From positions 62,001 through 126,000 of the forward strand of contig JABSOY010000010.1 in the NCBI GenBank assembly GCA_013215385.1: a DNA stretch of 64,000 nt, written 5' to 3'. The position numbers and the translations under genes are program-made. This document shows, one piece after another, positions 1 through 64,000 of this stretch; positions within the stretch are counted from its first letter, which is position 1; each line of letters opens with the position of its first letter. Under the pieces are notes generated by a model, which worked only from the letters and a program-made list of their open reading frames with translations, had not been told where the DNA came from and did no database searches. The stretch comes from Colwellia sp. (GTDB lineage: Bacteria; Pseudomonadota; Gammaproteobacteria; Enterobacterales; Alteromonadaceae).

Positions 1-669
1 TCATCACTTGAAAGTTCAATTGATAACTTAATAAATGTAGACTCTTCAAATTCGTTATTTAAACGAGTTTTGCCCGGCTCTGCTCAAGAAAGCTATCTAT
101 ACCTCAAAATCACCGGTGATAACCGGGCCGGTGCTCGTATGCCATTGGGGCAGCCTGCACTTGATGAGCAAACTATTTCCGCAATTAAACAATGGATAGA
201 TGAAGGAGCGGTGATCCCACAAAATACTGCAAACATGGCAAAAATCAACCGAGCAGTAGTCACTATGGTAACGTTTAAAGAGAATGTATCTGAAGAAAAT
301 GTTGCCGACCTTATTAGTAAAAATGATTATATATGGCGAGAAAAAAATGCAATAACGATAGTTTTTTGGTTTAACAAAGCAATGAATTTCGCCAACTTAA
401 CTAATGATCAAATACTTGTTAACAGTTTTAAAGGTTCCCTATCATCGGATTATTCGACGTTGGTTTCCAATGAGCAAATTTCAATTAATGTTATTAACGA
501 CCAGAGCATACAAGTGAGTGTGCAGGGGTTAGATCGCGATATCATCAAGCTAATAATTCGCTTAAATGAAAGCAGTATCGCAACTATGGTTACTCAACAA
601 GGGCAAATTATAGATGGTGATAATAACGGCATTGAAGGAGGAGTATTTTATTATGAATTTTATTTATAA
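1..669 (+). CDS. C-terminal part of a secreted cytochrome-like protein (5' end outside window)
   Basis: The reading frame is open from the first base of the window, so this is the 3' part of a longer gene; the only in-window start-like codon (TTG at 70) falls inside a conserved block. The visible N-terminal part, LPGSAQESYLYLKITGD then RMPLGQPAL and IKQWIDEGA, is the typical C-terminal stretch of planctomycete-type cytochrome c domains (PSCyt1-like). The haem CxxCH itself would lie upstream and cannot be seen. The last ~130 residues look like an extracellular beta-sandwich ending in DGDNNGIEGG, a pattern common in Ig-like repeats; this part is inference. It overlaps the next gene by 17 bp, so the two are probably co-translated and may act together at the cell envelope. 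Confidence 0.6.
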   Translation, partial: SSLESSIDNLINVDSSNSLFKRVLPGSAQESYLYLKITGDNRAGARMPLGQPALDEQTISAIKQWIDEGAVIPQNTANMAKINRAVVTMVTFKENVSEENVADLISKNDYIWREKNAITIVFWFNKAMNFANLTNDQILVNSFKGSLSSDYSTLVSNEQISINVINDQSIQVSVQGLDRDIIKLIIRLNESSIATMVTQQGQIIDGDNNGIEGGVFYYEFYL

Positions 670-1768
670 ACGAATAACCCCAGTAATAATATTATCGGCA
701 GTCATAGCATTTACTTTTAGTATTGCAGCACAAGCCGAGGTGTACTTAGCCATTAAAAATAACCTTGCATGCAGCGCATGCCACGTGAATCCAATTGGCG
801 GTGGTTTGCGAAATGATTTTGGTAGAATTTACGGACAAACAGTATTACCCAGTAAAACGCAACAATTTGATAGTAAAACATTGGCTAAATTAACACAATT
901 CTTGACCCTTGGTACTGATGCTCGTTTTAACGCGAGTTATCAAAAAAATGAAGCCGAAACTAGCAAAGGATTTTCAACGGAAAGTGCGCAGATTTACTTA
1001 CATTTTAGCATCCTTGAAACAGGTTTATCTTTTTATGTTGATGAACAAGTAGCACCCGGAAGTGCCATTAACCGTGAAGCTTTTGTAATGTATAACTTTG
1101 CTGAAAAGTCATCATTACAAGGGAACTATTTAAAAGCAGGCAAGTTATTTATTCCGTATGGATTACGCATTGAAGATGACAGTGCTTTCATTCGCCAAGT
1201 CACCGGTATGAACTTTGATAATAGCGACAATGGCATCGAGTATGGTGGTAATTTTGGAAAAACCACCGTAAACCTTTACTTGGCTAACGGCACGAGTCAA
1301 GCAACTAATAACGACGATAGTTTGTTATACGGTACTCGAATAGAACATCTGTTTCCACATTTCAGATTAGGTGCTAGTGCAATGCTAAATGACGGCGACC
1401 ACCAAACGAAAATGTTTAATGTGTTTGCAGGGACTCAATGGCGGAATATTGGACTGTTAGCCGAAGTAGACTATATCAATTTAGAGGCTGCTAATACTTT
1501 TACTAAACAAGATATTAGTCAACTGGTAGGTTTAATTGAAATGAATTATCAGTGGCGAAAAGGTTGGAACTTTAAATTAACCGCCGAGTATTTTGACCCA
1601 GATAATGACGTCGATGAAAATGAACAAACACGATATTCTTTTATTACCGAGTATACGCCACTCTCAAATATTCAACTACGTTTAGGCATTAGAGTTAAGC
1701 AAGATATCCCCCAAATACCTGAACAAAACTATGACGTCATCTTTTTACAAAGCCACTTTTATTTTTAA
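653..1768 (+). CDS. Outer-membrane beta-barrel protein with N-terminal CxxCH haem-binding site
   Basis: I place the start at ATG 653 because AAGGAGGAG (635-643) lies 9 bases upstream and a clean signal peptide follows (cleavage near AQA-EVY). The product is 371 residues. Just after the signal peptide comes LACSACHVN, a c-type haem attachment motif, followed by GGGLRNDFGRIYG. The remainder is rich in alternating aromatic and polar beta strands and ends in FYF, as expected of an outer-membrane barrel terminating in an aromatic residue. I infer a porin-like barrel with a periplasmic single-haem segment. Its 17-bp overlap with a cytochrome-like gene supports a joint redox or transport role. Substrate and direction of electron flow are unknown. 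Confidence 0.65.
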   Translation: MNFIYKRITPVIILSAVIAFTFSIAAQAEVYLAIKNNLACSACHVNPIGGGLRNDFGRIYGQTVLPSKTQQFDSKTLAKLTQFLTLGTDARFNASYQKNEAETSKGFSTESAQIYLHFSILETGLSFYVDEQVAPGSAINREAFVMYNFAEKSSLQGNYLKAGKLFIPYGLRIEDDSAFIRQVTGMNFDNSDNGIEYGGNFGKTTVNLYLANGTSQATNNDDSLLYGTRIEHLFPHFRLGASAMLNDGDHQTKMFNVFAGTQWRNIGLLAEVDYINLEAANTFTKQDISQLVGLIEMNYQWRKGWNFKLTAEYFDPDNDVDENEQTRYSFITEYTPLSNIQLRLGIRVKQDIPQIPEQNYDVIFLQSHFYF

Positions 1769-1806
1769 CTGTCTTTTTAATTGTGACCAGCCTATGATTT
1801 ACTAGG

Positions 1807-1836
1807 TTGAAATATATGAAACTTTCATTTTATCAA
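1807..1836 (+). promoter_or_regulatory. Candidate promoter of the ECF sigma operon with a 13-bp palindrome in the spacer
   Basis: TTGAAA (1807-1812) and TATCAA (1831-1836) sit 18 bp apart, 30 bases before the sigma gene. The spacer contains the perfect palindrome ATGAAACTTTCAT (1816-1828). The hexamers are only moderate matches to the sigma70 consensus, so this is tentative. The palindrome could be an operator. Confidence 0.3.
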
Positions 1837-1865
1837 GATGATAAACCAACAAGGAAAATATTACT

Positions 1866-2468
1866 TTGACTGAGCAAAATACCAAAGTAAAAGAGCAAAG
1901 TCGTAACGGTGGTGACAAGTTAGCGTGTTTACTACAATTATGCCAACAAGGTGATAAACAAGCTTTTAGTGAACTTTATCAACTAACTGCGGCTCGTCTC
2001 AATGGTATTGCCTATCGTATTACTCGTCATGTTGATAGTGCTAACGAAGTGTTACAGGAAGCTTTTATACAGGTTTGGCAAAATTGCGACAGTTATAATA
2101 TTGATAAAAGTGAAGTATTCACTTGGTTAGCCTCAATTGTTCGCTATCGCGCTTATGATCGATTGCGCTATGACCAAAGGCGTCACCAAAAGGATATGGT
2201 GCAATTTAATGAAATGGAATTAACACCGCAACAGTTAGAAAATATAAACCAATACTCTGCACAAGTGGGCTTAGATAAACACAGTGAACAACTGCTAAAT
2301 AACTGTTTAGCAAAACTTGAGCAAAAACAAAGTCAAAGTATTTTAATGGCTTATTTATATGGCTATAGCCGTGAGGACATTGCTCACTATTTTGATACGC
2401 CTATTAATACCATAAAATCTTGGATCCGTCGTGGCTTAGGGAGGTTACAGTTATGTCTGAACAATTAA
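1866..2468 (+). CDS. ECF-family RNA polymerase sigma factor
   Basis: A 200-residue sigma70-family protein of extracytoplasmic-function type. Region 2 covers about residues 30-100 (ALYQLTAARL-like helix, then ANEVLQEAFIQVWQN and FTWLASIVRYRAYDRLR). Region 4 covers about 140-195, with the helix-turn-helix SREDIAHYFDTPINTIKSWI. It starts at TTG 1866, with AAGGAA at 1851-1856 at good spacing; no ATG gives a complete region 2. It overlaps the downstream anti-sigma gene by 16 bp, the usual arrangement for co-regulated pairs of the SigK/RskA kind. Its regulon cannot be read from the window, but the third gene of the unit, a porin, is a likely target. Confidence 0.9.
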   Translation: MTEQNTKVKEQSRNGGDKLACLLQLCQQGDKQAFSELYQLTAARLNGIAYRITRHVDSANEVLQEAFIQVWQNCDSYNIDKSEVFTWLASIVRYRAYDRLRYDQRRHQKDMVQFNEMELTPQQLENINQYSAQVGLDKHSEQLLNNCLAKLEQKQSQSILMAYLYGYSREDIAHYFDTPINTIKSWIRRGLGRLQLCLNN

Positions 2469-3292
2469 CTTCCCATGCGCTATTTTCATCAAAAATACCT
2501 GAACGTTATAAAAACGTCCAAATAATTGGCCATTTAGCGAGCCAATATGTGCTTGGGACGTTAACACGCCATGTTCATCAATGCGTTGAGAAGCAGGCTG
2601 TTTATAACGAGGCCTTAGCTCAGCGTATTGAGTATTGGCAAACACGATTTGTTCCTCTTGATCAGCAAACCAAAGAACTCCCTCCCAGTGAACAGGTTTG
2701 GCAAAATATCGCTAATGCGATTGAAATAACTGAAAAATCAAAAGCGGTGGCAACTAAAATAGAGCCGGATTCCAGTAATGAAGCCGGTTTAATTCACTTT
2801 TTTAGTTCATCACTTAAATCATGGTTAACGATACCGGCAACACGCTATGTCAGCGTTTTTTCATTCGCGATCTTAGCCGTATTGGTGTTACTTATAAGCA
2901 AGCCTTTTGAACAGAATAATGATCCTCTTAGTTATGTGGCAGTATTGACCGAACCAGACGGTAAAGCACATTTAGTGGCAACTACCTATGGCGAATCGAA
3001 AAAATTAATCGTTAATGTTGTCGGTACACCTATGATTGGTGATCATCAATCTTTAGAGTTGTGGGTCGTGTCTAAATCAGACTCTGAAGCTAGAAGTTTA
3101 GGGGTTATTTCTACCGGTAAAAAACTTATTGAACAACAATTAACAAACGCACAATGGCGCTTAATAAAGGACTCAGAGTCTTTAATTGTTACTATTGAAG
3201 AGGTTGGCGGCTCTGCCATCGGTGAACCCAGTAGTCTAATAGTTTCTCGTGGTTTATGTGTGCGTTTACAAGAGTGGGAAAACGATGTTTGA
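2453..3292 (+). CDS. Anti-sigma factor, RskA-like, membrane-anchored
   Basis: I choose ATG 2453 because AGGGAGG (2438-2444) lies just upstream; the product is 279 residues. The cytoplasmic N-terminal part has the family pattern LASQYVLGTLTRHV...YNEALAQRIEYWQTRFVPLD. One transmembrane helix follows at about residues 132-152 (VSVFSFAILAVLVLLIS). The periplasmic C-terminal domain carries the RskA-like end (SLELWVVSKSDSEARSLGVI, then EEVGGSAIGEPSSLIVSRG). By family, it holds the ECF sigma factor at the membrane until a signal releases it. It overlaps the sigma gene upstream and the porin gene downstream (8 bp), so all three appear translationally coupled. Confidence 0.85.
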   Translation: MSEQLTSHALFSSKIPERYKNVQIIGHLASQYVLGTLTRHVHQCVEKQAVYNEALAQRIEYWQTRFVPLDQQTKELPPSEQVWQNIANAIEITEKSKAVATKIEPDSSNEAGLIHFFSSSLKSWLTIPATRYVSVFSFAILAVLVLLISKPFEQNNDPLSYVAVLTEPDGKAHLVATTYGESKKLIVNVVGTPMIGDHQSLELWVVSKSDSEARSLGVISTGKKLIEQQLTNAQWRLIKDSESLIVTIEEVGGSAIGEPSSLIVSRGLCVRLQEWENDV

Positions 3293-4607
3293 TTTTTATG
3301 CACTTAAGGATGTATGTAATGACCGAGCTGATTTCACCTTGAAGAGAATGGCTTATACCGTTTTTGTTTCGTTATTATTTAGCTTCGCTTGTTCAAATAA
3401 TGTGCTAGCGGTGGGAATTCCAGGTGAGTATGAATTAGGTATGCGTACTCGTTTTCAGCAAGTAAATGATAATTGGCTAGGGGATGCTCATGCCTTTACT
3501 ACGCGAATAAAGCTAACCTCGAATTTTACTTTAGATAAAAACGAACAATGGCAATTATTGTTAGAGCCTAATTATGTCTACGCTTTTAATGATGGTGATT
3601 ATAATTCAGTTACCGTGAAAAAATCAACATCGCCTATTCCTGATCCAAAAGGTTTTAATTGGAGTAAAATTAATCTTCAATATGATAGTGATGATAATTG
3701 GCAATTGATATTTGGTCGCCAAACGTTGGCGTTTGATAATGAGCGTTTTGTAGGCGAAATTGAATTTTGGCAAACACCACAAAGTTTTGATGCGCTTAAG
3801 TTTGATTACAATGATCAACTCAACTGGCATGTACAGTATGCATATAGCAATAAAGTTCATCGAATTTTCGGACAAGACTCCACAGCTATGATACCTAAAG
3901 ATGATATTCGCTATGGTTTAACTGAAAAGCGTCCAGCTAATGAACTAGGTGAACACCGTATAGCCGCACATTTAGTGAATGTAGAATATAAAACCGAAGA
4001 TGATCTTTCGATCGTTGGTTATGGTTACTTTCTTGAAAATAATGATCTTGCAAGGTTCTCAACCAATACCTTTGGTGTGCGAATTAGTGATGAGTTTAAG
4101 CCAAACAAATTTAAATACCGCTATACAGTCGAATTTGCTACACAACAAGATACTGACAATAATCAGGTAAGTTATCAAGCATGGTATAGTTTACTACAGG
4201 CTGGTGTTCAGTATAAAAGTCATAGAATGGAGTTGAGCCAAGAAATACTTAGTGAAGATAATATGCAAGGTTTTATCACACCATTAGGAACTAACCATAA
4301 ATTTCAAGGTTGGGCTGATATTTTTACCGGTTACGGTATGCAAAGTGGCTTGCGAGATCAATATCTAACTTATCAAGGTCGACATAAAAAATTACGCTGG
4401 CGGAGTGTTTATCACGTTTATAAAAATTATCAAAATGGCAATGTTGTTGGTAGTGAATTAGATTTTGAATTAGCCTTTCGTGCGACGAGAAAGTGGGAGT
4501 TTAAGCTCGTTTTTGCAGATTATCGTGTTAAGCATGGCTTGCACTATTTTGCTAAAGCAAATAATGATTTAACTACTTGGTTTGCATCGGTAGCTTATAA
4601 AATTTAA
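3285..4607 (+). CDS. Outer-membrane porin of the alginate-export-like (Alginate_exp) type
   Basis: Starting at ATG 3285 (overlapping the anti-sigma stop by 8 bp) the protein is 440 residues, but ATG 3348 would give a more ordinary signal peptide (MAYTVFVSLLFSFACSNNVLA); the start is therefore uncertain. The mature part is a long run of amphipathic beta strands. The signature IFGRQTLAFDNERFVG followed by WQTPQSFDALKF is typical of the Alginate_exp/OprE-like porin family. Despite the family name, nothing here shows alginate as substrate. Being third in a sigma/anti-sigma unit, it is likely induced by that sigma factor. The C-terminus ends in a strand (WFASVAYKI), as for an outer-membrane barrel. 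Confidence 0.7.
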   Translation: MFDFYALKDVCNDRADFTLKRMAYTVFVSLLFSFACSNNVLAVGIPGEYELGMRTRFQQVNDNWLGDAHAFTTRIKLTSNFTLDKNEQWQLLLEPNYVYAFNDGDYNSVTVKKSTSPIPDPKGFNWSKINLQYDSDDNWQLIFGRQTLAFDNERFVGEIEFWQTPQSFDALKFDYNDQLNWHVQYAYSNKVHRIFGQDSTAMIPKDDIRYGLTEKRPANELGEHRIAAHLVNVEYKTEDDLSIVGYGYFLENNDLARFSTNTFGVRISDEFKPNKFKYRYTVEFATQQDTDNNQVSYQAWYSLLQAGVQYKSHRMELSQEILSEDNMQGFITPLGTNHKFQGWADIFTGYGMQSGLRDQYLTYQGRHKKLRWRSVYHVYKNYQNGNVVGSELDFELAFRATRKWEFKLVFADYRVKHGLHYFAKANNDLTTWFASVAYKI

Positions 4608-4617
4608 GACGAGGGAT

Positions 4618-5259
4618 TTACTTCCAATCATCGGCATTACCATCATGTATAATAGTAATGCCCTCTAGTGCATCGTACCTATCATAAACCTCATCAGGCA
4701 TGGGGTTTTGTCTTAATTCAATAAATTTAATATTAGGCAGACCTGCAACAACCAGGTCTTGAAGTTTGTTATCAAAAAAATAAGCTTTCTCAAGAGATAA
4801 CAGTGCAGAAATATCTAGTATTTTTAACTTGTTATTTGTTATACGAATTTTTTTGAGTTGACTCAAACCCTTAAAGTCAACAGTAACGAGTTTGTTTTTA
4901 AATAGGTATAAACTTTCTAAATGTAATAAACCGACAATATTGATGTTTACCAGCTTATTATTTGCAACATTCAAATGTTTGAGTTTTTTAAAGGGGCGAA
5001 GGTCGGCGTGAGTTAGGTGGTTATTGAATAGAGATAGTTTTTCTAAATTTATAAACATCTCTAGCCCTTCCAAAGTAGTGATATTCATGCCATGACATTT
5101 TAAACTGGTTAACTTTTCTACATTTGGTAAATGCATTTTTGTCGCGTTTTTTAAAATACATGTTGCGAGGTTTTTATCTTTAATATCAGATAGTTTTAGC
5201 GATGAATTAGCATAGGCAACATTTGAATTAAAGAGAAAAAAATATAGGTAAGCGAGCAT
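4618..5259 (-). CDS. Secreted leucine-rich-repeat protein
   Basis: From ATG 5259 the product is 213 residues with a hydrophobic signal segment ending ANVAYA-like (NSNVAYA-NSS). An upstream GTG at 5328 is in frame and would add 23 mostly hydrophobic residues, so the start is not settled. About six leucine-rich repeats of ~21 residues follow, such as LEKLSLFNNHLTHADLRPF, LKHLNVANNKLVNINIVGL and LESLYLFKNKLVTVDFKGL, with the LxxLxLxxNxL pattern of small bacterial LRRs. The protein is probably periplasmic or surface-exposed and binds another protein. It is convergent with the porin gene (10-bp gap). No function can be assigned. Confidence 0.7.
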   Translation of the reverse strand: MLAYLYFFLFNSNVAYANSSLKLSDIKDKNLATCILKNATKMHLPNVEKLTSLKCHGMNITTLEGLEMFINLEKLSLFNNHLTHADLRPFKKLKHLNVANNKLVNINIVGLLHLESLYLFKNKLVTVDFKGLSQLKKIRITNNKLKILDISALLSLEKAYFFDNKLQDLVVAGLPNIKFIELRQNPMPDEVYDRYDALEGITIIHDGNADDWK

Positions 5260-5328
5260 TAAAGCTTTTAAATAAAATAACAATTGAGGTATCACGTAAG
5301 CAACTGGAGTTATAGGAAATAATAACAC

Positions 5329-6772
5329 CTAATATAAATGACAATATCATTTCTTACAATGATGGAAATGTGCTTATTGTTAAATTTGGAACAAGAAATT
5401 ATATTTTTTACTCACTGACTTTGTCATTGCTTAAGGAATAAGAAAAGTGAAGTCGAGATTAATTTGTTACCCCCTTGCTTCTGCTGTTTCTCAAACTGTT
5501 TGGGGTTAGCCCTAAGTTTAGTCACCTTGCTAACTGGGATAATGTGTTTTGTCCGTTGTATCTAATACAGGGAATGAATCGTGTACTATTAAAAGTTCAA
5601 TAAAATGATATGACTCTATGCCTAGTTTGAATTAATAACGTCTGCTCTTACTTTTCAGGAGACTTCATTTGAAGTTGCTAGAATGACCTTGATGTGTAAA
5701 TTGTTGAAAACATTTTTCGACCAAATTAACTTTAATATGAAAAGAGTCTATGGAAGTTTTTTAGCTATGTTACAGGGGTTTAAAATAGGGTTTAGGTAAT
5801 TAACTTCGGCTGTTCTCATTCCTCGCCGCTTACGGCGTAAAGGACTTTTTTCGTATCTAATTAATATCTTTCTCTTTCCCTAGCAAATTTGAACTAAAGT
5901 GAAAGCCATGCAGGAAGGGGGATTTATTATCTATAAACCGTTGCCGGCTAGGTATGATTAACGACCGCATAATAACCTTAAAATTATGAACACGTCTTTG
6001 CAAATGGGCATAGTTGTCTTTATCTAGCTGTTTTTCTTTAAGCCAACTAATTTGTCTTACCCCGTTTTCGTGGACACACTATAATCGTTGTAGAGATACA
6101 ACAGGAGGTGTTTATGACTAAAGGTAAAAAATTATCAAGGTTAGCCCGCTGAGTTTAAACGAATGGCGTTACTCAAAGCTTCTGAAGACAGTGTTACTGC
6201 TAACAATGTTTGTTCCTGCCGAATTTATGGTTAGATTTATATGAATTTATTCTGTTCACTTTATTTTGTTGTTACTGCTTCGATTTGAGACATGGTCGTT
6301 CGGAGAGGTCCTACCAGACAGGGTCTGATAGACACATGCAGTGTGATACACCGAATATCGGCTAAAATTCAATAGCAATGTCGGTAACGTTAACGCTAAT
6401 TGAGAAGAAGTTAAGGGTGTCAAAAAATTTCGTTCTGCAAGAGTGACTTACTAGAAACGCACGTTATCACTGTGTGTAAGCGTTTTCATTTTGAATTTTA
6501 TTTGTTAAAATGCCGACGTATTTAATAAGCTAGCGCTATTTTATGGAAGATTAAACTACTCTTGAAGTTCTGCTAGTTAATTGCATACAACCGATGACGG
6601 AACCTTTTTTATTCAGCTATTTTCTCGTATTTGATCCAGAAAGGTTTTAGTCGTCAACCGACAATTATTGAAAAATAGGTATATTTAACTGACCGATAAG
6701 GTGTTTTTAAAATATCACCGTATAATTTCAGTAGCTCATATTTAAGAATAACCTCAAAATCAGAGAACTTTA
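5329..6772. other. 1.4-kb region without intact genes
   Basis: No open frame of reasonable length or coding character is seen on either strand. The stretch holds a short hairpin CGCCGCTTACGGCG near 5824-5837 and a possible IS3-type transposase remnant near 6060-6235. The last ~250 bp should contain the promoter of the chemoreceptor gene, but I cannot pick one confidently. Confidence 0.6.
6060..6235 (+). mobile_element. Possible decayed left end of an IS3-type element (orfA remnant)
   Basis: The stretch starts with CCCCGTTTTCGTGGACAC, which looks like the terminal inverted repeat of IS3-family elements. A strong RBS (AGGAGG at 6102-6107) and ATGACTAAAGGTAAAAAA at 6115 follow. The first frame stops quickly; after a shift of one base the next frame reads PAEFKRMALLKASEDSVTANN, which resembles the start of OrfA transposase HTH domains (xxEFKRxAVxLA). 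No second end and no orfB remain. The family call is inference from motif resemblance. Confidence 0.3.
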
Positions 6773-8776
6773 ATGCTATTAGTAAAATCTTCATTAGTTA
6801 AACGCCTTGTTATCGGCATAGGTACTGTTACTTCCTTATTATTAATATTTGTTTCAATCTTACTTATTAACGAAATGAGCAAAGTGAATCGAAATAAAAT
6901 AAATGATGGTATTGCACAGGTGGTTGCATTGGAGTCTGAGCGAGTAAAAAGTTTAATGACCAACGGCTATAAAGTGCTTAAAACATCATTTAGCGCGCCA
7001 ACTGTACGTTCCTGGATAGAAAGCAGGGAGGAAATGTGGCAAGAAATCGTTCAAATGCAGGAATATCAGACGACTAATCGATACTTAAAAAATATAGTTG
7101 AAAACGAAAGTACGGTTACTTCCTTATTTTATTCACCTGAAAAAACACGTGAATATTGGGATGAAAATGGTCGTATACCAAAACATATTATGGTCAGACC
7201 AATAACTGAAATGGGTTGGTGGTCCATGACAAAGAAACATCAAAGTCCGGTTGTTAATGAGCCTTTTGCCGATAGTCGTTCAGGGATAGTTTCAGCAGCA
7301 ATTAGTATGCCTATTTATGATTCAAGTGGTGATTGGATAGCAATTGCTGGTTTAGATATTCCTCTGGAAACAATACAAAACTCCATTGCTAATAAAACTA
7401 AATTTGAGGGTAAAGGGGAAGCTTTTCTTTTTGAAGCTAATGGCAATCTTATTTTGTTACCTGGAGGTAAAGCACCATCAAAAGATCTTCGAACGTTAGA
7501 TAATTTAGATATGCAAGAAGGTAATCTTGGTTTCTCTAAAATGGGCGAAATGCAGGGGAATATCGAACGATTTGAAATTCTTTGGAATAATGAACCACAC
7601 ATGGTCACAGTCGCTAAACTCACCATGAGTGAACCCTTTTTATCATGGCGATTAGCGTTGATTTTCCCGATGGCAGAAATTGAAAAACCGATAGAAGAGA
7701 TGACAATTGAACTTATTATTACTTCAGCTTTATTGATAATCATAATAACTATTGCTTTATATGTTCTGGTGCAAAGAGGTTTAAGTCCCTTAAATGAAAT
7801 AGGTGATGCTATGTCGAGAATTGTATCGGGTGATGGTGATCTGACTCAACGTTTAGACATAAAGTATCATGATGAAGTAGGGCGTTTGGCTGGTTTATTC
7901 AATCAATTTGTTGAAAACATTCAGCAATTAGTTCAAGAAAGTGTTCATGTTTCTTCTCAAGTAAAAGAGGCGAGCGAAAACTTATATCAAATGATGGACA
8001 GAGCTGATCAAGCCGTTGAATCACAAAACTCAGAACTTGATATGATATCTGCAGCTACTACGGAAATGTCATATACAGTAGACGAAATATGTGACAGTGC
8101 TGAAACTACAAGACAGGCAACTGAGTCGGCAAAGTCAAATGTACAGAATGGTTTAGAGCTAGTAACCAGTGCTAATTTACAAATTAATCAGTTAGCGGAC
8201 AGTGTTATGAATGCTGAAGAGTTAGTTAATGAGCTTGAAATAAGTTCTCAACGAATAGGTGGCGTTTTAGATGTCATTGGAAAAATAGCAGATCAAACAA
8301 ACTTATTGGCATTAAATGCGGCTATTGAAGCTGCACGCGCTGGGGAAAATGGTCGGGGTTTTGCTGTTGTTGCCGATGAAGTAAGAACGCTTGCCAGCCA
8401 AACTCAAGAGTCGACAGCCAATATTCAAAGCATTATTAATACTCTGCATAACTCCACGTCACAAGTATTAGCGGTTATGACAGAAAACAAAAAATTGGCT
8501 AAGGTTAGTGTTCAGCACGCCAGTGAGATCAGTGTGCAATTTGATAGCCTTAATGAGCAAATTATCGGTATTCAGGAGCAAAGTATCCATAGTGCGGAAT
8601 CGACTTCGCAACAGTCGACAGCATTGGAAGATGTTTCTAAAAACTTGGTTAAAACAAAGGATCTTTCGGGAAATACTTTAGCTATCATGCATCAAGCGAA
8701 AGAAGCTAGTTTACAACTCGCTGCTGAAAGTACAGATCTTCAGAAAACGCTCAATAAATTTAAATATCAATCATAA
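6773..8776 (+). CDS. Methyl-accepting chemotaxis protein with periplasmic Cache-type sensor
   Basis: A 667-residue transmembrane chemoreceptor. TM1 is at about residues 11-33. A large periplasmic region of ~280 residues follows with dCache-like features ([11 protein letters not shown]-like segment, then [20 protein letters not shown] and [13 protein letters not shown]). TM2 is at about 313-335 and a HAMP domain at about 336-390 ([27 protein letters not shown]). The cytoplasmic signalling hairpin is centred near 505-541 ([20 protein letters not shown], then [12 protein letters not shown]). It senses an extracellular ligand and signals through CheA/CheW to the flagellar motor. The ligand is unknown; it stands alone, as many chemoreceptors do. 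Confidence 0.93.
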
Positions 8777-8856
8777 TTTTTGATGTGACTCCGCCAAATT
8801 ATAAAAAATAATGATTTATGCTATGTTCGAGCCATTTTAATGTTTTCAACCCATGC

Positions 8857-9035
8857 TCTTATTTCACAATATACTGATTGATTACGGTGTTGATGTTAAA
8901 AATAAAACAGACTTTTAGGATGGTATGCCAATTAAGGCTCACATGAAGTAGTTATGTGAAGAATTAGCAAAGCAGGGCGTATGGATACGCCTTCATTATG
9001 TTTATTCTTACCCGCACCTTGATAAAATTTTTCTC
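8857..9035 (+). pseudogene. Internal fragment of rimO (ribosomal protein S12 methylthiotransferase), decayed
   Basis: Read with one frame correction, this stretch matches the radical-SAM region of RimO: LISQ.T then [39 protein letters not shown] and YPHLDKI. There is a one-base shift near 8880, an in-frame TAG near 8917 where the family has tyrosine (YDG), and a second TAG near 8948 where it has glutamine. Sequence before and after shows no further similarity that I can see, so only about 60 codons survive. A working rimO must be elsewhere if the cell makes the enzyme. It sits between the chemoreceptor and a small membrane protein. Confidence 0.75.
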
Positions 9036-9214
9036 CACCTGTATTAACTGTTATATGTAACGATTTAACAGCTAATACAGCGAATATTTATCGCTTATCG
9101 GCAATTTTTTAAACTTTGCTATACTTAACTTTATAGGAATAAATGATGAGGCCAACTAAAGAGTGGCCTGATAGCTGGAACAATAATAGATAAATAACTT
9201 AAGTGGGGTTTATT

Positions 9215-9772
9215 ATGTTAAGACATTATTTTTTTTCCGATGATCTTGATGAGTTGGAAAAAGTTGAAAATGAATTAGAGCAAGAAGGGTTCACAGAACC
9301 ACAAATTCATGTATTAAGTGAAAATGATACCGGTGTTGAAAATCATCACCTTCATGAAGTTGCGGCGGTTTTAAAACAAGATGTGGTGCATTCAACTGAA
9401 TTGGGAGCGGTAATTGGTATCATAGGTGCTTGTGCCGTACTCTTGGTTACCTATTTTTTAAACTGGCATCAATCGGAAGCTGGTTGGGTGCCGTTTATAT
9501 TTTTAGCGATCATTACCTTAGGTTTCTGTACATGGGAAGGGGGCTTTATCGGTATTCAGCAACCTAATGTTAACTTTAAACCATTTCAAGAAATGCTGCA
9601 CAATGGTAAACACATTTTGTTTATTGATGTTAAGCCCGATCAAGAATTAGCATTGGCTGCCGTAATGAAAACACATCCGAATGTTTGTGCTTCAGGTCTT
9701 GGTGAATCTTCCCCTAATTGGGTGATTCGTGCACAAGATAATTTTAAAAGTTTTATGAAAACTATGCCTTAG
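9215..9772 (+). CDS. Conserved small membrane protein with two transmembrane segments
   Basis: ATG 9215 is preceded by AGTGGGG (9202-9208); the product is 185 residues. The soluble N-terminus (MLRHYFFSDDLDELEKVENEL) looks like a ferredoxin-like ACT-type alpha/beta fold. Two membrane helices follow: about 65-85 (LGAVIGIIGACAVLLVTYFL) and 93-115 (GWVPFIFLAIITLGFCTWEGG). The C-terminal soluble part includes HILFIDVKPDQE. Similar proteins in Shewanella and Pseudoalteromonas have carried an old, unsupported label as NAD/FAD enzymes of cell division. There is no nucleotide-binding motif here, so I leave the function open. Confidence 0.7.
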   Translation: MLRHYFFSDDLDELEKVENELEQEGFTEPQIHVLSENDTGVENHHLHEVAAVLKQDVVHSTELGAVIGIIGACAVLLVTYFLNWHQSEAGWVPFIFLAIITLGFCTWEGGFIGIQQPNVNFKPFQEMLHNGKHILFIDVKPDQELALAAVMKTHPNVCASGLGESSPNWVIRAQDNFKSFMKTMP

Positions 9773-9802
9773 CAAGTGACGATATCCGCAATAGTTTAAG
9801 CT

Positions 9803-9837
9803 CAACAACCTTATAGCAGTTTGACATTAGGTTGTTG
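9803..9837. terminator. Hairpin between convergent genes
   Basis: CAACAACCT (9803-9811) pairs with AGGTTGTTG (9829-9837) across a 17-base loop. It lies between the stop of the membrane-protein gene and the stop of the small reverse-strand ORF, so it may end transcription from both sides. There is no strong T tract. Confidence 0.4.
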
Positions 9838-9840
9838 TGT

Positions 9841-10017
9841 TTAGCTATACTGATATAAACACCCATCCTTAAAATCAAGAGCTAAATAGCGTCCACTACC
9901 TTCCAATATAAAGCGATTGATTTTAGATAACTCGTCATTTATCCAAACTTGCTTTAACCTTTTATCTATCAGTAAATATACTTCTATTACGTTCTCGTTT
10001 AGAGATATTTTATTCAT
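9841..10017 (-). CDS. Small protein, 58 residues, unknown
   Basis: An intact reverse-strand frame runs from ATG 10017 to TAA 9841. It encodes a hydrophilic 58-residue product beginning MNKISLNENVIEVYLLIDKR and ending in LALDFKDGCLYQYS. The amino-acid mix looks like a real small globular protein: a beta strand (VIEVYLLID), a central WINDELSKINRFIL, then a strand. No strong RBS is seen (TAAGAA just upstream), so expression is uncertain. I recognise no family. Confidence 0.4.
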   Translation of the reverse strand: MNKISLNENVIEVYLLIDKRLKQVWINDELSKINRFILEGSGRYLALDFKDGCLYQYS

Positions 10018-10267
10018 ATTTTCTTAATCACCATCTCGCTACTTTCTCAAAACTAGTCTATGTTATTAATTGAGGTGGTTGATTATTAATCACTTAAATA
10101 ATGTGAACGAGCAAGAAAAATTTAAGATATAAAATACTATTTTAGCTCTATTTCTGTTCCCTATAATCACAATAAAGTTAAGTATAATTTCGTATTTTAT
10201 TTCGCTCATTCAATTAGCAGCAAAGTCACTTGTTTAAAGTACAGCAACTTAAAACTAAGGGTGTGCT

Positions 10268-11632
10268 ATGACGATAGCCATAGTTATTATTTTATTAGTC
10301 ATTGCGACATTAATTTTTCATTTTATTAGCCCGTGGTGGTTTACTCCTTTAGCATCAAACTGGCAAGCGATTGATGACACAATTAATATTACTCTTTGGG
10401 TTGTTGGCATTGTCTTTGTCGCTGTTAGTTTATTTCTAGCATTCGTCATTTTTAAATATCGCTACAATAAAGATAGACGGTCTGACTTTGAACCCGAAAA
10501 TAGCAAGCTTGAAGGCTGGTTAACTTTAATTACAACACTAGGTGTCGCTGCAATGTTGACTCCAGGTCTTTTTGTCTGGGCGGAATTTATTTCTGTACCT
10601 GAAAATAGTGAAATTGTTGAAGTGGTTGGCCAACAATGGCATTGGAGTTATCGACTGCCAGGTAAGGATGGCAAGTTAGGAAAAACAGCAATCAAAATAA
10701 TTAGCGAAGATAACCCGTTTGGTATTGATATTAATGATATCAATGGCGCTGATGACTTACTGGTGAAAAGTAATGAATTGCATTTACTCATAGATCAACC
10801 GGTCAAAGTATTATTACGTTCAAAAGATGTTTTACATAATTTCGCCGTACCGCAATTTAGAGTTAAAATGGATTTAGTGCCTGGTGCCATTACTTTTGTT
10901 TGGTTTACGCCAACGAAGTTAGGTCGCTATGAGCTATTGTGTGAAGAACTCTGTGGTATTGCTCATTTTACCATGCGTGGCTATATCAAAGTAGACACTG
11001 CCAGTGACTATCAAACTTGGCTCGCTAGCTTGCCAACCTTTGCGCAAACATTAACTCGTGACCCTATCAATCTGGCGCAAGGGAAACAACATTATACGGG
11101 GTGTATTTCGTGTCATGGCATCGATGGTCAGGGTAATGAAGCGATGAATGCCCCCCAACTCGCTGGTTTAAGTCGTTGGTATCTTCAACGGCAATTAAAT
11201 TATTTTAAACAAAAGATCAGAGGCCAAAATAGTAACGATACTTATGGTCAACAAATGTCAGCTATGTCAGCTTTATTACCTGATGGTAAAGCCGTTGAAG
11301 ACGTTAGTGCCTACCTTAATTCGTTACCTTCAAGTCAAAACACGCTGATAAATAAAGGCGATGTTATTAAAGGCAAACGCCTTTATAAAAACTGCTCTTA
11401 TTGCCATGGTGATGATGCCCAAGGAAATTATGCCATGAACGCGCCAAAATTAGCAGGACAGCACGCTTGGTATTTAAAAAGACAAATTGGTTCATATCAA
11501 CAAGGCATAAGAGGAGTTCATCCCAATGATCTCTATGGTAAGCAAATGATCTTAATGTCAAAAATCTTGCATGATGAGCGGGCGGTTGATGATGTGGTGA
11601 GTTATATCAATTCACTAACCAATGTCAGATAA
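10268..11632 (+). CDS. coxB: Cytochrome c oxidase subunit II fused to two cytochrome c domains
   Basis: A 454-residue subunit II of an aa3/caa3-type oxidase. Two N-terminal membrane helices (about 3-22 and 38-60) are followed by a periplasmic cupredoxin domain. Its CuA ligands are visible: Cys225, Cys229, His233 and Met236 in CEELCGIAHFTM, with the upstream His in VLHNFAVPQF. Two cytochrome c domains follow, with haem motifs CISCH (279-283) and CSYCH (376-380), each with a downstream Met-containing loop. Ordinary subunit II proteins lack these, and the Bacillus caa3 type has only one. The domains probably accept electrons from a soluble or membrane cytochrome and feed CuA. It is first gene of the oxidase operon. 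Confidence 0.93.
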   Translation: MTIAIVIILLVIATLIFHFISPWWFTPLASNWQAIDDTINITLWVVGIVFVAVSLFLAFVIFKYRYNKDRRSDFEPENSKLEGWLTLITTLGVAAMLTPGLFVWAEFISVPENSEIVEVVGQQWHWSYRLPGKDGKLGKTAIKIISEDNPFGIDINDINGADDLLVKSNELHLLIDQPVKVLLRSKDVLHNFAVPQFRVKMDLVPGAITFVWFTPTKLGRYELLCEELCGIAHFTMRGYIKVDTASDYQTWLASLPTFAQTLTRDPINLAQGKQHYTGCISCHGIDGQGNEAMNAPQLAGLSRWYLQRQLNYFKQKIRGQNSNDTYGQQMSAMSALLPDGKAVEDVSAYLNSLPSSQNTLINKGDVIKGKRLYKNCSYCHGDDAQGNYAMNAPKLAGQHAWYLKRQIGSYQQGIRGVHPNDLYGKQMILMSKILHDERAVDDVVSYINSLTNVR

Positions 11633-11663
11633 ATTTATCTCAGCAATACTTTAGGAGCATGAT

Positions 11664-13442
11664 GTGACAGAAATGGAAAATATAGCGATTGCTGATCAAG
11701 TAGATCATTCAAGCCACCCTAACACCTTTTTGACCAAGTATGTTTGGAGCCAAGACCATAAAGTTATCGCTATTCAATATTCAATCACTGCAATAGCAGT
11801 AGGTCTGATTGCCTTGGTATTGTCAGGAATCATGCGCTTGCAACTTGGCTTTCCTAATGAATTTTCATTTATCGACCCTTCATCTTATCTGCAATTCGTT
11901 ACCATGCACGGCATGATCATGGTGATTTATTTATTAACCGCATTGTTGTTAGGAGGCTTTGGTAATTATTTGATCCCATTAATGATTGGGGCAAGAGATA
12001 TGGTCTTCCCCTATTTGAATATGCTGAGCTATTGGACCTATTTACTATCTGTTCTGGTTTTGATAAGCAGCTTTTTTGTCAGTGGGGGTCCTACGGGGGC
12101 TGGCTGGACGTTATACCCACCGCAAGCCATTTTAAGTGGTACTCCCGGTGCCGATGCGGGTATTTTGTTGATGTTGATATCTTTAGCTATTTTTATTGTC
12201 GCTTTTACTATGGGCGGATTAAATTACGTCTCCACCATTTTACAAGCTAGAGCTAAAGGCATGACCTTAATGCGCATGCCTTTAACTATTTGGGGGATTT
12301 TTGTCGCGACAATTTTGGGGCTTTTAGCCTTTCCCGCATTACTGGTTAGTGCCATTATGATGATTTTTGATAAAGTCGTCGGCACCAGTTTTTTTATGCC
12401 TGCTATTTTATCATTAGGTGAAACACTCGATCATAGTGGCGGCAGTCCAATACTCTTTCAACATTTGTTTTGGTTTTTTGGTCACCCGGAAGTGTACATA
12501 GTTGCCTTACCTGCTTTTGGCATGGTTTCTGATGTCATCGCGGTGCATGCACGAAAAAATATTTTTGGTTATCGCATGATGGTATGGGCCATTGTCGCCA
12601 TTGGTGGTTTGAGTTTTGTGGTTTGGGCACACCATATGTATGTCAGTGGTATGAATCCGTATTTTGGTTTTTTCTTTGCTACCACAACATTGATTATTGC
12701 CATACCTACGGCATTAAAAGTTTATAACTGGCTACTAACATTGTGGCGAGGGAATATTCACCTAACCGTGCCAATGTTATTTGCTATTGGTTTTATTTTT
12801 ACTTTTACTCATGGCGGGTTAACCGGGCTGATGTTGGGTAATGTCGTTATAGACTTGCCCTTATCTGACACCTTTTTTGTTGTTGCTCATTTTCATATGG
12901 TCATGGGGGTTTCACCAGTAATGGTATTGTTTGCTGCCATTTATCACTGGTTTCCTTTATTAACCGGACGTTTTTTAAATAATACCTTGGGAAAATTTCA
13001 TTTTTGGGGAACATTTTTAGGTACTTACGCTATCTATTTACCGATGCATTATTTAGGGTTTTTAGGGGTTCCTCGTCGTTATTTCGCCATGGGAGAAACT
13101 GATTTTATTCCTGAATCTGCCCAGACTCTTAATGCCGGTATCACGGTTTCAGCCATTATTGTTGGTTTAGTGCAATTGGTTTTTATTGCCAATCTGATTT
13201 GGAGCAGCTTTAAAGGAAAAAAATCCGGCCGAAACCCTTGGCAAGCAACATCACTGGAATGGCAAACGGCACAATTTCCTCCCGGGCATGGTAATTGGGG
13301 CAAACATGTACCTCAGGTTCATCGTTGGGCATACGACTTTAGTGTGCCACAGGTTATAGATGACTTTATTCCGCAAAACGTCTCTCCCGCCGAGGTTGAA
13401 TACCTAAGTAGTGAGCAAAATAATAGTAGGGAGGAAAAATAA
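11664..13442 (+). CDS. coxA: Cytochrome c oxidase subunit I (type A1 haem-copper oxidase)
   Basis: A 592-residue catalytic subunit with 12 or more membrane helices. It starts at GTG 11664 behind TAGGAG; ATG 11673 is an alternative. Haem ligands are His82 (VTMHGMIM) and His411, CuB ligands His274, His323 and His324, and the high-spin haem ligand His409 (HFH). HPEVY (274-278) carries the cross-linked Tyr and the D-channel Glu of A1 oxidases; GARDMVFPYLN keeps the D-channel Asp and IPTALKVYNW the K-channel Lys. It reduces O2 to water and pumps protons in the inner membrane. Its last base overlaps the first of the next gene. Confidence 0.95.
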   Translation: MTEMENIAIADQVDHSSHPNTFLTKYVWSQDHKVIAIQYSITAIAVGLIALVLSGIMRLQLGFPNEFSFIDPSSYLQFVTMHGMIMVIYLLTALLLGGFGNYLIPLMIGARDMVFPYLNMLSYWTYLLSVLVLISSFFVSGGPTGAGWTLYPPQAILSGTPGADAGILLMLISLAIFIVAFTMGGLNYVSTILQARAKGMTLMRMPLTIWGIFVATILGLLAFPALLVSAIMMIFDKVVGTSFFMPAILSLGETLDHSGGSPILFQHLFWFFGHPEVYIVALPAFGMVSDVIAVHARKNIFGYRMMVWAIVAIGGLSFVVWAHHMYVSGMNPYFGFFFATTTLIIAIPTALKVYNWLLTLWRGNIHLTVPMLFAIGFIFTFTHGGLTGLMLGNVVIDLPLSDTFFVVAHFHMVMGVSPVMVLFAAIYHWFPLLTGRFLNNTLGKFHFWGTFLGTYAIYLPMHYLGFLGVPRRYFAMGETDFIPESAQTLNAGITVSAIIVGLVQLVFIANLIWSSFKGKKSGRNPWQATSLEWQTAQFPPGHGNWGKHVPQVHRWAYDFSVPQVIDDFIPQNVSPAEVEYLSSEQNNSREEK

Positions 13443-14119
13443 TGCAAATATTAAAAACATTGCAAATAAAGCCATGGTTACCACAAGCGCAAGAAAGCAA
13501 CCTGCCTCCTTTGGTACCCAATAAAGAAAAAGCCGCGAGTACCGCGTTAAAATTCTTCTTAGCTGTAATCGCAGTGATCTTTTTCTTATTTACCGTTACG
13601 TTTTTACAACGCACTCAATCATTTGATTTCCAAGCATTATCAGGTGAACCATGGTTACCGTTTACCAATGCCAGCATGTTATGGCAAAACAGTGTTTACT
13701 TAATAATGGCAAGTATTAGTATTATTGTCGCGAAAAAAGCTGCTGATTTGCAGAGCTTCAAAGGCGTTATTATTTCGTTAACAACAACAGCATTATTTAC
13801 GGTTCTGTTTATTGGCGGCCAAGTTCAAGTTTGGCAACAACTCAATCAGTCAGGTTTTTATATCTACGCTAACCCAGCTAACAGTTATTATTTTCTCCTT
13901 ACGGGTATGCATGCCTTACATATTGTTGCGGGTGTCTTGGTATTTATACGTTGTATTTGGCTGTTTTCATTTAATTTATCATACCAAGTATTAGCTTCCC
14001 GTCTTAAGTTGTGCGCACGGTATTGGCACTTTTTACTTTTCATTTGGTTATTCTTATTTTTTCTGTTAACGAGTGATGCGCAAACCTTTAAAACAATTGC
14101 TTTATTTTGCGGTTTCTAA
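13442..14119 (+). CDS. Haem-copper oxidase subunit III-like protein, first paralogue
   Basis: A 225-residue protein with five predicted membrane helices and the subunit-III features YFLLTGMHALHIVAG and ARYWHFLLFIWLFLF. It starts directly at the end of coxA (one-base overlap), with GGGAGG (about 13429-13434) as RBS. It is more diverged than the second subunit III that follows, and its first ~35 residues are a soluble extension not seen in standard CoxC. Two tandem subunit-III genes suggest either that both assemble into one complex or that one serves another role, such as stabilising the cytochrome c domains of subunit II. Confidence 0.8.
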   Translation: MQILKTLQIKPWLPQAQESNLPPLVPNKEKAASTALKFFLAVIAVIFFLFTVTFLQRTQSFDFQALSGEPWLPFTNASMLWQNSVYLIMASISIIVAKKAADLQSFKGVIISLTTTALFTVLFIGGQVQVWQQLNQSGFYIYANPANSYYFLLTGMHALHIVAGVLVFIRCIWLFSFNLSYQVLASRLKLCARYWHFLLFIWLFLFFLLTSDAQTFKTIALFCGF

Positions 14120-14128
14120 GGAGGATAT

Positions 14129-14818
14129 ATGCCTAATAATCAACAGCAAGAACAGTCACAAGCCAGTGGGTCCTCGCCTTGGCAAAGTGTGAAAAACGAC
14201 TGGGGCGCAGATAAACAAGCTTTCGATATGCCTTGGGGCAAATTGATGATGTGGATATTTTTATTAAGCGATACGTTTATCTTTAGTATTTTTCTTATCA
14301 GTTATATGAATGTACGTATGTCTGTGACCGTTCCTTGGCCGAACCCAAGTGAAGTGTTTGCTTTGACTATTGCAGGTCATCACATTCCTTTGGTATTAAT
14401 TGCCATTATGACATTTATATTAATCACGAGCAGCGGCACTATGGCAATGGCCGTTAATTATGCCTACCAAGGAAATAAGAAAAAAGCAGTTTATTTAATG
14501 GTAACGACAGCATTATTAGGTGCTAGTTTTATTGGTATGCAAGCTTTTGAATGGACTAAATTGATTGTAGAAGAAGGCATAAGGCCTTGGGAGAACCCAA
14601 TGGGGGCTAATCAATTTGGCGCGGCCTTTTTTATGATCACGGGATTCCACGGGCTACATGTTAGTGCAGGTGTTATTTACCTTGGCATGATTGCCAAGCG
14701 AATAAGTCAAGGGAAGTATGATAACAAAGGATATCAAATCGTTGAAATAACTGGACTCTATTGGCATTTTGTTGATTTAGTTTGGGTCTTCATTTTTGCA
14801 TTTTTCTATTTATGGTGA
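14129..14818 (+). CDS. Haem-copper oxidase subunit III, second paralogue
   Basis: A 229-residue membrane protein preceded by AGGAGG (14119-14124). It has five helices, the family end ITGLYWHFVDLVWVFIFAFFYLW, and internal GAAFFMITGFHGLHVSAG. The WHFVD-LVW signature is closer to canonical CoxC/CyoC than that of the preceding gene. Subunit III stabilises the oxidase and supports proton uptake. It overlaps no neighbour but is only 9 bp from the previous gene and 7 bp from the next, consistent with one transcript. Confidence 0.85.
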   Translation: MPNNQQQEQSQASGSSPWQSVKNDWGADKQAFDMPWGKLMMWIFLLSDTFIFSIFLISYMNVRMSVTVPWPNPSEVFALTIAGHHIPLVLIAIMTFILITSSGTMAMAVNYAYQGNKKKAVYLMVTTALLGASFIGMQAFEWTKLIVEEGIRPWENPMGANQFGAAFFMITGFHGLHVSAGVIYLGMIAKRISQGKYDNKGYQIVEITGLYWHFVDLVWVFIFAFFYLW

Positions 14819-14825
14819 GGCTAAT

Positions 14826-15176
14826 ATGATGAAACAACACACAGCAACACAGCGTGTTACATCGAATGTTCCACAGCAACATCCGATCTCAATGTACCTA
14901 AAAGTATGGTTATTACTTTTTGTCTTAAGTGCCTGTTCTTACATGGTTGATTACTTTCAATTTCAAGGCACGCTTAGATGGACACTTATTTTAGCTTTTA
15001 TGTTCTTAAAAGCAGGCTTAATTATTATGGTTTTTATGCATTTAGCATGGGAGCGTATGGCGGTTAAATTATTATTGTTTTTACCCCCAATTGCGATTTT
15101 TATTTTTATTGTTTTGATGTCGAGTGAGGCTGATTATGTTTTTATTAGCCGAATGGTTTCATTTTTTAATCCTTGA
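14826..15176 (+). CDS. Cytochrome c oxidase subunit IV (bacterial small subunit)
   Basis: A 116-residue product from ATG 14826 (ATG 14829 equally possible), with GGTGAGG at 14814-14820 as RBS. It has three membrane helices, and the motif FLKAGLIIMVFMHLAWE is typical of the COX4_pro/CyoD-like small subunit. The first ~25 residues are polar. It lies between subunit III and the haem farnesyltransferase in the same operon, the usual place in caa3-type clusters. Confidence 0.8.
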   Translation: MMKQHTATQRVTSNVPQQHPISMYLKVWLLLFVLSACSYMVDYFQFQGTLRWTLILAFMFLKAGLIIMVFMHLAWERMAVKLLLFLPPIAIFIFIVLMSSEADYVFISRMVSFFNP

Positions 15177-15205
15177 TATCGTCAACTTACGTTTAAGGAA
15201 AGCCA

Positions 15206-16111
15206 ATGAAAAATAATGATAATACTTTGGTGACATCGCCTAGATTAGCGACTTGGCAAGATTATCTAGCCTTATGCAAATTGAAAGTGGTGTTGATGAT
15301 ATTGATCACTTCAATGGTTGGCATGTATCTAGCCAGTGCTCAAAGCTTTGATATCAAATTGATGTTTATCGCTAATATAGCCATTGGCTTTGCGGCTAGT
15401 GCTGCTGCGGTTATTAATCATGTGGTGGATGTTAATATCGATAAAAAAATGCAAAGAACACAATGGCGGCCACTCGTTAAGCAGTGTATCAGCAACAAAC
15501 AGGCGTTGTTTTTTGCCTCTGTTTTGGCCTTCAGTTCGATGTTCTTATTATTGAAATATGTCAATGTGTTAACTGCATTGCTGACTTTAGTGGGCTTTAT
15601 TGGATACGCCGTGATTTATACTTGTTTTTTAAAGCATAAAACACCACAAAACATTGTTTACGGTGGTTTCGCTGGCGCTATTCCCCCCTTACTCGGTTGG
15701 ACCAGTATCACCAATAGCATTGACCTAGAGCCCTTATTACTGACGTTGATTATTTTTTTGTGGACACCGGCTCATTTTTGGCCACTAGCCATAGACAGGA
15801 TTGAAGATTATCGACTCGCTAACGTACCTATGTTGCCTGTCGTTAAAGGGGTAGATTACACTAAAACTTGTGTTTTGATTTATACTATTGCAACCATTTT
15901 TGCGAGTCTATTACCCTATTTTTTCCATTATTCTGGTGAGGTTTATTTATACTTGGTGTTAGCACTTGGCCTCTGGTTTGGCTATTTTGCAGTGCAACTT
16001 AAAATTACCGTAAAGCATCAATTAGCATTAAAAACTTTCCGTATTTCAATTTATTATTTGATTGCACTTTTTCTTGCTTTATTACTCGATCGCTTAATCG
16101 TGCACTGGTGA
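15206..16111 (+). CDS. cyoE: Protohaem IX farnesyltransferase (haem O synthase)
   Basis: A 301-residue UbiA-family prenyltransferase with about nine membrane helices. The first aspartate-rich motif is NHVVDVNIDKKMQRTQWRPL, and the second is DRIEDYRLANVPML. It converts haem B to haem O in the inner membrane, needed for haem O or haem A oxidases. An RBS (AAGGAAAG) lies 5-10 bases before ATG 15206. It is co-oriented and close to the subunit genes. No haem A synthase (CtaA/Cox15) gene is present in this cluster, so the final haem type cannot be settled here. The names ctaB and cyoE are both used for the family. Confidence 0.93.
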   Translation: MKNNDNTLVTSPRLATWQDYLALCKLKVVLMILITSMVGMYLASAQSFDIKLMFIANIAIGFAASAAAVINHVVDVNIDKKMQRTQWRPLVKQCISNKQALFFASVLAFSSMFLLLKYVNVLTALLTLVGFIGYAVIYTCFLKHKTPQNIVYGGFAGAIPPLLGWTSITNSIDLEPLLLTLIIFLWTPAHFWPLAIDRIEDYRLANVPMLPVVKGVDYTKTCVLIYTIATIFASLLPYFFHYSGEVYLYLVLALGLWFGYFAVQLKITVKHQLALKTFRISIYYLIALFLALLLDRLIVHW

Positions 16112-16118
16112 TAAAACA

Positions 16119-16865
16119 ATGATCAATAAATGGTTTAAATCACAACAAGCATTAATACTCATACCTATTTTAGTGGTTATAATATCTGCGATATATATCT
16201 TGTATTTAAGCACTTTTCCCCGTTTCAATATCCATGGGCAGTTGCCTAAAGTACAAGGATTTGTATTAAAAGAAGCTCAACCATTAGCAAGTATTAAATT
16301 AACTGATCATCGGGGCATGCCTGTTAATCGTGACTACCTGCTCGGTAAATGGCATTTTATCACTTACGGATATACTCAATGTCCTGATATTTGCCCGACC
16401 ACTTTATTAACCTTAACTCAGCTTGACGACTTGCTCAGAGCTAACCATGAGGAGCTAGAAACCCAATTTGTTTTTTATACCATTGATCCCGATCGTGACT
16501 CTCAAAAAATACTTGCCCAGTATATTCATTATTTCTCAAAGCATTTTGTTGCTGTTCGGGCAAATAACTCAGCAGATGCTCGAAGCTTTCAGCAAAGTTT
16601 AGGAATAAAAGTAAAAATTACTCGCGGCGATTTAAATGGGATCAAAAGAAATATAAGCAAAAATGAACATGCCCTAACAGCACCAAATAATGATTTATTA
16701 TATCAAGTGAGTCACGGACTCGCGATATTTTTAATTAATCCAGACGCTGAATTACAAGCGGTATTTTTACCAGAAATAACCGAGCTCGGAATAAAAAGTT
16801 TTACCCCGAATATGCTTTATCATAATTATTTAAAAGTTATTAATTATTATCAGCAAGGTAGCTGA
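16119..16865 (+). CDS. SCO1/SenC-family copper chaperone
   Basis: A 248-residue membrane-anchored thioredoxin-fold protein. One N-terminal helix (about 11-31) is followed by the periplasmic domain with the copper site CPDIC (Cys88, Cys92) and the distal His in YQVSHGLAIFL. TLTQLDDLL and FYTIDPDRDS are typical family stretches. Sco proteins deliver copper to the CuA site of subunit II. It ends the oxidase operon, 7 bp after cyoE. The CuB chaperone CtaG/Cox11, often present in such clusters, is absent here. Confidence 0.9.
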   Translation: MINKWFKSQQALILIPILVVIISAIYILYLSTFPRFNIHGQLPKVQGFVLKEAQPLASIKLTDHRGMPVNRDYLLGKWHFITYGYTQCPDICPTTLLTLTQLDDLLRANHEELETQFVFYTIDPDRDSQKILAQYIHYFSKHFVAVRANNSADARSFQQSLGIKVKITRGDLNGIKRNISKNEHALTAPNNDLLYQVSHGLAIFLINPDAELQAVFLPEITELGIKSFTPNMLYHNYLKVINYYQQGS

Positions 16866-17051
16866 AGCAAAAAAAGAAGGGATTAAAGGTGCTTTATCGC
16901 AGATGTTTTTTGTGTCTAGTTAGTTGCATCGGTAAAGTAACTTACTTGTAATCAGCAAGCATTCCGTTTAAATCTTTACTCTAAAAAGCATAACACTTTA
17001 AAAAACATAACAGCCAGCATTACTAACATAAGCTCCATAGACGACTATTTG

Positions 17052-18500
17052 TTATTCGTCTTTACTTTTGAGACACCTTCCTCTCGGTTCATCACTCTCA
17101 TGGAGCACAATGTCGGAGTGCAAGAACTGAGCGGCATCCGCGGAATCTTTTACTTTAGAAGCACTGCGTTCTATCATCTCTGCTTCAAAATCAGTCAAGA
17201 CACTTTTCCTTATGCCAGCTTCCTTCCATTGAGATAAAGGTCTACATTCTGTTGAAATTTTTCGAGCCAGCGATAGGGCATCCAGCAGCGCTTGATTCGC
17301 TCCCTGTCCTTTAAATGGGCTCATCGGGTGAGCAGCATCTCCGATCAGCGTCACCTTAGTCCCTTTTTCTAACAAAGATGCTTCGAGGAGGTCTCGATCA
17401 TAAACAGGATACCCCGAAACTTGATCCACCATGGTCGCGGCTAAAATTTGAGGAATAGGATCATGCCACTGAGTTCTACGGCATGCTTCATCTTTAAGTG
17501 CTTGAGCGCCTTGAGCATTCAAAGCCTTAGCCTCTTCTTCTGGCATTGGGAAACTAAGCTGCCACATTACCGAGTCAGAGGAATAAGGCATCATGTAGAT
17601 ACGCTCATGGCCATTGGCGGTTTGAAATACCGTAGCTGAGTCTAGCAATGAATGTTCAAATCCTTCGAGATCACTCAAGGGGCAAATACCCAAGATCACA
17701 ATACATCCTAGATAACGTAAAGGAGTAGTATCCTCGCCAATCAGTAATTTTCTTACTGAACTACGAATACCATCCGCTCCCACAACAAGGTCCGCCTTGG
17801 TTGTTTTTAGCTCGCCGTTTACTTGAAAGTTTAGATCAACACCTTCACCATCACACTCTTTAAAGTTTACTAACTTGTGGCCCCAGTGGACAGCATCATG
17901 GCCGCCGAGTTGTTCAAGCAAAGCAAAGCGCAAAGATTGCCGTGCGATATGCACATTTCTGCGTTTTATCGAGGTACTCACATCTGACGACAGCCACTTT
18001 CTGACGCCCCATTCGCCAATCACTTTGCCTGCTGTCGTATGAACCAGATGTCTTGTTGAAATGACCCCTTGTTCTAGTGAGAAAATACCTAATCCTTCAA
18101 TCGCTTTACTCGCTTGTTGCAGCGTGAGTCCATAACCCTGAGATCGAGCACCGAAGCCCTTATCGCGTTCATAAAGTGTGAAAGGGATGCCGCGATGTAA
18201 ACAAGCGACAGCCAGAGCTACACCACCGATACCACCACCGATAATAGCAATGTGCGGGGAGTTTTCTCTGTCTGGAATGGGATGATTAGCAGAACGAAGT
18301 AATCCGGCTCCGCAACAGTTCAAGCAGTCATAGAGGTGACCATTAGGACGGACTGGAGTCGTGCCTTCGCCGTTGTTTTTTTCAAATAGTGCTAATTCTC
18401 TTTGGTAGCGGAGTCGTGTTTTCTTTCGGGGTCTTCTACTTTTTTTACCACGTCCCTGACAATCCTGACAAATAGTCCAGTTATCTTCTTCATTTTTCAA
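17052..18500 (-). CDS. FAD-dependent monooxygenase with N-terminal zinc-ribbon-like extension
   Basis: A 482-residue flavoprotein of the PHBH/UbiH fold. The FAD-binding start is HIAIIGGGIGGVALAVACLH (about 83-102); VVGADGIRSSVRK and LIGDAAHPMSPFKGQGANQAL are the other two signatures. Before this lies an unusual ~75-residue extension with CQDCQGRG (C11, C14) and CLNCCGAG (C59, C62/63), arranged like DnaJ-type zinc-binding CxxCxGxG modules. The start is TTG 18500 with AGAGGAAG upstream; the nearest ATG is out of frame. By family it hydroxylates a small aromatic or similar substrate using NAD(P)H and O2; the substrate is unknown. The gene looks clearly more GC-rich than its neighbours, possibly from transfer. 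Confidence 0.82.
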   Translation of the reverse strand: MKNEEDNWTICQDCQGRGKKSRRPRKKTRLRYQRELALFEKNNGEGTTPVRPNGHLYDCLNCCGAGLLRSANHPIPDRENSPHIAIIGGGIGGVALAVACLHRGIPFTLYERDKGFGARSQGYGLTLQQASKAIEGLGIFSLEQGVISTRHLVHTTAGKVIGEWGVRKWLSSDVSTSIKRRNVHIARQSLRFALLEQLGGHDAVHWGHKLVNFKECDGEGVDLNFQVNGELKTTKADLVVGADGIRSSVRKLLIGEDTTPLRYLGCIVILGICPLSDLEGFEHSLLDSATVFQTANGHERIYMMPYSSDSVMWQLSFPMPEEEAKALNAQGAQALKDEACRRTQWHDPIPQILAATMVDQVSGYPVYDRDLLEASLLEKGTKVTLIGDAAHPMSPFKGQGANQALLDALSLARKISTECRPLSQWKEAGIRKSVLTDFEAEMIERSASKVKDSADAAQFLHSDIVLHESDEPRGRCLKSKDE

Positions 18501-18915
18501 CTTTTCACTTCCTCTTTATCCAATCAGGTTTTCGCTTTCCTTCAAAATAGATAATTTAGTAGAACCGTCTGCACAGGACATAATGTCAAACTGTGATGAT
18601 GACTTCATTAATTCTATGACTATTTAACTCGAGAATATTTAGATCGGATATCTTGCATGGTAAACAACTAGTTGTAAGTGGCATGGAAGTACTTAAAGAA
18701 CTAGGGTCTTAGACTTATTTGTCTACACAACACACTCGTTTGATGAAACTATTAATGACCATCTAGGAGCTAAGAATAGCCATTCGTTTTAGAATCTATT
18801 TTGTGATATTTCGCACTATTTTAATTGGATCAGAATAAATTGACTAAAATTCATCCGATCCGTTTAATATGTCTTGGTAATACTATTGAAGTTATCGGTT
18901 TTCTCTCACTAGGTA
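18501..18915. other. Intergenic region, nothing recognised
   Basis: This AT-rich stretch lies between the start of the FAD monooxygenase gene and the end of the DUF3297 gene. No frame with coding character, hairpin with T tract, or repeat was seen. It should contain the monooxygenase promoter. Confidence 0.5.
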
Positions 18916-19170
18916 TTAACGATAAAATGCTTCAACCGTTCCTTTTATTGTTCTCAAAAGTGGTTGGCCACGACGATCTAAGGCTTTGTGCATTGCGACT
19001 TTTACCCAGCCTTCACTGATACAATATTCTTCGACATCGAAACGCTCTTTGCCTTTAAACTTAATACCAATTTCGTGTTTGAAAACTTCTTCCACATGAT
19101 GTGGGCTACGGGGATTACCCGAAAGGCGATCCGGTAAATCGGGTTGCGTTTTGATATCGTTCATGTTCAT
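18916..19170 (-). CDS. DUF3297 family protein
   Basis: An 84-residue soluble protein that matches the small conserved DUF3297 family along its whole length: PDLPDRLSGNPRSPHHVEEV, then IGIKFKGKERFDVEEYCISE, GWVKVAMHKALDRRGQPLL and KGTVEAFYR at the C-terminus. The family is widespread in Proteobacteria and has no known function. Two starts, ATG 19170 and 19164, are possible. It stands alone with ~400 bp of apparently empty DNA on each side. Confidence 0.88.
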   Translation of the reverse strand: MNMNDIKTQPDLPDRLSGNPRSPHHVEEVFKHEIGIKFKGKERFDVEEYCISEGWVKVAMHKALDRRGQPLLRTIKGTVEAFYR

Positions 19171-19515
19171 GACCTGCAGTAAATAAATATTGCGCTATTG
19201 TAGGCAATATAGCCATACCACTCAATAGCCGTGGTAATAAATCTTAGTTATCAGTGTAAGGATAGTGATAGAACAATGAGCTAATTTAATAACTGAATGC
19301 CATCTAAAATACGAAATCAAATGGAATAATGTCCATAAGTTTAACTTATATTATCTCTATTCAATGCTTAGATTATGCTCTTCATATTTAGACAAACGTG
19401 GAAAGATATATTAAAAACAGGGTACTAATAATAATCAGTACAGGTGTTGATAGTGAAACATTTTGATAAAAAGATAAATAAAATGCAGGTAAGGTGAAAG
19501 TTCCTTAATTCAACC
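19171..19515. other. Intergenic region, nothing recognised
   Basis: Between the divergent DUF3297 and SEC-C genes. Apart from the promoter candidate listed next, no hairpin, repeat or coding frame was seen. Confidence 0.5.
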
Positions 19516-19543
19516 GTGACTATTTACCGTTTTACGGTATACT
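19516..19543 (+). promoter_or_regulatory. Candidate promoter of the SEC-C protein gene
   Basis: GTGACT (19516-19521) and TATACT (19538-19543) are 16 bp apart, 40 bases before ATG 19584. The -10 is a good sigma70 match and the -35 moderate. A short dyad ACCGTTTTACGGT (19526-19538) overlaps the spacer. Confidence 0.4.
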
Positions 19544-19583
19544 GCCGCGCTTAAACCAAGTATTTAATTTAGCGGAGTTCATT

Positions 19584-19916
19584 ATGCACGATCTGTATTA
19601 CAAAGGGCGTATCCACACCAGAAAAAACCATGTAACAACAGGTTATAATACTAAGCGTTCCGCTAAGCTCGGCACAGAAAAACATCCATTAACGTTATCA
19701 GTTACCAGCGAAGCAAAAAGATGTGAAGTTGCAGCGTTAGTTACTGATAATGGATTGTTTGCCGACATTACCCTAGATAGCGCCGTCGATGAAAATATCA
19801 TTGAACTTACCGCGCTATTAAATAAAATAACGACTACTACCTTCGAAAAAACGCCTAACCGCAATGATCCTTGTTCATGTAACAGCGGAAAAAAATATAA
19901 AAAGTGTTGTGGTTAA
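19584..19916 (+). CDS. SEC-C metal-binding motif protein (PBPRA1643-type)
   Basis: A 110-residue protein starting MHDLYYKGRIHTRKNHVTTG, which matches a small marine gammaproteobacterial family. It ends in the SEC-C zinc motif PNRNDPCSCNSGKKYKKCCG with Cys97, Cys99, Cys108 and Cys109. The SEC-C module of SecA binds zinc and SecB or ribosomes; in such small proteins its role is not known. ATG 19584 is preceded by a weak RBS (AGCGGAG). Confidence 0.85.
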   Translation: MHDLYYKGRIHTRKNHVTTGYNTKRSAKLGTEKHPLTLSVTSEAKRCEVAALVTDNGLFADITLDSAVDENIIELTALLNKITTTTFEKTPNRNDPCSCNSGKKYKKCCG

Positions 19917-20203
19917 TAATTCTCTACTTTTCGTTATCTCTTTAACTGATTAATTGAAAAATATTGACAGTTTTTTAAATATTAACAATTAAGTAAGGAT
20001 GGCTTTACTCTATTTCAAACAAGTGCAAAGCCATTCTAACGATGAAAACCCTATCTATACTTTATATTAGTCAAAAATATTAGCTCGTAATATCGTTTAT
20101 TTTTGATAAAAACAAAGTAAATACATAATTTTAACTTCACTTATCTCAATAAATTCTCCTATAATATTTTACTTAACTTCTGCGTGTTATGAATTAGGTA
20201 TAT

Positions 20204-20680
20204 ATGAATATCTTCAAAGCCGATATAAAGTATTTAGAATCGTATAAAAATTTTTTACATGCATGTTTTACTCATGGTCTTGTGAAGTATGAATCGGCGC
20301 TTAATGATCCTGAAAGTTACCTTTACAATATAATTATTGACTCACCGCAGACATCAACTTACTTCTGTATTCAGCAGGGCGAAGTAATAGGCGCTATTAG
20401 ATGCCGTCATCATACTAATCATTATATTGAAAACGTAATAGGGCATGTCGGTTATGAAACAAAACCTACGGCTAGAGGTAAAGGTGTAGCGAAGTTTATG
20501 CTGTGCTGGTTACAAGAAAACGTGTTAACAAACAGTATTATTATTACCTGTGAAGCTAATAATATCGCTTCAAAAAAGGTCATTGAAAGTTGCGGCGCAC
20601 AATATATAAATCAGATTTTTTCAGCTGAAAAAAACAGTGATGTAAAAAGGTTTAAATTAGAACGAAGACAATCAGAATAA
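20204..20680 (+). CDS. GNAT-family N-acetyltransferase
   Basis: A 158-residue single-domain GNAT protein. Motif A, which binds acetyl-CoA, is GYETKPTARGKGVAKFMLCW (R/QxxGxG/A), and motif B includes ITCEANNIASKKVIESCGA. The N-terminal half carries the substrate-side beta sheet (YFCIQQGEVIGAIRCRHH). By the family it transfers an acetyl group to an amine; the substrate is unknown. No operon partner is visible: the next gene begins ~160 bp downstream. Confidence 0.85.
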   Translation: MNIFKADIKYLESYKNFLHACFTHGLVKYESALNDPESYLYNIIIDSPQTSTYFCIQQGEVIGAIRCRHHTNHYIENVIGHVGYETKPTARGKGVAKFMLCWLQENVLTNSIIITCEANNIASKKVIESCGAQYINQIFSAEKNSDVKRFKLERRQSE

Positions 20681-20842
20681 TAATTTATCGTATAACTAAT
20701 CGGATACTAATAAAATATTTAGGGTGTTGATGAATATCTTGAAATTGAAGTGATTTATTCAAGCAATCGAGATTAGTTGGTATTAACTTCAAGTTAAAAT
20801 CATTTATTAAAAAGTTTGGCAAATTTTAAATAAGGGTTGTTG

Positions 20843-21565
20843 ATGCAAAAATTACAAAAAATATTTATACCAGCTATTTGTGCTACTTTTAGCGCAATAA
20901 TACTAACCGCATGTTCGTCAATGCCAACGTTTCAGCCTATATCTAAAGATGCAGTTGTTGTTAATGCAAAAAAGAATACCCCAGAGTTAGGACCGGATTT
21001 CACCCTTGATATCGGAGAAAACCTGCTAATAACAGAGTTAGGAAATTATGCCGAAAAAACGATTAAGTCGGTTACTTTACTTACCCCCGTAAGAGGTGAA
21101 TATGGTGAATACCCCAGTTTGATTAAGGGAAAAACTACCGCTTTAGGTATGAGCGACTTAGGTGGCAATGCAGCATGTTTTAATGATGCTAAATATCAGG
21201 GAGCTATGAGTAAATTTTGTTTGTTTGATGAAGAAAAAGACGGTTACTTTGAAATGGGAAGCTTTAATGGCGAAGCAACGTATTCATTAAATGTTCCTTA
21301 TAATATTTTCAGTGATATTAATAAAACGCCTGAAAAAGGATACTTACGAAAAACACTATCTTATAGAGGATTATTAAACGGTAAAATTAATTTTAACTAT
21401 TCAGAGTATTCTGGAAATATGGTGCGCGCCACATTAAGCCAAGACTTTTCAATTCAAAATAGAAAAGATGCTCATATTGTCTTTAATTTTAAAGGTGCTG
21501 AAATTAAAATCAAAAAAGCTAATTTATTAAATGTTACCTATGAAGTTATGCAATATTTCAAATAA
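20843..21565 (+). CDS. Lipoprotein of unknown function
   Basis: A 240-residue protein from ATG 20843 (TAAGGG at 20831-20836). The signal sequence ends in the lipobox LTAC-SS near residue 24, so it is a lipid-anchored envelope protein. The mature part is mainly predicted beta strand, with two cysteines in NAACFNDAKYQ and SKFCLFDEEKDGYFEMG that could form a disulfide. I recognise no family. A hairpin terminator follows. Confidence 0.65.
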   Translation: MQKLQKIFIPAICATFSAIILTACSSMPTFQPISKDAVVVNAKKNTPELGPDFTLDIGENLLITELGNYAEKTIKSVTLLTPVRGEYGEYPSLIKGKTTALGMSDLGGNAACFNDAKYQGAMSKFCLFDEEKDGYFEMGSFNGEATYSLNVPYNIFSDINKTPEKGYLRKTLSYRGLLNGKINFNYSEYSGNMVRATLSQDFSIQNRKDAHIVFNFKGAEIKIKKANLLNVTYEVMQYFK

Positions 21566-21595
21566 TTAATTTTCATCATACCTTACACATTTTAT

Positions 21596-21624
21596 AGCCT
21601 GATTAATTAAATTTTCAGGCTTTG
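21596..21624 (+). terminator. Rho-independent-like terminator after the lipoprotein gene
   Basis: AGCCTGA (21596-21602) pairs with TCAGGCT (21615-21621) over a 12-base AT loop, followed by TTTG. It lies 30 bases past the stop codon. The T tract is short. Confidence 0.45.
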
Positions 21625-21918
21625 TAACCTGATGTTTTTCACCCATTATCCATCCCATTTTTATATCGATATTTTATAGTGAATATTTATTTAATTAAAT
21701 ATTCTGTCGACATTGCTATACATATCATCGATACATTGCTCATTAAGTTATATAAATCCAATTTTTGTAGCTCTGTTAATGAAAAATGATATTTAAACTT
21801 TAGATAACATTCATTATTGTCAGGTTATATTGCTGTTAATAAGTTGTTGTTTTATTTCGGGTTAAAATGATAAAATTTGCATATTTATCCAATAATTAAT
21901 TCTATAAAAGGACACATG

Positions 21919-23352
21919 ATGAATTGTAAACCCTTCTCTTTATTTTTAGTCAGTTTGTTAGTCGGTTGTGGTGGCAGTGGCAGTTCTAGCGACTCTTCAA
22001 ATAAAGCTAACTCGACCACCATGCAAACGTTGTCGATAATGGCAAAATACAAAGATAGCTGTGGTAATGAAACGCCGGCAAGTGATGCTGCTTTACTCAT
22101 TCATAACAGTGACTATTCAAACAAAGAAATAATTTATGCCGATGCTAATGGTAAATTAACCTATACGACAGATAATACCAACCAGACTTTATCCATAATA
22201 ATGAGAGGGGAGAATGATGAAGTAAATGGTATTAAGCCAATATTTTTGGCTACTTATATTGATCAGCCAGTCGTTGATATGGGGAATTATTATCATTACA
22301 CAGGTAGCACTGTTGCTTGTCAGTGCCAATCATTTGAGGTGAAGGTAAATGTTCCAAGTAGAAGCAACGATATTGGCAGTGGAAGTATTTCAGGTGCAAA
22401 AGGTGGCGGTGATATAAACAATGATATTGGCTATACAAATTTTACGAACGTGTCGGCTTGTAAGGACTCAACCGGATCATGGTCATTAATATCAACCTTG
22501 ATTGATTATAATTATCCAGAGCAGGCATTTGCAGCACTAATCCCTGATATTTCAACTGTAGTCGAAACGAGTGCTGACCTTGAAGGTTTAGTCGTCAACA
22601 TTGATACAAATACTGAAGCAAGTAAGCAAGTTTCTACTGTGATCGATGGTAAATACCGTCTTAGGAATTATGTATTTAGTACATATGGTAATGTTTATGG
22701 CTTTGATGCAGAGTCGGTAGATTTTTATGCTGTTTCAGCCTATAACTTTGAAACACTTTACGATATTCCCAATGTAGATGATGCTTTTTATTGGACTTTA
22801 TCCAGTGAGAATTCTACAAATTTAAATAAGATCTTTGATCTACCATTACCCGAAATAGATTACATCTCACTATTTGATATTTTGCTTAGTGAGTCAGGGC
22901 AGTATGATCTTTCATATTTACCTAATATGGATTATCTAACGGTTGGTATTGATGCAGAATATAATGATGAGATCGTACTCAGCTGGATCTTATTCGCGCC
23001 GATTTCTGGACAAGTACCAAAAATTGAAAATATTGATTTAAGTGCTTTTATTTCAGATGATGTTTTGGATACGTCAGTAGATAGCATCGTAATGTATATT
23101 GATGTTCAAGGGTATCACGGGGTTAATGGTTATCAAGACTTCATGAGTAATCGCACAGAACGAACAGTTGAAAACCGTATTTTAGATAAATGGTCAAAAT
23201 TTGATTCAGTCTATTTTGAAATGACGATGAGTAACTTCGATGCTATTAGTTCAAACGGGTCAAATCAAGGTTCAAAAGTTGCTAAACGGCCAGCAGAAAA
23301 TGAAGTGGCGAATAAAGTATTTGATAAACTTTTTGCAAAGATAAACCGCTAG
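21919..23352 (+). CDS. Large lipoprotein of unknown function
   Basis: A 477-residue product from ATG 21919 (ATG 21916 also possible), with AAGGA at 21907-21911. The signal sequence MNCKPFSLFLVSLLVGC ends in the lipobox LVGC-GG, followed by a Gly/Ser-rich linker (GGSGSSSDSSN). The first domain (about 40-120) resembles a carboxypeptidase-regulatory-like beta sandwich: DAALLIHNSDYSNKEIIYAD, ANGKLTYTTD. A paired CQCQ follows near 135. The rest is a mixed beta domain with no motif I recognise. It is probably an outer-membrane-anchored binding or surface protein. It ends at a strong bidirectional terminator shared with the convergent M2 peptidase gene. Confidence 0.65.
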   Translation: MNCKPFSLFLVSLLVGCGGSGSSSDSSNKANSTTMQTLSIMAKYKDSCGNETPASDAALLIHNSDYSNKEIIYADANGKLTYTTDNTNQTLSIIMRGENDEVNGIKPIFLATYIDQPVVDMGNYYHYTGSTVACQCQSFEVKVNVPSRSNDIGSGSISGAKGGGDINNDIGYTNFTNVSACKDSTGSWSLISTLIDYNYPEQAFAALIPDISTVVETSADLEGLVVNIDTNTEASKQVSTVIDGKYRLRNYVFSTYGNVYGFDAESVDFYAVSAYNFETLYDIPNVDDAFYWTLSSENSTNLNKIFDLPLPEIDYISLFDILLSESGQYDLSYLPNMDYLTVGIDAEYNDEIVLSWILFAPISGQVPKIENIDLSAFISDDVLDTSVDSIVMYIDVQGYHGVNGYQDFMSNRTERTVENRILDKWSKFDSVYFEMTMSNFDAISSNGSNQGSKVAKRPAENEVANKVFDKLFAKINR

Positions 23353-23392
23353 GTAAGCTTCTAATAAAACGAACTCTTATTAACTACACTAA

Positions 23393-23429
23393 AAAGCCGC
23401 AAAATTTACACTTTGCGGCTTTATTTTTA
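23393..23429. terminator. Bidirectional intrinsic terminator
   Basis: AAAGCCGCAAA (23393-23403) pairs with TTTGCGGCTTT (23412-23422) over an 8-base loop, flanked by A-rich sequence on the left and T-rich sequence on the right. It works on both strands and separates the convergent lipoprotein and M2 peptidase genes. Confidence 0.88.
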
Positions 23430-23449
23430 CTTCTTTATTAAACTAAAGC

Positions 23450-25291
23450 TTAGAAGCCACACTGTTTACCTTTGTTTTTCTCTTTTAACCATACTTGTAA
23501 TGGTGCAAAGTAATCTAATACCGCGGTAGCATTCATTTGTTCGCTACCGGTTAAAACTTTGTAGGCTTTTTGCCAAGGTTGGCTAGAGCCCATTTCTAAC
23601 ATGGTATTTAGTGCTTTACCGGCTTCTTTCGAGTTGTAAATTGAACAACGGTGAATAGGGTCGGTGTTGCCCGATATTTCACATAATGCTTTATGAAATT
23701 CAAACTGCTGAATGTGTGCTAAGAAATAGCGGCTGTATGGAACACCACCTGGCACATGGTATTTAGCGCCTGGATCAAACGCATTCGCGTCACGGTCAAC
23801 TGGTGCTGCAACACCTTGATATTTCTCACGTAATTCCCACCAAGCTGTATTGTAGTTTTCAGGTGTAATTTCGCCTGAGTAAACTTTCCAACGCCATTGG
23901 TCGACCATTAAGCCAAATGGAATAAAGGCTATTTTCTCTAACGCCATTTTCATTAATAAGCCAATATCTTTGGACTCATCAGGAATGGTGTCGATTAAGC
24001 CAATTTCTTTTAAATATTTAGGGGTAACAGAAAGCGCAATAGTATCGCCAATCGCTTCATGGAAACCATCGTTAGCACTATTTTGGAAATAGGTTGGCTG
24101 ATTCTTATAAGCACGTTGGTAGAAGTTATGCCCAAGTTCGTGGTGAATTACGTTAAATTCTTCACCAGTTTTTTGGATACACATTTTAATACGAATATCG
24201 TCTTTAGCGTCTAAATCCCAAGCAGAGGCATGACAAACTACGTCACGATCTTCTGGCTTAGTGAATAATGAACGTTCCCAGAATGTTTCTGGTAATGCAT
24301 CAAAACCTAATGAAGTAAAAAAGGTTTCCGCACCTTTGACCATTTTAATTTCGTCATAGTTATTGGCAGCTAATTGTTCAGTAACATCGTAACCTGGATC
24401 GGCATTTTCTGGCGCAACTAACTCGTAGATATTACCCCAAGACTGTGCCCACATATTACCCAATAAATGTGCGGGAATAGGTTGGTCTTGCGGCACTTTA
24501 TCTACGCCGTAAGTTTCACCTAGCTCACTACGAACATAACAATGTAAGTCGTCGTATAAGGGTTTTACTTGTCCCCATAAACGGTCAAGCTCTTTAGCAA
24601 AGTCATCAGCAGGCATGTCGTAATTTGAACGCCACATCGCACCTAAGTCTTTATAACCTAAACCTTGAGCACCTTCATTGCCTAGTTCAGATTGACGAAC
24701 AAATAAAGGCTTCATCTCTGGGCTAATGGTACGCCAGCCTTGCCACATTTCTAGTAATTCGTCGTAATCACGTGAAGTCGCCATCGTTGACGTCATATCA
24801 CCTAAGCTTAGCGTTTTACCGGCTTTAGTGGTGTAAGTGCCTTTACCATACATGCCGCCAAGCTCTGAACCAATTTTTGCAAGTTCAGCTGATTTTGCTG
24901 AATTTTGTGGTGCCGGCATTACTAAGCTTTGCTTTAAGCTGTTTAATTTTCTACGTTGTGTGGCAGTAACTTCAACATCATCAAAGGTAGCGGCAGACAT
25001 GGCAAAACGAACACCGGCTTCCGTTGACTTTTGGTTGGCTGCTGCAGATAACGCGGCGGTATCATCAGTAATGAAGTTTGAATAAATCCATTCTGCACGA
25101 CTTCCTTCAATACCTAGTGCTATTAATTCCTTTTCTGTAGCAATAAGAAATGCATCGGCGTCTTTTGCCGTTAATGCCGGAGCTACTTGTTTTTGAACTT
25201 GTTGAGTTTGCGTTGTACTTTCATTATTACAAGCGGTAAGTGATGCAAGCACACATAGCGCAACACTTGTTTGTTTGAATAGTCTTATCAT
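23450..25291 (-). CDS. M2-family metallopeptidase (angiotensin-converting-enzyme-like dipeptidyl carboxypeptidase), lipoprotein
   Basis: A 613-residue zinc peptidase. The signal peptide ends in the lipobox LTAC (Cys21), so it is lipid-anchored in the envelope. The zinc site is HELGH (His384, Glu385, His388), with the third ligand Glu412 in GFHEAIGD. LWGQVKPLYDDLHCYVRSEL and PAHLLGNMWAQSWGNIY are typical M2 (peptidyl-dipeptidase A) blocks. By the family it removes dipeptides from peptide C-termini, likely for nutrient peptide processing. Its promoter must lie in the upstream region with the tandem 182-bp repeats. Confidence 0.94.
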   Translation of the reverse strand: MIRLFKQTSVALCVLASLTACNNESTTQTQQVQKQVAPALTAKDADAFLIATEKELIALGIEGSRAEWIYSNFITDDTAALSAAANQKSTEAGVRFAMSAATFDDVEVTATQRRKLNSLKQSLVMPAPQNSAKSAELAKIGSELGGMYGKGTYTTKAGKTLSLGDMTSTMATSRDYDELLEMWQGWRTISPEMKPLFVRQSELGNEGAQGLGYKDLGAMWRSNYDMPADDFAKELDRLWGQVKPLYDDLHCYVRSELGETYGVDKVPQDQPIPAHLLGNMWAQSWGNIYELVAPENADPGYDVTEQLAANNYDEIKMVKGAETFFTSLGFDALPETFWERSLFTKPEDRDVVCHASAWDLDAKDDIRIKMCIQKTGEEFNVIHHELGHNFYQRAYKNQPTYFQNSANDGFHEAIGDTIALSVTPKYLKEIGLIDTIPDESKDIGLLMKMALEKIAFIPFGLMVDQWRWKVYSGEITPENYNTAWWELREKYQGVAAPVDRDANAFDPGAKYHVPGGVPYSRYFLAHIQQFEFHKALCEISGNTDPIHRCSIYNSKEAGKALNTMLEMGSSQPWQKAYKVLTGSEQMNATAVLDYFAPLQVWLKEKNKGKQCGF

Positions 25292-25534
25292 AAGCGTCTT
25301 ATTTTTTATTATTAGCAGAAGTGAAAGTTCAGTATATAAAATTGTGAGGTATGCTTAAAGCTTTGGTAAAAAAAAAGTTCTGCACAAAATTGCAGAGTAA
25401 GATGCTCAGAAAATACTAATAAAAACGGTATGCAAGCAACTACCATTGAAAATTGAAATAACAAAGGGCTTGGATGTGCTTTACTGTAGTTATTATGCTA
25501 CAAATTTTTAACAAAGTTAAAGGTAAATTTTAGG

Positions 25535-25565
25535 TAAAAAAAAGCTCAGTAAAAACTTACTGAGC
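25535..25565 (-). terminator. Minus-strand intrinsic terminator in repeat copy 1
   Basis: On the reverse strand GCTCAGTAAGTTTTTACTGAGC forms an 8-9-bp stem followed by at least eight T residues. The structure is that of a strong Rho-independent terminator; on the forward strand there is no T tract after it. Confidence 0.7.
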
Positions 25566-25716
25566 GAGTATCTAAAACAGATATAAAGGAGAAATAACAA
25601 TAAAACACTAATCAAACTGCTACCTTCGAAAAGTTGCGATAATAATAAAGGCAGTTGGTGTTGTTTACTGTGCTCATTCGGTAACAAGTTGTAATTAGGT
25701 TAAGGTAAATTTTACG

Positions 25717-25747
25717 CAAAAAAAAGCTCAGTAAAAACTTACTGAGC
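25717..25747 (-). terminator. Minus-strand intrinsic terminator in repeat copy 2
   Basis: Same stem and T tract as in copy 1, 182 bp away. The hairpin and the reverse-strand T tract are unchanged. Confidence 0.7.
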
Positions 25748-25898
25748 GAGTATCTAAAACAGATATAAAGGAGAAATAACAATAAAACACTAATCAAACT
25801 GCTACCTTCGAAAAGTTGCGATAATAATAAAGGCAGTTGGTGTTGTTTACTGTGCTCATTCGGTAACAAGTTGTAATTAGGTTAAGGTAAATTTTAGG

Positions 25899-25929
25899 CA
25901 AAAAAAAGCTCAGTAAAAACTTACTGAGC
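25899..25929 (-). terminator. Minus-strand intrinsic terminator in repeat copy 3
   Basis: Same stem and T tract as in copies 1 and 2. It is kept although the distal part of copy 3 has diverged. Confidence 0.7.
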
Positions 25930-26134
25930 GAGTATCTAAAACAGATATAAGGGAGAAATAACAATAAAACACTAATCAAGCTTCTACCTTCGAAAAGTTG
26001 CGATAATAATAATGAATATGTGTGTTTTTTACTGTTGTCATTAAGTAATAAAGTGTAATCACTACATGGTTTGTATGTATCTTATTGAATAACATAGTTA
26101 AAATTAAGTTGTGATATTCATTGTTGCGTTATTT

Positions 26135-26148
26135 CAAACGCTTGTTTA
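26135..26148. promoter_or_regulatory. Candidate PsrA-type operator
   Basis: CAAACGCTTGTTTA matches the palindromic CAAAC-N4-GTTTG form described for Pseudomonas PsrA, and the dyad extends outward (TTCAAAC / GTTTAAA, 6 of 7 paired). It lies 64 bases before the start of the PsrA-like gene, suggesting autoregulation. Confidence 0.5.
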
Positions 26149-26211
26149 AACTGTACTTAATGAATAGTAAATATTTATAAATATGATGTAATTAAAAGGT
26201 ATCGTTAGAAC

Positions 26212-26832
26212 ATGAGTACAAAAAATAAAATTCTAGATGCAGCAGAAAGCTTATTTGCCGTACAAGGTTTTAATGGCACGTCATTAAGAGAAATTACTAG
26301 CCAAGCTGAAGTTAACTTAGCCGCAGTAAATTATCACTTTGGTTCAAAAAAAGAATTGATCAAGTCGGTTATGTCTCGTTATATGAATGAGCTTTCACCG
26401 CTATTAGAGTCGGCACTTATTGAAGTCTGCGAACGTGAAAATTTGACTTTACTTGAAGTGTTCTCAGCTTTTATTGAGCCATTATTGTCATTAAACGAAT
26501 TTAAAGAAAATGGCACCAGTAATTTTTTACAGTTACTCGGTCGTGGTTATACTGACAGCCAAGGTTTTTTACGCTGGTTTTTAACCACGCAATATCCTGG
26601 TGTAATTAATAATTTTGTTAAAGCGGTACAAAAAGCTTATCCAGAGTTAACTGCAGAAGAAATGTTCTGGCGCTTGCACTTTACGATGGGAACCGTGGTA
26701 TTTACTATGTCGTCGAGCGATGCTTTAATGGATATTGCAAAAAGTGACTTTAACAATATTATTGATATTGCTGGTGTTATCAAAAAAGTTATCCCCTATG
26801 TTGCTGCTGGTGTCGCTGCTCCCATAGTTTAA
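26212..26832 (+). CDS. psrA: TetR-family regulator, PsrA-like
   Basis: A 206-residue TetR protein. The N-terminal HTH reads ILDAAESLFAVQGFNGTSLR, then EITSQAEVNLAAVNYHFGSK, very close to the DNA-binding domain of Pseudomonas PsrA. The C-terminal half (about 60-200) is the effector-binding helical domain. PsrA proteins respond to long-chain fatty acids or acyl-CoA and control beta-oxidation and related genes. The symbol is assigned by domain resemblance, so the target set is inference. No RBS is obvious before ATG 26212. nagZ follows 109 bp downstream. Confidence 0.75.
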   Translation: MSTKNKILDAAESLFAVQGFNGTSLREITSQAEVNLAAVNYHFGSKKELIKSVMSRYMNELSPLLESALIEVCERENLTLLEVFSAFIEPLLSLNEFKENGTSNFLQLLGRGYTDSQGFLRWFLTTQYPGVINNFVKAVQKAYPELTAEEMFWRLHFTMGTVVFTMSSSDALMDIAKSDFNNIIDIAGVIKKVIPYVAAGVAAPIV

Positions 26833-26941
26833 TTAGTCTATCTACTCGTTTTTTATATGATAGTTCAAGATCAGTCTTTGTTATTGAGACTGATTTAGGT
26901 AAAGTAACCTCATCAGAAATTTATTATCATAAAGCGTGTTT

Positions 26942-27955
26942 ATGGGTCCTATTATGTTAGATGTGCTTGGCACATCTTTAACCGCAGAAGACAAAGAGCT
27001 TCTGCAACATCCTTTGGTTGGCGGTTTAATTTTATTTACTCGCAACTATGAATCTCCTGAGCAAATAGCTCAATTAACTGCTGATATTCGCAAAGCCGCA
27101 AATAAAGAATTCATTGTTGCTGTTGATCACGAAGGTGGTCGGGTTCAGCGTTTTCGTGATGGCTTCTCTTTGATCCCCGCTATGGGTAAAATTTGGAATT
27201 ATGCTGACCAAAATGTAGCAATGGCTCAAGCGCTAGCAAAGCAAAGTGCGATTTTAATGGCACTAGAAGTTCAAGCTGTTGGTATTGATATTAGTTTTGC
27301 ACCTATTCTTGATATTGATGATATCAGTGCCGTTATTGGCGATAGGGCGTTTCATAAAAATCCTGAGATTGTTTGTCAATTAGCCAGTGCTTTTGTTGAT
27401 GGTTTACACCTTGTCGGTATGAAAGCTACAGGTAAACACTTTCCCGGGCATGGCAGTGTTCAAGCGGATTCTCATCTTTCATTACCTATTGATCCCCGTT
27501 CACGTGATGAAATATTCTCTCTTGATATGTTGCCCTTTAAAACTTTAATTAATAGTAATAAAGTTGATGCATTAATGCCAGCGCATGTGATTTTTACAGA
27601 GGTTGACAGTGAAGCTGTTGGTTTTTCTCCTTACTGGTTAAAAGAAATATTACGCAAAGAGCTCGGTTTTAACGGCGTAATTTTCAGTGATGATTTATCC
27701 ATGGAAGGTGCTGCATGCGTAGGCGGTTACGTTGAACGTGCTGAAGCTGCTCAGCAAGCGGGTTGCGATATGTTGTTATTATGCAATAACAGAGAGAGCT
27801 GCATCGAGGTAATTGACAACGCCAATATCAGTATTGACGAACAAAGTAATCAACGTTTGTTACGTTTATTGAAAACCTCAACAGGCGGCCTGAAGGAATT
27901 AAGTGGGAATATACAATGGCAACATGCCCGTAAAGTATTAGCTGAGTATTTGTAA
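26942..27955 (+). CDS. nagZ: Beta-N-acetylhexosaminidase (peptidoglycan recycling)
   Basis: A 337-residue GH3-family cytosolic enzyme. I choose ATG 26942 because the family starts MGPxMLDVxGxxL; GTG 26936 is in frame. Signatures are LVGGLILFTRNYESPEQI, VDHEGGRVQRFRDGF and KHFPGHGSVQADSHLSLP (the catalytic His loop), with the nucleophile Asp in FSDDLSMEGA. It removes GlcNAc from anhydro-muropeptides taken up during cell-wall turnover. The usual length is 330-345 residues. A hairpin follows the stop. Confidence 0.95.
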   Translation: MGPIMLDVLGTSLTAEDKELLQHPLVGGLILFTRNYESPEQIAQLTADIRKAANKEFIVAVDHEGGRVQRFRDGFSLIPAMGKIWNYADQNVAMAQALAKQSAILMALEVQAVGIDISFAPILDIDDISAVIGDRAFHKNPEIVCQLASAFVDGLHLVGMKATGKHFPGHGSVQADSHLSLPIDPRSRDEIFSLDMLPFKTLINSNKVDALMPAHVIFTEVDSEAVGFSPYWLKEILRKELGFNGVIFSDDLSMEGAACVGGYVERAEAAQQAGCDMLLLCNNRESCIEVIDNANISIDEQSNQRLLRLLKTSTGGLKELSGNIQWQHARKVLAEYL

Positions 27956-27960
27956 TTTCC

Positions 27961-27987
27961 AAGATACTGACTTTACTTCAGTATCTT
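27961..27987. terminator. Hairpin after nagZ
   Basis: AAGATACTGA (27961-27970) pairs with TCAGTATCTT (27978-27987) over a 7-base loop, just past the nagZ stop. No long T tract follows, so terminator strength is uncertain. Confidence 0.5.
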
Positions 27988-28077
27988 AGCTCTTTGTTAC
28001 TGAAATAAGTTCTGATTGACGTTTATGCTGTTCGGGTTAAGTACGTTAATACTTAAACCAAAATTGCATAACAAACC

Positions 28078-28240
28078 ATAACGATAATACTTGAAACGAT
28101 GAAGCCTAATATAGTTCCCTCTTTTACCCTATCTTGAATTTATATTTATGCTTCCATAGGCAATAGCATTAGGCGCTGTTGCCTATGGAAGCATAAATGC
28201 CAACTAGCAGCCATAGCTGCGGGTATCTGAGTACTACAGG
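28078..28240 (-). pseudogene. Partial, decayed duplicate of the DASS transporter 3' region
   Basis: Read on either strand this stretch aligns with 29820-29975, the C-terminal coding part of the DASS transporter gene: ACGATA.TACTTGA, TTAATATAG.TCC, AGCAATAGCATT, then CTAGCAGCCATAGCTGC and GGTATC. On the reverse strand it corresponds to the MAASCAFMLPVATAPNAIAYG region, but with frame changes and a replaced segment. It ends on both sides without continuing into a gene. Inside it lies a 19-bp-armed perfect palindrome (next entry). Confidence 0.65.
28146..28198. repeat. Perfect long inverted repeat (19-bp arms)
   Basis: TTTATGCTTCCATAGGCAA on the left is the exact reverse complement of TTGCCTATGGAAGCATAAA on the right, with a 15-base centre (TAGCATTAGGCGCTG). 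The right arm sits where the intact DASS gene has GTAGCAACAGGCAACATGAA; the left arm has no counterpart in that gene. No T tract follows. Confidence 0.85.
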
Positions 28241-28324
28241 CTCACTACATGCTGATCACGCTGTACCACTAAAGCTGTTAATAACTTCTTAATGATTTAC
28301 TTCCCCAGCGCTGTAGCGTAATGA

Positions 28325-28792
28325 CTAAAACTTAAAGCCGAATGTTGCACCAATACCTGTAGCACTCATGTCAGCATCATCTAGCTGATATGTTTGATAC
28401 GAGATGGTGAACGTTACGTCTTCATTTTGGAATTGTAATCCGACTGATGCATGTAACGCACTATCTTCATAGCCATAACGCACGTAATCTTCTTCAAATG
28501 ATGAAACGCCAAGCCCAGTATGAAGAGACACTAGCTCATTGAGTTTAATATTGGTCACAAGGTCAAGGTTGAACACACTTAAATCAACGTCGTTCTCTTC
28601 GGCTATCATATACGTTCCTTGTATTGCGAACGTTTCATTGAAGTTGTAGCCCATTGTTAAACCTTTGAACTGCCCTGTTACATCATTAAGCTCAAGTTTC
28701 TGATACTCAATGTTCGTGTAGAACGATCTAACGTCATCGGCTGCTACTACTGAGCCTGAAATAAGTGCTACAGCTATTAATAATTTTTTCAT
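28325..28792 (-). CDS. Small outer-membrane beta-barrel protein
   Basis: A 155-residue protein from ATG 28792 (TAGGAA upstream). A signal peptide MKKLLIAVALISGSVVAA is followed by eight predicted antiparallel strands with alternating residues, such as FYTNIEYQKLELND, GLTMGYNFNETFAIQGTYM and TGIGATFGFKF, ending in phenylalanine as barrel proteins do. Its size fits eight-stranded OmpX/OmpW-like barrels, but I see no family-defining motif. Function unknown. It lies alone between two decayed loci. Confidence 0.75.
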   Translation of the reverse strand: MKKLLIAVALISGSVVAADDVRSFYTNIEYQKLELNDVTGQFKGLTMGYNFNETFAIQGTYMIAEENDVDLSVFNLDLVTNIKLNELVSLHTGLGVSSFEEDYVRYGYEDSALHASVGLQFQNEDVTFTISYQTYQLDDADMSATGIGATFGFKF

Positions 28793-29381
28793 GATAATTC
28801 CTAAGAGGTGAGCCATTACTATTAACGGCTCTAATTGATTACTGAAGTACTGCTACTATTTTATGACTCAATGCTGATATAAAACTTAAGGTAGGGTCTG
28901 AAATTCGCATCCTGCCACGTTTTATATCCGCAATATTTGCTGTTACTACTGATGTCTTATTTACTCTGAATAGCACTTAACCATTCACCATCGTCACACT
29001 TAACCATGAGCATATACTTAATGATATTTCCTATACGCCCGGTAAAGAGGCTGTTCATTTAATTTAAAATTATTGGTTAGGCTAGCTGCTTACTTCATTT
29101 GTCATACTTTAAATTATTTAAGAGATATTCCGTTTAGGTTCGTTCGCTTAACTCGGAGGGAATTATAAATATGCGGGTAACGTAAAGTTACCCGTGTTGT
29201 GTAGCCTTTTGTTATTAGTTGTAATTGAACGAAGACTTAATGCTGTGAATATCAAGAACGAATGTTCCTTAATATTCTGGATGATATTTTAAAGGAGGTG
29301 TATATCTAGTACATGGGAGACGGACTAGATTAAGAACAGTATGTTTTTTCCTGAACAAGACATAAGCAACTGAGATTCAGC
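28793..29381. other. Non-coding or decayed stretch
   Basis: No intact frame. The reverse strand near 28855-29005 reads ADIKRGRMRISDPTLSFISA with an interrupting stop, perhaps a gene remnant, but I recognise no family. AAAGGAGGTG (29292-29301) is a perfect RBS followed by a seven-codon frame (ATGGGAGACGGACTAGATTAA) and may be a vestige. Confidence 0.4.
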
Positions 29382-29635
29382 ATGACAGTTAGAACACTAG
29401 AAATACCTGCTGAGCTGTACGATGATTGTCAGATTAAGATTATTACTTAATAGCACAGAATGAGCTTAAGCTGGTTAGTAAGTCCAAGGTTGAAACATTC
29501 ACGATGCTTGATGATACAGAGTAAAAGCTTGAGGTTATCTTTATTGATGTACCTGAATTGATGAACCTATACCGTTACTTTTATCGAGATTCAGGTGCTT
29601 TTAATAAGTTTCGTAAGCGTACTATCGGCAAGTAA
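29382..29635 (+). pseudogene. Short decayed gene of unknown family
   Basis: ATG 29382 opens a frame reading MTVRTLEIPAELYDDCQIKI that stops at 29448. A shift of frame continues with QNELKLVSKSKVETFTMLDD, then an in-frame TAA, then KLEVIFIDVPELMNLYRYFY and RDSGAFNKFRKRTIGK to a final TAA at about 29635. The pieces together look like an ~85-residue protein with protein-like composition. One frameshift and one nonsense codon suggest a dead gene. Confidence 0.4.
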
Positions 29636-29747
29636 TTTTAAGGTAATGGTGAGCTAACAGTTGGTCGATTGGTTCATAGTAGCATAGACATTTGCAGTCT
29701 TCTTAATACAGATAAGCAACAGATGCATTAACACCAAGTGAGCACCA

Positions 29748-29779
29748 TAAACCCCTTGATAGTGATATTAAGGGGTTTA
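29748..29779. terminator. Hairpin terminator downstream of the DASS gene
   Basis: TAAACCCCTT (29748-29757) pairs with AAGGGGTTTA (29770-29779) over a 12-base loop. It sits just past the reverse-strand DASS stop codon. The T tract is weak on both strands. Confidence 0.6.
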
Positions 29780-29788
29780 TATACGTAA

Positions 29789-31165
29789 CTACCCAAGTAG
29801 CCAATAGCAAACCAAGGCAACGATACTTGATACTAATATACTTAATATAGCTCCTTCCTTTACCATATCCCTGATATCAATCTCACCAGTACCGTAAGCA
29901 ATAGCATTGGGAGCTGTAGCAACAGGCAACATGAAAGCACAGCTAGCAGCCATAGCTGCAGGTATCATTAACACCTCTGGTTTAATGCCAGCAGATATAG
30001 CCGCAACAGCCAGTATAGGCATTAACAGTGTAGCTGTAGCTGTGTTACTCGTTATTTCAGTTAAGTATGTTACTACCAAGCATACAGACAATATCATCAG
30101 TATTGGCTCAAGGTTAGATAGAGAGGTGAGCCACTCACCAAGCATGGCGCTGAGTCCTGAGGCGGTAAACCCTTTGGCTATAGCAATACCACCAGCAAAC
30201 AATAACAACATACCCCATGGAATAGACTTGGCTGTATCCCAATCAAGCAATCTGCCACCTTTGCCGTTGGGCACGACGAACATAATAACAACGGCTAATA
30301 GAGCTACAGTGCTATCACCTGCTATTTTTATGTCAAGCAAGCCACTCCAACCACCAAAGGGCTCACCGCGAGTAACCCAAGCCAGTGCAGTCAAACCAAA
30401 TACAATCAATGTACGCTTTTCTTCAGGTCTCCAGCTACCTAGTTTGGGTAAGGTAATATCATCTTCAAGCTTTACATTGCGAGTTAACCATAGCGCCATC
30501 ACTGGGATAGCTATTAGTACTACTGGTACGCCTATCTTCATCCAAGCGAGAAAGCCGAACTCTTTACCAGTATTCTCTTCATAGATAGCGGCAAAGATAA
30601 TGTTAGGAGGCGTTCCGATTAGTGAGCCGATACCACCAACGCTAGCTGAATAGGCGATACCTAGTATTAGAGCTACCTTTAACCTCTTGTTGTCAACGTG
30701 GCTTAATATTGCCAATGCCATCGGTAACATTATCAAGGTTGTCGCTGTGTTTGATATCCACATACTCAATAAGGCTGAGGCTAACATAAAGCCTAGTACT
30801 AGCCTTCTGCCACTAGTTACACCAACTAACCTAACCATATAAACAGCTAGTCTCTCGTGTGCACCACTTTTCTCTAATGCCTTGGAGAGCATGAATGCTC
30901 CCATCAATAAGAGTATTACGTGACTTCCTAGTGATGAGGCTACAGTCTTATGATCAACAACACCGAACATAGGTAAAAGAGCAAAGGGAACTAATGAGGT
31001 GGCAGGTATTGGTATGGGTTCTGTAATCCACCATATAACTGTTAGCAGTGTTATAGCTGCTGCTACAGATGGTTTATATTCAACACCTAGATTAGTTAAG
31101 AAAAAGTAGAATAATACTGATAATACCGGTGCTATAAAGATGAAATGCTGTCTGTTAATACTCAT
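29789..31165 (-). CDS. DASS (SLC13)-family anion/sodium symporter
   Basis: A 458-residue inner-membrane transporter with about 11-12 helices. It contains the two SNT motifs that bind sodium and carboxylate in this family: WISNTATTLIM (Ser138-Thr140) and ITSNTATATLLM (Ser373-Thr375). It also has GGIGSLIGTPPNIIF and LPVATAPNAIAYG. Family members import C4-dicarboxylates, citrate or sulfate with sodium, in keeping with a marine habitat; the substrate here cannot be read from sequence. A decayed partial copy of its 3' end lies 1.6 kb away at 28078-28240. Confidence 0.92.
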   Translation of the reverse strand: MSINRQHFIFIAPVLSVLFYFFLTNLGVEYKPSVAAAITLLTVIWWITEPIPIPATSLVPFALLPMFGVVDHKTVASSLGSHVILLLMGAFMLSKALEKSGAHERLAVYMVRLVGVTSGRRLVLGFMLASALLSMWISNTATTLIMLPMALAILSHVDNKRLKVALILGIAYSASVGGIGSLIGTPPNIIFAAIYEENTGKEFGFLAWMKIGVPVVLIAIPVMALWLTRNVKLEDDITLPKLGSWRPEEKRTLIVFGLTALAWVTRGEPFGGWSGLLDIKIAGDSTVALLAVVIMFVVPNGKGGRLLDWDTAKSIPWGMLLLFAGGIAIAKGFTASGLSAMLGEWLTSLSNLEPILMILSVCLVVTYLTEITSNTATATLLMPILAVAAISAGIKPEVLMIPAAMAASCAFMLPVATAPNAIAYGTGEIDIRDMVKEGAILSILVSSIVALVCYWLLG

Positions 31166-31358
31166 GAAATATAATTCTTATTATTTTAGTTTAGATATTC
31201 TTAGTACCCATATTTATTGCCAATTAATGTACCACAAAGAAACGAAAAGCATAACAGCGGATATAATTGGGTGAGGCTTCATTAAGAGGCTATTAAAATA
31301 GGAGATGATGAAAAGAGCAGGGTCTTTCCATCAATTTCTATAGGTTATTTTGGGGATT

Positions 31359-31877
31359 TTAAAGTTTTCTTTTATCAATAAGGCGAGCCAATAAAATAAT
31401 CACTAAAGCGGCAGTAAAACCACCATAAACAACAATCATCATTTGCGGCATAGTGTAGCCAAAAAATTGCCAATTGATATCACCACAGTCTCCTGTTGCT
31501 TCGAATAAAGAAGGTAACCATTCATGTAGTGGTGCCCAACTAGGGAAATTAGGGATAATTTCACAGCTATATAAAAATGACAGAGTAGCCGACTGAATTT
31601 CGACATGTTCAATGGCGATTAATAGCCCCCATATTGCGCCAAGCCCCCATAATGAAAATGCGATTAAGCGTAAGACAATATTCTTATTACCTAGGCTTCC
31701 CACTACACCTGCAAAGAATATTCCCCAGATAGCGGCTCTTTGATAAATACACATAATACAAGGGGCTAACCCCATGGAGTATTGAAAATAAAGAGCAGAG
31801 AACTCTAGGCATAAAGCAGTGAAGGCAAGTAACTGCCAGGCGCGAGTATTTACCGATAGATTACTTAAAAACTTCAA
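31359..31877 (-). CDS. dsbB: Disulfide bond formation protein B
   Basis: A 172-residue inner-membrane protein with four helices. The first redox pair is Cys40/Cys43 in [11 protein letters not shown] and the second Cys105/Cys131, in the periplasmic loop SCEIIPNFP...GDCGD. It reoxidises DsbA and passes electrons to quinones. The order dsbB-nhaB with divergent fadR is also that of Escherichia coli and other gammaproteobacteria. Length agrees with the family (~170-176). Confidence 0.95.
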
Positions 31878-31943
31878 AAGTTGTCCTTACATAATGATAA
31901 TTATTGAGAGGTGATGTTGCCATATATTAAGCTATAGTCATAT

Positions 31944-31968
31944 AAAAAGCGCCACATAGGCGCTTTTT
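31944..31968. terminator. Bidirectional intrinsic terminator between nhaB and dsbB
   Basis: AAAAAGCGCC (31944-31953) and GGCGCTTTTT (31959-31968) form a 10-bp stem with a 5-base loop. On the minus strand it follows nhaB and ends in a T tract, so dsbB is probably transcribed from its own promoter. Confidence 0.88.
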
Positions 31969-32003
31969 GTTACCAATGTATTTATTAGAACTTGACGTTA
32001 TCT

Positions 32004-33593
32004 CTAGTGTCCATCAGGAGCAGCAGCACCATCTTTACTACTATGATGCTGAATTAAGCCAGAGTCATAAAAGTCTCGTGTCGATTCTTCTAAATGGCCA
32101 GAAGAAATAGCAAGTAAACCGACAATGGATAATACGATAGTATACGGCAATGCCATAATAACCATACGGCCATAAGATAAACGAACCAACGGCGCTAATG
32201 CCGATGTTAATAGGAATAAAAAGGCTGCTTGTCCGTTTGGCGTTGCAACACTTGGTAAGTTAGTACCTGTGTTAATAGCAACGGCAAGTAGATCAAATTG
32301 GTCACGAGTAATCGTACCTGCGGACAATGCTTTTTGTATTTCGGTAATATAAACGGTACCGACGAAGACGTTATCACTGACCATTGAAAGCAAGCCGTTC
32401 GCGATATAGAACATCACTAGTTGCATAGTACCTTCATAAGTTAATACCCAAGTAATGACAGGGGTAAATAATTGTTGGTCGATAATTACCGCGACGATAG
32501 CGAAAAACACGGCTAATAAAGCGGTGAATGGTAATGCTTCTTCAAAAGCATGACCTATTTGATGTTCTTCAGTAATACCGGTAAAACATGTTGCTAAGAT
32601 AATAACACTTAAACCAATTAATCCAACAGGTGCTAAATGAAGGGCTAAGCCGACAATTAACCATACAGCGATAACGCCTTGCATGATTAACTTTACGTTG
32701 TCTCGTTTAGTACGCTTTTCACTTTCAGCAATGTCAAAATCGTTTAATACTTTATGTACATTTTCTGGTAAAGCAACGCCGTAGCTAAACCATTTTAATT
32801 TCTCTAGTGCAAGACAAGTTAACATACCTGCAAAAAACACTGGGATAGTTACTGGCGACATACGAATGGCAAATTCAGCAAATTCCCAACCGGCTTGTTG
32901 ACCGATGATAAGGTTTTGTGGTTCACCAACAATAGTACAAACGCCACCTAAAGCAGTACCTACGCCGGCATGCATTAATAAGTTGCGTAAATAACCACGA
33001 AACTGTTCTAAATCATCACGAGAGTAATCAACTAAGTCTTTATCGGATGTATGGTCGTGATCATTATTAGCATCTTTGCCGGAAGCAACTTTGTGATAAA
33101 CCGAGTAGAAGCCAATAGCGACACTGATGATAACGGCAATGACAGTAAGCGCATCTAAAAATGCAGATAAAAAAGCACCCGAGAAACAGAACAGTAGAGA
33201 TACGATCATTTTAGAACGTATTTTAGTCACTATTTTGGTGAACAAAAAAAGTAGCAAGTCTTTCATAAAGTAAATACCTGCGACCATAAAGATTAGCAGT
33301 AGCAGTACTTCAAAATTAACAATCATTTCATGCATTATTTGCCCAGGGGAAGTCATGCCAATCACTACGGCCTCAATAGCAAGCAAACCACCTGGCTGAA
33401 GAGGATAACATTTTAATGCCATAGCTAAGGTGAAAATAAATTCGATAACTAACGCCCAACCAGCGGTATACGGGTCGACCAAGAAAAAGAGAATGGGGTT
33501 AATCACTAAGAATGCGATTATTGCCAGTTTGTACCATTCAGGCGAATTGCCAAGAAAGTTTTTATAAAATGCACTCATGAAAGATTGCTGCAT
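32004..33593 (-). CDS. nhaB: Na+/H+ antiporter NhaB
   Basis: A 529-residue membrane protein with about 12 helices, matching NhaB throughout: [60 protein letters not shown] and [20 protein letters not shown]. It expels sodium in exchange for protons across the inner membrane, needed in saline habitats. The C-terminus is histidine- and serine-rich and short. It is divergent from fadR with an intervening decayed gene, whereas in E. coli the two are adjacent. Confidence 0.95.
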
Positions 33594-34048
33594 AATTGAC
33601 CTATTTATTTAAGAATATGACGAATTAATTCGCCTCGAATGAAAATTGTTTTTATTAAAGTGTTAATAATGCCAATAGTTTAAGCGCAATTGCTAGGCTT
33701 GTAAATAATCTATGCTTATATATAAGCGTATGATAAGCGACTCTTAAGTTGATAATCTGAGGCGCATGGCCTTTATATGTACATAAGGATTAAATAAAGT
33801 GGCTTAAAAACTAGTGCCTTCTAGCTTAAGAATTATCTTCTTTTGAGATAAATATAACGAAGTAGAGGTAAATAGGGTGGTTTTTGAAGAAGCCTTGTAG
33901 ATGGTTGAGTGTTAATTCACCTGGATTTCAGCGTCGTAAACGGCTTAAAGTTATTCTTCGAAGACATATCTTTGCTTGATAAATTTGATTAAAATATTAA
34001 AGTAATATAGTTTTATTTTTGTATTTGAACATAAACCAAGGACGGATA
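33594..34048. other. Intergenic region upstream of nhaB
   Basis: No genes. The perfect 14-bp palindrome GCTTATATATAAGC lies at 33714-33727, with the right half-site (ATAAGCG) repeated 11 bases on; it could be an operator for the nhaB side. No other structure was seen. Confidence 0.45.
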
Positions 34049-34615
34049 ATGACCGTGATCATAAAAAAGAGCTATAGCTACTTATTAAAATTTTCTGTTT
34101 GTTTAAGTTTTCTTGCAGTTTCTACTGCTTATGCGAGCCACTATAATCAAAGAAACTACAGCTACAGCAATAAGTGCTAGAAATGAGTCTATTGAAAAAA
34201 TAGAGGTTTTAGGCCAAAGGCCTGTTGCTCATTTAAGCGCGAAATGTACCAAGCACAGAAATTGTTTTTAAAAAATTATAATAACCTCACTACCGAAAAG
34301 AAATTCAAAACCAAATGCTTTTATTACATGCCCCCAGGTACCCGCTTGAGGGAGCGTACTTGTGAAGCAAGGTTCGTGCAAAATAAACGTTCTGAAATGA
34401 CACGAGATCAAAAGTTTCATAGTGGGATTAGGTTAACGAAGACCAGTCTTGAGGTCGAGCTACGAGATACCCGAAAAGAATATCAGCAAGACATGATTAA
34501 AGTGGTACTTGCTAACCCTGAATTAAGAAAGCAGCTTTCTGCTTATGCGACTTCAGTTGCATTGTTCAGAAAAAAGCATCAAGAAAAACTCGACGAATCA
34601 TGGGCATGGAATTAA
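34049..34615 (+). pseudogene. Secreted protein gene disrupted by two compensating frameshifts
   Basis: ATG 34049, with AAGGACGG just upstream, opens a clear signal peptide (FSVCLSFLAVSTAYA) but the frame stops at TAG 34178. The +1 frame carries on with ISARNESIEKIEVLGQRPVA until ~34230, then the original frame resumes with FKREMYQAQKLFLKNYNN and runs to TAA 34615. EKIEVLGQRP followed by FKxE...AQ is the layout of a secreted family of unknown function common in Alteromonadales. Restoring one base near 34231 (a missing T) and removing one near 34142-34177 gives a full ~188-residue protein. It is either a recent pseudogene or contains sequencing errors. Confidence 0.65.
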
Positions 34616-35334
34616 ATAGATAGAAAATAACAGCAGTGCATGATGCATGACCACTTTACTGCTGTAAAATTATATTTTCTTGACCATAACATGGATGATT
34701 TTTTAGTTATAACCTGTTATCGAAATAGTTCACTGTCGTACCTTTTATTGGTTATAAATAAGCGTACGACAGTCTATTTAGTAACTCAGGTGTCGCTTTA
34801 CGACTCTAAGCTTCACTTGATATTTTAGCCAACTATCAAAAACCTCTTAATGGGAGGTTATATGCAAAAATTAATCAGCATTATGGAGTCTATTTAAAGA
34901 CTAAAGTTAAAATACGTTTAACCGTTATATTTTTCATGTCTTTGATAATTTTAGGTGATGTTTTTTATCATTCATTTAGCTTTATATTTAGAATCAGATA
35001 AAGTTACTTATGGTCGTACTTATTTACTCGTTCCATAAGATAACCCTAAGTACGTTGACTTATGGTCTGTGTAAACCACCTATCAAAACATCTATACTCT
35101 CCAATTATGTTTATGCTGCTAACCAGCTGAAATCCTGTAGGAATCAAAAATCCAGCTACAAAAGTTTATCCTCACCACATTGTAAATAATGCAGAACTGC
35201 CTTACATAGTTTGCTCAAGGTAGCTTACTTACATATGGGATTTGAACTATTCTACTTCTTAGGCTATAAAATAATAAAGGCTCTGAGCTTGCCCTAATTC
35301 ACGATTTAAGTGGCGCTAATCACTTTTTATAGAC
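34616..35334. other. Intergenic region before fadR
   Basis: No convincing gene. An inverted repeat ACAGCAGT/ACTGCTGT just after the pseudogene (about 34628-34668) may end its transcript. A perfect 10-bp inverted repeat ACTGTCGTAC (34732-34741) / GTACGACAGT (34764-34773) and a 6-bp hairpin AACCTC/GAGGTT near 34840-34858 are further small structures of unknown role. Confidence 0.45.
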
Positions 35335-35367
35335 TTGTGTCAAATATATCTTCTGGTACAATCAGTT
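35335..35367 (+). promoter_or_regulatory. fadR promoter overlapped by a FadR-box-like operator
   Basis: TTGTGT (35335-35340) and TACAAT (35357-35362) are 16 bp apart, 39 bases before the fadR start. Overlapping the -10 is TTCTGGTACAATCAGTT (35351-35367), which agrees with the FadR operator pattern xxCTGGTxCGACCAGxT at all but two specified internal positions and one end. This suggests FadR represses its own gene. Confidence 0.6.
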
Positions 35368-35401
35368 TATAGTTAAAATTTAAGATGTCGTGTGGAGCAG
35401 T

Positions 35402-36112
35402 ATGGTTATTAAGGCACATAGCCCAGCAGGGTTTGCAGAACAATATATTGTTGAGTCGATTTGGAATGGAGGTTTTCCTCCCGGTTCAATATTACCTGCA
35501 GAGCGCGAGTTATCGGAACTCATCGGAGTAACACGTACAACGTTGCGTGAGGTCTTACAAAGATTAGCACGCGATGGCTGGTTGACTATTAAGCATGGTA
35601 AACCTACCAAAGTGAACAATTTTTGGGAGACCTCTAGTTTAAATATTTTGGAAACATTAGCGCAACTCGACCAAGAAGGTATTCCTGATTTAGTTGATAA
35701 CCTTATGTCTGCCCGTACTAATATTAGTGCCATTTATGTTCGTGGTGCAATTAAAAACAATCCTGAAAAAGCGATTGAGTTAATTAAAGCGTATGAGGAT
35801 ATCGAAGATAATGGTGAAGCATTTGCTGAGTTTGACTACCGCTTAAATAAAGAGCTTGTGGTTGCCTCTGGAAATTCTATTTATTTATTAATATTAAATG
35901 GTTTTAAAGGCTTATACTCACGGCTTGGTTCATTATATTTCTCTCATCCCAAAGGACGAGAAATATCTCGTGTGTATTACAAAAAGTTGATTGAATTAGC
36001 CAGTGAAAATAAATTTGATGAATCAGTCTTCACCGTGCGTAAATATGGTGTTGAATCAGGTAAGCTTTGGTCTGAACTTAGAGATGATGTTTTAAAAGAG
36101 TTAATGAAATAA
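35402..36112 (+). CDS. fadR: Fatty acid metabolism regulator FadR
   Basis: A 236-residue GntR-family regulator. ATG 35402 matches the conserved family start MVIKAxSPAGFAE; GTG 35390 is less likely. The winged HTH (1-75) includes [20 protein letters not shown] and [20 protein letters not shown], almost the E. coli sequence. The C-terminal seven-helix domain binds long-chain acyl-CoA, which releases DNA. FadR represses fad (degradation) genes and activates fab (unsaturated synthesis) genes. It faces away from nhaB and dsbB as in Enterobacteria. A PsrA-like regulator lies 9 kb away, so both fatty-acid control systems may coexist. Confidence 0.95.
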
Positions 36113-36172
36113 TAGCCATTATCTCTCTTTGTAATTTTTTTAGAAGAATAAAATATGCATTGAAAGGCAAGC

Positions 36173-37702
36173 TTAGCTTGCCTTTTCTCTGTCTGAACTT
36201 TGCTGAACGTTTGGACATCGTGCAATAACTTCGTCATCTCCATTTTCATTTTCTTGTACGAGTTTTACATCAAATTGCCACAACGAATATAGATGCTTAA
36301 TAACTTCATCTTTTGAATCTGCTAGCGGCACACTTTGATGTGGCGTGTATTTTAAGGTTAATGACCTATCACCATCGATATCAGCATTTACCACTTGAAT
36401 ATTTACCTCGATATTACTGAGGTTATATTGTTCAGATAACGCTGATCTTACTTTTTTATAGCCACTTTCATTGTGTATCGCAGCGACTTCAATAAAACTA
36501 CTTTTGTCATCGTCATGTAAATAGAATAATTTAAAATCGCGCATTAACTTAGGTGATAAAAACTGACTAATAAAACTTTCGTCTTTAAAATTTTCCATCG
36601 CAAAGTGGAGAGTGTCGAGCCAATTACTTCCGGCTATTTCTGGAAACCATAGTTTATCTTCTTCGGTAGGATGTTCACATATTCTTCTAATATCAATAAA
36701 CATATTAAACCCTAAAGCATAGGGATTAATACCTGAATAATAAGGGCTATTGTAATCGGGTTGAGCGACCACATTAGTATGGTTATGTAGAAATTCCAGC
36801 ATGAACTTTTCAGTCACTAAACCTTCATCATATAAGTGAGTTAAAATGGTGTAATGCCAAAAGCATGCCCAACCTTCATTCATTACTTGGGTTTGTTTTT
36901 GTGGATAAAAGTATTGTGAGACTTTACGTACAATCCGCACTATTTCTCGTTGCCATGGTTTTAATAAAGGGGCATTTTTTTCAATGAAATATAAAATATT
37001 TTCTTGAGGTTCACTGGGAAAACTTGGTTTTTTATCTTCAATATTTTTACTGCCTTTAGGTACGGTTCGCCATAAGGTGTTTACTTGAGACTGTAAATAT
37101 TCTTCGCGATCTGTTTGGCGTTTTAACTCTTCTTCTAATGATATTTTTTGTGGTCTTTTATATCGGTCGACACCATGATTCATTAGGGCATGACAAGCGT
37201 CTAAACAAGACTCTACTTCACTAATGCCAAATTTTTGTTCGCATTCATTGATATAATTTTTAGCAAATAATAAATAATCGATAATTGAACTAGCATCTGT
37301 CCATGATTTGAATAAATAGTTGCCCTTAAAAAATGAATTATGCCCGTAACAAGCATGTGCCATAACAAGTGCTTGCATAGTCATGGAGTTCTCTTCCATT
37401 AAGTAGGAAATGCAAGGATCTGAATTAATAACAATTTCATAGGCTAAACCCATTTGTCCGCGTTTGTAATTTTGTTCTGTTTGAATGAACTTTTTACCGA
37501 ATGTCCAATGAGTATAACCAATAGGCATACCGACACTAGCGTAGGCGTCCATCATTTGCTCAGTGGTGATCACCTCAATTTGATTGGTGTATGTATCGAG
37601 ACGGTAATGTTTTGCAACGCGTTCTATTTCTATTTGATATTGGGTAAGCAAATCAAAATTCCAGTCACATTGATCATCTAAGGGTGTACGTTTTGTCATC
37701 AT
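36173..37702 (-). CDS. SpoVR family protein (YcgB)
   Basis: A 509-residue cytoplasmic protein matching the SpoVR/YcgB family: WNFDLLTQYQIEIERVAKHY, YTHWTFGKKFIQTEQNYKRG, MVMAHACYGHNSFFKGNYLF-like block and NEGWACFWHYTILTHLYDEG. Two ATGs start it (37702, 37699) behind GGAGG. SpoVR is needed for spore cortex formation in Bacillus; in Gram-negative bacteria YcgB is linked to the PrkA/YeaG kinase module in stress and stationary phase. It is last in a three-gene unit with yeaH and yeaG homologues, separated from YeaH by 25 bp. In E. coli ycgB lies near fadR, and it does here too. Confidence 0.93.
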   Translation of the reverse strand: MMTKRTPLDDQCDWNFDLLTQYQIEIERVAKHYRLDTYTNQIEVITTEQMMDAYASVGMPIGYTHWTFGKKFIQTEQNYKRGQMGLAYEIVINSDPCISYLMEENSMTMQALVMAHACYGHNSFFKGNYLFKSWTDASSIIDYLLFAKNYINECEQKFGISEVESCLDACHALMNHGVDRYKRPQKISLEEELKRQTDREEYLQSQVNTLWRTVPKGSKNIEDKKPSFPSEPQENILYFIEKNAPLLKPWQREIVRIVRKVSQYFYPQKQTQVMNEGWACFWHYTILTHLYDEGLVTEKFMLEFLHNHTNVVAQPDYNSPYYSGINPYALGFNMFIDIRRICEHPTEEDKLWFPEIAGSNWLDTLHFAMENFKDESFISQFLSPKLMRDFKLFYLHDDDKSSFIEVAAIHNESGYKKVRSALSEQYNLSNIEVNIQVVNADIDGDRSLTLKYTPHQSVPLADSKDEVIKHLYSLWQFDVKLVQENENGDDEVIARCPNVQQSSDREKAS

Positions 37703-37727
37703 CTACCTCCACTTTATCCTTCATAAG

Positions 37728-39005
37728 TTAGGCTACTTTGTTCTTACTCTTCCTGAAAAGCTCTCTAAAAACTGGATATATATCTTCTACCGTTTTGATA
37801 TGCTGCATAGCAAAATGATCAGTGGTTGTCGCTACTTCTTTATATTGTTGCCATAACGTTTGGTGAGGACGCTGAGTAATTTCAATGTAGCTAAAATAAC
37901 GTGATTTAGGCAAAATGTTTTCGGTTAACAGCTTTTTACATCGTGGTGAGTCGTCAGCCCAGTTATCACCGTCAGAGGCTTGAGCGGCATAAATATTCCA
38001 TTCATTTTCGTTGTAGCGTTCGTCCATGATTTTTGCCATTAAATCTAAGGCGCTTGAAGCAATGGTGCCGCCAGTTTCTTGTGAATAAAAAAATTCTTGC
38101 TCGTCGACTTCTTTCGCTTGAGTATGATGTCGAATATAGACAACATCGATTGTTTTATAAGTACGGGTAAGAAATAAATACAGTAAAATATAAAAGCGCT
38201 TAGCGATATCTTTAGTGGCTTGATCCATCGAGCCAGAAACATCCATTAAGCAAAACATCACCGCTTTTGACGTAGGTACAGCTTGTTTTGTATAATTTCT
38301 AAAGCGTAAGTCGAAAGTATCAATAAAAGGAACTTTAGCTATTTTTTTATTTATAATTTCAATTTCTTTCTTTAAATTTTTAATTTCTTGAATGTGATCT
38401 AGCTTGTCATCCACCAATAAAGATAATTCTAGCTCAAGTTCCTGCAATTTTTTGCGCTTGCTGGATGTCATCGCAATGCGCCTTGCTATTGAACCCTGTA
38501 AAGATTTTACAATATCTATATTTGACGCTACTCCTTCAGCACAATAACCAGACCGTACAGTTTTATAATCAATCAACTTATCTAATTGATTTTTCTCTAG
38601 GTTTGGTAACTCAAGGTCTTCAAATAGCAAGTTTAAGTATTCGTCTTTAGAAATAGAGAAGACAAAATCATCATCGCCTTCACCAGAATTACTCGCATCA
38701 CCTTGACCACTGCCTTGACCTTGTTGTTGAGGCGGTCGCTTTATTTGATCTCCGGCAACAAATTGATCATTACCCGGGTGAACTCTGTCTTTAACGCCAC
38801 CTTTGCCTTGGTGAAAAACCGGCTCAGATAAATCTTTTTTGGTGATGGTAATATTTTCGCCGCGATCCACATCAGTAACGCCGCGGTTATTAATAGCCTG
38901 CTCAACCGATTTTTTTATTTGGCTTTTATAGCGCTTGATAAAACGCTGACGATTAACCGTGCTTTTATTTTTACTATTTAACCTTCGGTCAATAAAATTA
39001 GCCAT
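37728..39005 (-). CDS. yeaH: YeaH/YhbH family protein (DUF444) with VWA-like domain
   Basis: A 425-residue protein starting [20 protein letters not shown] with [18 protein letters not shown], the family N-terminus. A Gly/Gln-rich linker ([18 protein letters not shown]) lies near 95-115. The C-terminal half is a von Willebrand A-like domain with a MIDAS-type DVSGSM motif in [15 protein letters not shown]. In Bacillus and E. coli it works with the PrkA/YeaG kinase; the pair affects nitrogen starvation and stress survival. The start ATG 39005 has AGGAGG upstream. Only 52 bp separate it from the kinase gene. Confidence 0.92.
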
Positions 39006-39057
39006 AATATCCTCCTTACTTTATGCGTTTATCTTACGACGTTAATAAAGTACAAAC

Positions 39058-40992
39058 TTAAGAAGATTTTCTTACGCGTAAATACCATTCAGACAGTAAC
39101 CGTACTTGTTTCTTGGTATAACCTTTACTCATCATTCGTTCGATAAAGTCGTCATGCTTTTGTTGATCGTCGTTTGATGTTTTAGTGTTAAAGGAAATTA
39201 CTGGCAGTAAGTCTTCGGTATTAGAGAACATTTTTTTCTCAATAACCGTGCGTAGTTTTTCGTAACTGGTCCAGTTAGGGTTTTTACCATTGTTATTAGC
39301 TTTAGCGCGGAGAACAAAGTTAACTATTTCATTTCTGAAATCTTTTGGGTTACTTATTCCCGCGGGTTTCTCTATTTTTTCTAATTCATTATTTAAAGCT
39401 TCTCGATCAAATAATTGCCCCGTGTCAGCATCTCGATACTCTTGGTCTTGTATCCAGAAATCAGCATAAGTGACGTAGCGATCGAAAATATTTTGACCGT
39501 ACTCAGAATAAGACTCTAAATAAGCGGTTTGAATTTCTTTACCAATAAACTCGATATACTGGGAAGATAAATAGCCCTTAATGAATTCTAAATAGCGCTC
39601 TGCCACTTCTTTAGGCAGTTGCTCACGCTCAATTTGTTGTTCAAGTACGTAAAATAAATGTACTGGATTTGCGGCAACCTCCAGGTGATCGAAATTAAAT
39701 ACCCGTGACAATATTTTAAAGGCAAAACGCGTTGAAAGTCCTGACATACCTTCGTCCATACCTGCATAATCACGATACTCTTGATACGATTTTGCTTTAG
39801 GGTCGGTATCTTTTAAGCTTTCACCATCATAAACACGCATTTTAGAATAAATGCTTGAATTTTCAGGGTCTTTTAATCTAGACAGTACAGAGAATTGCGC
39901 TAAGGTTTCTAATGTATCTGGTGCACAATGGGCATTTTTTAATTCACTGTTTTCTAATAGTTTTTTATAAATTTTAACTTCTTCCGAAACACGCATACAA
40001 TAAGGCACTTTAACAATATAAACACGGTCTAGAAATGCTTCGTTATTTTTGTTATTTCTAAAGGTTTGCCATTCTGATTCATTAGAATGAGCGAGTATAA
40101 TTCCATTAAAGGGCAGGGCTGACAAGCCTTCTGTGGGGTTGTAGTTACCTTCTTGCGTTGCTGTTAATAAAGGATGTAATACTTTTATAGGAGCTTTGAA
40201 CATCTCTACAAATTCCATCATGCCTTGGTTAGCACGACACAAGGCACCTGAATAGCTATAAGCATCAGGATCATTTTGGGCAAAGTGCTCTAACTGGCGA
40301 ATATCAACTTTACCCACTAAGGCTGAAATATCTTGGTTGTTGTCATCACCGGGTTCTGTTTTCGCGATAGCGATTTGATCGAGTATTGACGGGTACAATT
40401 TAACCACTTCAAATTTAGCAATGTCACCTTCAAATTCATGCAGTCGCTTGGCAGCCCAAGGAGACATAATCGTATTCAAGTAGCGCTCTGGGATCTTGTA
40501 CTCTTTTTTAAGTATTTTACCGTCAGCATTTGCGTCAAATAAACAAAAAGGATGATCGTTTACTGGGCTTCTTACACCGTTTGCACTCAGTACGTAAATG
40601 GGCATTTTCTGCATCAGTGCTTTTAATTTTTCAGCAAGTGATGATTTACCACCGCCGACTGGTCCTAATAAATAGAGAATTTGTTTCTGTTCTTCTAATC
40701 CTTGAGATGCATGTTTAAGGTAGGCAATTATTTGTTCAACAGCTTCTTCCATGCCATAAAAATCTTTAAAAGCAGGATAACGAGCAATTACACGGTTAGA
40801 AAATATTCGGCTTAAGCTAGGCTCGGTTGATGTATCTATCATCTCAGGCTCGCCTATTGCCATTAACAATCGCTCTGAAGCTGTGGCATAGGCGAGCTTG
40901 TCTTTTTGACAAATAATTAAGAATTCTTGAATGCTAAAGCTCTCTTCTTGAGCTTCGTCGTACCGTGATTGATAATGTTGAAATATACTCAT
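39058..40992 (-). CDS. yeaG: PrkA-family serine protein kinase (YeaG)
   Basis: A 644-residue protein from ATG 40992, preceded by GGAGG at correct spacing. The N-terminal AAA-like domain carries the Walker A LLGPVGGGKSSLAEKL (Lys116) and family blocks FFYDMEEAVEQI-like and NGIILAHSNESEWQTFRNNK. The C-terminal PrkA domain includes GMSGLSTRFAFKILSRVFNF and NWTSYEKLRTVIEKKMF. Bacillus PrkA is reported as a kinase or Lon-like ATPase; YeaG in E. coli promotes survival under nitrogen starvation. It leads the unit with YeaH and SpoVR. Confidence 0.93.
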   Translation of the reverse strand: MSIFQHYQSRYDEAQEESFSIQEFLIICQKDKLAYATASERLLMAIGEPEMIDTSTEPSLSRIFSNRVIARYPAFKDFYGMEEAVEQIIAYLKHASQGLEEQKQILYLLGPVGGGKSSLAEKLKALMQKMPIYVLSANGVRSPVNDHPFCLFDANADGKILKKEYKIPERYLNTIMSPWAAKRLHEFEGDIAKFEVVKLYPSILDQIAIAKTEPGDDNNQDISALVGKVDIRQLEHFAQNDPDAYSYSGALCRANQGMMEFVEMFKAPIKVLHPLLTATQEGNYNPTEGLSALPFNGIILAHSNESEWQTFRNNKNNEAFLDRVYIVKVPYCMRVSEEVKIYKKLLENSELKNAHCAPDTLETLAQFSVLSRLKDPENSSIYSKMRVYDGESLKDTDPKAKSYQEYRDYAGMDEGMSGLSTRFAFKILSRVFNFDHLEVAANPVHLFYVLEQQIEREQLPKEVAERYLEFIKGYLSSQYIEFIGKEIQTAYLESYSEYGQNIFDRYVTYADFWIQDQEYRDADTGQLFDREALNNELEKIEKPAGISNPKDFRNEIVNFVLRAKANNNGKNPNWTSYEKLRTVIEKKMFSNTEDLLPVISFNTKTSNDDQQKHDDFIERMMSKGYTKKQVRLLSEWYLRVRKSS

Positions 40993-41283
40993 AACCGCCT
41001 CCATAAGAGAAAATATTTGCAGGTTGAGTAAAATCTATTGCTGATTACCATGAATATAGATTAACTCACTCAAATAATAAGACCGAGAAACTGTCGATAC
41101 TTGTTCCAACAAAGCTTTATTTCTTTCATTGAAACCAATATGTCTATTTTAAGCGTAGACGTTATTTATTGATGTAGGAGAATATTTTATGAATTATTTT
41201 GTAAGTTGAGCGAGGAAGTTAAGGTGATCAGCATATTGAAAAATAAAGAAGTTTGTACATTTATCATAAATTATAAAGATAAA
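40993..41283. other. Intergenic region upstream of yeaG
   Basis: No genes. It should contain the promoter of the yeaG-yeaH-spoVR unit, but I cannot identify a clear sigma70, sigma-S or sigma54 element by eye. Confidence 0.4.
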
Positions 41284-41309
41284 AAAACCAGAGTATAATC
41301 TCTGGTTTT
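41278..41309 (-). terminator. Intrinsic terminator of sodB
   Basis: On the reverse strand AAAACCAGAG-loop-CTCTGGTTTT forms a 10-bp stem with a 6-base loop, followed by a run of seven T residues. It sits 44 bases past the sodB stop. Confidence 0.88.
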
Positions 41310-41352
41310 AGAAAGTATAAGTTAATTTATTAACTTATTAGCGATTATTCGA

Positions 41353-41934
41353 TTATGCGAAATTTGCAGAAGCAAAATCCCAGTTCGCTAATGCCCAGAA
41401 ACCTTCCATATAGCTTGGACGAAGGTTACGGTAATCAATGTAGTATGCGTGTTCCCATAAATCTACAGTTAGAACTGGTGTAACGCTTTCATCAGTTAAT
41501 GGTGTTGCAGCATTTGAAGTATTTACAATAGCAAGGCTACCGTCAGCTTTCTTCACTAACCATGTCCAGCTTGAACCGAAGTTATTGATTGCACTAGCAG
41601 TAAATTTTTCTTTAAATTCAGCAAAAGAACCAAAGCTTGCATTAATTGCGTCAGCTAAAGCACCTGTTGGTTCACCGCCGCCAGTTGGGCTTAAGCTATT
41701 CCAGTAAAAGGTATGATTCCAAATTTGTGCTGCGTTGTTGAAAACACCTGCAGATGAAGTTTTTACGATGTCTTCTAAAGACTTACCTTCAAACTCAGTA
41801 CCTTCAATTAATCCATTAAGTTTTACCACGTAAGTGTTGTGATGCTTACCGTAGTGAAAACTAAGTGTTTCAGCTGAAATGTGTGGTACAAGTGCATCTT
41901 GTGCATAAGGTAATGCGGGTAATTCAATAGCCAT
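41353..41934 (-). CDS. sodB: Superoxide dismutase [Fe]
   Basis: A 193-residue Fe-type SOD from ATG 41934 (GGAGAAAATA upstream). Metal ligands are His27 ([12 protein letters not shown]), His74 (IWNHTFYW), Asp158 and His162 ([13 protein letters not shown]). Gln70 in AAQIWNH is typical of iron enzymes, as manganese enzymes place a glutamine later. It converts superoxide to H2O2 in the cytoplasm. It is divergent from grxD, an order kept in many gammaproteobacteria. Confidence 0.96.
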
Positions 41935-42235
41935 TATTTTCTCCAGAAATGGGTTATACAAATTTATTTTTGCGCAAAAATAAAGTAGTTGTTTGCTTTT
42001 ATCTAAAACCTAGTAAACTAGTCAAGTATTATAAAGCTTGCATAGTGTACTCACTTATATAGGTTTTGCTAGCGCAAATATCAAGTCTGTTATTTTTTTT
42101 CAGACTAATTAAGCAAAAATTAGTCTTTATTGCCTTGATTACTTTCGTGTCAAACTCCATTAATCAAAGCAATGAGTATTAAATTTTTAAAATATTGAAG
42201 ACCGATAATTTTTCGGTCGCATTTAGAGGTAATCC
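41935..42235. other. Divergent promoter region of sodB and grxD
   Basis: A 301-bp AT-rich spacer. It includes the short dyad CTAGTAAACTAG at about 42010-42021. I did not find a convincing Fur or IscR box by eye. Confidence 0.4.
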
Positions 42236-42571
42236 ATGGACACTATTGAACGTATCAAAGAACAAATTTCAGAAAACGCTATTTTACTTTACATGAAAGG
42301 CTCACCTAAATTACCTAACTGTGGTTTTTCATCTCAAGCGTCTCAAGCATTAATGCAATGTGGTGAAAAATTTGCTTATGTTGATATTTTACTAAACCCT
42401 GATATTCGTGCCGAATTACCCAAATATGCTGACTGGCCAACATTTCCACAATTGTGGATTGATGGCGAATTAGTCGGTGGTTGCGATATTATAATGGAAA
42501 TGGCTCAACAAGGTGAATTACAAACCTTAGTAAAAGAATCTGCAGCTAAAAATAGCTCTGAAGAAACCTAA
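42236..42571 (+). CDS. grxD: Monothiol glutaredoxin Grx4
   Basis: A 111-residue CGFS-type glutaredoxin. The active site is LPNCGFSSQA (Cys29), preceded by LLYMKGSPKLP; WPTFPQLWIDGELVGGCDI follows. It binds a [2Fe-2S] cluster with glutathione and works in Fe-S delivery, usually with BolA. ATG 42236 has AGAGG upstream. It is divergent from sodB and 140 bp before the peroxiredoxin gene. Confidence 0.95.
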   Translation: MDTIERIKEQISENAILLYMKGSPKLPNCGFSSQASQALMQCGEKFAYVDILLNPDIRAELPKYADWPTFPQLWIDGELVGGCDIIMEMAQQGELQTLVKESAAKNSSEET

Positions 42572-42711
42572 CCGAATATTAAAAATTGATGTGATTTACT
42601 TTTTTTTGTCAAATTAATGAAAAAAAGTTGAAAAATAGCTTATCGTCTCAATAATAGGTGTACATCAGTTTTTTGATTTAAATCAATTTAATAAAAATAT
42701 TGGAGAATGAA

Positions 42712-43317
42712 ATGAGTGTATTAGTTGGTCGTTCAGCACCAGACTTTACTGCAGCAGCAGTATTAGGTAGTGGCGAAATAGTTGATAGCTTTACGTTATC
42801 AGAAGCAATTAAAGGCAAAAAAGCGGTAGTGTTTTTCTACCCATTAGATTTTACTTTTGTATGTCCTTCAGAGTTATTAGCTTTTGATCACCGTATGGAA
42901 GAATTCCAAAGCCGTGGTGTTGAAGTTATTGGTGTTTCTATCGATTCACAATTTTCACATAACGCATGGCGTAACACTCCAGTGAATCAAGGTGGTATTG
43001 GTCCAGTTCAATACACTCTAGTTGCTGATACTAAACATGAAATTTGTAAAGCATACGATGTAGAACATCCAGAAGCTGGTGTTGCATTTCGTGGTTCATT
43101 CTTAATTGATGAAGAAGGCAATGTACGTCATCAAGTTATTAACGACTTACCATTAGGTCGTGACGTAGATGAAATGATACGTATGATTGACGCATTACAA
43201 TTCCACCAAGATCACGGCGAAGTTTGTCCAGCTGGTTGGAACAAAGGCGATAAAGGTATGACTGCTTCTCCTGAAGGTGTAGCAGCATACTTAGCTGATC
43301 ACGCAGATAAGTTATAA
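42712..43317 (+). CDS. 2-Cys peroxiredoxin (AhpC/Prx1 type)
   Basis: A 201-residue thiol peroxidase from ATG 42712 (TGGAGAATGA upstream; an in-frame TTG at 42700 is unlikely). The peroxidatic Cys51 is in DFTFVCPSELLAF and the resolving Cys172 in GEVCPAGWNKG, so it is a typical 2-Cys enzyme. The C-terminal GMTASPEGVAAYLADH is the usual sensitivity-type tail. It reduces H2O2 and organic peroxides, complementing SodB across the divergent spacer. A strong terminator follows. Confidence 0.94.
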   Translation: MSVLVGRSAPDFTAAAVLGSGEIVDSFTLSEAIKGKKAVVFFYPLDFTFVCPSELLAFDHRMEEFQSRGVEVIGVSIDSQFSHNAWRNTPVNQGGIGPVQYTLVADTKHEICKAYDVEHPEAGVAFRGSFLIDEEGNVRHQVINDLPLGRDVDEMIRMIDALQFHQDHGEVCPAGWNKGDKGMTASPEGVAAYLADHADKL

Positions 43318-43365
43318 GTTAATGCGCAGCACAATAATAAGTTTATGCTAATTATTGTAAGTAAC

Positions 43366-43393
43366 AAAAAAACCGCTTTTTAGCGGTTTTTTT
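43366..43393 (+). terminator. Intrinsic terminator of the peroxiredoxin gene
   Basis: AAAAACCGCT / AGCGGTTTTT form a 10-bp or longer stem with a 3-4-base T loop, followed by a T tract to 43393. The A run on the left also makes it usable from the other strand. Confidence 0.92.
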
Positions 43394-43403
43394 GTGTTCA
43401 GAC

Positions 43404-43582
43404 CTTTCTCAGACATCCTGTCCTTCAAGGCATTAGTGCATCCATGCACGTCGATGAACGGTCAGCTTTTTAGTTCCAGACAAAAGCTAAGTACCTGCGT
43501 CCATGCAGGCAATGTCATGATCACATGACCGTTTATTGACATCCATGTCATCACGGCATTAGTGCATCCATGCACGTCGATG
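43404..43582. repeat. Cluster of short palindromic (REP-like) hairpins with a TCCATG core
   Basis: Two exact copies of GGCATTAGTGCATCCATGCA plus CGTCGATG (28 bp) lie about 125 bp apart, near 43431 and 43555. Each contains the hairpin GTGCATCCATGCAC. Between and around them are GACATCCTGTC, CCTGCGTCCATGCAGG, GACATCCATGTC and GTCATGATCACATGAC. The stems differ but TCC or TCCATG stays near the loop, which is typical of an interspersed REP-like family. There is no coding frame. Confidence 0.7.
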
Positions 43583-43631
43583 TTAAAAACTAAGAAAAAA
43601 CTGAAAAGCAATCTACACTTAATTAATCATC

Positions 43632-44027
43632 TTGTTGATTAATGGAATTGTATTGTTCATACCAAAGCCTATTTACGAAAACTTGCCGTTTATTTATTTC
43701 ATTATCAGTGGCTATTTATTTACGTTTGAACTTACTTGGCCAATGTTGATTTCTGCAGGATTATTCTATAGTGCTGGTTGTGTTACTTTAGTGACACGTT
43801 CCGCACATCGGCGCATGGATAAACAGAAGACGCTAGGCCTCAAACATAAAATACCTGACTTAATTTATGAATACTTACCTTATACCTATGGTGCTGTTGG
43901 CGTTTTTACCTTGATGATCACAAAAAATCAGATATTCCAGTTTTTTGCTTTCACCTTGATTGTTTTAGCGGTTAGAAATTTATTATGTCGGCATAATAAT
44001 CGTAGCCGTTCCACCAAACTATTTTAA
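43632..44027 (+). CDS. Small membrane protein with an internal duplication
   Basis: A frame of 131 residues with four predicted membrane helices; no ATG start is available (TTG 43632 or TTG 43653). The two halves resemble each other: IYENLPFIYFIISGYLFTF with LVTRSAHRRMDK, and IYEYLPYTYGAVGVFTLMI with LAVRNLLCRHNNR, i.e. IYExLPxxY, two helices, then a basic tail. This points to duplication of a two-helix unit. No family or function is known to me. It converges on rnt with a 5-bp gap. Confidence 0.6.
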   Translation: MLINGIVLFIPKPIYENLPFIYFIISGYLFTFELTWPMLISAGLFYSAGCVTLVTRSAHRRMDKQKTLGLKHKIPDLIYEYLPYTYGAVGVFTLMITKNQIFQFFAFTLIVLAVRNLLCRHNNRSRSTKLF

Positions 44028-44032
44028 CCTTA

Positions 44033-44740
44033 TTAAGCGTTAACCGGCTCAGCTTCTTCTTCGGTGTTGTCAATCGCTAGAGGCCAGCCCCCCATTTTTT
44101 GCCACTTATTAACAATAAAGCAAAAAAGCTCTGCCGTTTTTTCTGTATCATAAAGCGCCGAATGTGCTTCACTGTTATTAAACTCTAAACCCGCAGTCAA
44201 GCATGCTTTTGCCAGTACGGTTTGGCCTAATGCTAAACCCGACAATGTTGTGGTATCAAAGCTGACAAAAGGATGGAAAGGAGAACGTTTTATTGAACAG
44301 CGTTCTGTTGCTGCATTGACAAAACCTAAATCAAAGGCGGCATTATGAGCAACCATAACAGCGCGTTGGCATCCGGCTGCTTTCATTTTTTTGCGTATTA
44401 ATTTAAAAATTTCAGTCAGGGCTTTATACTCATCAACAGCACCACGAAGAGGGTTTGTTGGGTCTATACCCGTAAACTCTAGGGCTGCTTTTTCTAAGTT
44501 TGCTCCTTCAAAGGGGTCAACATTAAAGTGAATGGTTTCATCCAAAGAAAACAGTCCTGTTATTTCATCAAGCTGCAATGTTGTTGCGGCAATTTCTAAT
44601 AATGCATCGGTTTGTGCATTAAAACCTGCAGTTTCAACATCAACAACGACCGGAAAATAACCTCGAAAACGTTGGGCAAAAGCGCTTTTTTCATTTTTAT
44701 CAGTAGAATTATCATTTGGGTTTACCGGGCTTTTACTCAT
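44033..44740 (-). CDS. rnt: Ribonuclease T
   Basis: A 235-residue DEDD 3'-5' exoribonuclease. The first acidic pair is Asp34/Glu36 in [20 protein letters not shown], followed by [13 protein letters not shown] and the last block [17 protein letters not shown] with the catalytic His and Asp. It trims tRNA and other stable RNA 3' ends and is a homodimer. It is divergent from motY, an arrangement also seen in Vibrio and Shewanella. Confidence 0.94.
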
Positions 44741-44922
44741 TTTATTATCTTATATAATTAGTCTTCATTTTCAGGAGGTAAATTATCGCAGAAAAAAAAG
44801 TGAAACACTATGCGAACGATCAGATGTGCTTTAAAAATTATGAAAATACTGTGGATAACTGCTAAAGTTATAAAACCTTTGGTCGATAACAAATACGTTG
44901 CTGGATAAAAGATAAATATTTT

Positions 44923-45789
44923 ATGAAAAAAACTATAATATCATTAGCATTATTCGTATTTGTAAGCCAAGCCAATGCTGGTATTCGTCAGTATGGTGCC
45001 GATTTAGAGCAAGCCAATTGGCAGCTAACAAATAACTCTCGATTACAGTGTACGTTATCTCATCAAATTCCAAATTATGGTGAAGCAAAATTCTATAGTA
45101 CGGCGAGCCGTAAAATGAATATGGAGTTTGAGCTTGATATGATGCGCTTACCAGATAACTATTCTTTAGCTGAAGTTCGTTCTGTTGCGCCTAATTGGCG
45201 TCCGGGCAAAAATGGAAGAACCATTGCTAACATGAAACTTTATAAGCAATTTAGCCCCAGCTTGCCGAAAAAAGTCGCATGGAATATGCTGAATGAATTA
45301 GAACAGGGCATGAACCCCACTTTTTACTATAACGATTGGTATAGTGAAAACGAAAAGATCTCGGTCGGAATATCAACAGCTAAATTTAACCGTGTCTACC
45401 AAGAATTCATCGGTTGCGTTGGTAACTTATTAAACTATAACTTCGACGATATTTCTTATACCGTCTTAAATTATCAATTTGGTGGTGACAGTTTAACTAA
45501 ATCATCGAAAAAACGTTTAGCGATGATCGCAGAATACTTAACACTAGATCAAGACTTAGAGCTTGTACTTATTGATGGTTACACCGACAGTTATGGTGGT
45601 CGAAACGATAACTTAAAGATGTCGAACCGTCGAGCAAACACAATTCGTGATCATTTTGTCAAAAATGGTATTGATCCTAGCCGAATAGAGGCGAAAGGAT
45701 ATGGTGAAAAGCGTCATATCGCCTCCAATAGCACCATGCTCGGTCGTGCACAAAATAGACGAGTGGTCATTAGAATGGAACAGCCGTAA
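44923..45789 (+). CDS. motY: Flagellar T-ring protein MotY (sodium-driven motor)
   Basis: A 288-residue secreted protein: signal peptide MKKTIISLALFVFVSQANA, then the MotY N-terminal domain (QYGADLEQANWQLTNNSRLQ, CTLSHQIPNYGEAKF), then a C-terminal OmpA-like peptidoglycan-binding domain (IDGYTDSYGGRNDNLKMSNR, AKGYGEKRHIASN). MotY forms the T ring that holds PomA/PomB stators of sodium-driven polar flagella. It is alone here; the stator genes are not in the window. Confidence 0.93.
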   Translation: MKKTIISLALFVFVSQANAGIRQYGADLEQANWQLTNNSRLQCTLSHQIPNYGEAKFYSTASRKMNMEFELDMMRLPDNYSLAEVRSVAPNWRPGKNGRTIANMKLYKQFSPSLPKKVAWNMLNELEQGMNPTFYYNDWYSENEKISVGISTAKFNRVYQEFIGCVGNLLNYNFDDISYTVLNYQFGGDSLTKSSKKRLAMIAEYLTLDQDLELVLIDGYTDSYGGRNDNLKMSNRRANTIRDHFVKNGIDPSRIEAKGYGEKRHIASNSTMLGRAQNRRVVIRMEQP

Positions 45790-45890
45790 AAGCAATTTAC
45801 AGCTAAATCTTATTTTTATAGAGAATTCAGTTGAATAGGCTGGTAGGTTATCTTAATCTACTAGCCTATTTTTTTATTGGACCTTCTATA

Positions 45891-47741
45891 ATGCGACCAT
45901 TGTTTAAATCGTTATTCGCTTTATTGGTTTTCTCAAGTTTTACAAGCTTGGCAAAAACTAATGACGCATACACTTATGCTAATTACGACCAAGTTAAAAC
46001 GACTCATATCTACTTAGACCTAGCGGTAAACTTTGACGAAAAATCACTTTCTGGTTTTGCAGAATTATCATTAGCTTGGTTAAGCAAAAAATCACAACCG
46101 ATAATTCTTGATACTCGTGATTTGATCATCCATCGTATTATGGCACAAACTAAATCAGGCCAGTGGCGTGGAGTAAGTTTTGAGCTTGCAAAACGTGATG
46201 ACGTTTTAGGTTCGAAGTTAACCATTAACAATACCTTTAAAGCACAGAAAATTCGGGTTTATTATCAGTCAACTGAAAAAGCATCAGGTTTACAATGGCT
46301 CTCCCCAGAACAAACTGCCGGTAAAAAATATCCCTTCTTATTTAGCCAAAACCAAGCAATTCATGCCCGTTCATGGATACCTGTACAAGACACGCCAAGT
46401 GTTCGGGTAACTTATACCGCTCGTATTACTACTCCTGATAACTTACTAGCGGTAATGAGTGCGAATAACGAACCCGATGCCGCTCGTGATGGCGATTATT
46501 TCTTTAGTATGCCGCAGGCTATTCCTCCGTATTTAATTGCTATTGCCGCAGGCGATCTAGAATTTAAAGCAATGAGCAAGCAAACAGGGATTTACGCTGA
46601 AGCCAGTATTTTAGACGCAGCTGTTGCTGAATTTGATGATACACAAGCAATGATCGACGAATCAGAGAAACTCTTTGGACCCTATCGCTGGGGTCGTTAC
46701 GACTTACTTATTTTACCGCCAAGCTTCCCATTTGGCGGCATGGAAAACCCACGTTTATCTTTTATCACGCCAACGGTTATCGCCGGTGATAAAAGCTTAG
46801 TTAACCTAATAGCTCATGAACTTGCTCACTCTTGGTCGGGTAATTTAGTGACTAATGAAAGCTGGCGCGACTTATGGCTAAACGAAGGTTTTACCAGTTA
46901 TGTAGAAAACCGTATTATGGAAGCCGTTTTTGGTGTCGACCGAGCTGTTATGGAGCAAGCACTTGGTGCACAGGACTTAAATGCTGAAATCGCTGTATTA
47001 CCGCCAGGTGATACCCAATTATATATTGACCTGAAAGGACGCGATCCTGATGATGCCTTTTCTGGTGTTCCTTATGTAAAAGGTCAATTGTTTTTAATGT
47101 ATTTAGAAGCTAAATTTGGCCGTAATAAATTTGACCCATTCATTTTAGACTATTTTAATAGTCATGCTTTTGAAAGCTTAGGGACAAAAAACTTTGTTAT
47201 TTATCTTAAAAAGCACTTAACTCATAAATACCCGAATATTGTTAGTGATGCAGAAGTTAATGAATGGATTTACGAGCAAGGTTTGCCAAGTTATGCACCT
47301 AAGCCAGTATCTGGCGCTTTCATAGCTATCGATAGTCAAATTGAAAGTTTATTAAGTGATAAAATATCACTGGCTGAGTTGCCAACAAAGGCGTGGACCT
47401 TACACGAGTGGTTGCATTTCATTAATAATTTACCGGTAACCTTACCTGTTGATCGTATGAGCTCGCTTGATAAAGCCTTTAATTTAACCCATAGCACCAA
47501 TGCTGAAATTACTCATGCGTGGTACTTGCTCTCGTTACGAACGGGTTACGATACTGTGTATCCAGCACTGTCTAAATATTTAATTTCTATTGGTCGTCGT
47601 AAGTTAATTGTTCCTTTATATAAGGCACTAGCCGAAACACCAAAAGGTAAGGCTTGGGCGCTTAATGTTTATGAAAAAGCACGCCCTGGTTACCATGGGT
47701 TAGCGCAAGGTACCATTGATGGTATATTCAAAGTTAAGTAG
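45891..47741 (+). CDS. M1-family aminopeptidase (leukotriene-A4-hydrolase-like)
   Basis: A 616-residue secreted zinc peptidase. I take ATG 45891, which gives a short signal peptide ([20 protein letters not shown]); an in-frame TTG at 45831 would add 20 residues. Signatures: [11 protein letters not shown] (GxMEN), HELAHSW (His309, Glu310, His313) and the third ligand Glu332 in WLNEGFTSY. The C-terminal ~150 residues form the helical LTA4H-type domain. Colwellia psychrerythraea has a well-studied cold-active member of this group (ColAP). It removes N-terminal residues from peptides, probably in the periplasm. Confidence 0.93.
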
Positions 47742-47761
47742 TTTTTAATCAAACGATAAAA

Positions 47762-47797
47762 AAAAACCACGTTAATAGCAATTAAGGTGGTTTTTTT
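47762..47797. terminator. Intrinsic terminator after the M1 aminopeptidase
   Basis: AAACCACGTTAAT and ATTAAGGTGGTTT pair with one mismatch around a short AGCA loop, followed by TTTTT. The A run on the left makes it potentially active for the convergent gene as well. Confidence 0.85.
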
Positions 47798-47845
47798 ATG
47801 TCACTCATTAAAATAAAGAATAGTTATCCTCTTCGTTATTTTTAG

Positions 47846-48232
47846 TTACTCTTGGGGATTATTCTCAATAATCACATCAACCTGCCTGACGCGATCTTGT
47901 TGTGAAATAATCACACGAATATCTTTTGTTTCTTGGCTGAAGTTCAAAGTTAAGCGGCCACGTTTTCTCTCTTGATATAACGGCTGCCCATATTCATTTT
48001 GATAAAAAGCGACAATATCTTCTTCTGTTTTTTCAGTGAAATAATTAACAACAGCAGGCATTTTATCCTTGAATTCAGCGAAAACACGAGCATCACTGAC
48101 TGTTGGAATAGCAATAACGACTTTATCTTGCGCAATCGTTAAACTTGAATTTAATAAAGTCAAAGCGATGATAGTCGCTTTCAATGAATGGGCTAAGTAA
48201 TTAGGGATATTAGCCTTGTCTTGGTTTAACAT
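47846..48232 (-). CDS. Secreted protein of unknown function
   Basis: A 128-residue protein with a late signal segment (KATIIALTLLNSSLTIAQ, cleavage before DKV) and a mature part of ~90 residues: SDARVFAEFKDKMPAVVNYF, YQNEYGQPLYQERKRGRLTL and RVIISQQDRVRQVDVIIENN. ATG 48232 is preceded by GGAACAAC. The small alpha/beta domain has no motif I know. It lies between the M1 peptidase and cysZ. Confidence 0.6.
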   Translation of the reverse strand: MLNQDKANIPNYLAHSLKATIIALTLLNSSLTIAQDKVVIAIPTVSDARVFAEFKDKMPAVVNYFTEKTEEDIVAFYQNEYGQPLYQERKRGRLTLNFSQETKDIRVIISQQDRVRQVDVIIENNPQE

Positions 48233-48411
48233 AATTGTTGTTCCTTAAGCTGATACTTCTAAATTTAGTGCGTTGCGGCATAACGGTCAACATTATTTTT
48301 AAAAATCGTCGACTTACCATTATTAATACTTGGTGTTTAAATAATGGACTGTAATCGCTTTGTAAAAGCACACTTAGCACAAAAACTGTCAACTAATTGA
48401 TTAATGGTTAA

Positions 48412-49170
48412 TTAGTATGAACGGTCAATAAAATCATCGCGATAATGGTCGACCCATAAAGCGGTAGCCCCGCATATGGCGACAGGCATGACGATTAAAT
48501 TAACGATTGGTATCATCGAGAATATAGCCACAGTTATGCCAAAACTATAACTTAATCCTTGTTTTCGTTTCAATGCTTGGCGCATATCATAAAACGAAAT
48601 TTTATGATTATCAAAAGGGTAATCTTTGTATTGTACCGCCATCATCCAGGCTAAAAACAGCAGCCATATAATTTGTCCTACAACAGGTAATAGCCAATAC
48701 AAAATAAAAAAACCAATAGCTCTTGGTAGGTAATAAGCAAGCTTGCTCCATTCGCGTGATAATGTGCGAGGAATATCTTTAATAACATCAAGTGTGCTTG
48801 TTTCAGGTATGCTTTTACCACAAAGCATTAATTCCATTTTTTCTGATAATAAACCATTAAAAGGTGCAGCAATCCAGTTGGCTACTGAACTAAATACAAA
48901 TGAAAACATAAAGAGTAAAAACAACACTGCTATAGGCCATAAAAAAGTACTTAACCAAGACAGCCAATCAGGCACCCAACCGTCAAGCATGCTCATGTAA
49001 ACATCTAGTTCAACAAACAAATGATAAAAAGCGAAACTAAACAATAGTAAGTTTACTAATAAAGGAATAAATACAAAGCGACGTATGCCTTTTTGTTTGA
49101 TTAATTCAAAGCCCTTGATGAAATATCCAGCACCGCTATTAGCAAGAGTTTCTTTATTCATTGTCTTCAT
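48412..49170 (-). CDS. cysZ: Sulfate transporter CysZ
   Basis: A 252-residue inner-membrane protein. The N-terminal block GAGYFIKGFELIKQKGIRRF and FIPLLVNLLLF, and the C-terminal GATALWVDHYRD, are family features; four main hydrophobic stretches are visible. CysZ takes up sulfate for cysteine synthesis. Start is ATG 49170, or 49161. It is divergent from smc, 153 bp away, the conserved cysZ/zipA-region order of gammaproteobacteria. Confidence 0.9.
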   Translation of the reverse strand: MKTMNKETLANSGAGYFIKGFELIKQKGIRRFVFIPLLVNLLLFSFAFYHLFVELDVYMSMLDGWVPDWLSWLSTFLWPIAVLFLLFMFSFVFSSVANWIAAPFNGLLSEKMELMLCGKSIPETSTLDVIKDIPRTLSREWSKLAYYLPRAIGFFILYWLLPVVGQIIWLLFLAWMMAVQYKDYPFDNHKISFYDMRQALKRKQGLSYSFGITVAIFSMIPIVNLIVMPVAICGATALWVDHYRDDFIDRSY

Positions 49171-49323
49171 TGATTGGTTTTTATCCTTAAAGGTATTTTT
49201 TCTGTAATTATAAAAGATATTCGCACATTGACCAGTGCTTTGATGTTACAAAAGATAGATAATTCTGGTAAAATTTTTAGTTGAGCAGAATAAAAGTATA
49301 ACTATAAAAGGTTTTCCCCATTT

Positions 49324-52300
49324 ATGCGTTTAAAGCATATAAAACTTGCCGGCTTTAAGTCATTTGTTGATCCAACCAAGGTACCATTTGAACAACAAAT
49401 GACCGCGATTGTTGGGCCCAATGGTTGTGGAAAATCGAATATAATTGATGCTGTTCGTTGGGTGCTTGGTGAAAGCTCAGCAAAAAACTTGCGTGGCGAT
49501 GCCATGACCGATGTTATTTTTAATGGCGCGGCAAGTCGAAAACCGATAGGACAAGCATCGGTTGAATTATTATTTGATAATACTGATGGCCGTATCCAAG
49601 GCAGCATGGCAGATCGTAGCCAAGTGTCGATTCGACGGGTCATTAATAGAGATAGTCAAAATACCTATTACTTAAATGGCAGTAAGTGTCGTCGCCGTGA
49701 CATTACCGATATTTTTCTCGGTACAGGACTTGGCCCTCGTAGTTATGCGATTATTGAACAGGGTACAATTTCAAAACTTATCGAGTCTAAACCTCAAGAA
49801 TTACGTGTCTTTATTGAAGAAGCCGCCGGTATTTCTAAATATAAAGAGCGACGTCGAGACACTGAGAATAGGATCCGACATACTCGAGAAAACCTTGAAC
49901 GCTTAAACGATATCCGTTTAGAACTTGGTTTACAAATCGACAAATTACATCAGCAAGCAGAAGCTGCTAAACGCTTTAAAACCCTAAAAACTAAAGAGCG
50001 AAAGTACCGTGCTGAATTAGCCGTGCTAAAATGGCAAAAGTTTGATCAACAAGCGAATGAACAAAAATTAAAAGTCAGTGAGTATCAAACAGAGATTGAA
50101 GCCTTAGTTGTTGAGCAAAAGCAAATAGATATTAAGCTTTATAATGCTAAGCAGCAAATAACTATTGACGGTGAATCGGGTGGAGAGTTACATCAACAAA
50201 AACTCTTATTAAGTAATAATATTGCTCGTGCAGAACAGAATATTAAACACCTTAAACAACAAAAGCAAAAAGCCCAGCATGATAATACCGTTACTCAGCA
50301 ACAGCTTATTAATGCACAAAAAGTCATATTAGCCGAGCAAGAGAAACTTCAACAAAGCATATTGAAATTGACAGAACACCAGCCTGAACTTGAGCTAACC
50401 GAGCAACAGTTAGTGGCTAGCCAAGCAGTACTTGATGACATTGTTGAGCAGCAGCGCAATGAACACCAGCAATGGCAAACACTACAAGTTCAGCATAAAA
50501 ACTCTAATGAGCAACGATTTACTATAAATCAAAAAATCTCTCAAATAACGGCGCAACATAACCAGCAGCTACAAAGAGACATAGCGTTAAAAGAGCTGTT
50601 AAACAGTGCTGCAACTGATGAGCATGTTGAAAGCACTGAAAGTATTTCTGCGCTAAAAGCAAAGCTACTGACACAAGAAAAGCAACAACTTTTATTAGAA
50701 CAGCGAATTATTGAAAATGAACAACAACAAAACCAATATTCAGAACAAATTAGTCAGTTAACTCAGCAACAAGCACAGAATAAAGGCGAAATATCGGCGT
50801 TAACTCTGTCTTTAAAGCAATTACAACAACAGAATCAACAAGCCGATTGGAGCGTAGCGCAAAAAAAATGGTTAAGCTTACAAGGCAAAGACTCACTGGG
50901 TATCGTTCATCAGTCGCTAGAGGTTGCAGCAGGGTGGCAAGCAAGTGTTGAACAAGTATTACAGTATTGTTTGCAAGGGGAGGTCGTTGAGCAACTTCCT
51001 GAACACTTAGCCATAACGCCCTTATTTTTAGTGCTGGCTGAGAATAACTTAGTGGCTATGGGGCAAACTGTTGTCGCCAAATCCGGCTCTTTAGCTGAAA
51101 AAGTAATAGGTTTGCCTGCGATTACCCTTTTATTGAATAACATCATGCTCGCAGACAATTATCAGCACGCGCAAAAATTATTACCTTCATTGGCTACGGA
51201 CCAATCAATTATTTGTCAAGACGGTACTTGGTTAAGCCACTCTTTTATCAGAAAAGGTAGTATTAACAATCATAGTGCGGTCTTACAGCTAGCGGAGAAT
51301 ATTGCGCTAACAGAGCAAAAACTGAATCAATTAACGTTAAGTATCAGTGATACTAAAGAAAAAGAGCGTGTGTTTGTTAGTGAAAAGCATCAACTTAATC
51401 GTCAAAATTCGACACTAAAAAAAGACTTACAACAAGTCAATAAACAACATGGTTTTTTTCAACAAAAAATTGCTTTAGCTCAGCAGGCTTTACAGCAACG
51501 AGACAAACAAATCGCTCTATATCAACTAGAAGTCAATGAAATTGCCACTGGTTTAATTAAAAATAAACAAGCTTTGTCAGCACAAGAAAGTATTTTAGAC
51601 AAACTGCCAAAGCATGATCCTCAGCAGCTTATTAACTTGAGTATTGCGCAAGAGTCCTTACAAAATAAAATTCAACATAGTCAAGGGCAGATTCAGCAGC
51701 TTAATCAAAATAAACATCAGCAAGCGCTTGTTATTGAAAAGCTTAGCCATGAACAGACCCAAGGACAGCTATCATTGGTGAGAGCACAAGAAAGCATTCA
51801 GCAACTGACCCAGCAACAAAAGTTACATCAGAAAGTTATTGAAGAAAGTACATTACCTTTGCAAACCGATGAGCAAAAATTACAATCATGGCTTATTGAT
51901 GTTACCAAACTTGATGAAAAGATAGCAAAACTTCAGCACGATACAACAGACATACAAGCGCTGATCGCTGAAGCCGAATTAAACGCTAAGCAGATCTTGA
52001 AAAAAATTAGTAATAAAACCGGACAAGTTAACGCCGTGCACTTGAGCGCTGAAAGCTATCGTTTACGAGCGGATGCCGCCCTTGAGCAATTAAGAGAAAT
52101 GCAGCAAAACTTAAAAGCGGTACAAGAGTCGATGCCAGAGCAGGCCAAAGAAGCCTTATGGCAAGCCCATATCATAAACTTAGGTAAAGACATTAATCGT
52201 TTAGGAGCTATTAATCTCGCGGCAATAAATGAATATCAAAGCCAATTAGAGCGCAAAACTTATCTTGACCAACAAGATGAAGATTTAACCCAAGCGATTA

Positions 52301-52824
52301 ATACGCTAGAATTGGCTATTGCAAAAATAGATAAAGAAAGTCGTCATAAATTCAAAGAAACCTTTGAGAAAATAAATCACGACCTTAAAGCGCTATTTCC
52401 TAAAGTCTTTGGTGGTGGTAGCGCCTATTTAGCTTTAACCGATGATGACATGCTCGAAACGGGTGTTACTATTATGGCAAGGCCTCCGGGTAAAAAAAAT
52501 AGTACGATTCATCTATTATCTGGTGGCGAAAAAGCGCTGACCGCATTATCATTAGTCTTTGCAATTTTTCGCCTTAATCCGGCGCCATTTTGTATGTTAG
52601 ACGAAGTTGATGCACCACTTGATGATGCTAACGTGAGTCGCTTTTGTAATTTAGTGCGGGAAATGTCGCAAACCGTACAATTTATTTATATAAGCCATAA
52701 TAAAATAGCGATGGAAATGGCCAGTCAATTAACGGGTGTAACTATGTTTGAACCAGGTGTATCAAGAATGGTGGCGGTTGATATCGATGAAGCAATTGCA
52801 ATGGCTGAAGTAGAAAGCACGTAA
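49324..52824 (+). CDS. smc: Chromosome segregation protein SMC
   Basis: A 1166-residue structural-maintenance-of-chromosomes ATPase. The N-terminal head has Walker A VGPNGCGKSN (Lys37), and the C-terminal head has the signature HLLSGGEKALTALSL (Ser1066) and Walker B CMLDEVDAPLDDANV (Asp1093, Glu1094). Between are two long coiled coils, unusually glutamine-rich, around a hinge at about 510-660 (LQGKDSLGIVHQSLEVAAGW onward). It forms DNA-loop-extruding condensin with ScpA/ScpB. Having SMC rather than MukB fits Alteromonadales. It is followed by zipA (48-bp gap), probably one transcript. Confidence 0.97.
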   Translation: MRLKHIKLAGFKSFVDPTKVPFEQQMTAIVGPNGCGKSNIIDAVRWVLGESSAKNLRGDAMTDVIFNGAASRKPIGQASVELLFDNTDGRIQGSMADRSQVSIRRVINRDSQNTYYLNGSKCRRRDITDIFLGTGLGPRSYAIIEQGTISKLIESKPQELRVFIEEAAGISKYKERRRDTENRIRHTRENLERLNDIRLELGLQIDKLHQQAEAAKRFKTLKTKERKYRAELAVLKWQKFDQQANEQKLKVSEYQTEIEALVVEQKQIDIKLYNAKQQITIDGESGGELHQQKLLLSNNIARAEQNIKHLKQQKQKAQHDNTVTQQQLINAQKVILAEQEKLQQSILKLTEHQPELELTEQQLVASQAVLDDIVEQQRNEHQQWQTLQVQHKNSNEQRFTINQKISQITAQHNQQLQRDIALKELLNSAATDEHVESTESISALKAKLLTQEKQQLLLEQRIIENEQQQNQYSEQISQLTQQQAQNKGEISALTLSLKQLQQQNQQADWSVAQKKWLSLQGKDSLGIVHQSLEVAAGWQASVEQVLQYCLQGEVVEQLPEHLAITPLFLVLAENNLVAMGQTVVAKSGSLAEKVIGLPAITLLLNNIMLADNYQHAQKLLPSLATDQSIICQDGTWLSHSFIRKGSINNHSAVLQLAENIALTEQKLNQLTLSISDTKEKERVFVSEKHQLNRQNSTLKKDLQQVNKQHGFFQQKIALAQQALQQRDKQIALYQLEVNEIATGLIKNKQALSAQESILDKLPKHDPQQLINLSIAQESLQNKIQHSQGQIQQLNQNKHQQALVIEKLSHEQTQGQLSLVRAQESIQQLTQQQKLHQKVIEESTLPLQTDEQKLQSWLIDVTKLDEKIAKLQHDTTDIQALIAEAELNAKQILKKISNKTGQVNAVHLSAESYRLRADAALEQLREMQQNLKAVQESMPEQAKEALWQAHIINLGKDINRLGAINLAAINEYQSQLERKTYLDQQDEDLTQAINTLELAIAKIDKESRHKFKETFEKINHDLKALFPKVFGGGSAYLALTDDDMLETGVTIMARPPGKKNSTIHLLSGGEKALTALSLVFAIFRLNPAPFCMLDEVDAPLDDANVSRFCNLVREMSQTVQFIYISHNKIAMEMASQLTGVTMFEPGVSRMVAVDIDEAIAMAEVEST

Positions 52825-52872
52825 GCAAGCAGAAATGAATATGCTAGAAATAGAATAATAAAAGGCTATCCG

Positions 52873-53961
52873 ATGGAAGATAATTTAAGAATTACTTTAA
52901 TAGTACTTAGCGTTGTGGTGATCACGGCGATTTTGGTTCATGGTTTGTGGACGATAAGAAAAAATAAAAACCCTTATAAGCTAAAAACAAAGACTAAAAA
53001 AACTGAAAAGGTTGAACCGCATAACCGTGGATTCGATGGTTCGGGTTTTGACCAAGACGGTGTTAGTAAGCCGAGAATTATAGAAAACCCATTAAAAGAT
53101 GAAGTCTCTCATCATGAAGTTCCTATGCCAGCGGCGGCTGACTACGAAGAGCAAGCAGCTTCTTATCAAGAAAGTACTCATGAAAATTCTGAACCTACTT
53201 TAGGTAATATTGATGACATTTCTAAGCAGACAGACAATAGCGTGCCTGATCTTAGTGCTCAAGACGAGTCACTATTTGCACAAGTTAAAGCAGAAACAGA
53301 AGAGTCGGTGTCGATTGAAGCACAAGTAAAAGCTGATAAACTTGCCCAAGATGTCTATCAAACCCCTATAACGTTAGAAAAACCGGCAAGAAAAGTAATA
53401 GCCCGACCGGTAACAAAACCAGCTGTTAAGCGAGACCAATTAGAAATTAACTTTGGCGGCGATAATAAAACCGATGTCAAAAGAAGTAAGAGGGAGCCAA
53501 GTACTACTCAAGCACCTAAAGTAAAAATAAATCCTGAAGTGTTGATTGTCTCAGTGGTTATGCCTGGAAGTCAGCAAATATCAGGCGCTGCTTTGCTGCC
53601 AACACTACTAACGTTAGGGATGAAGTTTGGCGATATGAACATCTTTCATCGCCATGAAGACAATGCAGGTAACGGGAAAGTCACTTTTAGTTTGGCTAAT
53701 ATAATGAATCCTGGAACTTTTGATCTCGATAATATTGAAAGCTTTACCACACAAGGGGTCAGTTTATTTATGACGCTACCGAATGCTGGTGATGCTTTTG
53801 TTGTCTTTGAGCAAATGTTAAATGCGGCTAAACAACTTGCCTTAGAGTTTAATGGTCAGTTACTAGACGACAAACGTAATGTGATGACCAAACAAACCGA
53901 GCAGCATTACACTGGAAATATTCGTGAGTTTGAACGAAAAAATTTAATTGCATCGGCTTAG
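52873..53961 (+). CDS. zipA: Cell division protein ZipA
   Basis: A 362-residue division protein. One N-terminal membrane helix (about 7-26, ITLIVLSVVVITAILVHGLW) is followed by a basic stretch, then an acidic disordered linker (about 60-200), and the FtsZ-binding domain (about 215-350: EVLIVSVVMPGSQQISGAAL, NIFHRHEDNAGNGKVTFSLA, GVSLFMTLPNAGDAFVVFEQ). It tethers FtsZ to the membrane at the septum. The linker is longer than in E. coli (328 residues total). smc-zipA-ligA is the conserved order. Confidence 0.95.
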   Translation: MEDNLRITLIVLSVVVITAILVHGLWTIRKNKNPYKLKTKTKKTEKVEPHNRGFDGSGFDQDGVSKPRIIENPLKDEVSHHEVPMPAAADYEEQAASYQESTHENSEPTLGNIDDISKQTDNSVPDLSAQDESLFAQVKAETEESVSIEAQVKADKLAQDVYQTPITLEKPARKVIARPVTKPAVKRDQLEINFGGDNKTDVKRSKREPSTTQAPKVKINPEVLIVSVVMPGSQQISGAALLPTLLTLGMKFGDMNIFHRHEDNAGNGKVTFSLANIMNPGTFDLDNIESFTTQGVSLFMTLPNAGDAFVVFEQMLNAAKQLALEFNGQLLDDKRNVMTKQTEQHYTGNIREFERKNLIASA

Positions 53962-53994
53962 TTTTTAAGTAAACCCCCAATATAAACACGTTGA

Positions 53995-56085
<2,091 letters not shown>

Positions 56086-56101
56086 GCTTGATGAAATCAT
56101 T

Positions 56102-56425
56102 ATGACCGATTTATTAATAGAATTAGGGCAAGAGTTTCGCGGTTATCAATATCAAACCGCGATGGCCATTATTGCAACCTTATTGGTTATTTTTGGCAAT
56201 GACATTAACAACAGCCTTAAAAAGTTAGTGGCTAAACAGCACTTTATTATTCGCAGTGCTATTTTTGTTTTAGTCTGTGCTTTTGGTTATGGGTTACTGA
56301 CTATTTGGTTGATGGGATTATTATCGACACAATTATCACATATTCCTAATGTATATATAGTCCCGGTTATCTTTTTGATATTTTCATTGCTTGGCATGTA
56401 TGCGCAGAAGCAACGACATATTTGA
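56102..56425 (+). CDS. DUF3392 family membrane protein
   Basis: A 107-residue protein from ATG 56102, 16 bp after ligA. It has three predicted membrane helices and matches DUF3392: IIATLLVIFGNDINNSLKKL, IRSAIFVLVCAFGYGLLTIW and YIVPVIFLIFSLLGMYAQ. The family is common in marine gammaproteobacteria; its function is unknown. It is the last gene of the smc-zipA-ligA run and converges on the following gene. Confidence 0.82.
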   Translation: MTDLLIELGQEFRGYQYQTAMAIIATLLVIFGNDINNSLKKLVAKQHFIIRSAIFVLVCAFGYGLLTIWLMGLLSTQLSHIPNVYIVPVIFLIFSLLGMYAQKQRHI

Positions 56426-56445
56426 GTTTCCACGACTAACGATTG

Positions 56446-56808
56446 TTAAATAATAATAAGCGCATAAAAAAATAACAACATAGGTAACGGAAATATTATT
56501 GTAAAAATAATAGCTTCGCACCATTCAATGGTTTGATAAAACTTGATCAAAGACTTATTTTCGGCTTTATTAGAAGCTAATGTCTGAAAGAAAAAAATAA
56601 AACTCGCCACAACTAAAGCTTGTAAAGCGGCAAATAAAATAAAAATAGCCAGCCATACAAGGGTACTTGGTGTACTGTAATTTATTTGTTCGTTAAGCAG
56701 TAAGAAAAGCACAAATGCAAAAGCACTCCATGCCAACAACGTCCAACGATAAGTTGATAATGTAATCGCGATATTATTGAATGATTCTGGAGTAAATCGG
56801 TATTTCAT
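56446..56808 (-). CDS. Small membrane protein of unknown function
   Basis: A 120-residue protein with three or four hydrophobic helices (TLLAWSAFAFVLFLLL, LVWLAIFILFAALQALVVAS, AIIFTIIFPLPMLLFFYALI). No motif is recognised. It converges with the DUF3392 gene and faces away from the spondin genes. Confidence 0.6.
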   Translation of the reverse strand: MKYRFTPESFNNIAITLSTYRWTLLAWSAFAFVLFLLLNEQINYSTPSTLVWLAIFILFAALQALVVASFIFFFQTLASNKAENKSLIKFYQTIEWCEAIIFTIIFPLPMLLFFYALIII

Positions 56809-56952
56809 ATGATTTTAAAACATTATTGGATGAACTTTACTTATTCATAATTTTGTCATGTTTCGGGGGCTTTTGGCAAGTAATACCGCTAAGGTCAACT
56901 AGAGATAGAAAGGCTAGTTAAGAAAAAAATTTCATTACTTTTATAATTATTT

Positions 56953-57009
56953 CTTGTGACAAATTTGTGATAACTTCGTGAAACATTAGCGATACTTCCT
57001 TCGCATAAT
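56953..57009 (+). promoter_or_regulatory. Three 11-bp direct repeats upstream of the spondin genes, with an adjacent -10
   Basis: TTGTGA at 56954, TTGTGA at 56965 and TCGTGA at 56976 recur at an exact 11-bp period, and the surrounding bases also agree: CTTGTGACAAA, TTTGTGATAAC, TTCGTGAAACA. The third copy abuts the -35 position of a promoter with -10 CATAAT (57004-57009) and a poor -35. Such tandem 11-bp repeats are the binding-site layout of OmpR/PhoB-family response regulators. Confidence 0.6.
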
Positions 57010-57043
57010 CAATGGGTACTCATTTATTAGCCAAGGAAAAATT

Positions 57044-57787
57044 ATGAACATGTTACTTTTACAAGCAGTAAAGAAAACAAAAAAAATTAAGAATACCGCG
57101 CTACTCTTGTCAACCGCACTATTACTTAGCACTACCGCTATCAGCCAAGTTCAAGCACAAGAACTTGACATCAAAGTGACTAATCTTACTCAAGGTATAT
57201 ATTTCACGCCGATACTCATTGCTGCACATGACAGTGAAACACAATTATTCAAGTCAGGTGAAATAGCATCTGCAGAACTGCAAATGATGGCGGAAGGTGG
57301 TGATATATCAGCGTTATCTGCGATGTTAACGACTGCAGATAAAGCTGAAAACCCAGCAATGGGTTTGTTAGCTCCTGCAACATCAACCTCAGCTATGTTA
57401 TCAACAATGGACGGTAATATGTACTTGTCGGTAGTGGCAATGATGTTACCCACCAATGATGGTTTTATCGGTTTAAATCGTTGGAAGATCCCTAGTGAAG
57501 CAGGTACTTATTCATTCACTGTAAATGCTTATGATGCAGGTACTGAAGCTAATGATGAAATGATCACTGGCGGTGGGGCTCCCGGTGCTGCTGGCATTCC
57601 GGCTGCGCCAGGAATGAATGCAGGTACCGGTGGTACTGGGGTTACCATGACAGAAGACAACACTTATGTGCACATACATCGTGGAAATTTAGGTGATGAT
57701 GATTTAACCGCTGGTAAAAGTGATTTAGATAATACTGTACATCGTTGGTTAAACCCTGTTGCTCGTATTACCGTAACGGTTAATTAG
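57044..57787 (+). CDS. Spondin-domain secreted protein
   Basis: A 247-residue secreted protein. A long signal peptide (basic VKKTKKIKN, then ALLLSTALLLSTTAISQVQA) is followed by a spondin_N-type domain: LDIKVTNLTQGIYFTPILIA, SGEIASAELQMMAEGG and LNRWKIPSEAGTYSFTVNAY with DAGTEANDE. A Gly/Pro/Ala-rich loop lies near 175-200 (GGAPGAAGIPAAPGMNAGTG). EDNTYVHIHRGNLGDDDL closes it. In animals spondins bind extracellular matrix and adhesion partners; the bacterial role is unknown. It is paired with a paralogue 11 bp downstream. Confidence 0.8.
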   Translation: MNMLLLQAVKKTKKIKNTALLLSTALLLSTTAISQVQAQELDIKVTNLTQGIYFTPILIAAHDSETQLFKSGEIASAELQMMAEGGDISALSAMLTTADKAENPAMGLLAPATSTSAMLSTMDGNMYLSVVAMMLPTNDGFIGLNRWKIPSEAGTYSFTVNAYDAGTEANDEMITGGGAPGAAGIPAAPGMNAGTGGTGVTMTEDNTYVHIHRGNLGDDDLTAGKSDLDNTVHRWLNPVARITVTVN

Positions 57788-57798
57788 GAGGCAATCTC

Positions 57799-58530
57799 AT
57801 GATTTCAATCAATAAAAAATTAGCGTTAGTCACGTTAACCACATTAATGCTTAGTGCTTGTGGTGGTTCATCTTCAGGCTCCAACATGATGCCGGTAGAC
57901 ATGCCAGATCCAATGATCACGTATAGCTACCAAGTAACGGTAACTAATTTAACTTACGCACAACCTATGTCGCCCATCGCTTTGATACTTCATAATGAAG
58001 GTCAATTATGGACAGTAGGTGAAATGGCCAGTGCCGCTTTAGAAAATTTAGCCGAAAGTGGTGATAACGCCGACGTTTTAGCTGAAGCTATGGTGTTGTC
58101 GGGTCAAAGTGGCACAGGGCTTTTATTACCGGGTATGAGTGAAGTTATCGATGTTTCATATACTTTTACCGACGTAAATAATGCCCCGATGATGTTTTCT
58201 TTAGCAACGATGTTAGTTAATACCAACGATGCTTTTACCGGAATTAATGCGTTAGCAATAAATAATTTGGCCATTGGCGAAAGTATTTCATTGACGACAA
58301 GTTCTTATGACTCAGGTACTGAAAAAAATTCAGAGTTAATGGCGACTATTCCGGGCCCTGCTGGTGAAGGAAGTGGTGAAGGTTTTAATGCTGAACGTGA
58401 TGATATTGACAAAGTTGCTATGCACAGTGGTATTGTTTCAGTTGATGACGGTTTAATGGTTTCTGCATTAACGCAGGCTCACCGTTTCGACAACCCAACG
58501 TTAGCTGTAATGGTAACTCGCACGGAATAA
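57799..58530 (+). CDS. Spondin-domain lipoprotein
   Basis: A 243-residue paralogue of the preceding protein, with a lipobox (LMLSAC-GG, Cys about 21) and a Ser/Gly linker instead of a plain signal peptide. The domain shows the same plan: YQVTVTNLTYAQPMSPIALI, GEMASAALENLAESG, then TSSYDSGTEKNSE. A GPAGEGSGEGFNAERDD loop occupies the place of the Gly/Pro loop of its partner. The start is ATG 57799 behind AGGAGG. Anchoring in the outer membrane is expected. The two form an operon ending in a strong hairpin. Confidence 0.8.
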   Translation: MISINKKLALVTLTTLMLSACGGSSSGSNMMPVDMPDPMITYSYQVTVTNLTYAQPMSPIALILHNEGQLWTVGEMASAALENLAESGDNADVLAEAMVLSGQSGTGLLLPGMSEVIDVSYTFTDVNNAPMMFSLATMLVNTNDAFTGINALAINNLAIGESISLTTSSYDSGTEKNSELMATIPGPAGEGSGEGFNAERDDIDKVAMHSGIVSVDDGLMVSALTQAHRFDNPTLAVMVTRTE

Positions 58531-58558
58531 GTGTTATAGCCAAGCTGTAAGCTTAGTG

Positions 58559-58607
58559 CTCATCTGCTGGTTGTTGACCATATTGTTGTAATCAACCAGT
58601 AGGTGAG
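58559..58607 (+). terminator. Long hairpin terminating the spondin operon
   Basis: CTCATCTGCTGGTTG (58559-58573) pairs with CAACCAGTAGGTGAG (58593-58607) as 15 bp including two G-U pairs in RNA, over a ~19-base loop; TCGTTATTTT follows. The T tract is imperfect. Confidence 0.65.
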
Positions 58608-58690
58608 TCGTTATTTTGACGATAACTATTCAAGTACCTATTTATTTTATTTTTTTATTGCACGAATATAAACATAAATAGTGAGCGACT

Positions 58691-59416
58691 ATGGATACCA
58701 TATTAATTGTTGAAGACGATCAAGACATTGCAGATTTAATTACCCTAAACCTGCAAGAGTTGTCATTAACGGTAGAGCATTGTTTAACAGGGGAATTAGC
58801 ATTGGAAAAACTTAAGCGTAATAGTTATTCGATGGTTTTACTTGATGTCATGTTACCAGGAATTTCGGGTTTAGATGTTTGCCGACAATTACGCGAGCAA
58901 AAACCTGAACAAGTGATACTCATGCTGACTTCTCGAGACAGTGAACTCGACAGGGTTTTAGGGCTTGAGCTCGGTGCCGATGATTACATGACTAAGCCCT
59001 TCAGCGTACGTGAATTACAAGCAAGGGTGCGCAGCCAACTGCGACGTTTGCATTTAGCCGCTCAGCTTAATGAAAAAAGATCACAACAACAGCAACCTGA
59101 ACAACATTTAACGATAGGCGAATTACAAATAGATAATATCTCTCATCGCACGTTACTTGCAGGAAAAGAGCTAGATTTAACCTCTACAGAATTTGATTTA
59201 CTGCTATTTTTAGCATCGAATCCAGAGCAAGTGTTTTCTCGTGAGCAGCTACTTAATAATGTTTGGGGATATCACCATAGCGGTTATGAACATACGGTTA
59301 ATTCTCATATTAATCGCTTACGCAATAAAGTTGAAAAAAATGTCAATAAACCTGAAATTGTACAAACAGTTTGGGGAGTGGGTTATAAATTTAGTAAACA
59401 AGGTGTTGCCGCATGA
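58691..59416 (+). CDS. OmpR/PhoB-family response regulator
   Basis: A 241-residue two-domain regulator. The receiver has the acidic pair at 9-10 (VEDDQD), the phosphoacceptor Asp52 (MVLLDVMLPGISGLDV) and Lys102 (DDYMTKPFS). The C-terminal winged-helix domain (about 140-235) includes LDLTSTEFDLLLFLASNPEQ and HTVNSHINRLRNKVE. It starts at ATG 58691 and overlaps the kinase gene by 4 bp (ATGA). Spondin genes immediately upstream carry direct-repeat operators suited to this regulator family, making them the first candidate targets. Confidence 0.95.
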   Translation: MDTILIVEDDQDIADLITLNLQELSLTVEHCLTGELALEKLKRNSYSMVLLDVMLPGISGLDVCRQLREQKPEQVILMLTSRDSELDRVLGLELGADDYMTKPFSVRELQARVRSQLRRLHLAAQLNEKRSQQQQPEQHLTIGELQIDNISHRTLLAGKELDLTSTEFDLLLFLASNPEQVFSREQLLNNVWGYHHSGYEHTVNSHINRLRNKVEKNVNKPEIVQTVWGVGYKFSKQGVAA

Positions 59417-60894
59417 AATTGTCTTTATATCATCGATTATCTTTATCATTACTGGTGGTATTTATTGCAATCATTAGTGTCTTTTATATTTGGGCACAGC
59501 AACTTGAGAAAAAAACACGATATGAATCAGAGCAAAATCTGCATTTATCATTAGCTGCAAATTTAGCGAGAGATAATCCATTACTTCAGCAAGGTGTTTA
59601 TGACCATGAAGCATTGAAAAATCTATTCCATACCTTGATGATTATGGGCCCCGCCTTTGAGTTTTATTTTGTTGATACCAATGGCAACATCATGACCCAT
59701 TCAATAGCGCCGTCACTGATTAAACGTAATAAAATTGACTTGTTACCGCTGAAGCTATTAACACAAAACCAAGCACCGCTACCTATCTATGGTGACGACC
59801 CGCAGCACCATTCACGTAAAAAAATATTTTCAGCCGCCCCTGTTTTTAATGGCAGCACATTGCAGGGTTACCTGTATGTTATTGTTGCTGGGGAGCGTTA
59901 TGAGTCAGCCTTTAATCGCTTACAGTCAACAAGACAAACTGAGTTATCTATTATGCTCATGCTCGGTGCTATGCTGTTTCTGTTTGTCGTGATGTTAGGA
60001 ATATTTGCTTATTTTACCCGACCCTTAAGGCGGCTTAGTCAAGATATTAAAGCCTTGCAAGCGGTTGGTTTTGATAAAAGTAAAGTAGAATTAGCCCAGT
60101 GGATGCCAAATAGTAGAAATGAAGTGCATCAGTTAGGGGCGGCATTCGAGAAAATGGTTAAACAAATAAATCAGCAGTTTTCCATGTTACAAAAAAATGA
60201 TGTGCAGCGCCGTGAATTACTCGCAGATATTTCTCATGATTTACGTACACCACTTTCTTCATTACAAGGTTATATTGAAACGTTAGCACTAAAGAGTAAT
60301 GAAGCGTCACAAGAGCAACGACAAAAATTTGTTGCAACAGCACTTAAAAATGCGCAACAGTTAAAAGCGTTAATTGACCAAATATTCGAATTAGCGCATT
60401 TAGAAGGAGGGCAGGTCTCACTCAACCTTGAAACTTTCAACTTAGCCGAACTTTTATACGATGTTGCAGCGAAATTTAGTTTACAAACCACAGCAAAAGA
60501 CATTCAAATATCGATAGTACCAGAGTGCTCTTATACACAAATACATAGCGATATAGGTAAATTAGAGCGAGTATTAAGTAACTTGTTAGAGAATGCTATA
60601 CGCCATACATCCGAAAAGGGAATAATAACTTTGGTGATTACTGAGCTCAATAATAATCAGTGTCAGCTGAGTATTACCGATACCGGAACCGGTATTAAAG
60701 AGGACGAGTTACTCTATATTTTTGACACTCGTTATCGTGCCAGCAATGCCATTCAAGATAAAGAAAAACACACAGGGTTAGGGTTAGCCATAACCAAAAA
60801 GTTACTTGAATTATTAAAAACCGATATCAAAGTAACCAGTACCTTGGGTAAAGGAACGTCATTTTCGTTCAACTTACGTAAAGTTTCCCTATAG
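59413..60894 (+). CDS. Sensor histidine kinase (HisKA/HATPase)
   Basis: A 493-residue membrane kinase. TM1 is at about 11-29, a periplasmic sensor of ~140 residues follows (FEFYFVDTNGNIMTHSIAPS, a PDC/PAS-like strand pattern), and TM2 lies at about 178-200. A HAMP domain is followed by HisKA with phospho-His275 (LLADISHDLRTPLSSLQGYI) and an HATPase_c domain with N box (LSNLLENAIRHTS), G1 (SITDTGTGI) and G2 (HTGLGLAITKKL). It partners the OmpR-type regulator upstream. The signal is unknown. Confidence 0.95.
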   Translation: MKLSLYHRLSLSLLVVFIAIISVFYIWAQQLEKKTRYESEQNLHLSLAANLARDNPLLQQGVYDHEALKNLFHTLMIMGPAFEFYFVDTNGNIMTHSIAPSLIKRNKIDLLPLKLLTQNQAPLPIYGDDPQHHSRKKIFSAAPVFNGSTLQGYLYVIVAGERYESAFNRLQSTRQTELSIMLMLGAMLFLFVVMLGIFAYFTRPLRRLSQDIKALQAVGFDKSKVELAQWMPNSRNEVHQLGAAFEKMVKQINQQFSMLQKNDVQRRELLADISHDLRTPLSSLQGYIETLALKSNEASQEQRQKFVATALKNAQQLKALIDQIFELAHLEGGQVSLNLETFNLAELLYDVAAKFSLQTTAKDIQISIVPECSYTQIHSDIGKLERVLSNLLENAIRHTSEKGIITLVITELNNNQCQLSITDTGTGIKEDELLYIFDTRYRASNAIQDKEKHTGLGLAITKKLLELLKTDIKVTSTLGKGTSFSFNLRKVSL

Positions 60895-60978
60895 ATTGTA
60901 TTTAACGGTCGAATTTTTTTGTTAATTTCCTTAGAATAGCGTAAAGGACTTTGTCTATGCTCTTCACCTAGGAATATT

Positions 60979-61785
60979 ATGAATAAAAAAACAACAATCT
61001 CACTAACGCTTGCCGCTCTTCTTGTACTAGCAAGTTGTGCCAAGTCTTCTACTGGCCGGAATCAAATTACGCTTTTTTCAAATTCAGAACTTAGTAAAAT
61101 GGGCGCAAGTTCATTTGAAGAAATGAAAGAAAAAGAAAAAATAAGCACCAATAAAGCAGTGAATAATTATGTGCAATGTGTGGCTAAAGCGATCACCAAA
61201 AACGTGCCGAAATCGGCACATGACGGTGAATGGGAAGTGGTGGTGTTTGACTCTGAGCAAGTCAATGCGTTTGCTCTTCCTGGCGGTAAAATAGGGGTTT
61301 ATGTCGGTATTTTAAAAGTTGCCGAAAACCAAGACCAACTAGGCGCTATTATTGGTCATGAAGTAGGGCATGTTATTGAACGTCACTCTAATGAGCGTAT
61401 GTCATCTAATAAATTATCTCAAACGACTTTAGCGGTTGTTGATGGTGGGATGGCAGCCGGTAACGTTGAGAATCGTGAATTATTGATGTCTGGTTTTGGT
61501 GTGCTTGCAAAGTATGGTGTGTTAATGCCCTATGGCCGCACCCATGAAAGTGAAGCTGATATCGTCGGTCAAGATTTAATGGCAAAGTCAGGTTTTGAAC
61601 CTGCCGCGGCTATTACGCTTTGGCAGAACATGGCGAAAGTTTCAAATGGCGCACCACCAGAGTTTATGTCGACTCACCCATCGAATAAAACGCGTATTAG
61701 CCAACTTACAAAACACTTGCCTAAGTCTCAAGTTTTTTATCAAGCGAGTAATGCCCCTAACTGTGTAAAACCAAAGAACATATAG
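60979..61785 (+). CDS. M48-family metallopeptidase lipoprotein
   Basis: A 268-residue zinc peptidase. The lipobox LASC ends the signal sequence (Cys20). GRNQITLFS near the start is typical of periplasmic M48 lipoproteins such as LoiP/BepA-like enzymes. The zinc site is HEVGH (His127, Glu128, His131), and the third ligand is the Glu of HESEAD. FMSTHPSNKTRISQL closes the domain. It likely acts in outer-membrane protein quality control. A hairpin follows. Confidence 0.92.
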   Translation: MNKKTTISLTLAALLVLASCAKSSTGRNQITLFSNSELSKMGASSFEEMKEKEKISTNKAVNNYVQCVAKAITKNVPKSAHDGEWEVVVFDSEQVNAFALPGGKIGVYVGILKVAENQDQLGAIIGHEVGHVIERHSNERMSSNKLSQTTLAVVDGGMAAGNVENRELLMSGFGVLAKYGVLMPYGRTHESEADIVGQDLMAKSGFEPAAAITLWQNMAKVSNGAPPEFMSTHPSNKTRISQLTKHLPKSQVFYQASNAPNCVKPKNI

Positions 61786-61794
61786 CGTCTTTGT

Positions 61795-61815
61795 TACCGG
61801 AGACATGCTCCGGTA
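61795..61815 (+). terminator. Hairpin after the M48 peptidase gene
   Basis: TACCGGAG and CTCCGGTA form a perfect 8-bp stem with a 5-base loop, 10 bases after the stop. There is no T tract, so it may be a Rho-independent-like or processing structure. Confidence 0.45.
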
Positions 61816-61867
61816 TGTCCTCGGACAAATTGCCGCTCAAAAATAAAAATATAGAGTTAACAAAAAA

Positions 61868-62704
61868 ATGAATGCGATAAAATTAATTGTTATTTTCATT
61901 GGCTTATTAGTTTCGATGGCTTGGGCTAATAATGCACTAAGTGCTGGCAATATAAAGTTATACACTTTAGATTGCGGCTCTTATGATGTCAGTGATATGC
62001 AAAGCCTATCAAGTACCGGAGCATACGACGGCCAAAAATTGAAAATGGCTAACCCTTGTTTCTTAATTAGCCACCCTAAAGGTGACTTACTATGGGAAAC
62101 AGGGCATGTCGATAGCTTAGCTGATACGGTTGATGGAGTCGTTGCTGGTGTTTGGCATTCAAAATTAAAAACTAAATTAGTTACACAACTTGCTCAACTG
62201 AACATTAAACCACAAGACATTGAATATCTGTCACTTTCTCATATACATCCTGATCATGCAGGTAATGCCAATAAATTTGCTTCATCAACGTTTATAGTAA
62301 ATAAACTGGAGCATGACTTTATGTTTTCAGAGCCCGCGAAATCAAATTTCGGCGCATACTACTCAGCACTAAAACAGTCTAAAACCCTTATATTTAACGG
62401 TGAATATGATGTATTTGATGATAGTTCTGTGGTTATAACTTCTATGCCAGGGCATACTCCTGGCAGTTCTGTACTGCTGATTCGATTGAATAATGCGGGT
62501 AATATTTTGTTAACCGGTGATTTATATCTTCATGCTCGAGGTCGAAAATTAAATACAGTTCTTCAATATAATGCGAAGGAGTTAACTCTTGACTCAAGAG
62601 TTAAATTTGAAACCTTAGCCAAAAAAGAAAACGCGAGAGTTATTATTCAACATGACAAGCAAGACTTTGCAAAATTACCTGTGTTTCCAAAGTATCTAGA
62701 TTAA
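61868..62704 (+). CDS. Secreted metallo-beta-lactamase-fold hydrolase (AHL-lactonase-like subgroup)
   Basis: A 278-residue protein with a signal peptide (LIVIFIGLLVSMAWANNALS). The zinc motif HxHxDH is HIHPDHAG (His125, His127, Asp129, His130), with further ligands His in MPGHTPGSS and Asp in LLTGDLYLH. The overall layout (DCGSYDVSD...PCFLISHPKGDLLWETG) is that of proteins annotated as N-acyl-homoserine lactonase family. The signal peptide and sequence do not prove lactonase activity; it could act on other esters or lactones. It is followed by a strong terminator. Confidence 0.85.
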   Translation: MNAIKLIVIFIGLLVSMAWANNALSAGNIKLYTLDCGSYDVSDMQSLSSTGAYDGQKLKMANPCFLISHPKGDLLWETGHVDSLADTVDGVVAGVWHSKLKTKLVTQLAQLNIKPQDIEYLSLSHIHPDHAGNANKFASSTFIVNKLEHDFMFSEPAKSNFGAYYSALKQSKTLIFNGEYDVFDDSSVVITSMPGHTPGSSVLLIRLNNAGNILLTGDLYLHARGRKLNTVLQYNAKELTLDSRVKFETLAKKENARVIIQHDKQDFAKLPVFPKYLD

Positions 62705-62734
62705 CTGTGTGGATTGATAGAAGGTTGATTTTTT

Positions 62735-62757
62735 AAGCCCCACTTAGGGGCTTTTTA
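62735..62757 (+). terminator. Intrinsic terminator after the MBL-fold gene
   Basis: AAGCCCC and GGGGCTT form a 7-bp GC-rich stem with a 5-base loop, followed by TTTTATT. It lies 31 bases past the stop codon. Confidence 0.9.
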
Positions 62758-62947
62758 TTGGCTGTTATTTTATTATTCATTTTTATTTTGAAAGTCATCC
62801 ATGTGCAAAAAGTGAAGTTATCCTTAACCATGTGCATGTCGTTGCTTGATTTAGAAATGTAGAGGTAAGTTAGCAGCATTACTTGACCAGAGCAGGTTTT
62901 GCACTTATCGTTTAACGCTTTTCAATTCAGTAATATGTAATAAGAAT

Positions 62948-63556
62948 ATGATGAATAAATTTAGTCTTTTATTAACAACAGTGGCGAGTAGCTTAATCGT
63001 TATTTCTACCAGTGCTTTAGCACAATCTCCCGTGGTTTCAATTCCTAGCCAAGATGGTTTTTTTAACCATTTAAAGTCACTTTGTGGTAAATCTTTTCTG
63101 GGCAAGGTTGTTATTGATAATGCGCCACCTAGTAAGTTTAATACCAGTAAATTGGTTATGCATATTCGTAAATGTACTGATAATGAATTACAGATACCGT
63201 TTCACGTTGGCAAAGATGCCTCTCGTACTTGGATAATAACTAAAACGGGTAGTGGTTTAAGCCTAAAACACGACCACCGTCATGAAGATGGTACTAGCGA
63301 TGTTTCTACTATGTATGGTGGACACACTCTTGATGCTGGTTGGCCCCAAGTGCAATCTTTCCCCGCTGATCAATATTCAAAAGAATTGTTTGTTAATCTA
63401 GCTATGCCGCAATCAGTAAATAATACCTGGCACATGTATATTTACCCTGAAAAATTCACCTACAGATTAACTCGTCAAGGACGAGAATTTCGAGTAGATT
63501 TTGATTTAACACAAACAACTGAGCAACCAGTTACCCCTTGGGGATATACAGATTAG
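62948..63556 (+). CDS. Secreted protein of unknown function
   Basis: A 202-residue protein with a signal peptide ending STSALA-QSP. The mature part includes FFNHLKSLCGKSFLGKVVID, LVMHIRKCTDNELQIPFHVG, SRTWIITKTGSGLSLKHDHR and QGREFRVDFDLTQTTEQPVT, a beta-rich pattern. Cys pairs LCGK and RKCTD could form a disulfide. Two ATGs (62948, 62951) are possible starts. I recognise a marine family with no assigned role. Confidence 0.7.
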   Translation: MMNKFSLLLTTVASSLIVISTSALAQSPVVSIPSQDGFFNHLKSLCGKSFLGKVVIDNAPPSKFNTSKLVMHIRKCTDNELQIPFHVGKDASRTWIITKTGSGLSLKHDHRHEDGTSDVSTMYGGHTLDAGWPQVQSFPADQYSKELFVNLAMPQSVNNTWHMYIYPEKFTYRLTRQGREFRVDFDLTQTTEQPVTPWGYTD

Positions 63557-63725
63557 CCAGTGCCAGTTCAGTAATTTATGTGCTGACATTTAATCATATG
63601 ATTAAATAGCCAGCTACATTTGTGTGCATATTCGAGCGTTATCCGAAGAAATTGACTTCCTTCTCGCCCATGTACGCAATGCTAATCTTGTCGCTTTTAC
63701 TTGTTTGGTCAACTTTTGGCTGTAC

Positions 63726-63753
63726 TTGACAAAAAAAACAATCATTATAATAT
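63726..63753 (+). promoter_or_regulatory. Candidate strong sigma70 promoter of the HTH regulator
   Basis: A consensus TTGACA (63726-63731) is followed by TATAAT (63746-63751, 14-bp spacing) or TAATAT (63748-63753, 16-bp spacing). It lies about 180 bases before the next gene, giving a long untranslated leader. Confidence 0.5.
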
Positions 63754-63931
63754 TTTTAGTAATTACCGTGCTACGATTTAAGTGATTGTTAAGTAGATGT
63801 TTTATGGTTTTTTCCGTGTAAGTGTCGTCTTGATGTCGTGTTACTGTCGCCTTTTTATCGTTAAAGTAACGTCACTCTTATGAATATCTCCCTGTTAATC
63901 TTGCTTTCGAGCTAACCGAGGAGACTGAGCT

Positions 63932-64000
63932 ATGTATATGCAAGTAAATGCAGTAAAAATTAAATACCTAAGAGAACAACGTTGTTGGTCCCAACTACAA
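63932..64000 (+). CDS. Start of an HTH (XRE-type) regulator, cut by window end
   Basis: ATG 63932 has GAGGAGA (63918-63924) 7 bases upstream. The 23 visible codons read MYMQVNAVKIKYLREQRCWS and then QLQ, which matches the first helices of XRE-type DNA-binding domains (xxLKxLRxxRGWSQxxLA). The rest lies beyond the window. Confidence 0.65.
   Translation, partial: MYMQVNAVKIKYLREQRCWSQLQ

Follow-up and report, generated by a model that had tools for sequence, protein, structure and literature searches.

Sibling units with terminators and conserved promoter-like DNA beside an M2 peptidase gene of Colwellia: a candidate array of trans-acting small RNAs

Introduction

Why should the gap between two divergent genes of a Colwellia genome hold the same terminator hairpin four times over? 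The window analysed here is a stretch of 64,000 nucleotides that forms part of contig C3 in a genome of 5.1 Mb. On one side of the gap, co-directional with the array and downstream of it, lies a gene for an M2 family peptidase (23450..25291, minus strand; Pfam PF01401, 747.5 bits), whose product has 94% identity to its Colwellia hornerae counterpart and so marks the genome as that of a Colwellia-type marine gammaproteobacterium, and on the other a divergent gene for a TetR-type regulator (26212..26832, plus strand; Pfam TetR_N and TetR_C_30). Both are conserved neighbours by synteny, and the M2 peptidase gene probably has no part in the mechanism proposed below. Between them lie four minus-strand units, three near-identical at a period of 182 bp and one diverged. 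An earlier note on this DNA read them mainly as tandem small RNAs (sRNAs) with poly-U terminators whose structure is under selection, and alternatively as an insulator before the M2 gene.

Tandem sibling sRNAs are a kind of system already known. The explanation that we consider probable is that the array consists of sibling genes for trans-acting sRNAs, which would be activated by a regulator of the OmpR family and would block translation through an anti-Shine-Dalgarno or anti-start-codon segment, perhaps on outer-membrane receptors. We infer the regulator and the mode of action by analogy, whereas the sequence itself shows the units, their terminators and covariation, the conserved promoter-like DNA, the location and the change in copy number.

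The four units and their terminators

Tandem Repeats Finder reported a period of 182, with 2.7 copies and 98% matches, at 25520-26012. When the middle unit (unit 2) was used as a DNA query against the genome, the remaining three units matched at 99, 90 and 71% identity and no further unit was found elsewhere at E 0.001. A covariance model of the unit recovered the same four places and no fifth, and thus the tandem units and diverged fourth described in the earlier note are borne out, while the search for further copies in the genome that it proposed returned the array only.

All four units are read on the minus strand, and the starts of their predicted RNAs were inferred from the −10 position. 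Unit 1 (25900..26059) begins with a box of half-sites (26059-26023) and a −10 element, TATTAT (26011-26006), and its predicted RNA (~25999-25900) ends in a terminator stem (25929-25908) with a T-run. Unit 2 (25718..25877) has its half-site box at 25877-25841, its −10 at 25829-25824, and a predicted RNA at ~25817-25718 with the terminator stem at 25747-25726 and a T-run. Unit 3 (25536..25695; box 25695-25659, −10 25647-25642, predicted RNA ~25635-25536, terminator stem 25565-25544) is identical to unit 2 from the box through the T-run. Unit 4 (25369..25511), which is closest to the M2 gene, is the diverged copy at 71% identity to unit 2; it matches the covariance model at E 1.1e-10 and has a box score of 23. 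Its box (25511-25475) is weaker, the first half-site being lost, and is followed by a −10-like TGTTAT (25463-25458) and a predicted RNA (~25451-25369) with its terminator stem at 25396-25379.

A terminator scan of the gap (25292-26211) returned five sites, four on the minus strand and one weak one on the plus strand, against a shuffled mean of 0.4 (sd 0.7, n=50), in agreement with the earlier claim of a minus-strand intrinsic terminator in each unit. The same note held that the diverged copy had changed its stem and kept the hairpin; indeed, TCTGCA/TGCAGA there replaces GCTCAGTAA/TTACTGAGC. Comparison of copies in relatives extended this observation to 35 units, in which the seven-pair stem is paired in 98.8% of 245 cells (0 of 500 shuffles as high), compared with 45.7% at most when the partner is slid as a control. 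Both sides have changed in 33 cells, a number that 0 of 500 shuffles reach, and such changes fall on four pairs, which 2 of 500 shuffles reach; the covariation score was also reached by 0 of 500 shuffles. One of the five measures, the number of further pair types, did not stand out from shuffles, 407 of 500 of which reached it. These compensatory changes point to an intrinsic terminator with a poly-U tail whose structure is under selection.

In addition, the predicted RNA of unit 2 folds with a z of −3.5, and only one of 200 shuffles was equally stable. Closed ATG frames of at least 12 codons occur in just 10 of 64 units, so that no conserved protein is encoded and the units can be ruled out as small protein genes. 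Outside the units, inspection by eye showed a palindrome-like GTTTAAACAnnCGTTTAAA at 26100-26210 of the window and at the TetR-proximal end of the gap in several relatives. It recurs there 5' of the TetR gene and is probably that gene's own operator.

Promoter-like DNA and the candidate regulator

The alignment of 35 units from the window and related genomes contains, upstream of the units, aTTACAaactgTTACagaatnannACAGTaAAAaACA, then 11 bp, then TAnnAT. The half-sites comprise four ACA at 10-11-10 bp spacing, i.e., one per helical turn. Among 64 distinct units from 40 loci, which were picked by a box score of at least 22 and in which unit 3 of the window was merged with the identical unit 2, ACA stands at position 25 in 64, at position 4 in 62 and at position 35 in 59, and AC at position 14 in 63; these counts are partly circular, since the box score had picked those very units. 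The −10 element played no part in the picking, and TAnnAT falls exactly at positions 49-54 in 58 of the 64.

The earlier note had seen no obvious promoter in the units. A generic sigma-70 scan of the gap agrees with it, giving three sites against 3.6 expected in shuffles and hence no excess; comparison across relatives, by which alone the unit promoters become visible, instead reveals conserved promoter-like DNA before each unit. By that comparison every unit appears to carry its own promoter, which argues for four complete transcription units. A good −35 is absent from these promoters, and a poor −35 is what we would expect of an activated promoter. Starting at a promoter of its own, each unit would be read on the minus strand as far as its own terminator and yield a poly-U-tailed RNA of ~85-100 nt, which may depend on Hfq. 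For units of the Colwellia psychrerythraea type, longer RNAs of ~145 nt would be expected.

Published motifs are GTTACAnnnnGTTACA for OmpR and TACAtntngtTACA for RstA (PMC7315122), and GTTACA is part of the motif of the OmpR-like RisA (PMC11019879). The first pair of half-sites, TTACA/GTTACA, resembles these OmpR, RstA and RisA motifs (PMC7315122, PMC11019879). The genome has a gene for OmpR itself (447.5 bits against a cut-off of 331). A response regulator of the OmpR family, with OmpR as first candidate, would thus bind the four in-phase half-sites and, once bound, supply the activation that is lacking in the poor −35 region.

The same sRNA genes might instead answer to another activator of the OmpR/PhoB family, namely an RstA-like protein, PhoB or a CpxR-like protein, a possibility that we entertain with some reserve. 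The published RstA and OmpR motifs are nearly identical (PMC7315122). Moreover, RstA was the best model for five of the ten regulators scanned, all under its cut-off; those ten were drawn from the 43 PF00486 matches of the genome and left aside the highest-scoring of them. PhoB is also present. The end of the box and the −10 are 11 bp apart, a PhoB-like position; against PhoB, the units' first two half-sites, TTACA/GTTACA, match the OmpR and RisA motifs and differ from the PhoB half-site. The response regulator with the genome's top PF00486 score (L355) sits in the window itself, at ~59030-59750.

When the composite box was sought in the genome with up to two mismatches, 11 places were found, compared with eight for a reversed control. 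The only three exact places are units, the place with one mismatch falls within a gene, and unit 4 is not among the 11; no extra site was convincing.

Distribution among relatives

At E 0.001 the covariance model matched 38 of 242 genomes of the family, in 12 of 52 genera. In an order-wide draw of 295 genomes it matched seven, of which six belong to the family and the single outsider is a weak match (E 5e-4); both searches ran with stricter filters that lose weak matches. Judged by this model, the units do not extend beyond Colwellia-type relatives. Matches at E ≤1e-5 occur in 34 genomes, and in 31 of these the match lies within ~1.3 kb upstream of an M2 gene and on its strand (coordinates compared by eye). 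Of the other three, G008 has four copies and G052 one copy elsewhere, and G081 was matched while its M2 gene was not found. The four units of G008 (contig C3, ~4212-4997) have a prolyl-oligopeptidase-like gene on one side and a gene for an efflux outer-membrane protein on the other, with a TonB receptor gene beyond; these flanking genes were named by eye.

Among 80 named M2 loci, 66 retain the divergent TetR gene with a gap below 1.4 kb. Terminator-plus-box units occur in 31 of these 66 gaps, up to four in each and 47 in total, compared with zero in 20 shuffled sets, and 35 gaps are without any. In three Shewanella loci (L110, L113 and L116) the M2-TetR gap spans 1.2 to 2.6 kb and has no terminator-like sites on the M2 strand. 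The earlier note would have taken a lack of hairpin conservation in related strains as a sign of simple recent duplication. The hairpin proved to be conserved among relatives, yet within the window's genus the model finds no unit in four of the five further genomes (G001, G002, G004 and G005), so that two of six match, the window's and G003. A lone terminator-like hairpin is kept in G001.

The prevailing position upstream of the M2 gene and on its strand would suit an insulator, or an attenuating leader of the peptidase gene. Nevertheless, each unit has its own promoter-like DNA, units lie away from M2 in G008 and G052, unit-free gaps are common, and the kept segments described below would pair with ribosome-binding sites and not with a leader. 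The insulator offered as an alternative in the earlier note is therefore improbable, and on the units' own promoters and the off-site units we reject insulator or leader as the main reading. The reading as tandem sRNA genes, in contrast, gains support from the covariation, the promoter and the presence of units in the same gap in other species.

Copy number and candidate seeds

In a quick tree of the 64 units, the four copies of Colwellia psychrerythraea ND2E group together (support 99), as do three of GAB14E (93) and four of Thalassotalea algicola (29 only). Since copies of one genome cluster, amplification has apparently occurred more than once. Over all groups the tree requires 44 label changes, compared with 56.3 on average in shuffles, and 0 of 200 shuffles were as low. 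Tandem duplication and loss would set the dose of the RNAs and let the copies diverge.

The units carry at least three types of body, distinguished in alignments by eye: one with TTGTTATnnTCTCCCTT, a long one with GTTTCATGTTGT, and one with TTTCATACTTTCCCT, to which the M2-nearest copy of several species belongs. TTGTTATnnTCTCCCTT is complementary to the Shine-Dalgarno region, while TTTCATACTTTCCCT and GTTTCATGTTGT are also complementary to an ATGAAA start. Upstream of the terminator, 58 of 64 units carry [CT]TCC[CT] (27 on average and 32 at most in shuffles), and TTTCATGTTG is present in 25 of 64 (shuffled mean 0.025). In the window, the candidate seeds are the pyrimidine-rich segments TTGTTATTTCTCCCTT of unit 1 (25949..25964, minus strand), which is complementary to a Shine-Dalgarno-type sequence, TTGTTATTTCTCCTTT of unit 2 (25767..25782, minus strand), and that of unit 3 (25585..25600, minus strand); unit 4 has neither of the two seed motifs. 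AbcR and other sRNAs carry pyrimidine anti-Shine-Dalgarno seeds. In the proposed mechanism, the pyrimidine-rich segment would pair with Shine-Dalgarno sequences of mRNAs and probably block their translation, and in other species the start-codon-complementary segment would pair instead.

Predicted mRNA targets

The start regions of 998 genes, called in the window and in 1.2 Mb of its genome, were scored against the unit 2 RNA and 60 shuffled RNAs. As a class, the 15 TonB-dependent receptors lean towards pairing with this RNA when compared with the other 983 genes (p 0.0005 for z, 0.015 for energy), and the best pairing z of all 998 genes belongs to such a receptor. Pairing with the unit 2 RNA is not conserved in the receptor orthologues: the leader of the first receptor varies between species, and that of the second is unchanged in the four same-genus genomes that have no units by the model. 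In a second species, with three TonB-like genes among 631, the p values were 0.35, 0.65 and 0.03 for three class A RNAs and 0.003 for a class B RNA, and the pairing z of 65 orthologous pairs of the two species shows no correlation (rho −0.004). In addition, near-exact complements of the seed occur at 23 places in the genome, three of them the units themselves, compared with 15 in a control, and the 11 places inspected yielded no convincing target. Because the pairing is unconserved, the p values of the second genome mixed and the orthologues uncorrelated, the receptor hypothesis leans mostly on the analogy with OmrA/OmrB, by which outer-membrane receptor mRNAs are perhaps the likeliest class of target.

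Several copies, together with the failure to find conserved mRNA targets, would also suit RNAs that bind a protein, as in CsrA-like titration, or sponge another sRNA and pair with no mRNA. However, classical Csr RNAs are rich in GGA (9 to 25 in Pseudoalteromonas; PMC11882849), and this CsrB-type hallmark is absent from the unit 2 RNA, the one counted, which contains zero; we deem titration or sponging unlikely. Finally, a recent tandem duplication of non-functional DNA, as the near identity of three copies and the four same-genus genomes without a unit by the model might suggest, is contradicted by the compensatory stem changes and by the conservation of promoter and gap position across genera, and is hardly credible.

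A second RNA element in the gap

Another terminator hairpin, with GATCTGTCA in its loop, is found in 25 of the 66 named M2-TetR gaps (e.g., L057, L068, L073, L102 and L103), and GATCTGTCA has 28 occurrences in total over 607 kb of locus DNA. Within 120 nt upstream of it, 17 of the 25 have a sigma-E-type promoter, GAACT(T/A)-N15-17-TC(ACT)(ATG)A, a pattern fixed after the alignment of the element had been viewed; shuffles average 0.08 with a maximum of 1, and such a box is missing from all 41 gaps that lack the element. The element adjoins unit arrays in two genomes of the Thalassotalea type; as an exact 15-mer it does not occur in the genome of the window. It is a candidate sigma-E-dependent sRNA, and its promoter makes an envelope-stress role of the entire gap more plausible. 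As a tentative extension, the M2-TetR gap of Colwellia-type bacteria might be a fast-evolving island devoted to envelope-stress sRNAs, shared by one sRNA with a sigma-E-type promoter and an array under an OmpR-type regulator. Separate lineages would amplify, lose and re-seed the array, switching between anti-Shine-Dalgarno and anti-start-codon seeds with promoter and terminator retained, so that control resembling that by OmrA/OmrB and by RybB/MicA would have arisen separately and be tuned by copy number.

Comparison with known systems and implications

A search of the window against Rfam gave no match at gathering score, and 12 loci gave 27 matches up to E 10, all below gathering score and with OmrA/OmrB absent among them, by which a known Rfam family, OmrA/OmrB included, is ruled out at that score. 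The Brt transcripts of Bartonella are a multicopy RNA family with terminators before regulator genes, and act as riboswitch-like leaders of the gene behind; the array shares the multiple copies and terminators, whereas its units have their own promoters and can lie elsewhere. OmrA and OmrB are tandem sibling sRNAs of 88 and 82 nt, activated by EnvZ/OmpR and acting on outer-membrane iron receptors among others (PMC4211561, PMC10342277). The array resembles them in its tandem siblings of similar length, and it would work in a comparable way if OmpR activation and receptor targets hold for it too; it differs in its neighbours, its seed and a copy number of 0 to 4. Several related copies, some of them in tandem, are also described for PrrF1/2, AbcR1/2, Qrr and csRNA (PMC4211561), which belong to other phyla or families, have other regulators and show no Rfam sequence match to the units.

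No paper on this unit family was found in the open-access literature, the scope of the search; within that literature, both the family and the speed at which its copy number evolves appear to be new. If true, the proposed array gives the ecologically important cold-marine bacteria of the Colwellia type, in which post-transcriptional control has been little studied, a family of sRNAs that no Rfam model matches at threshold. Moreover, since the number of copies (0 to 4) and the type of seed vary between close relatives while promoter and position stay, the family would be well suited as a natural test of the way in which tandemly duplicated sRNAs change in dosage and choice of targets.
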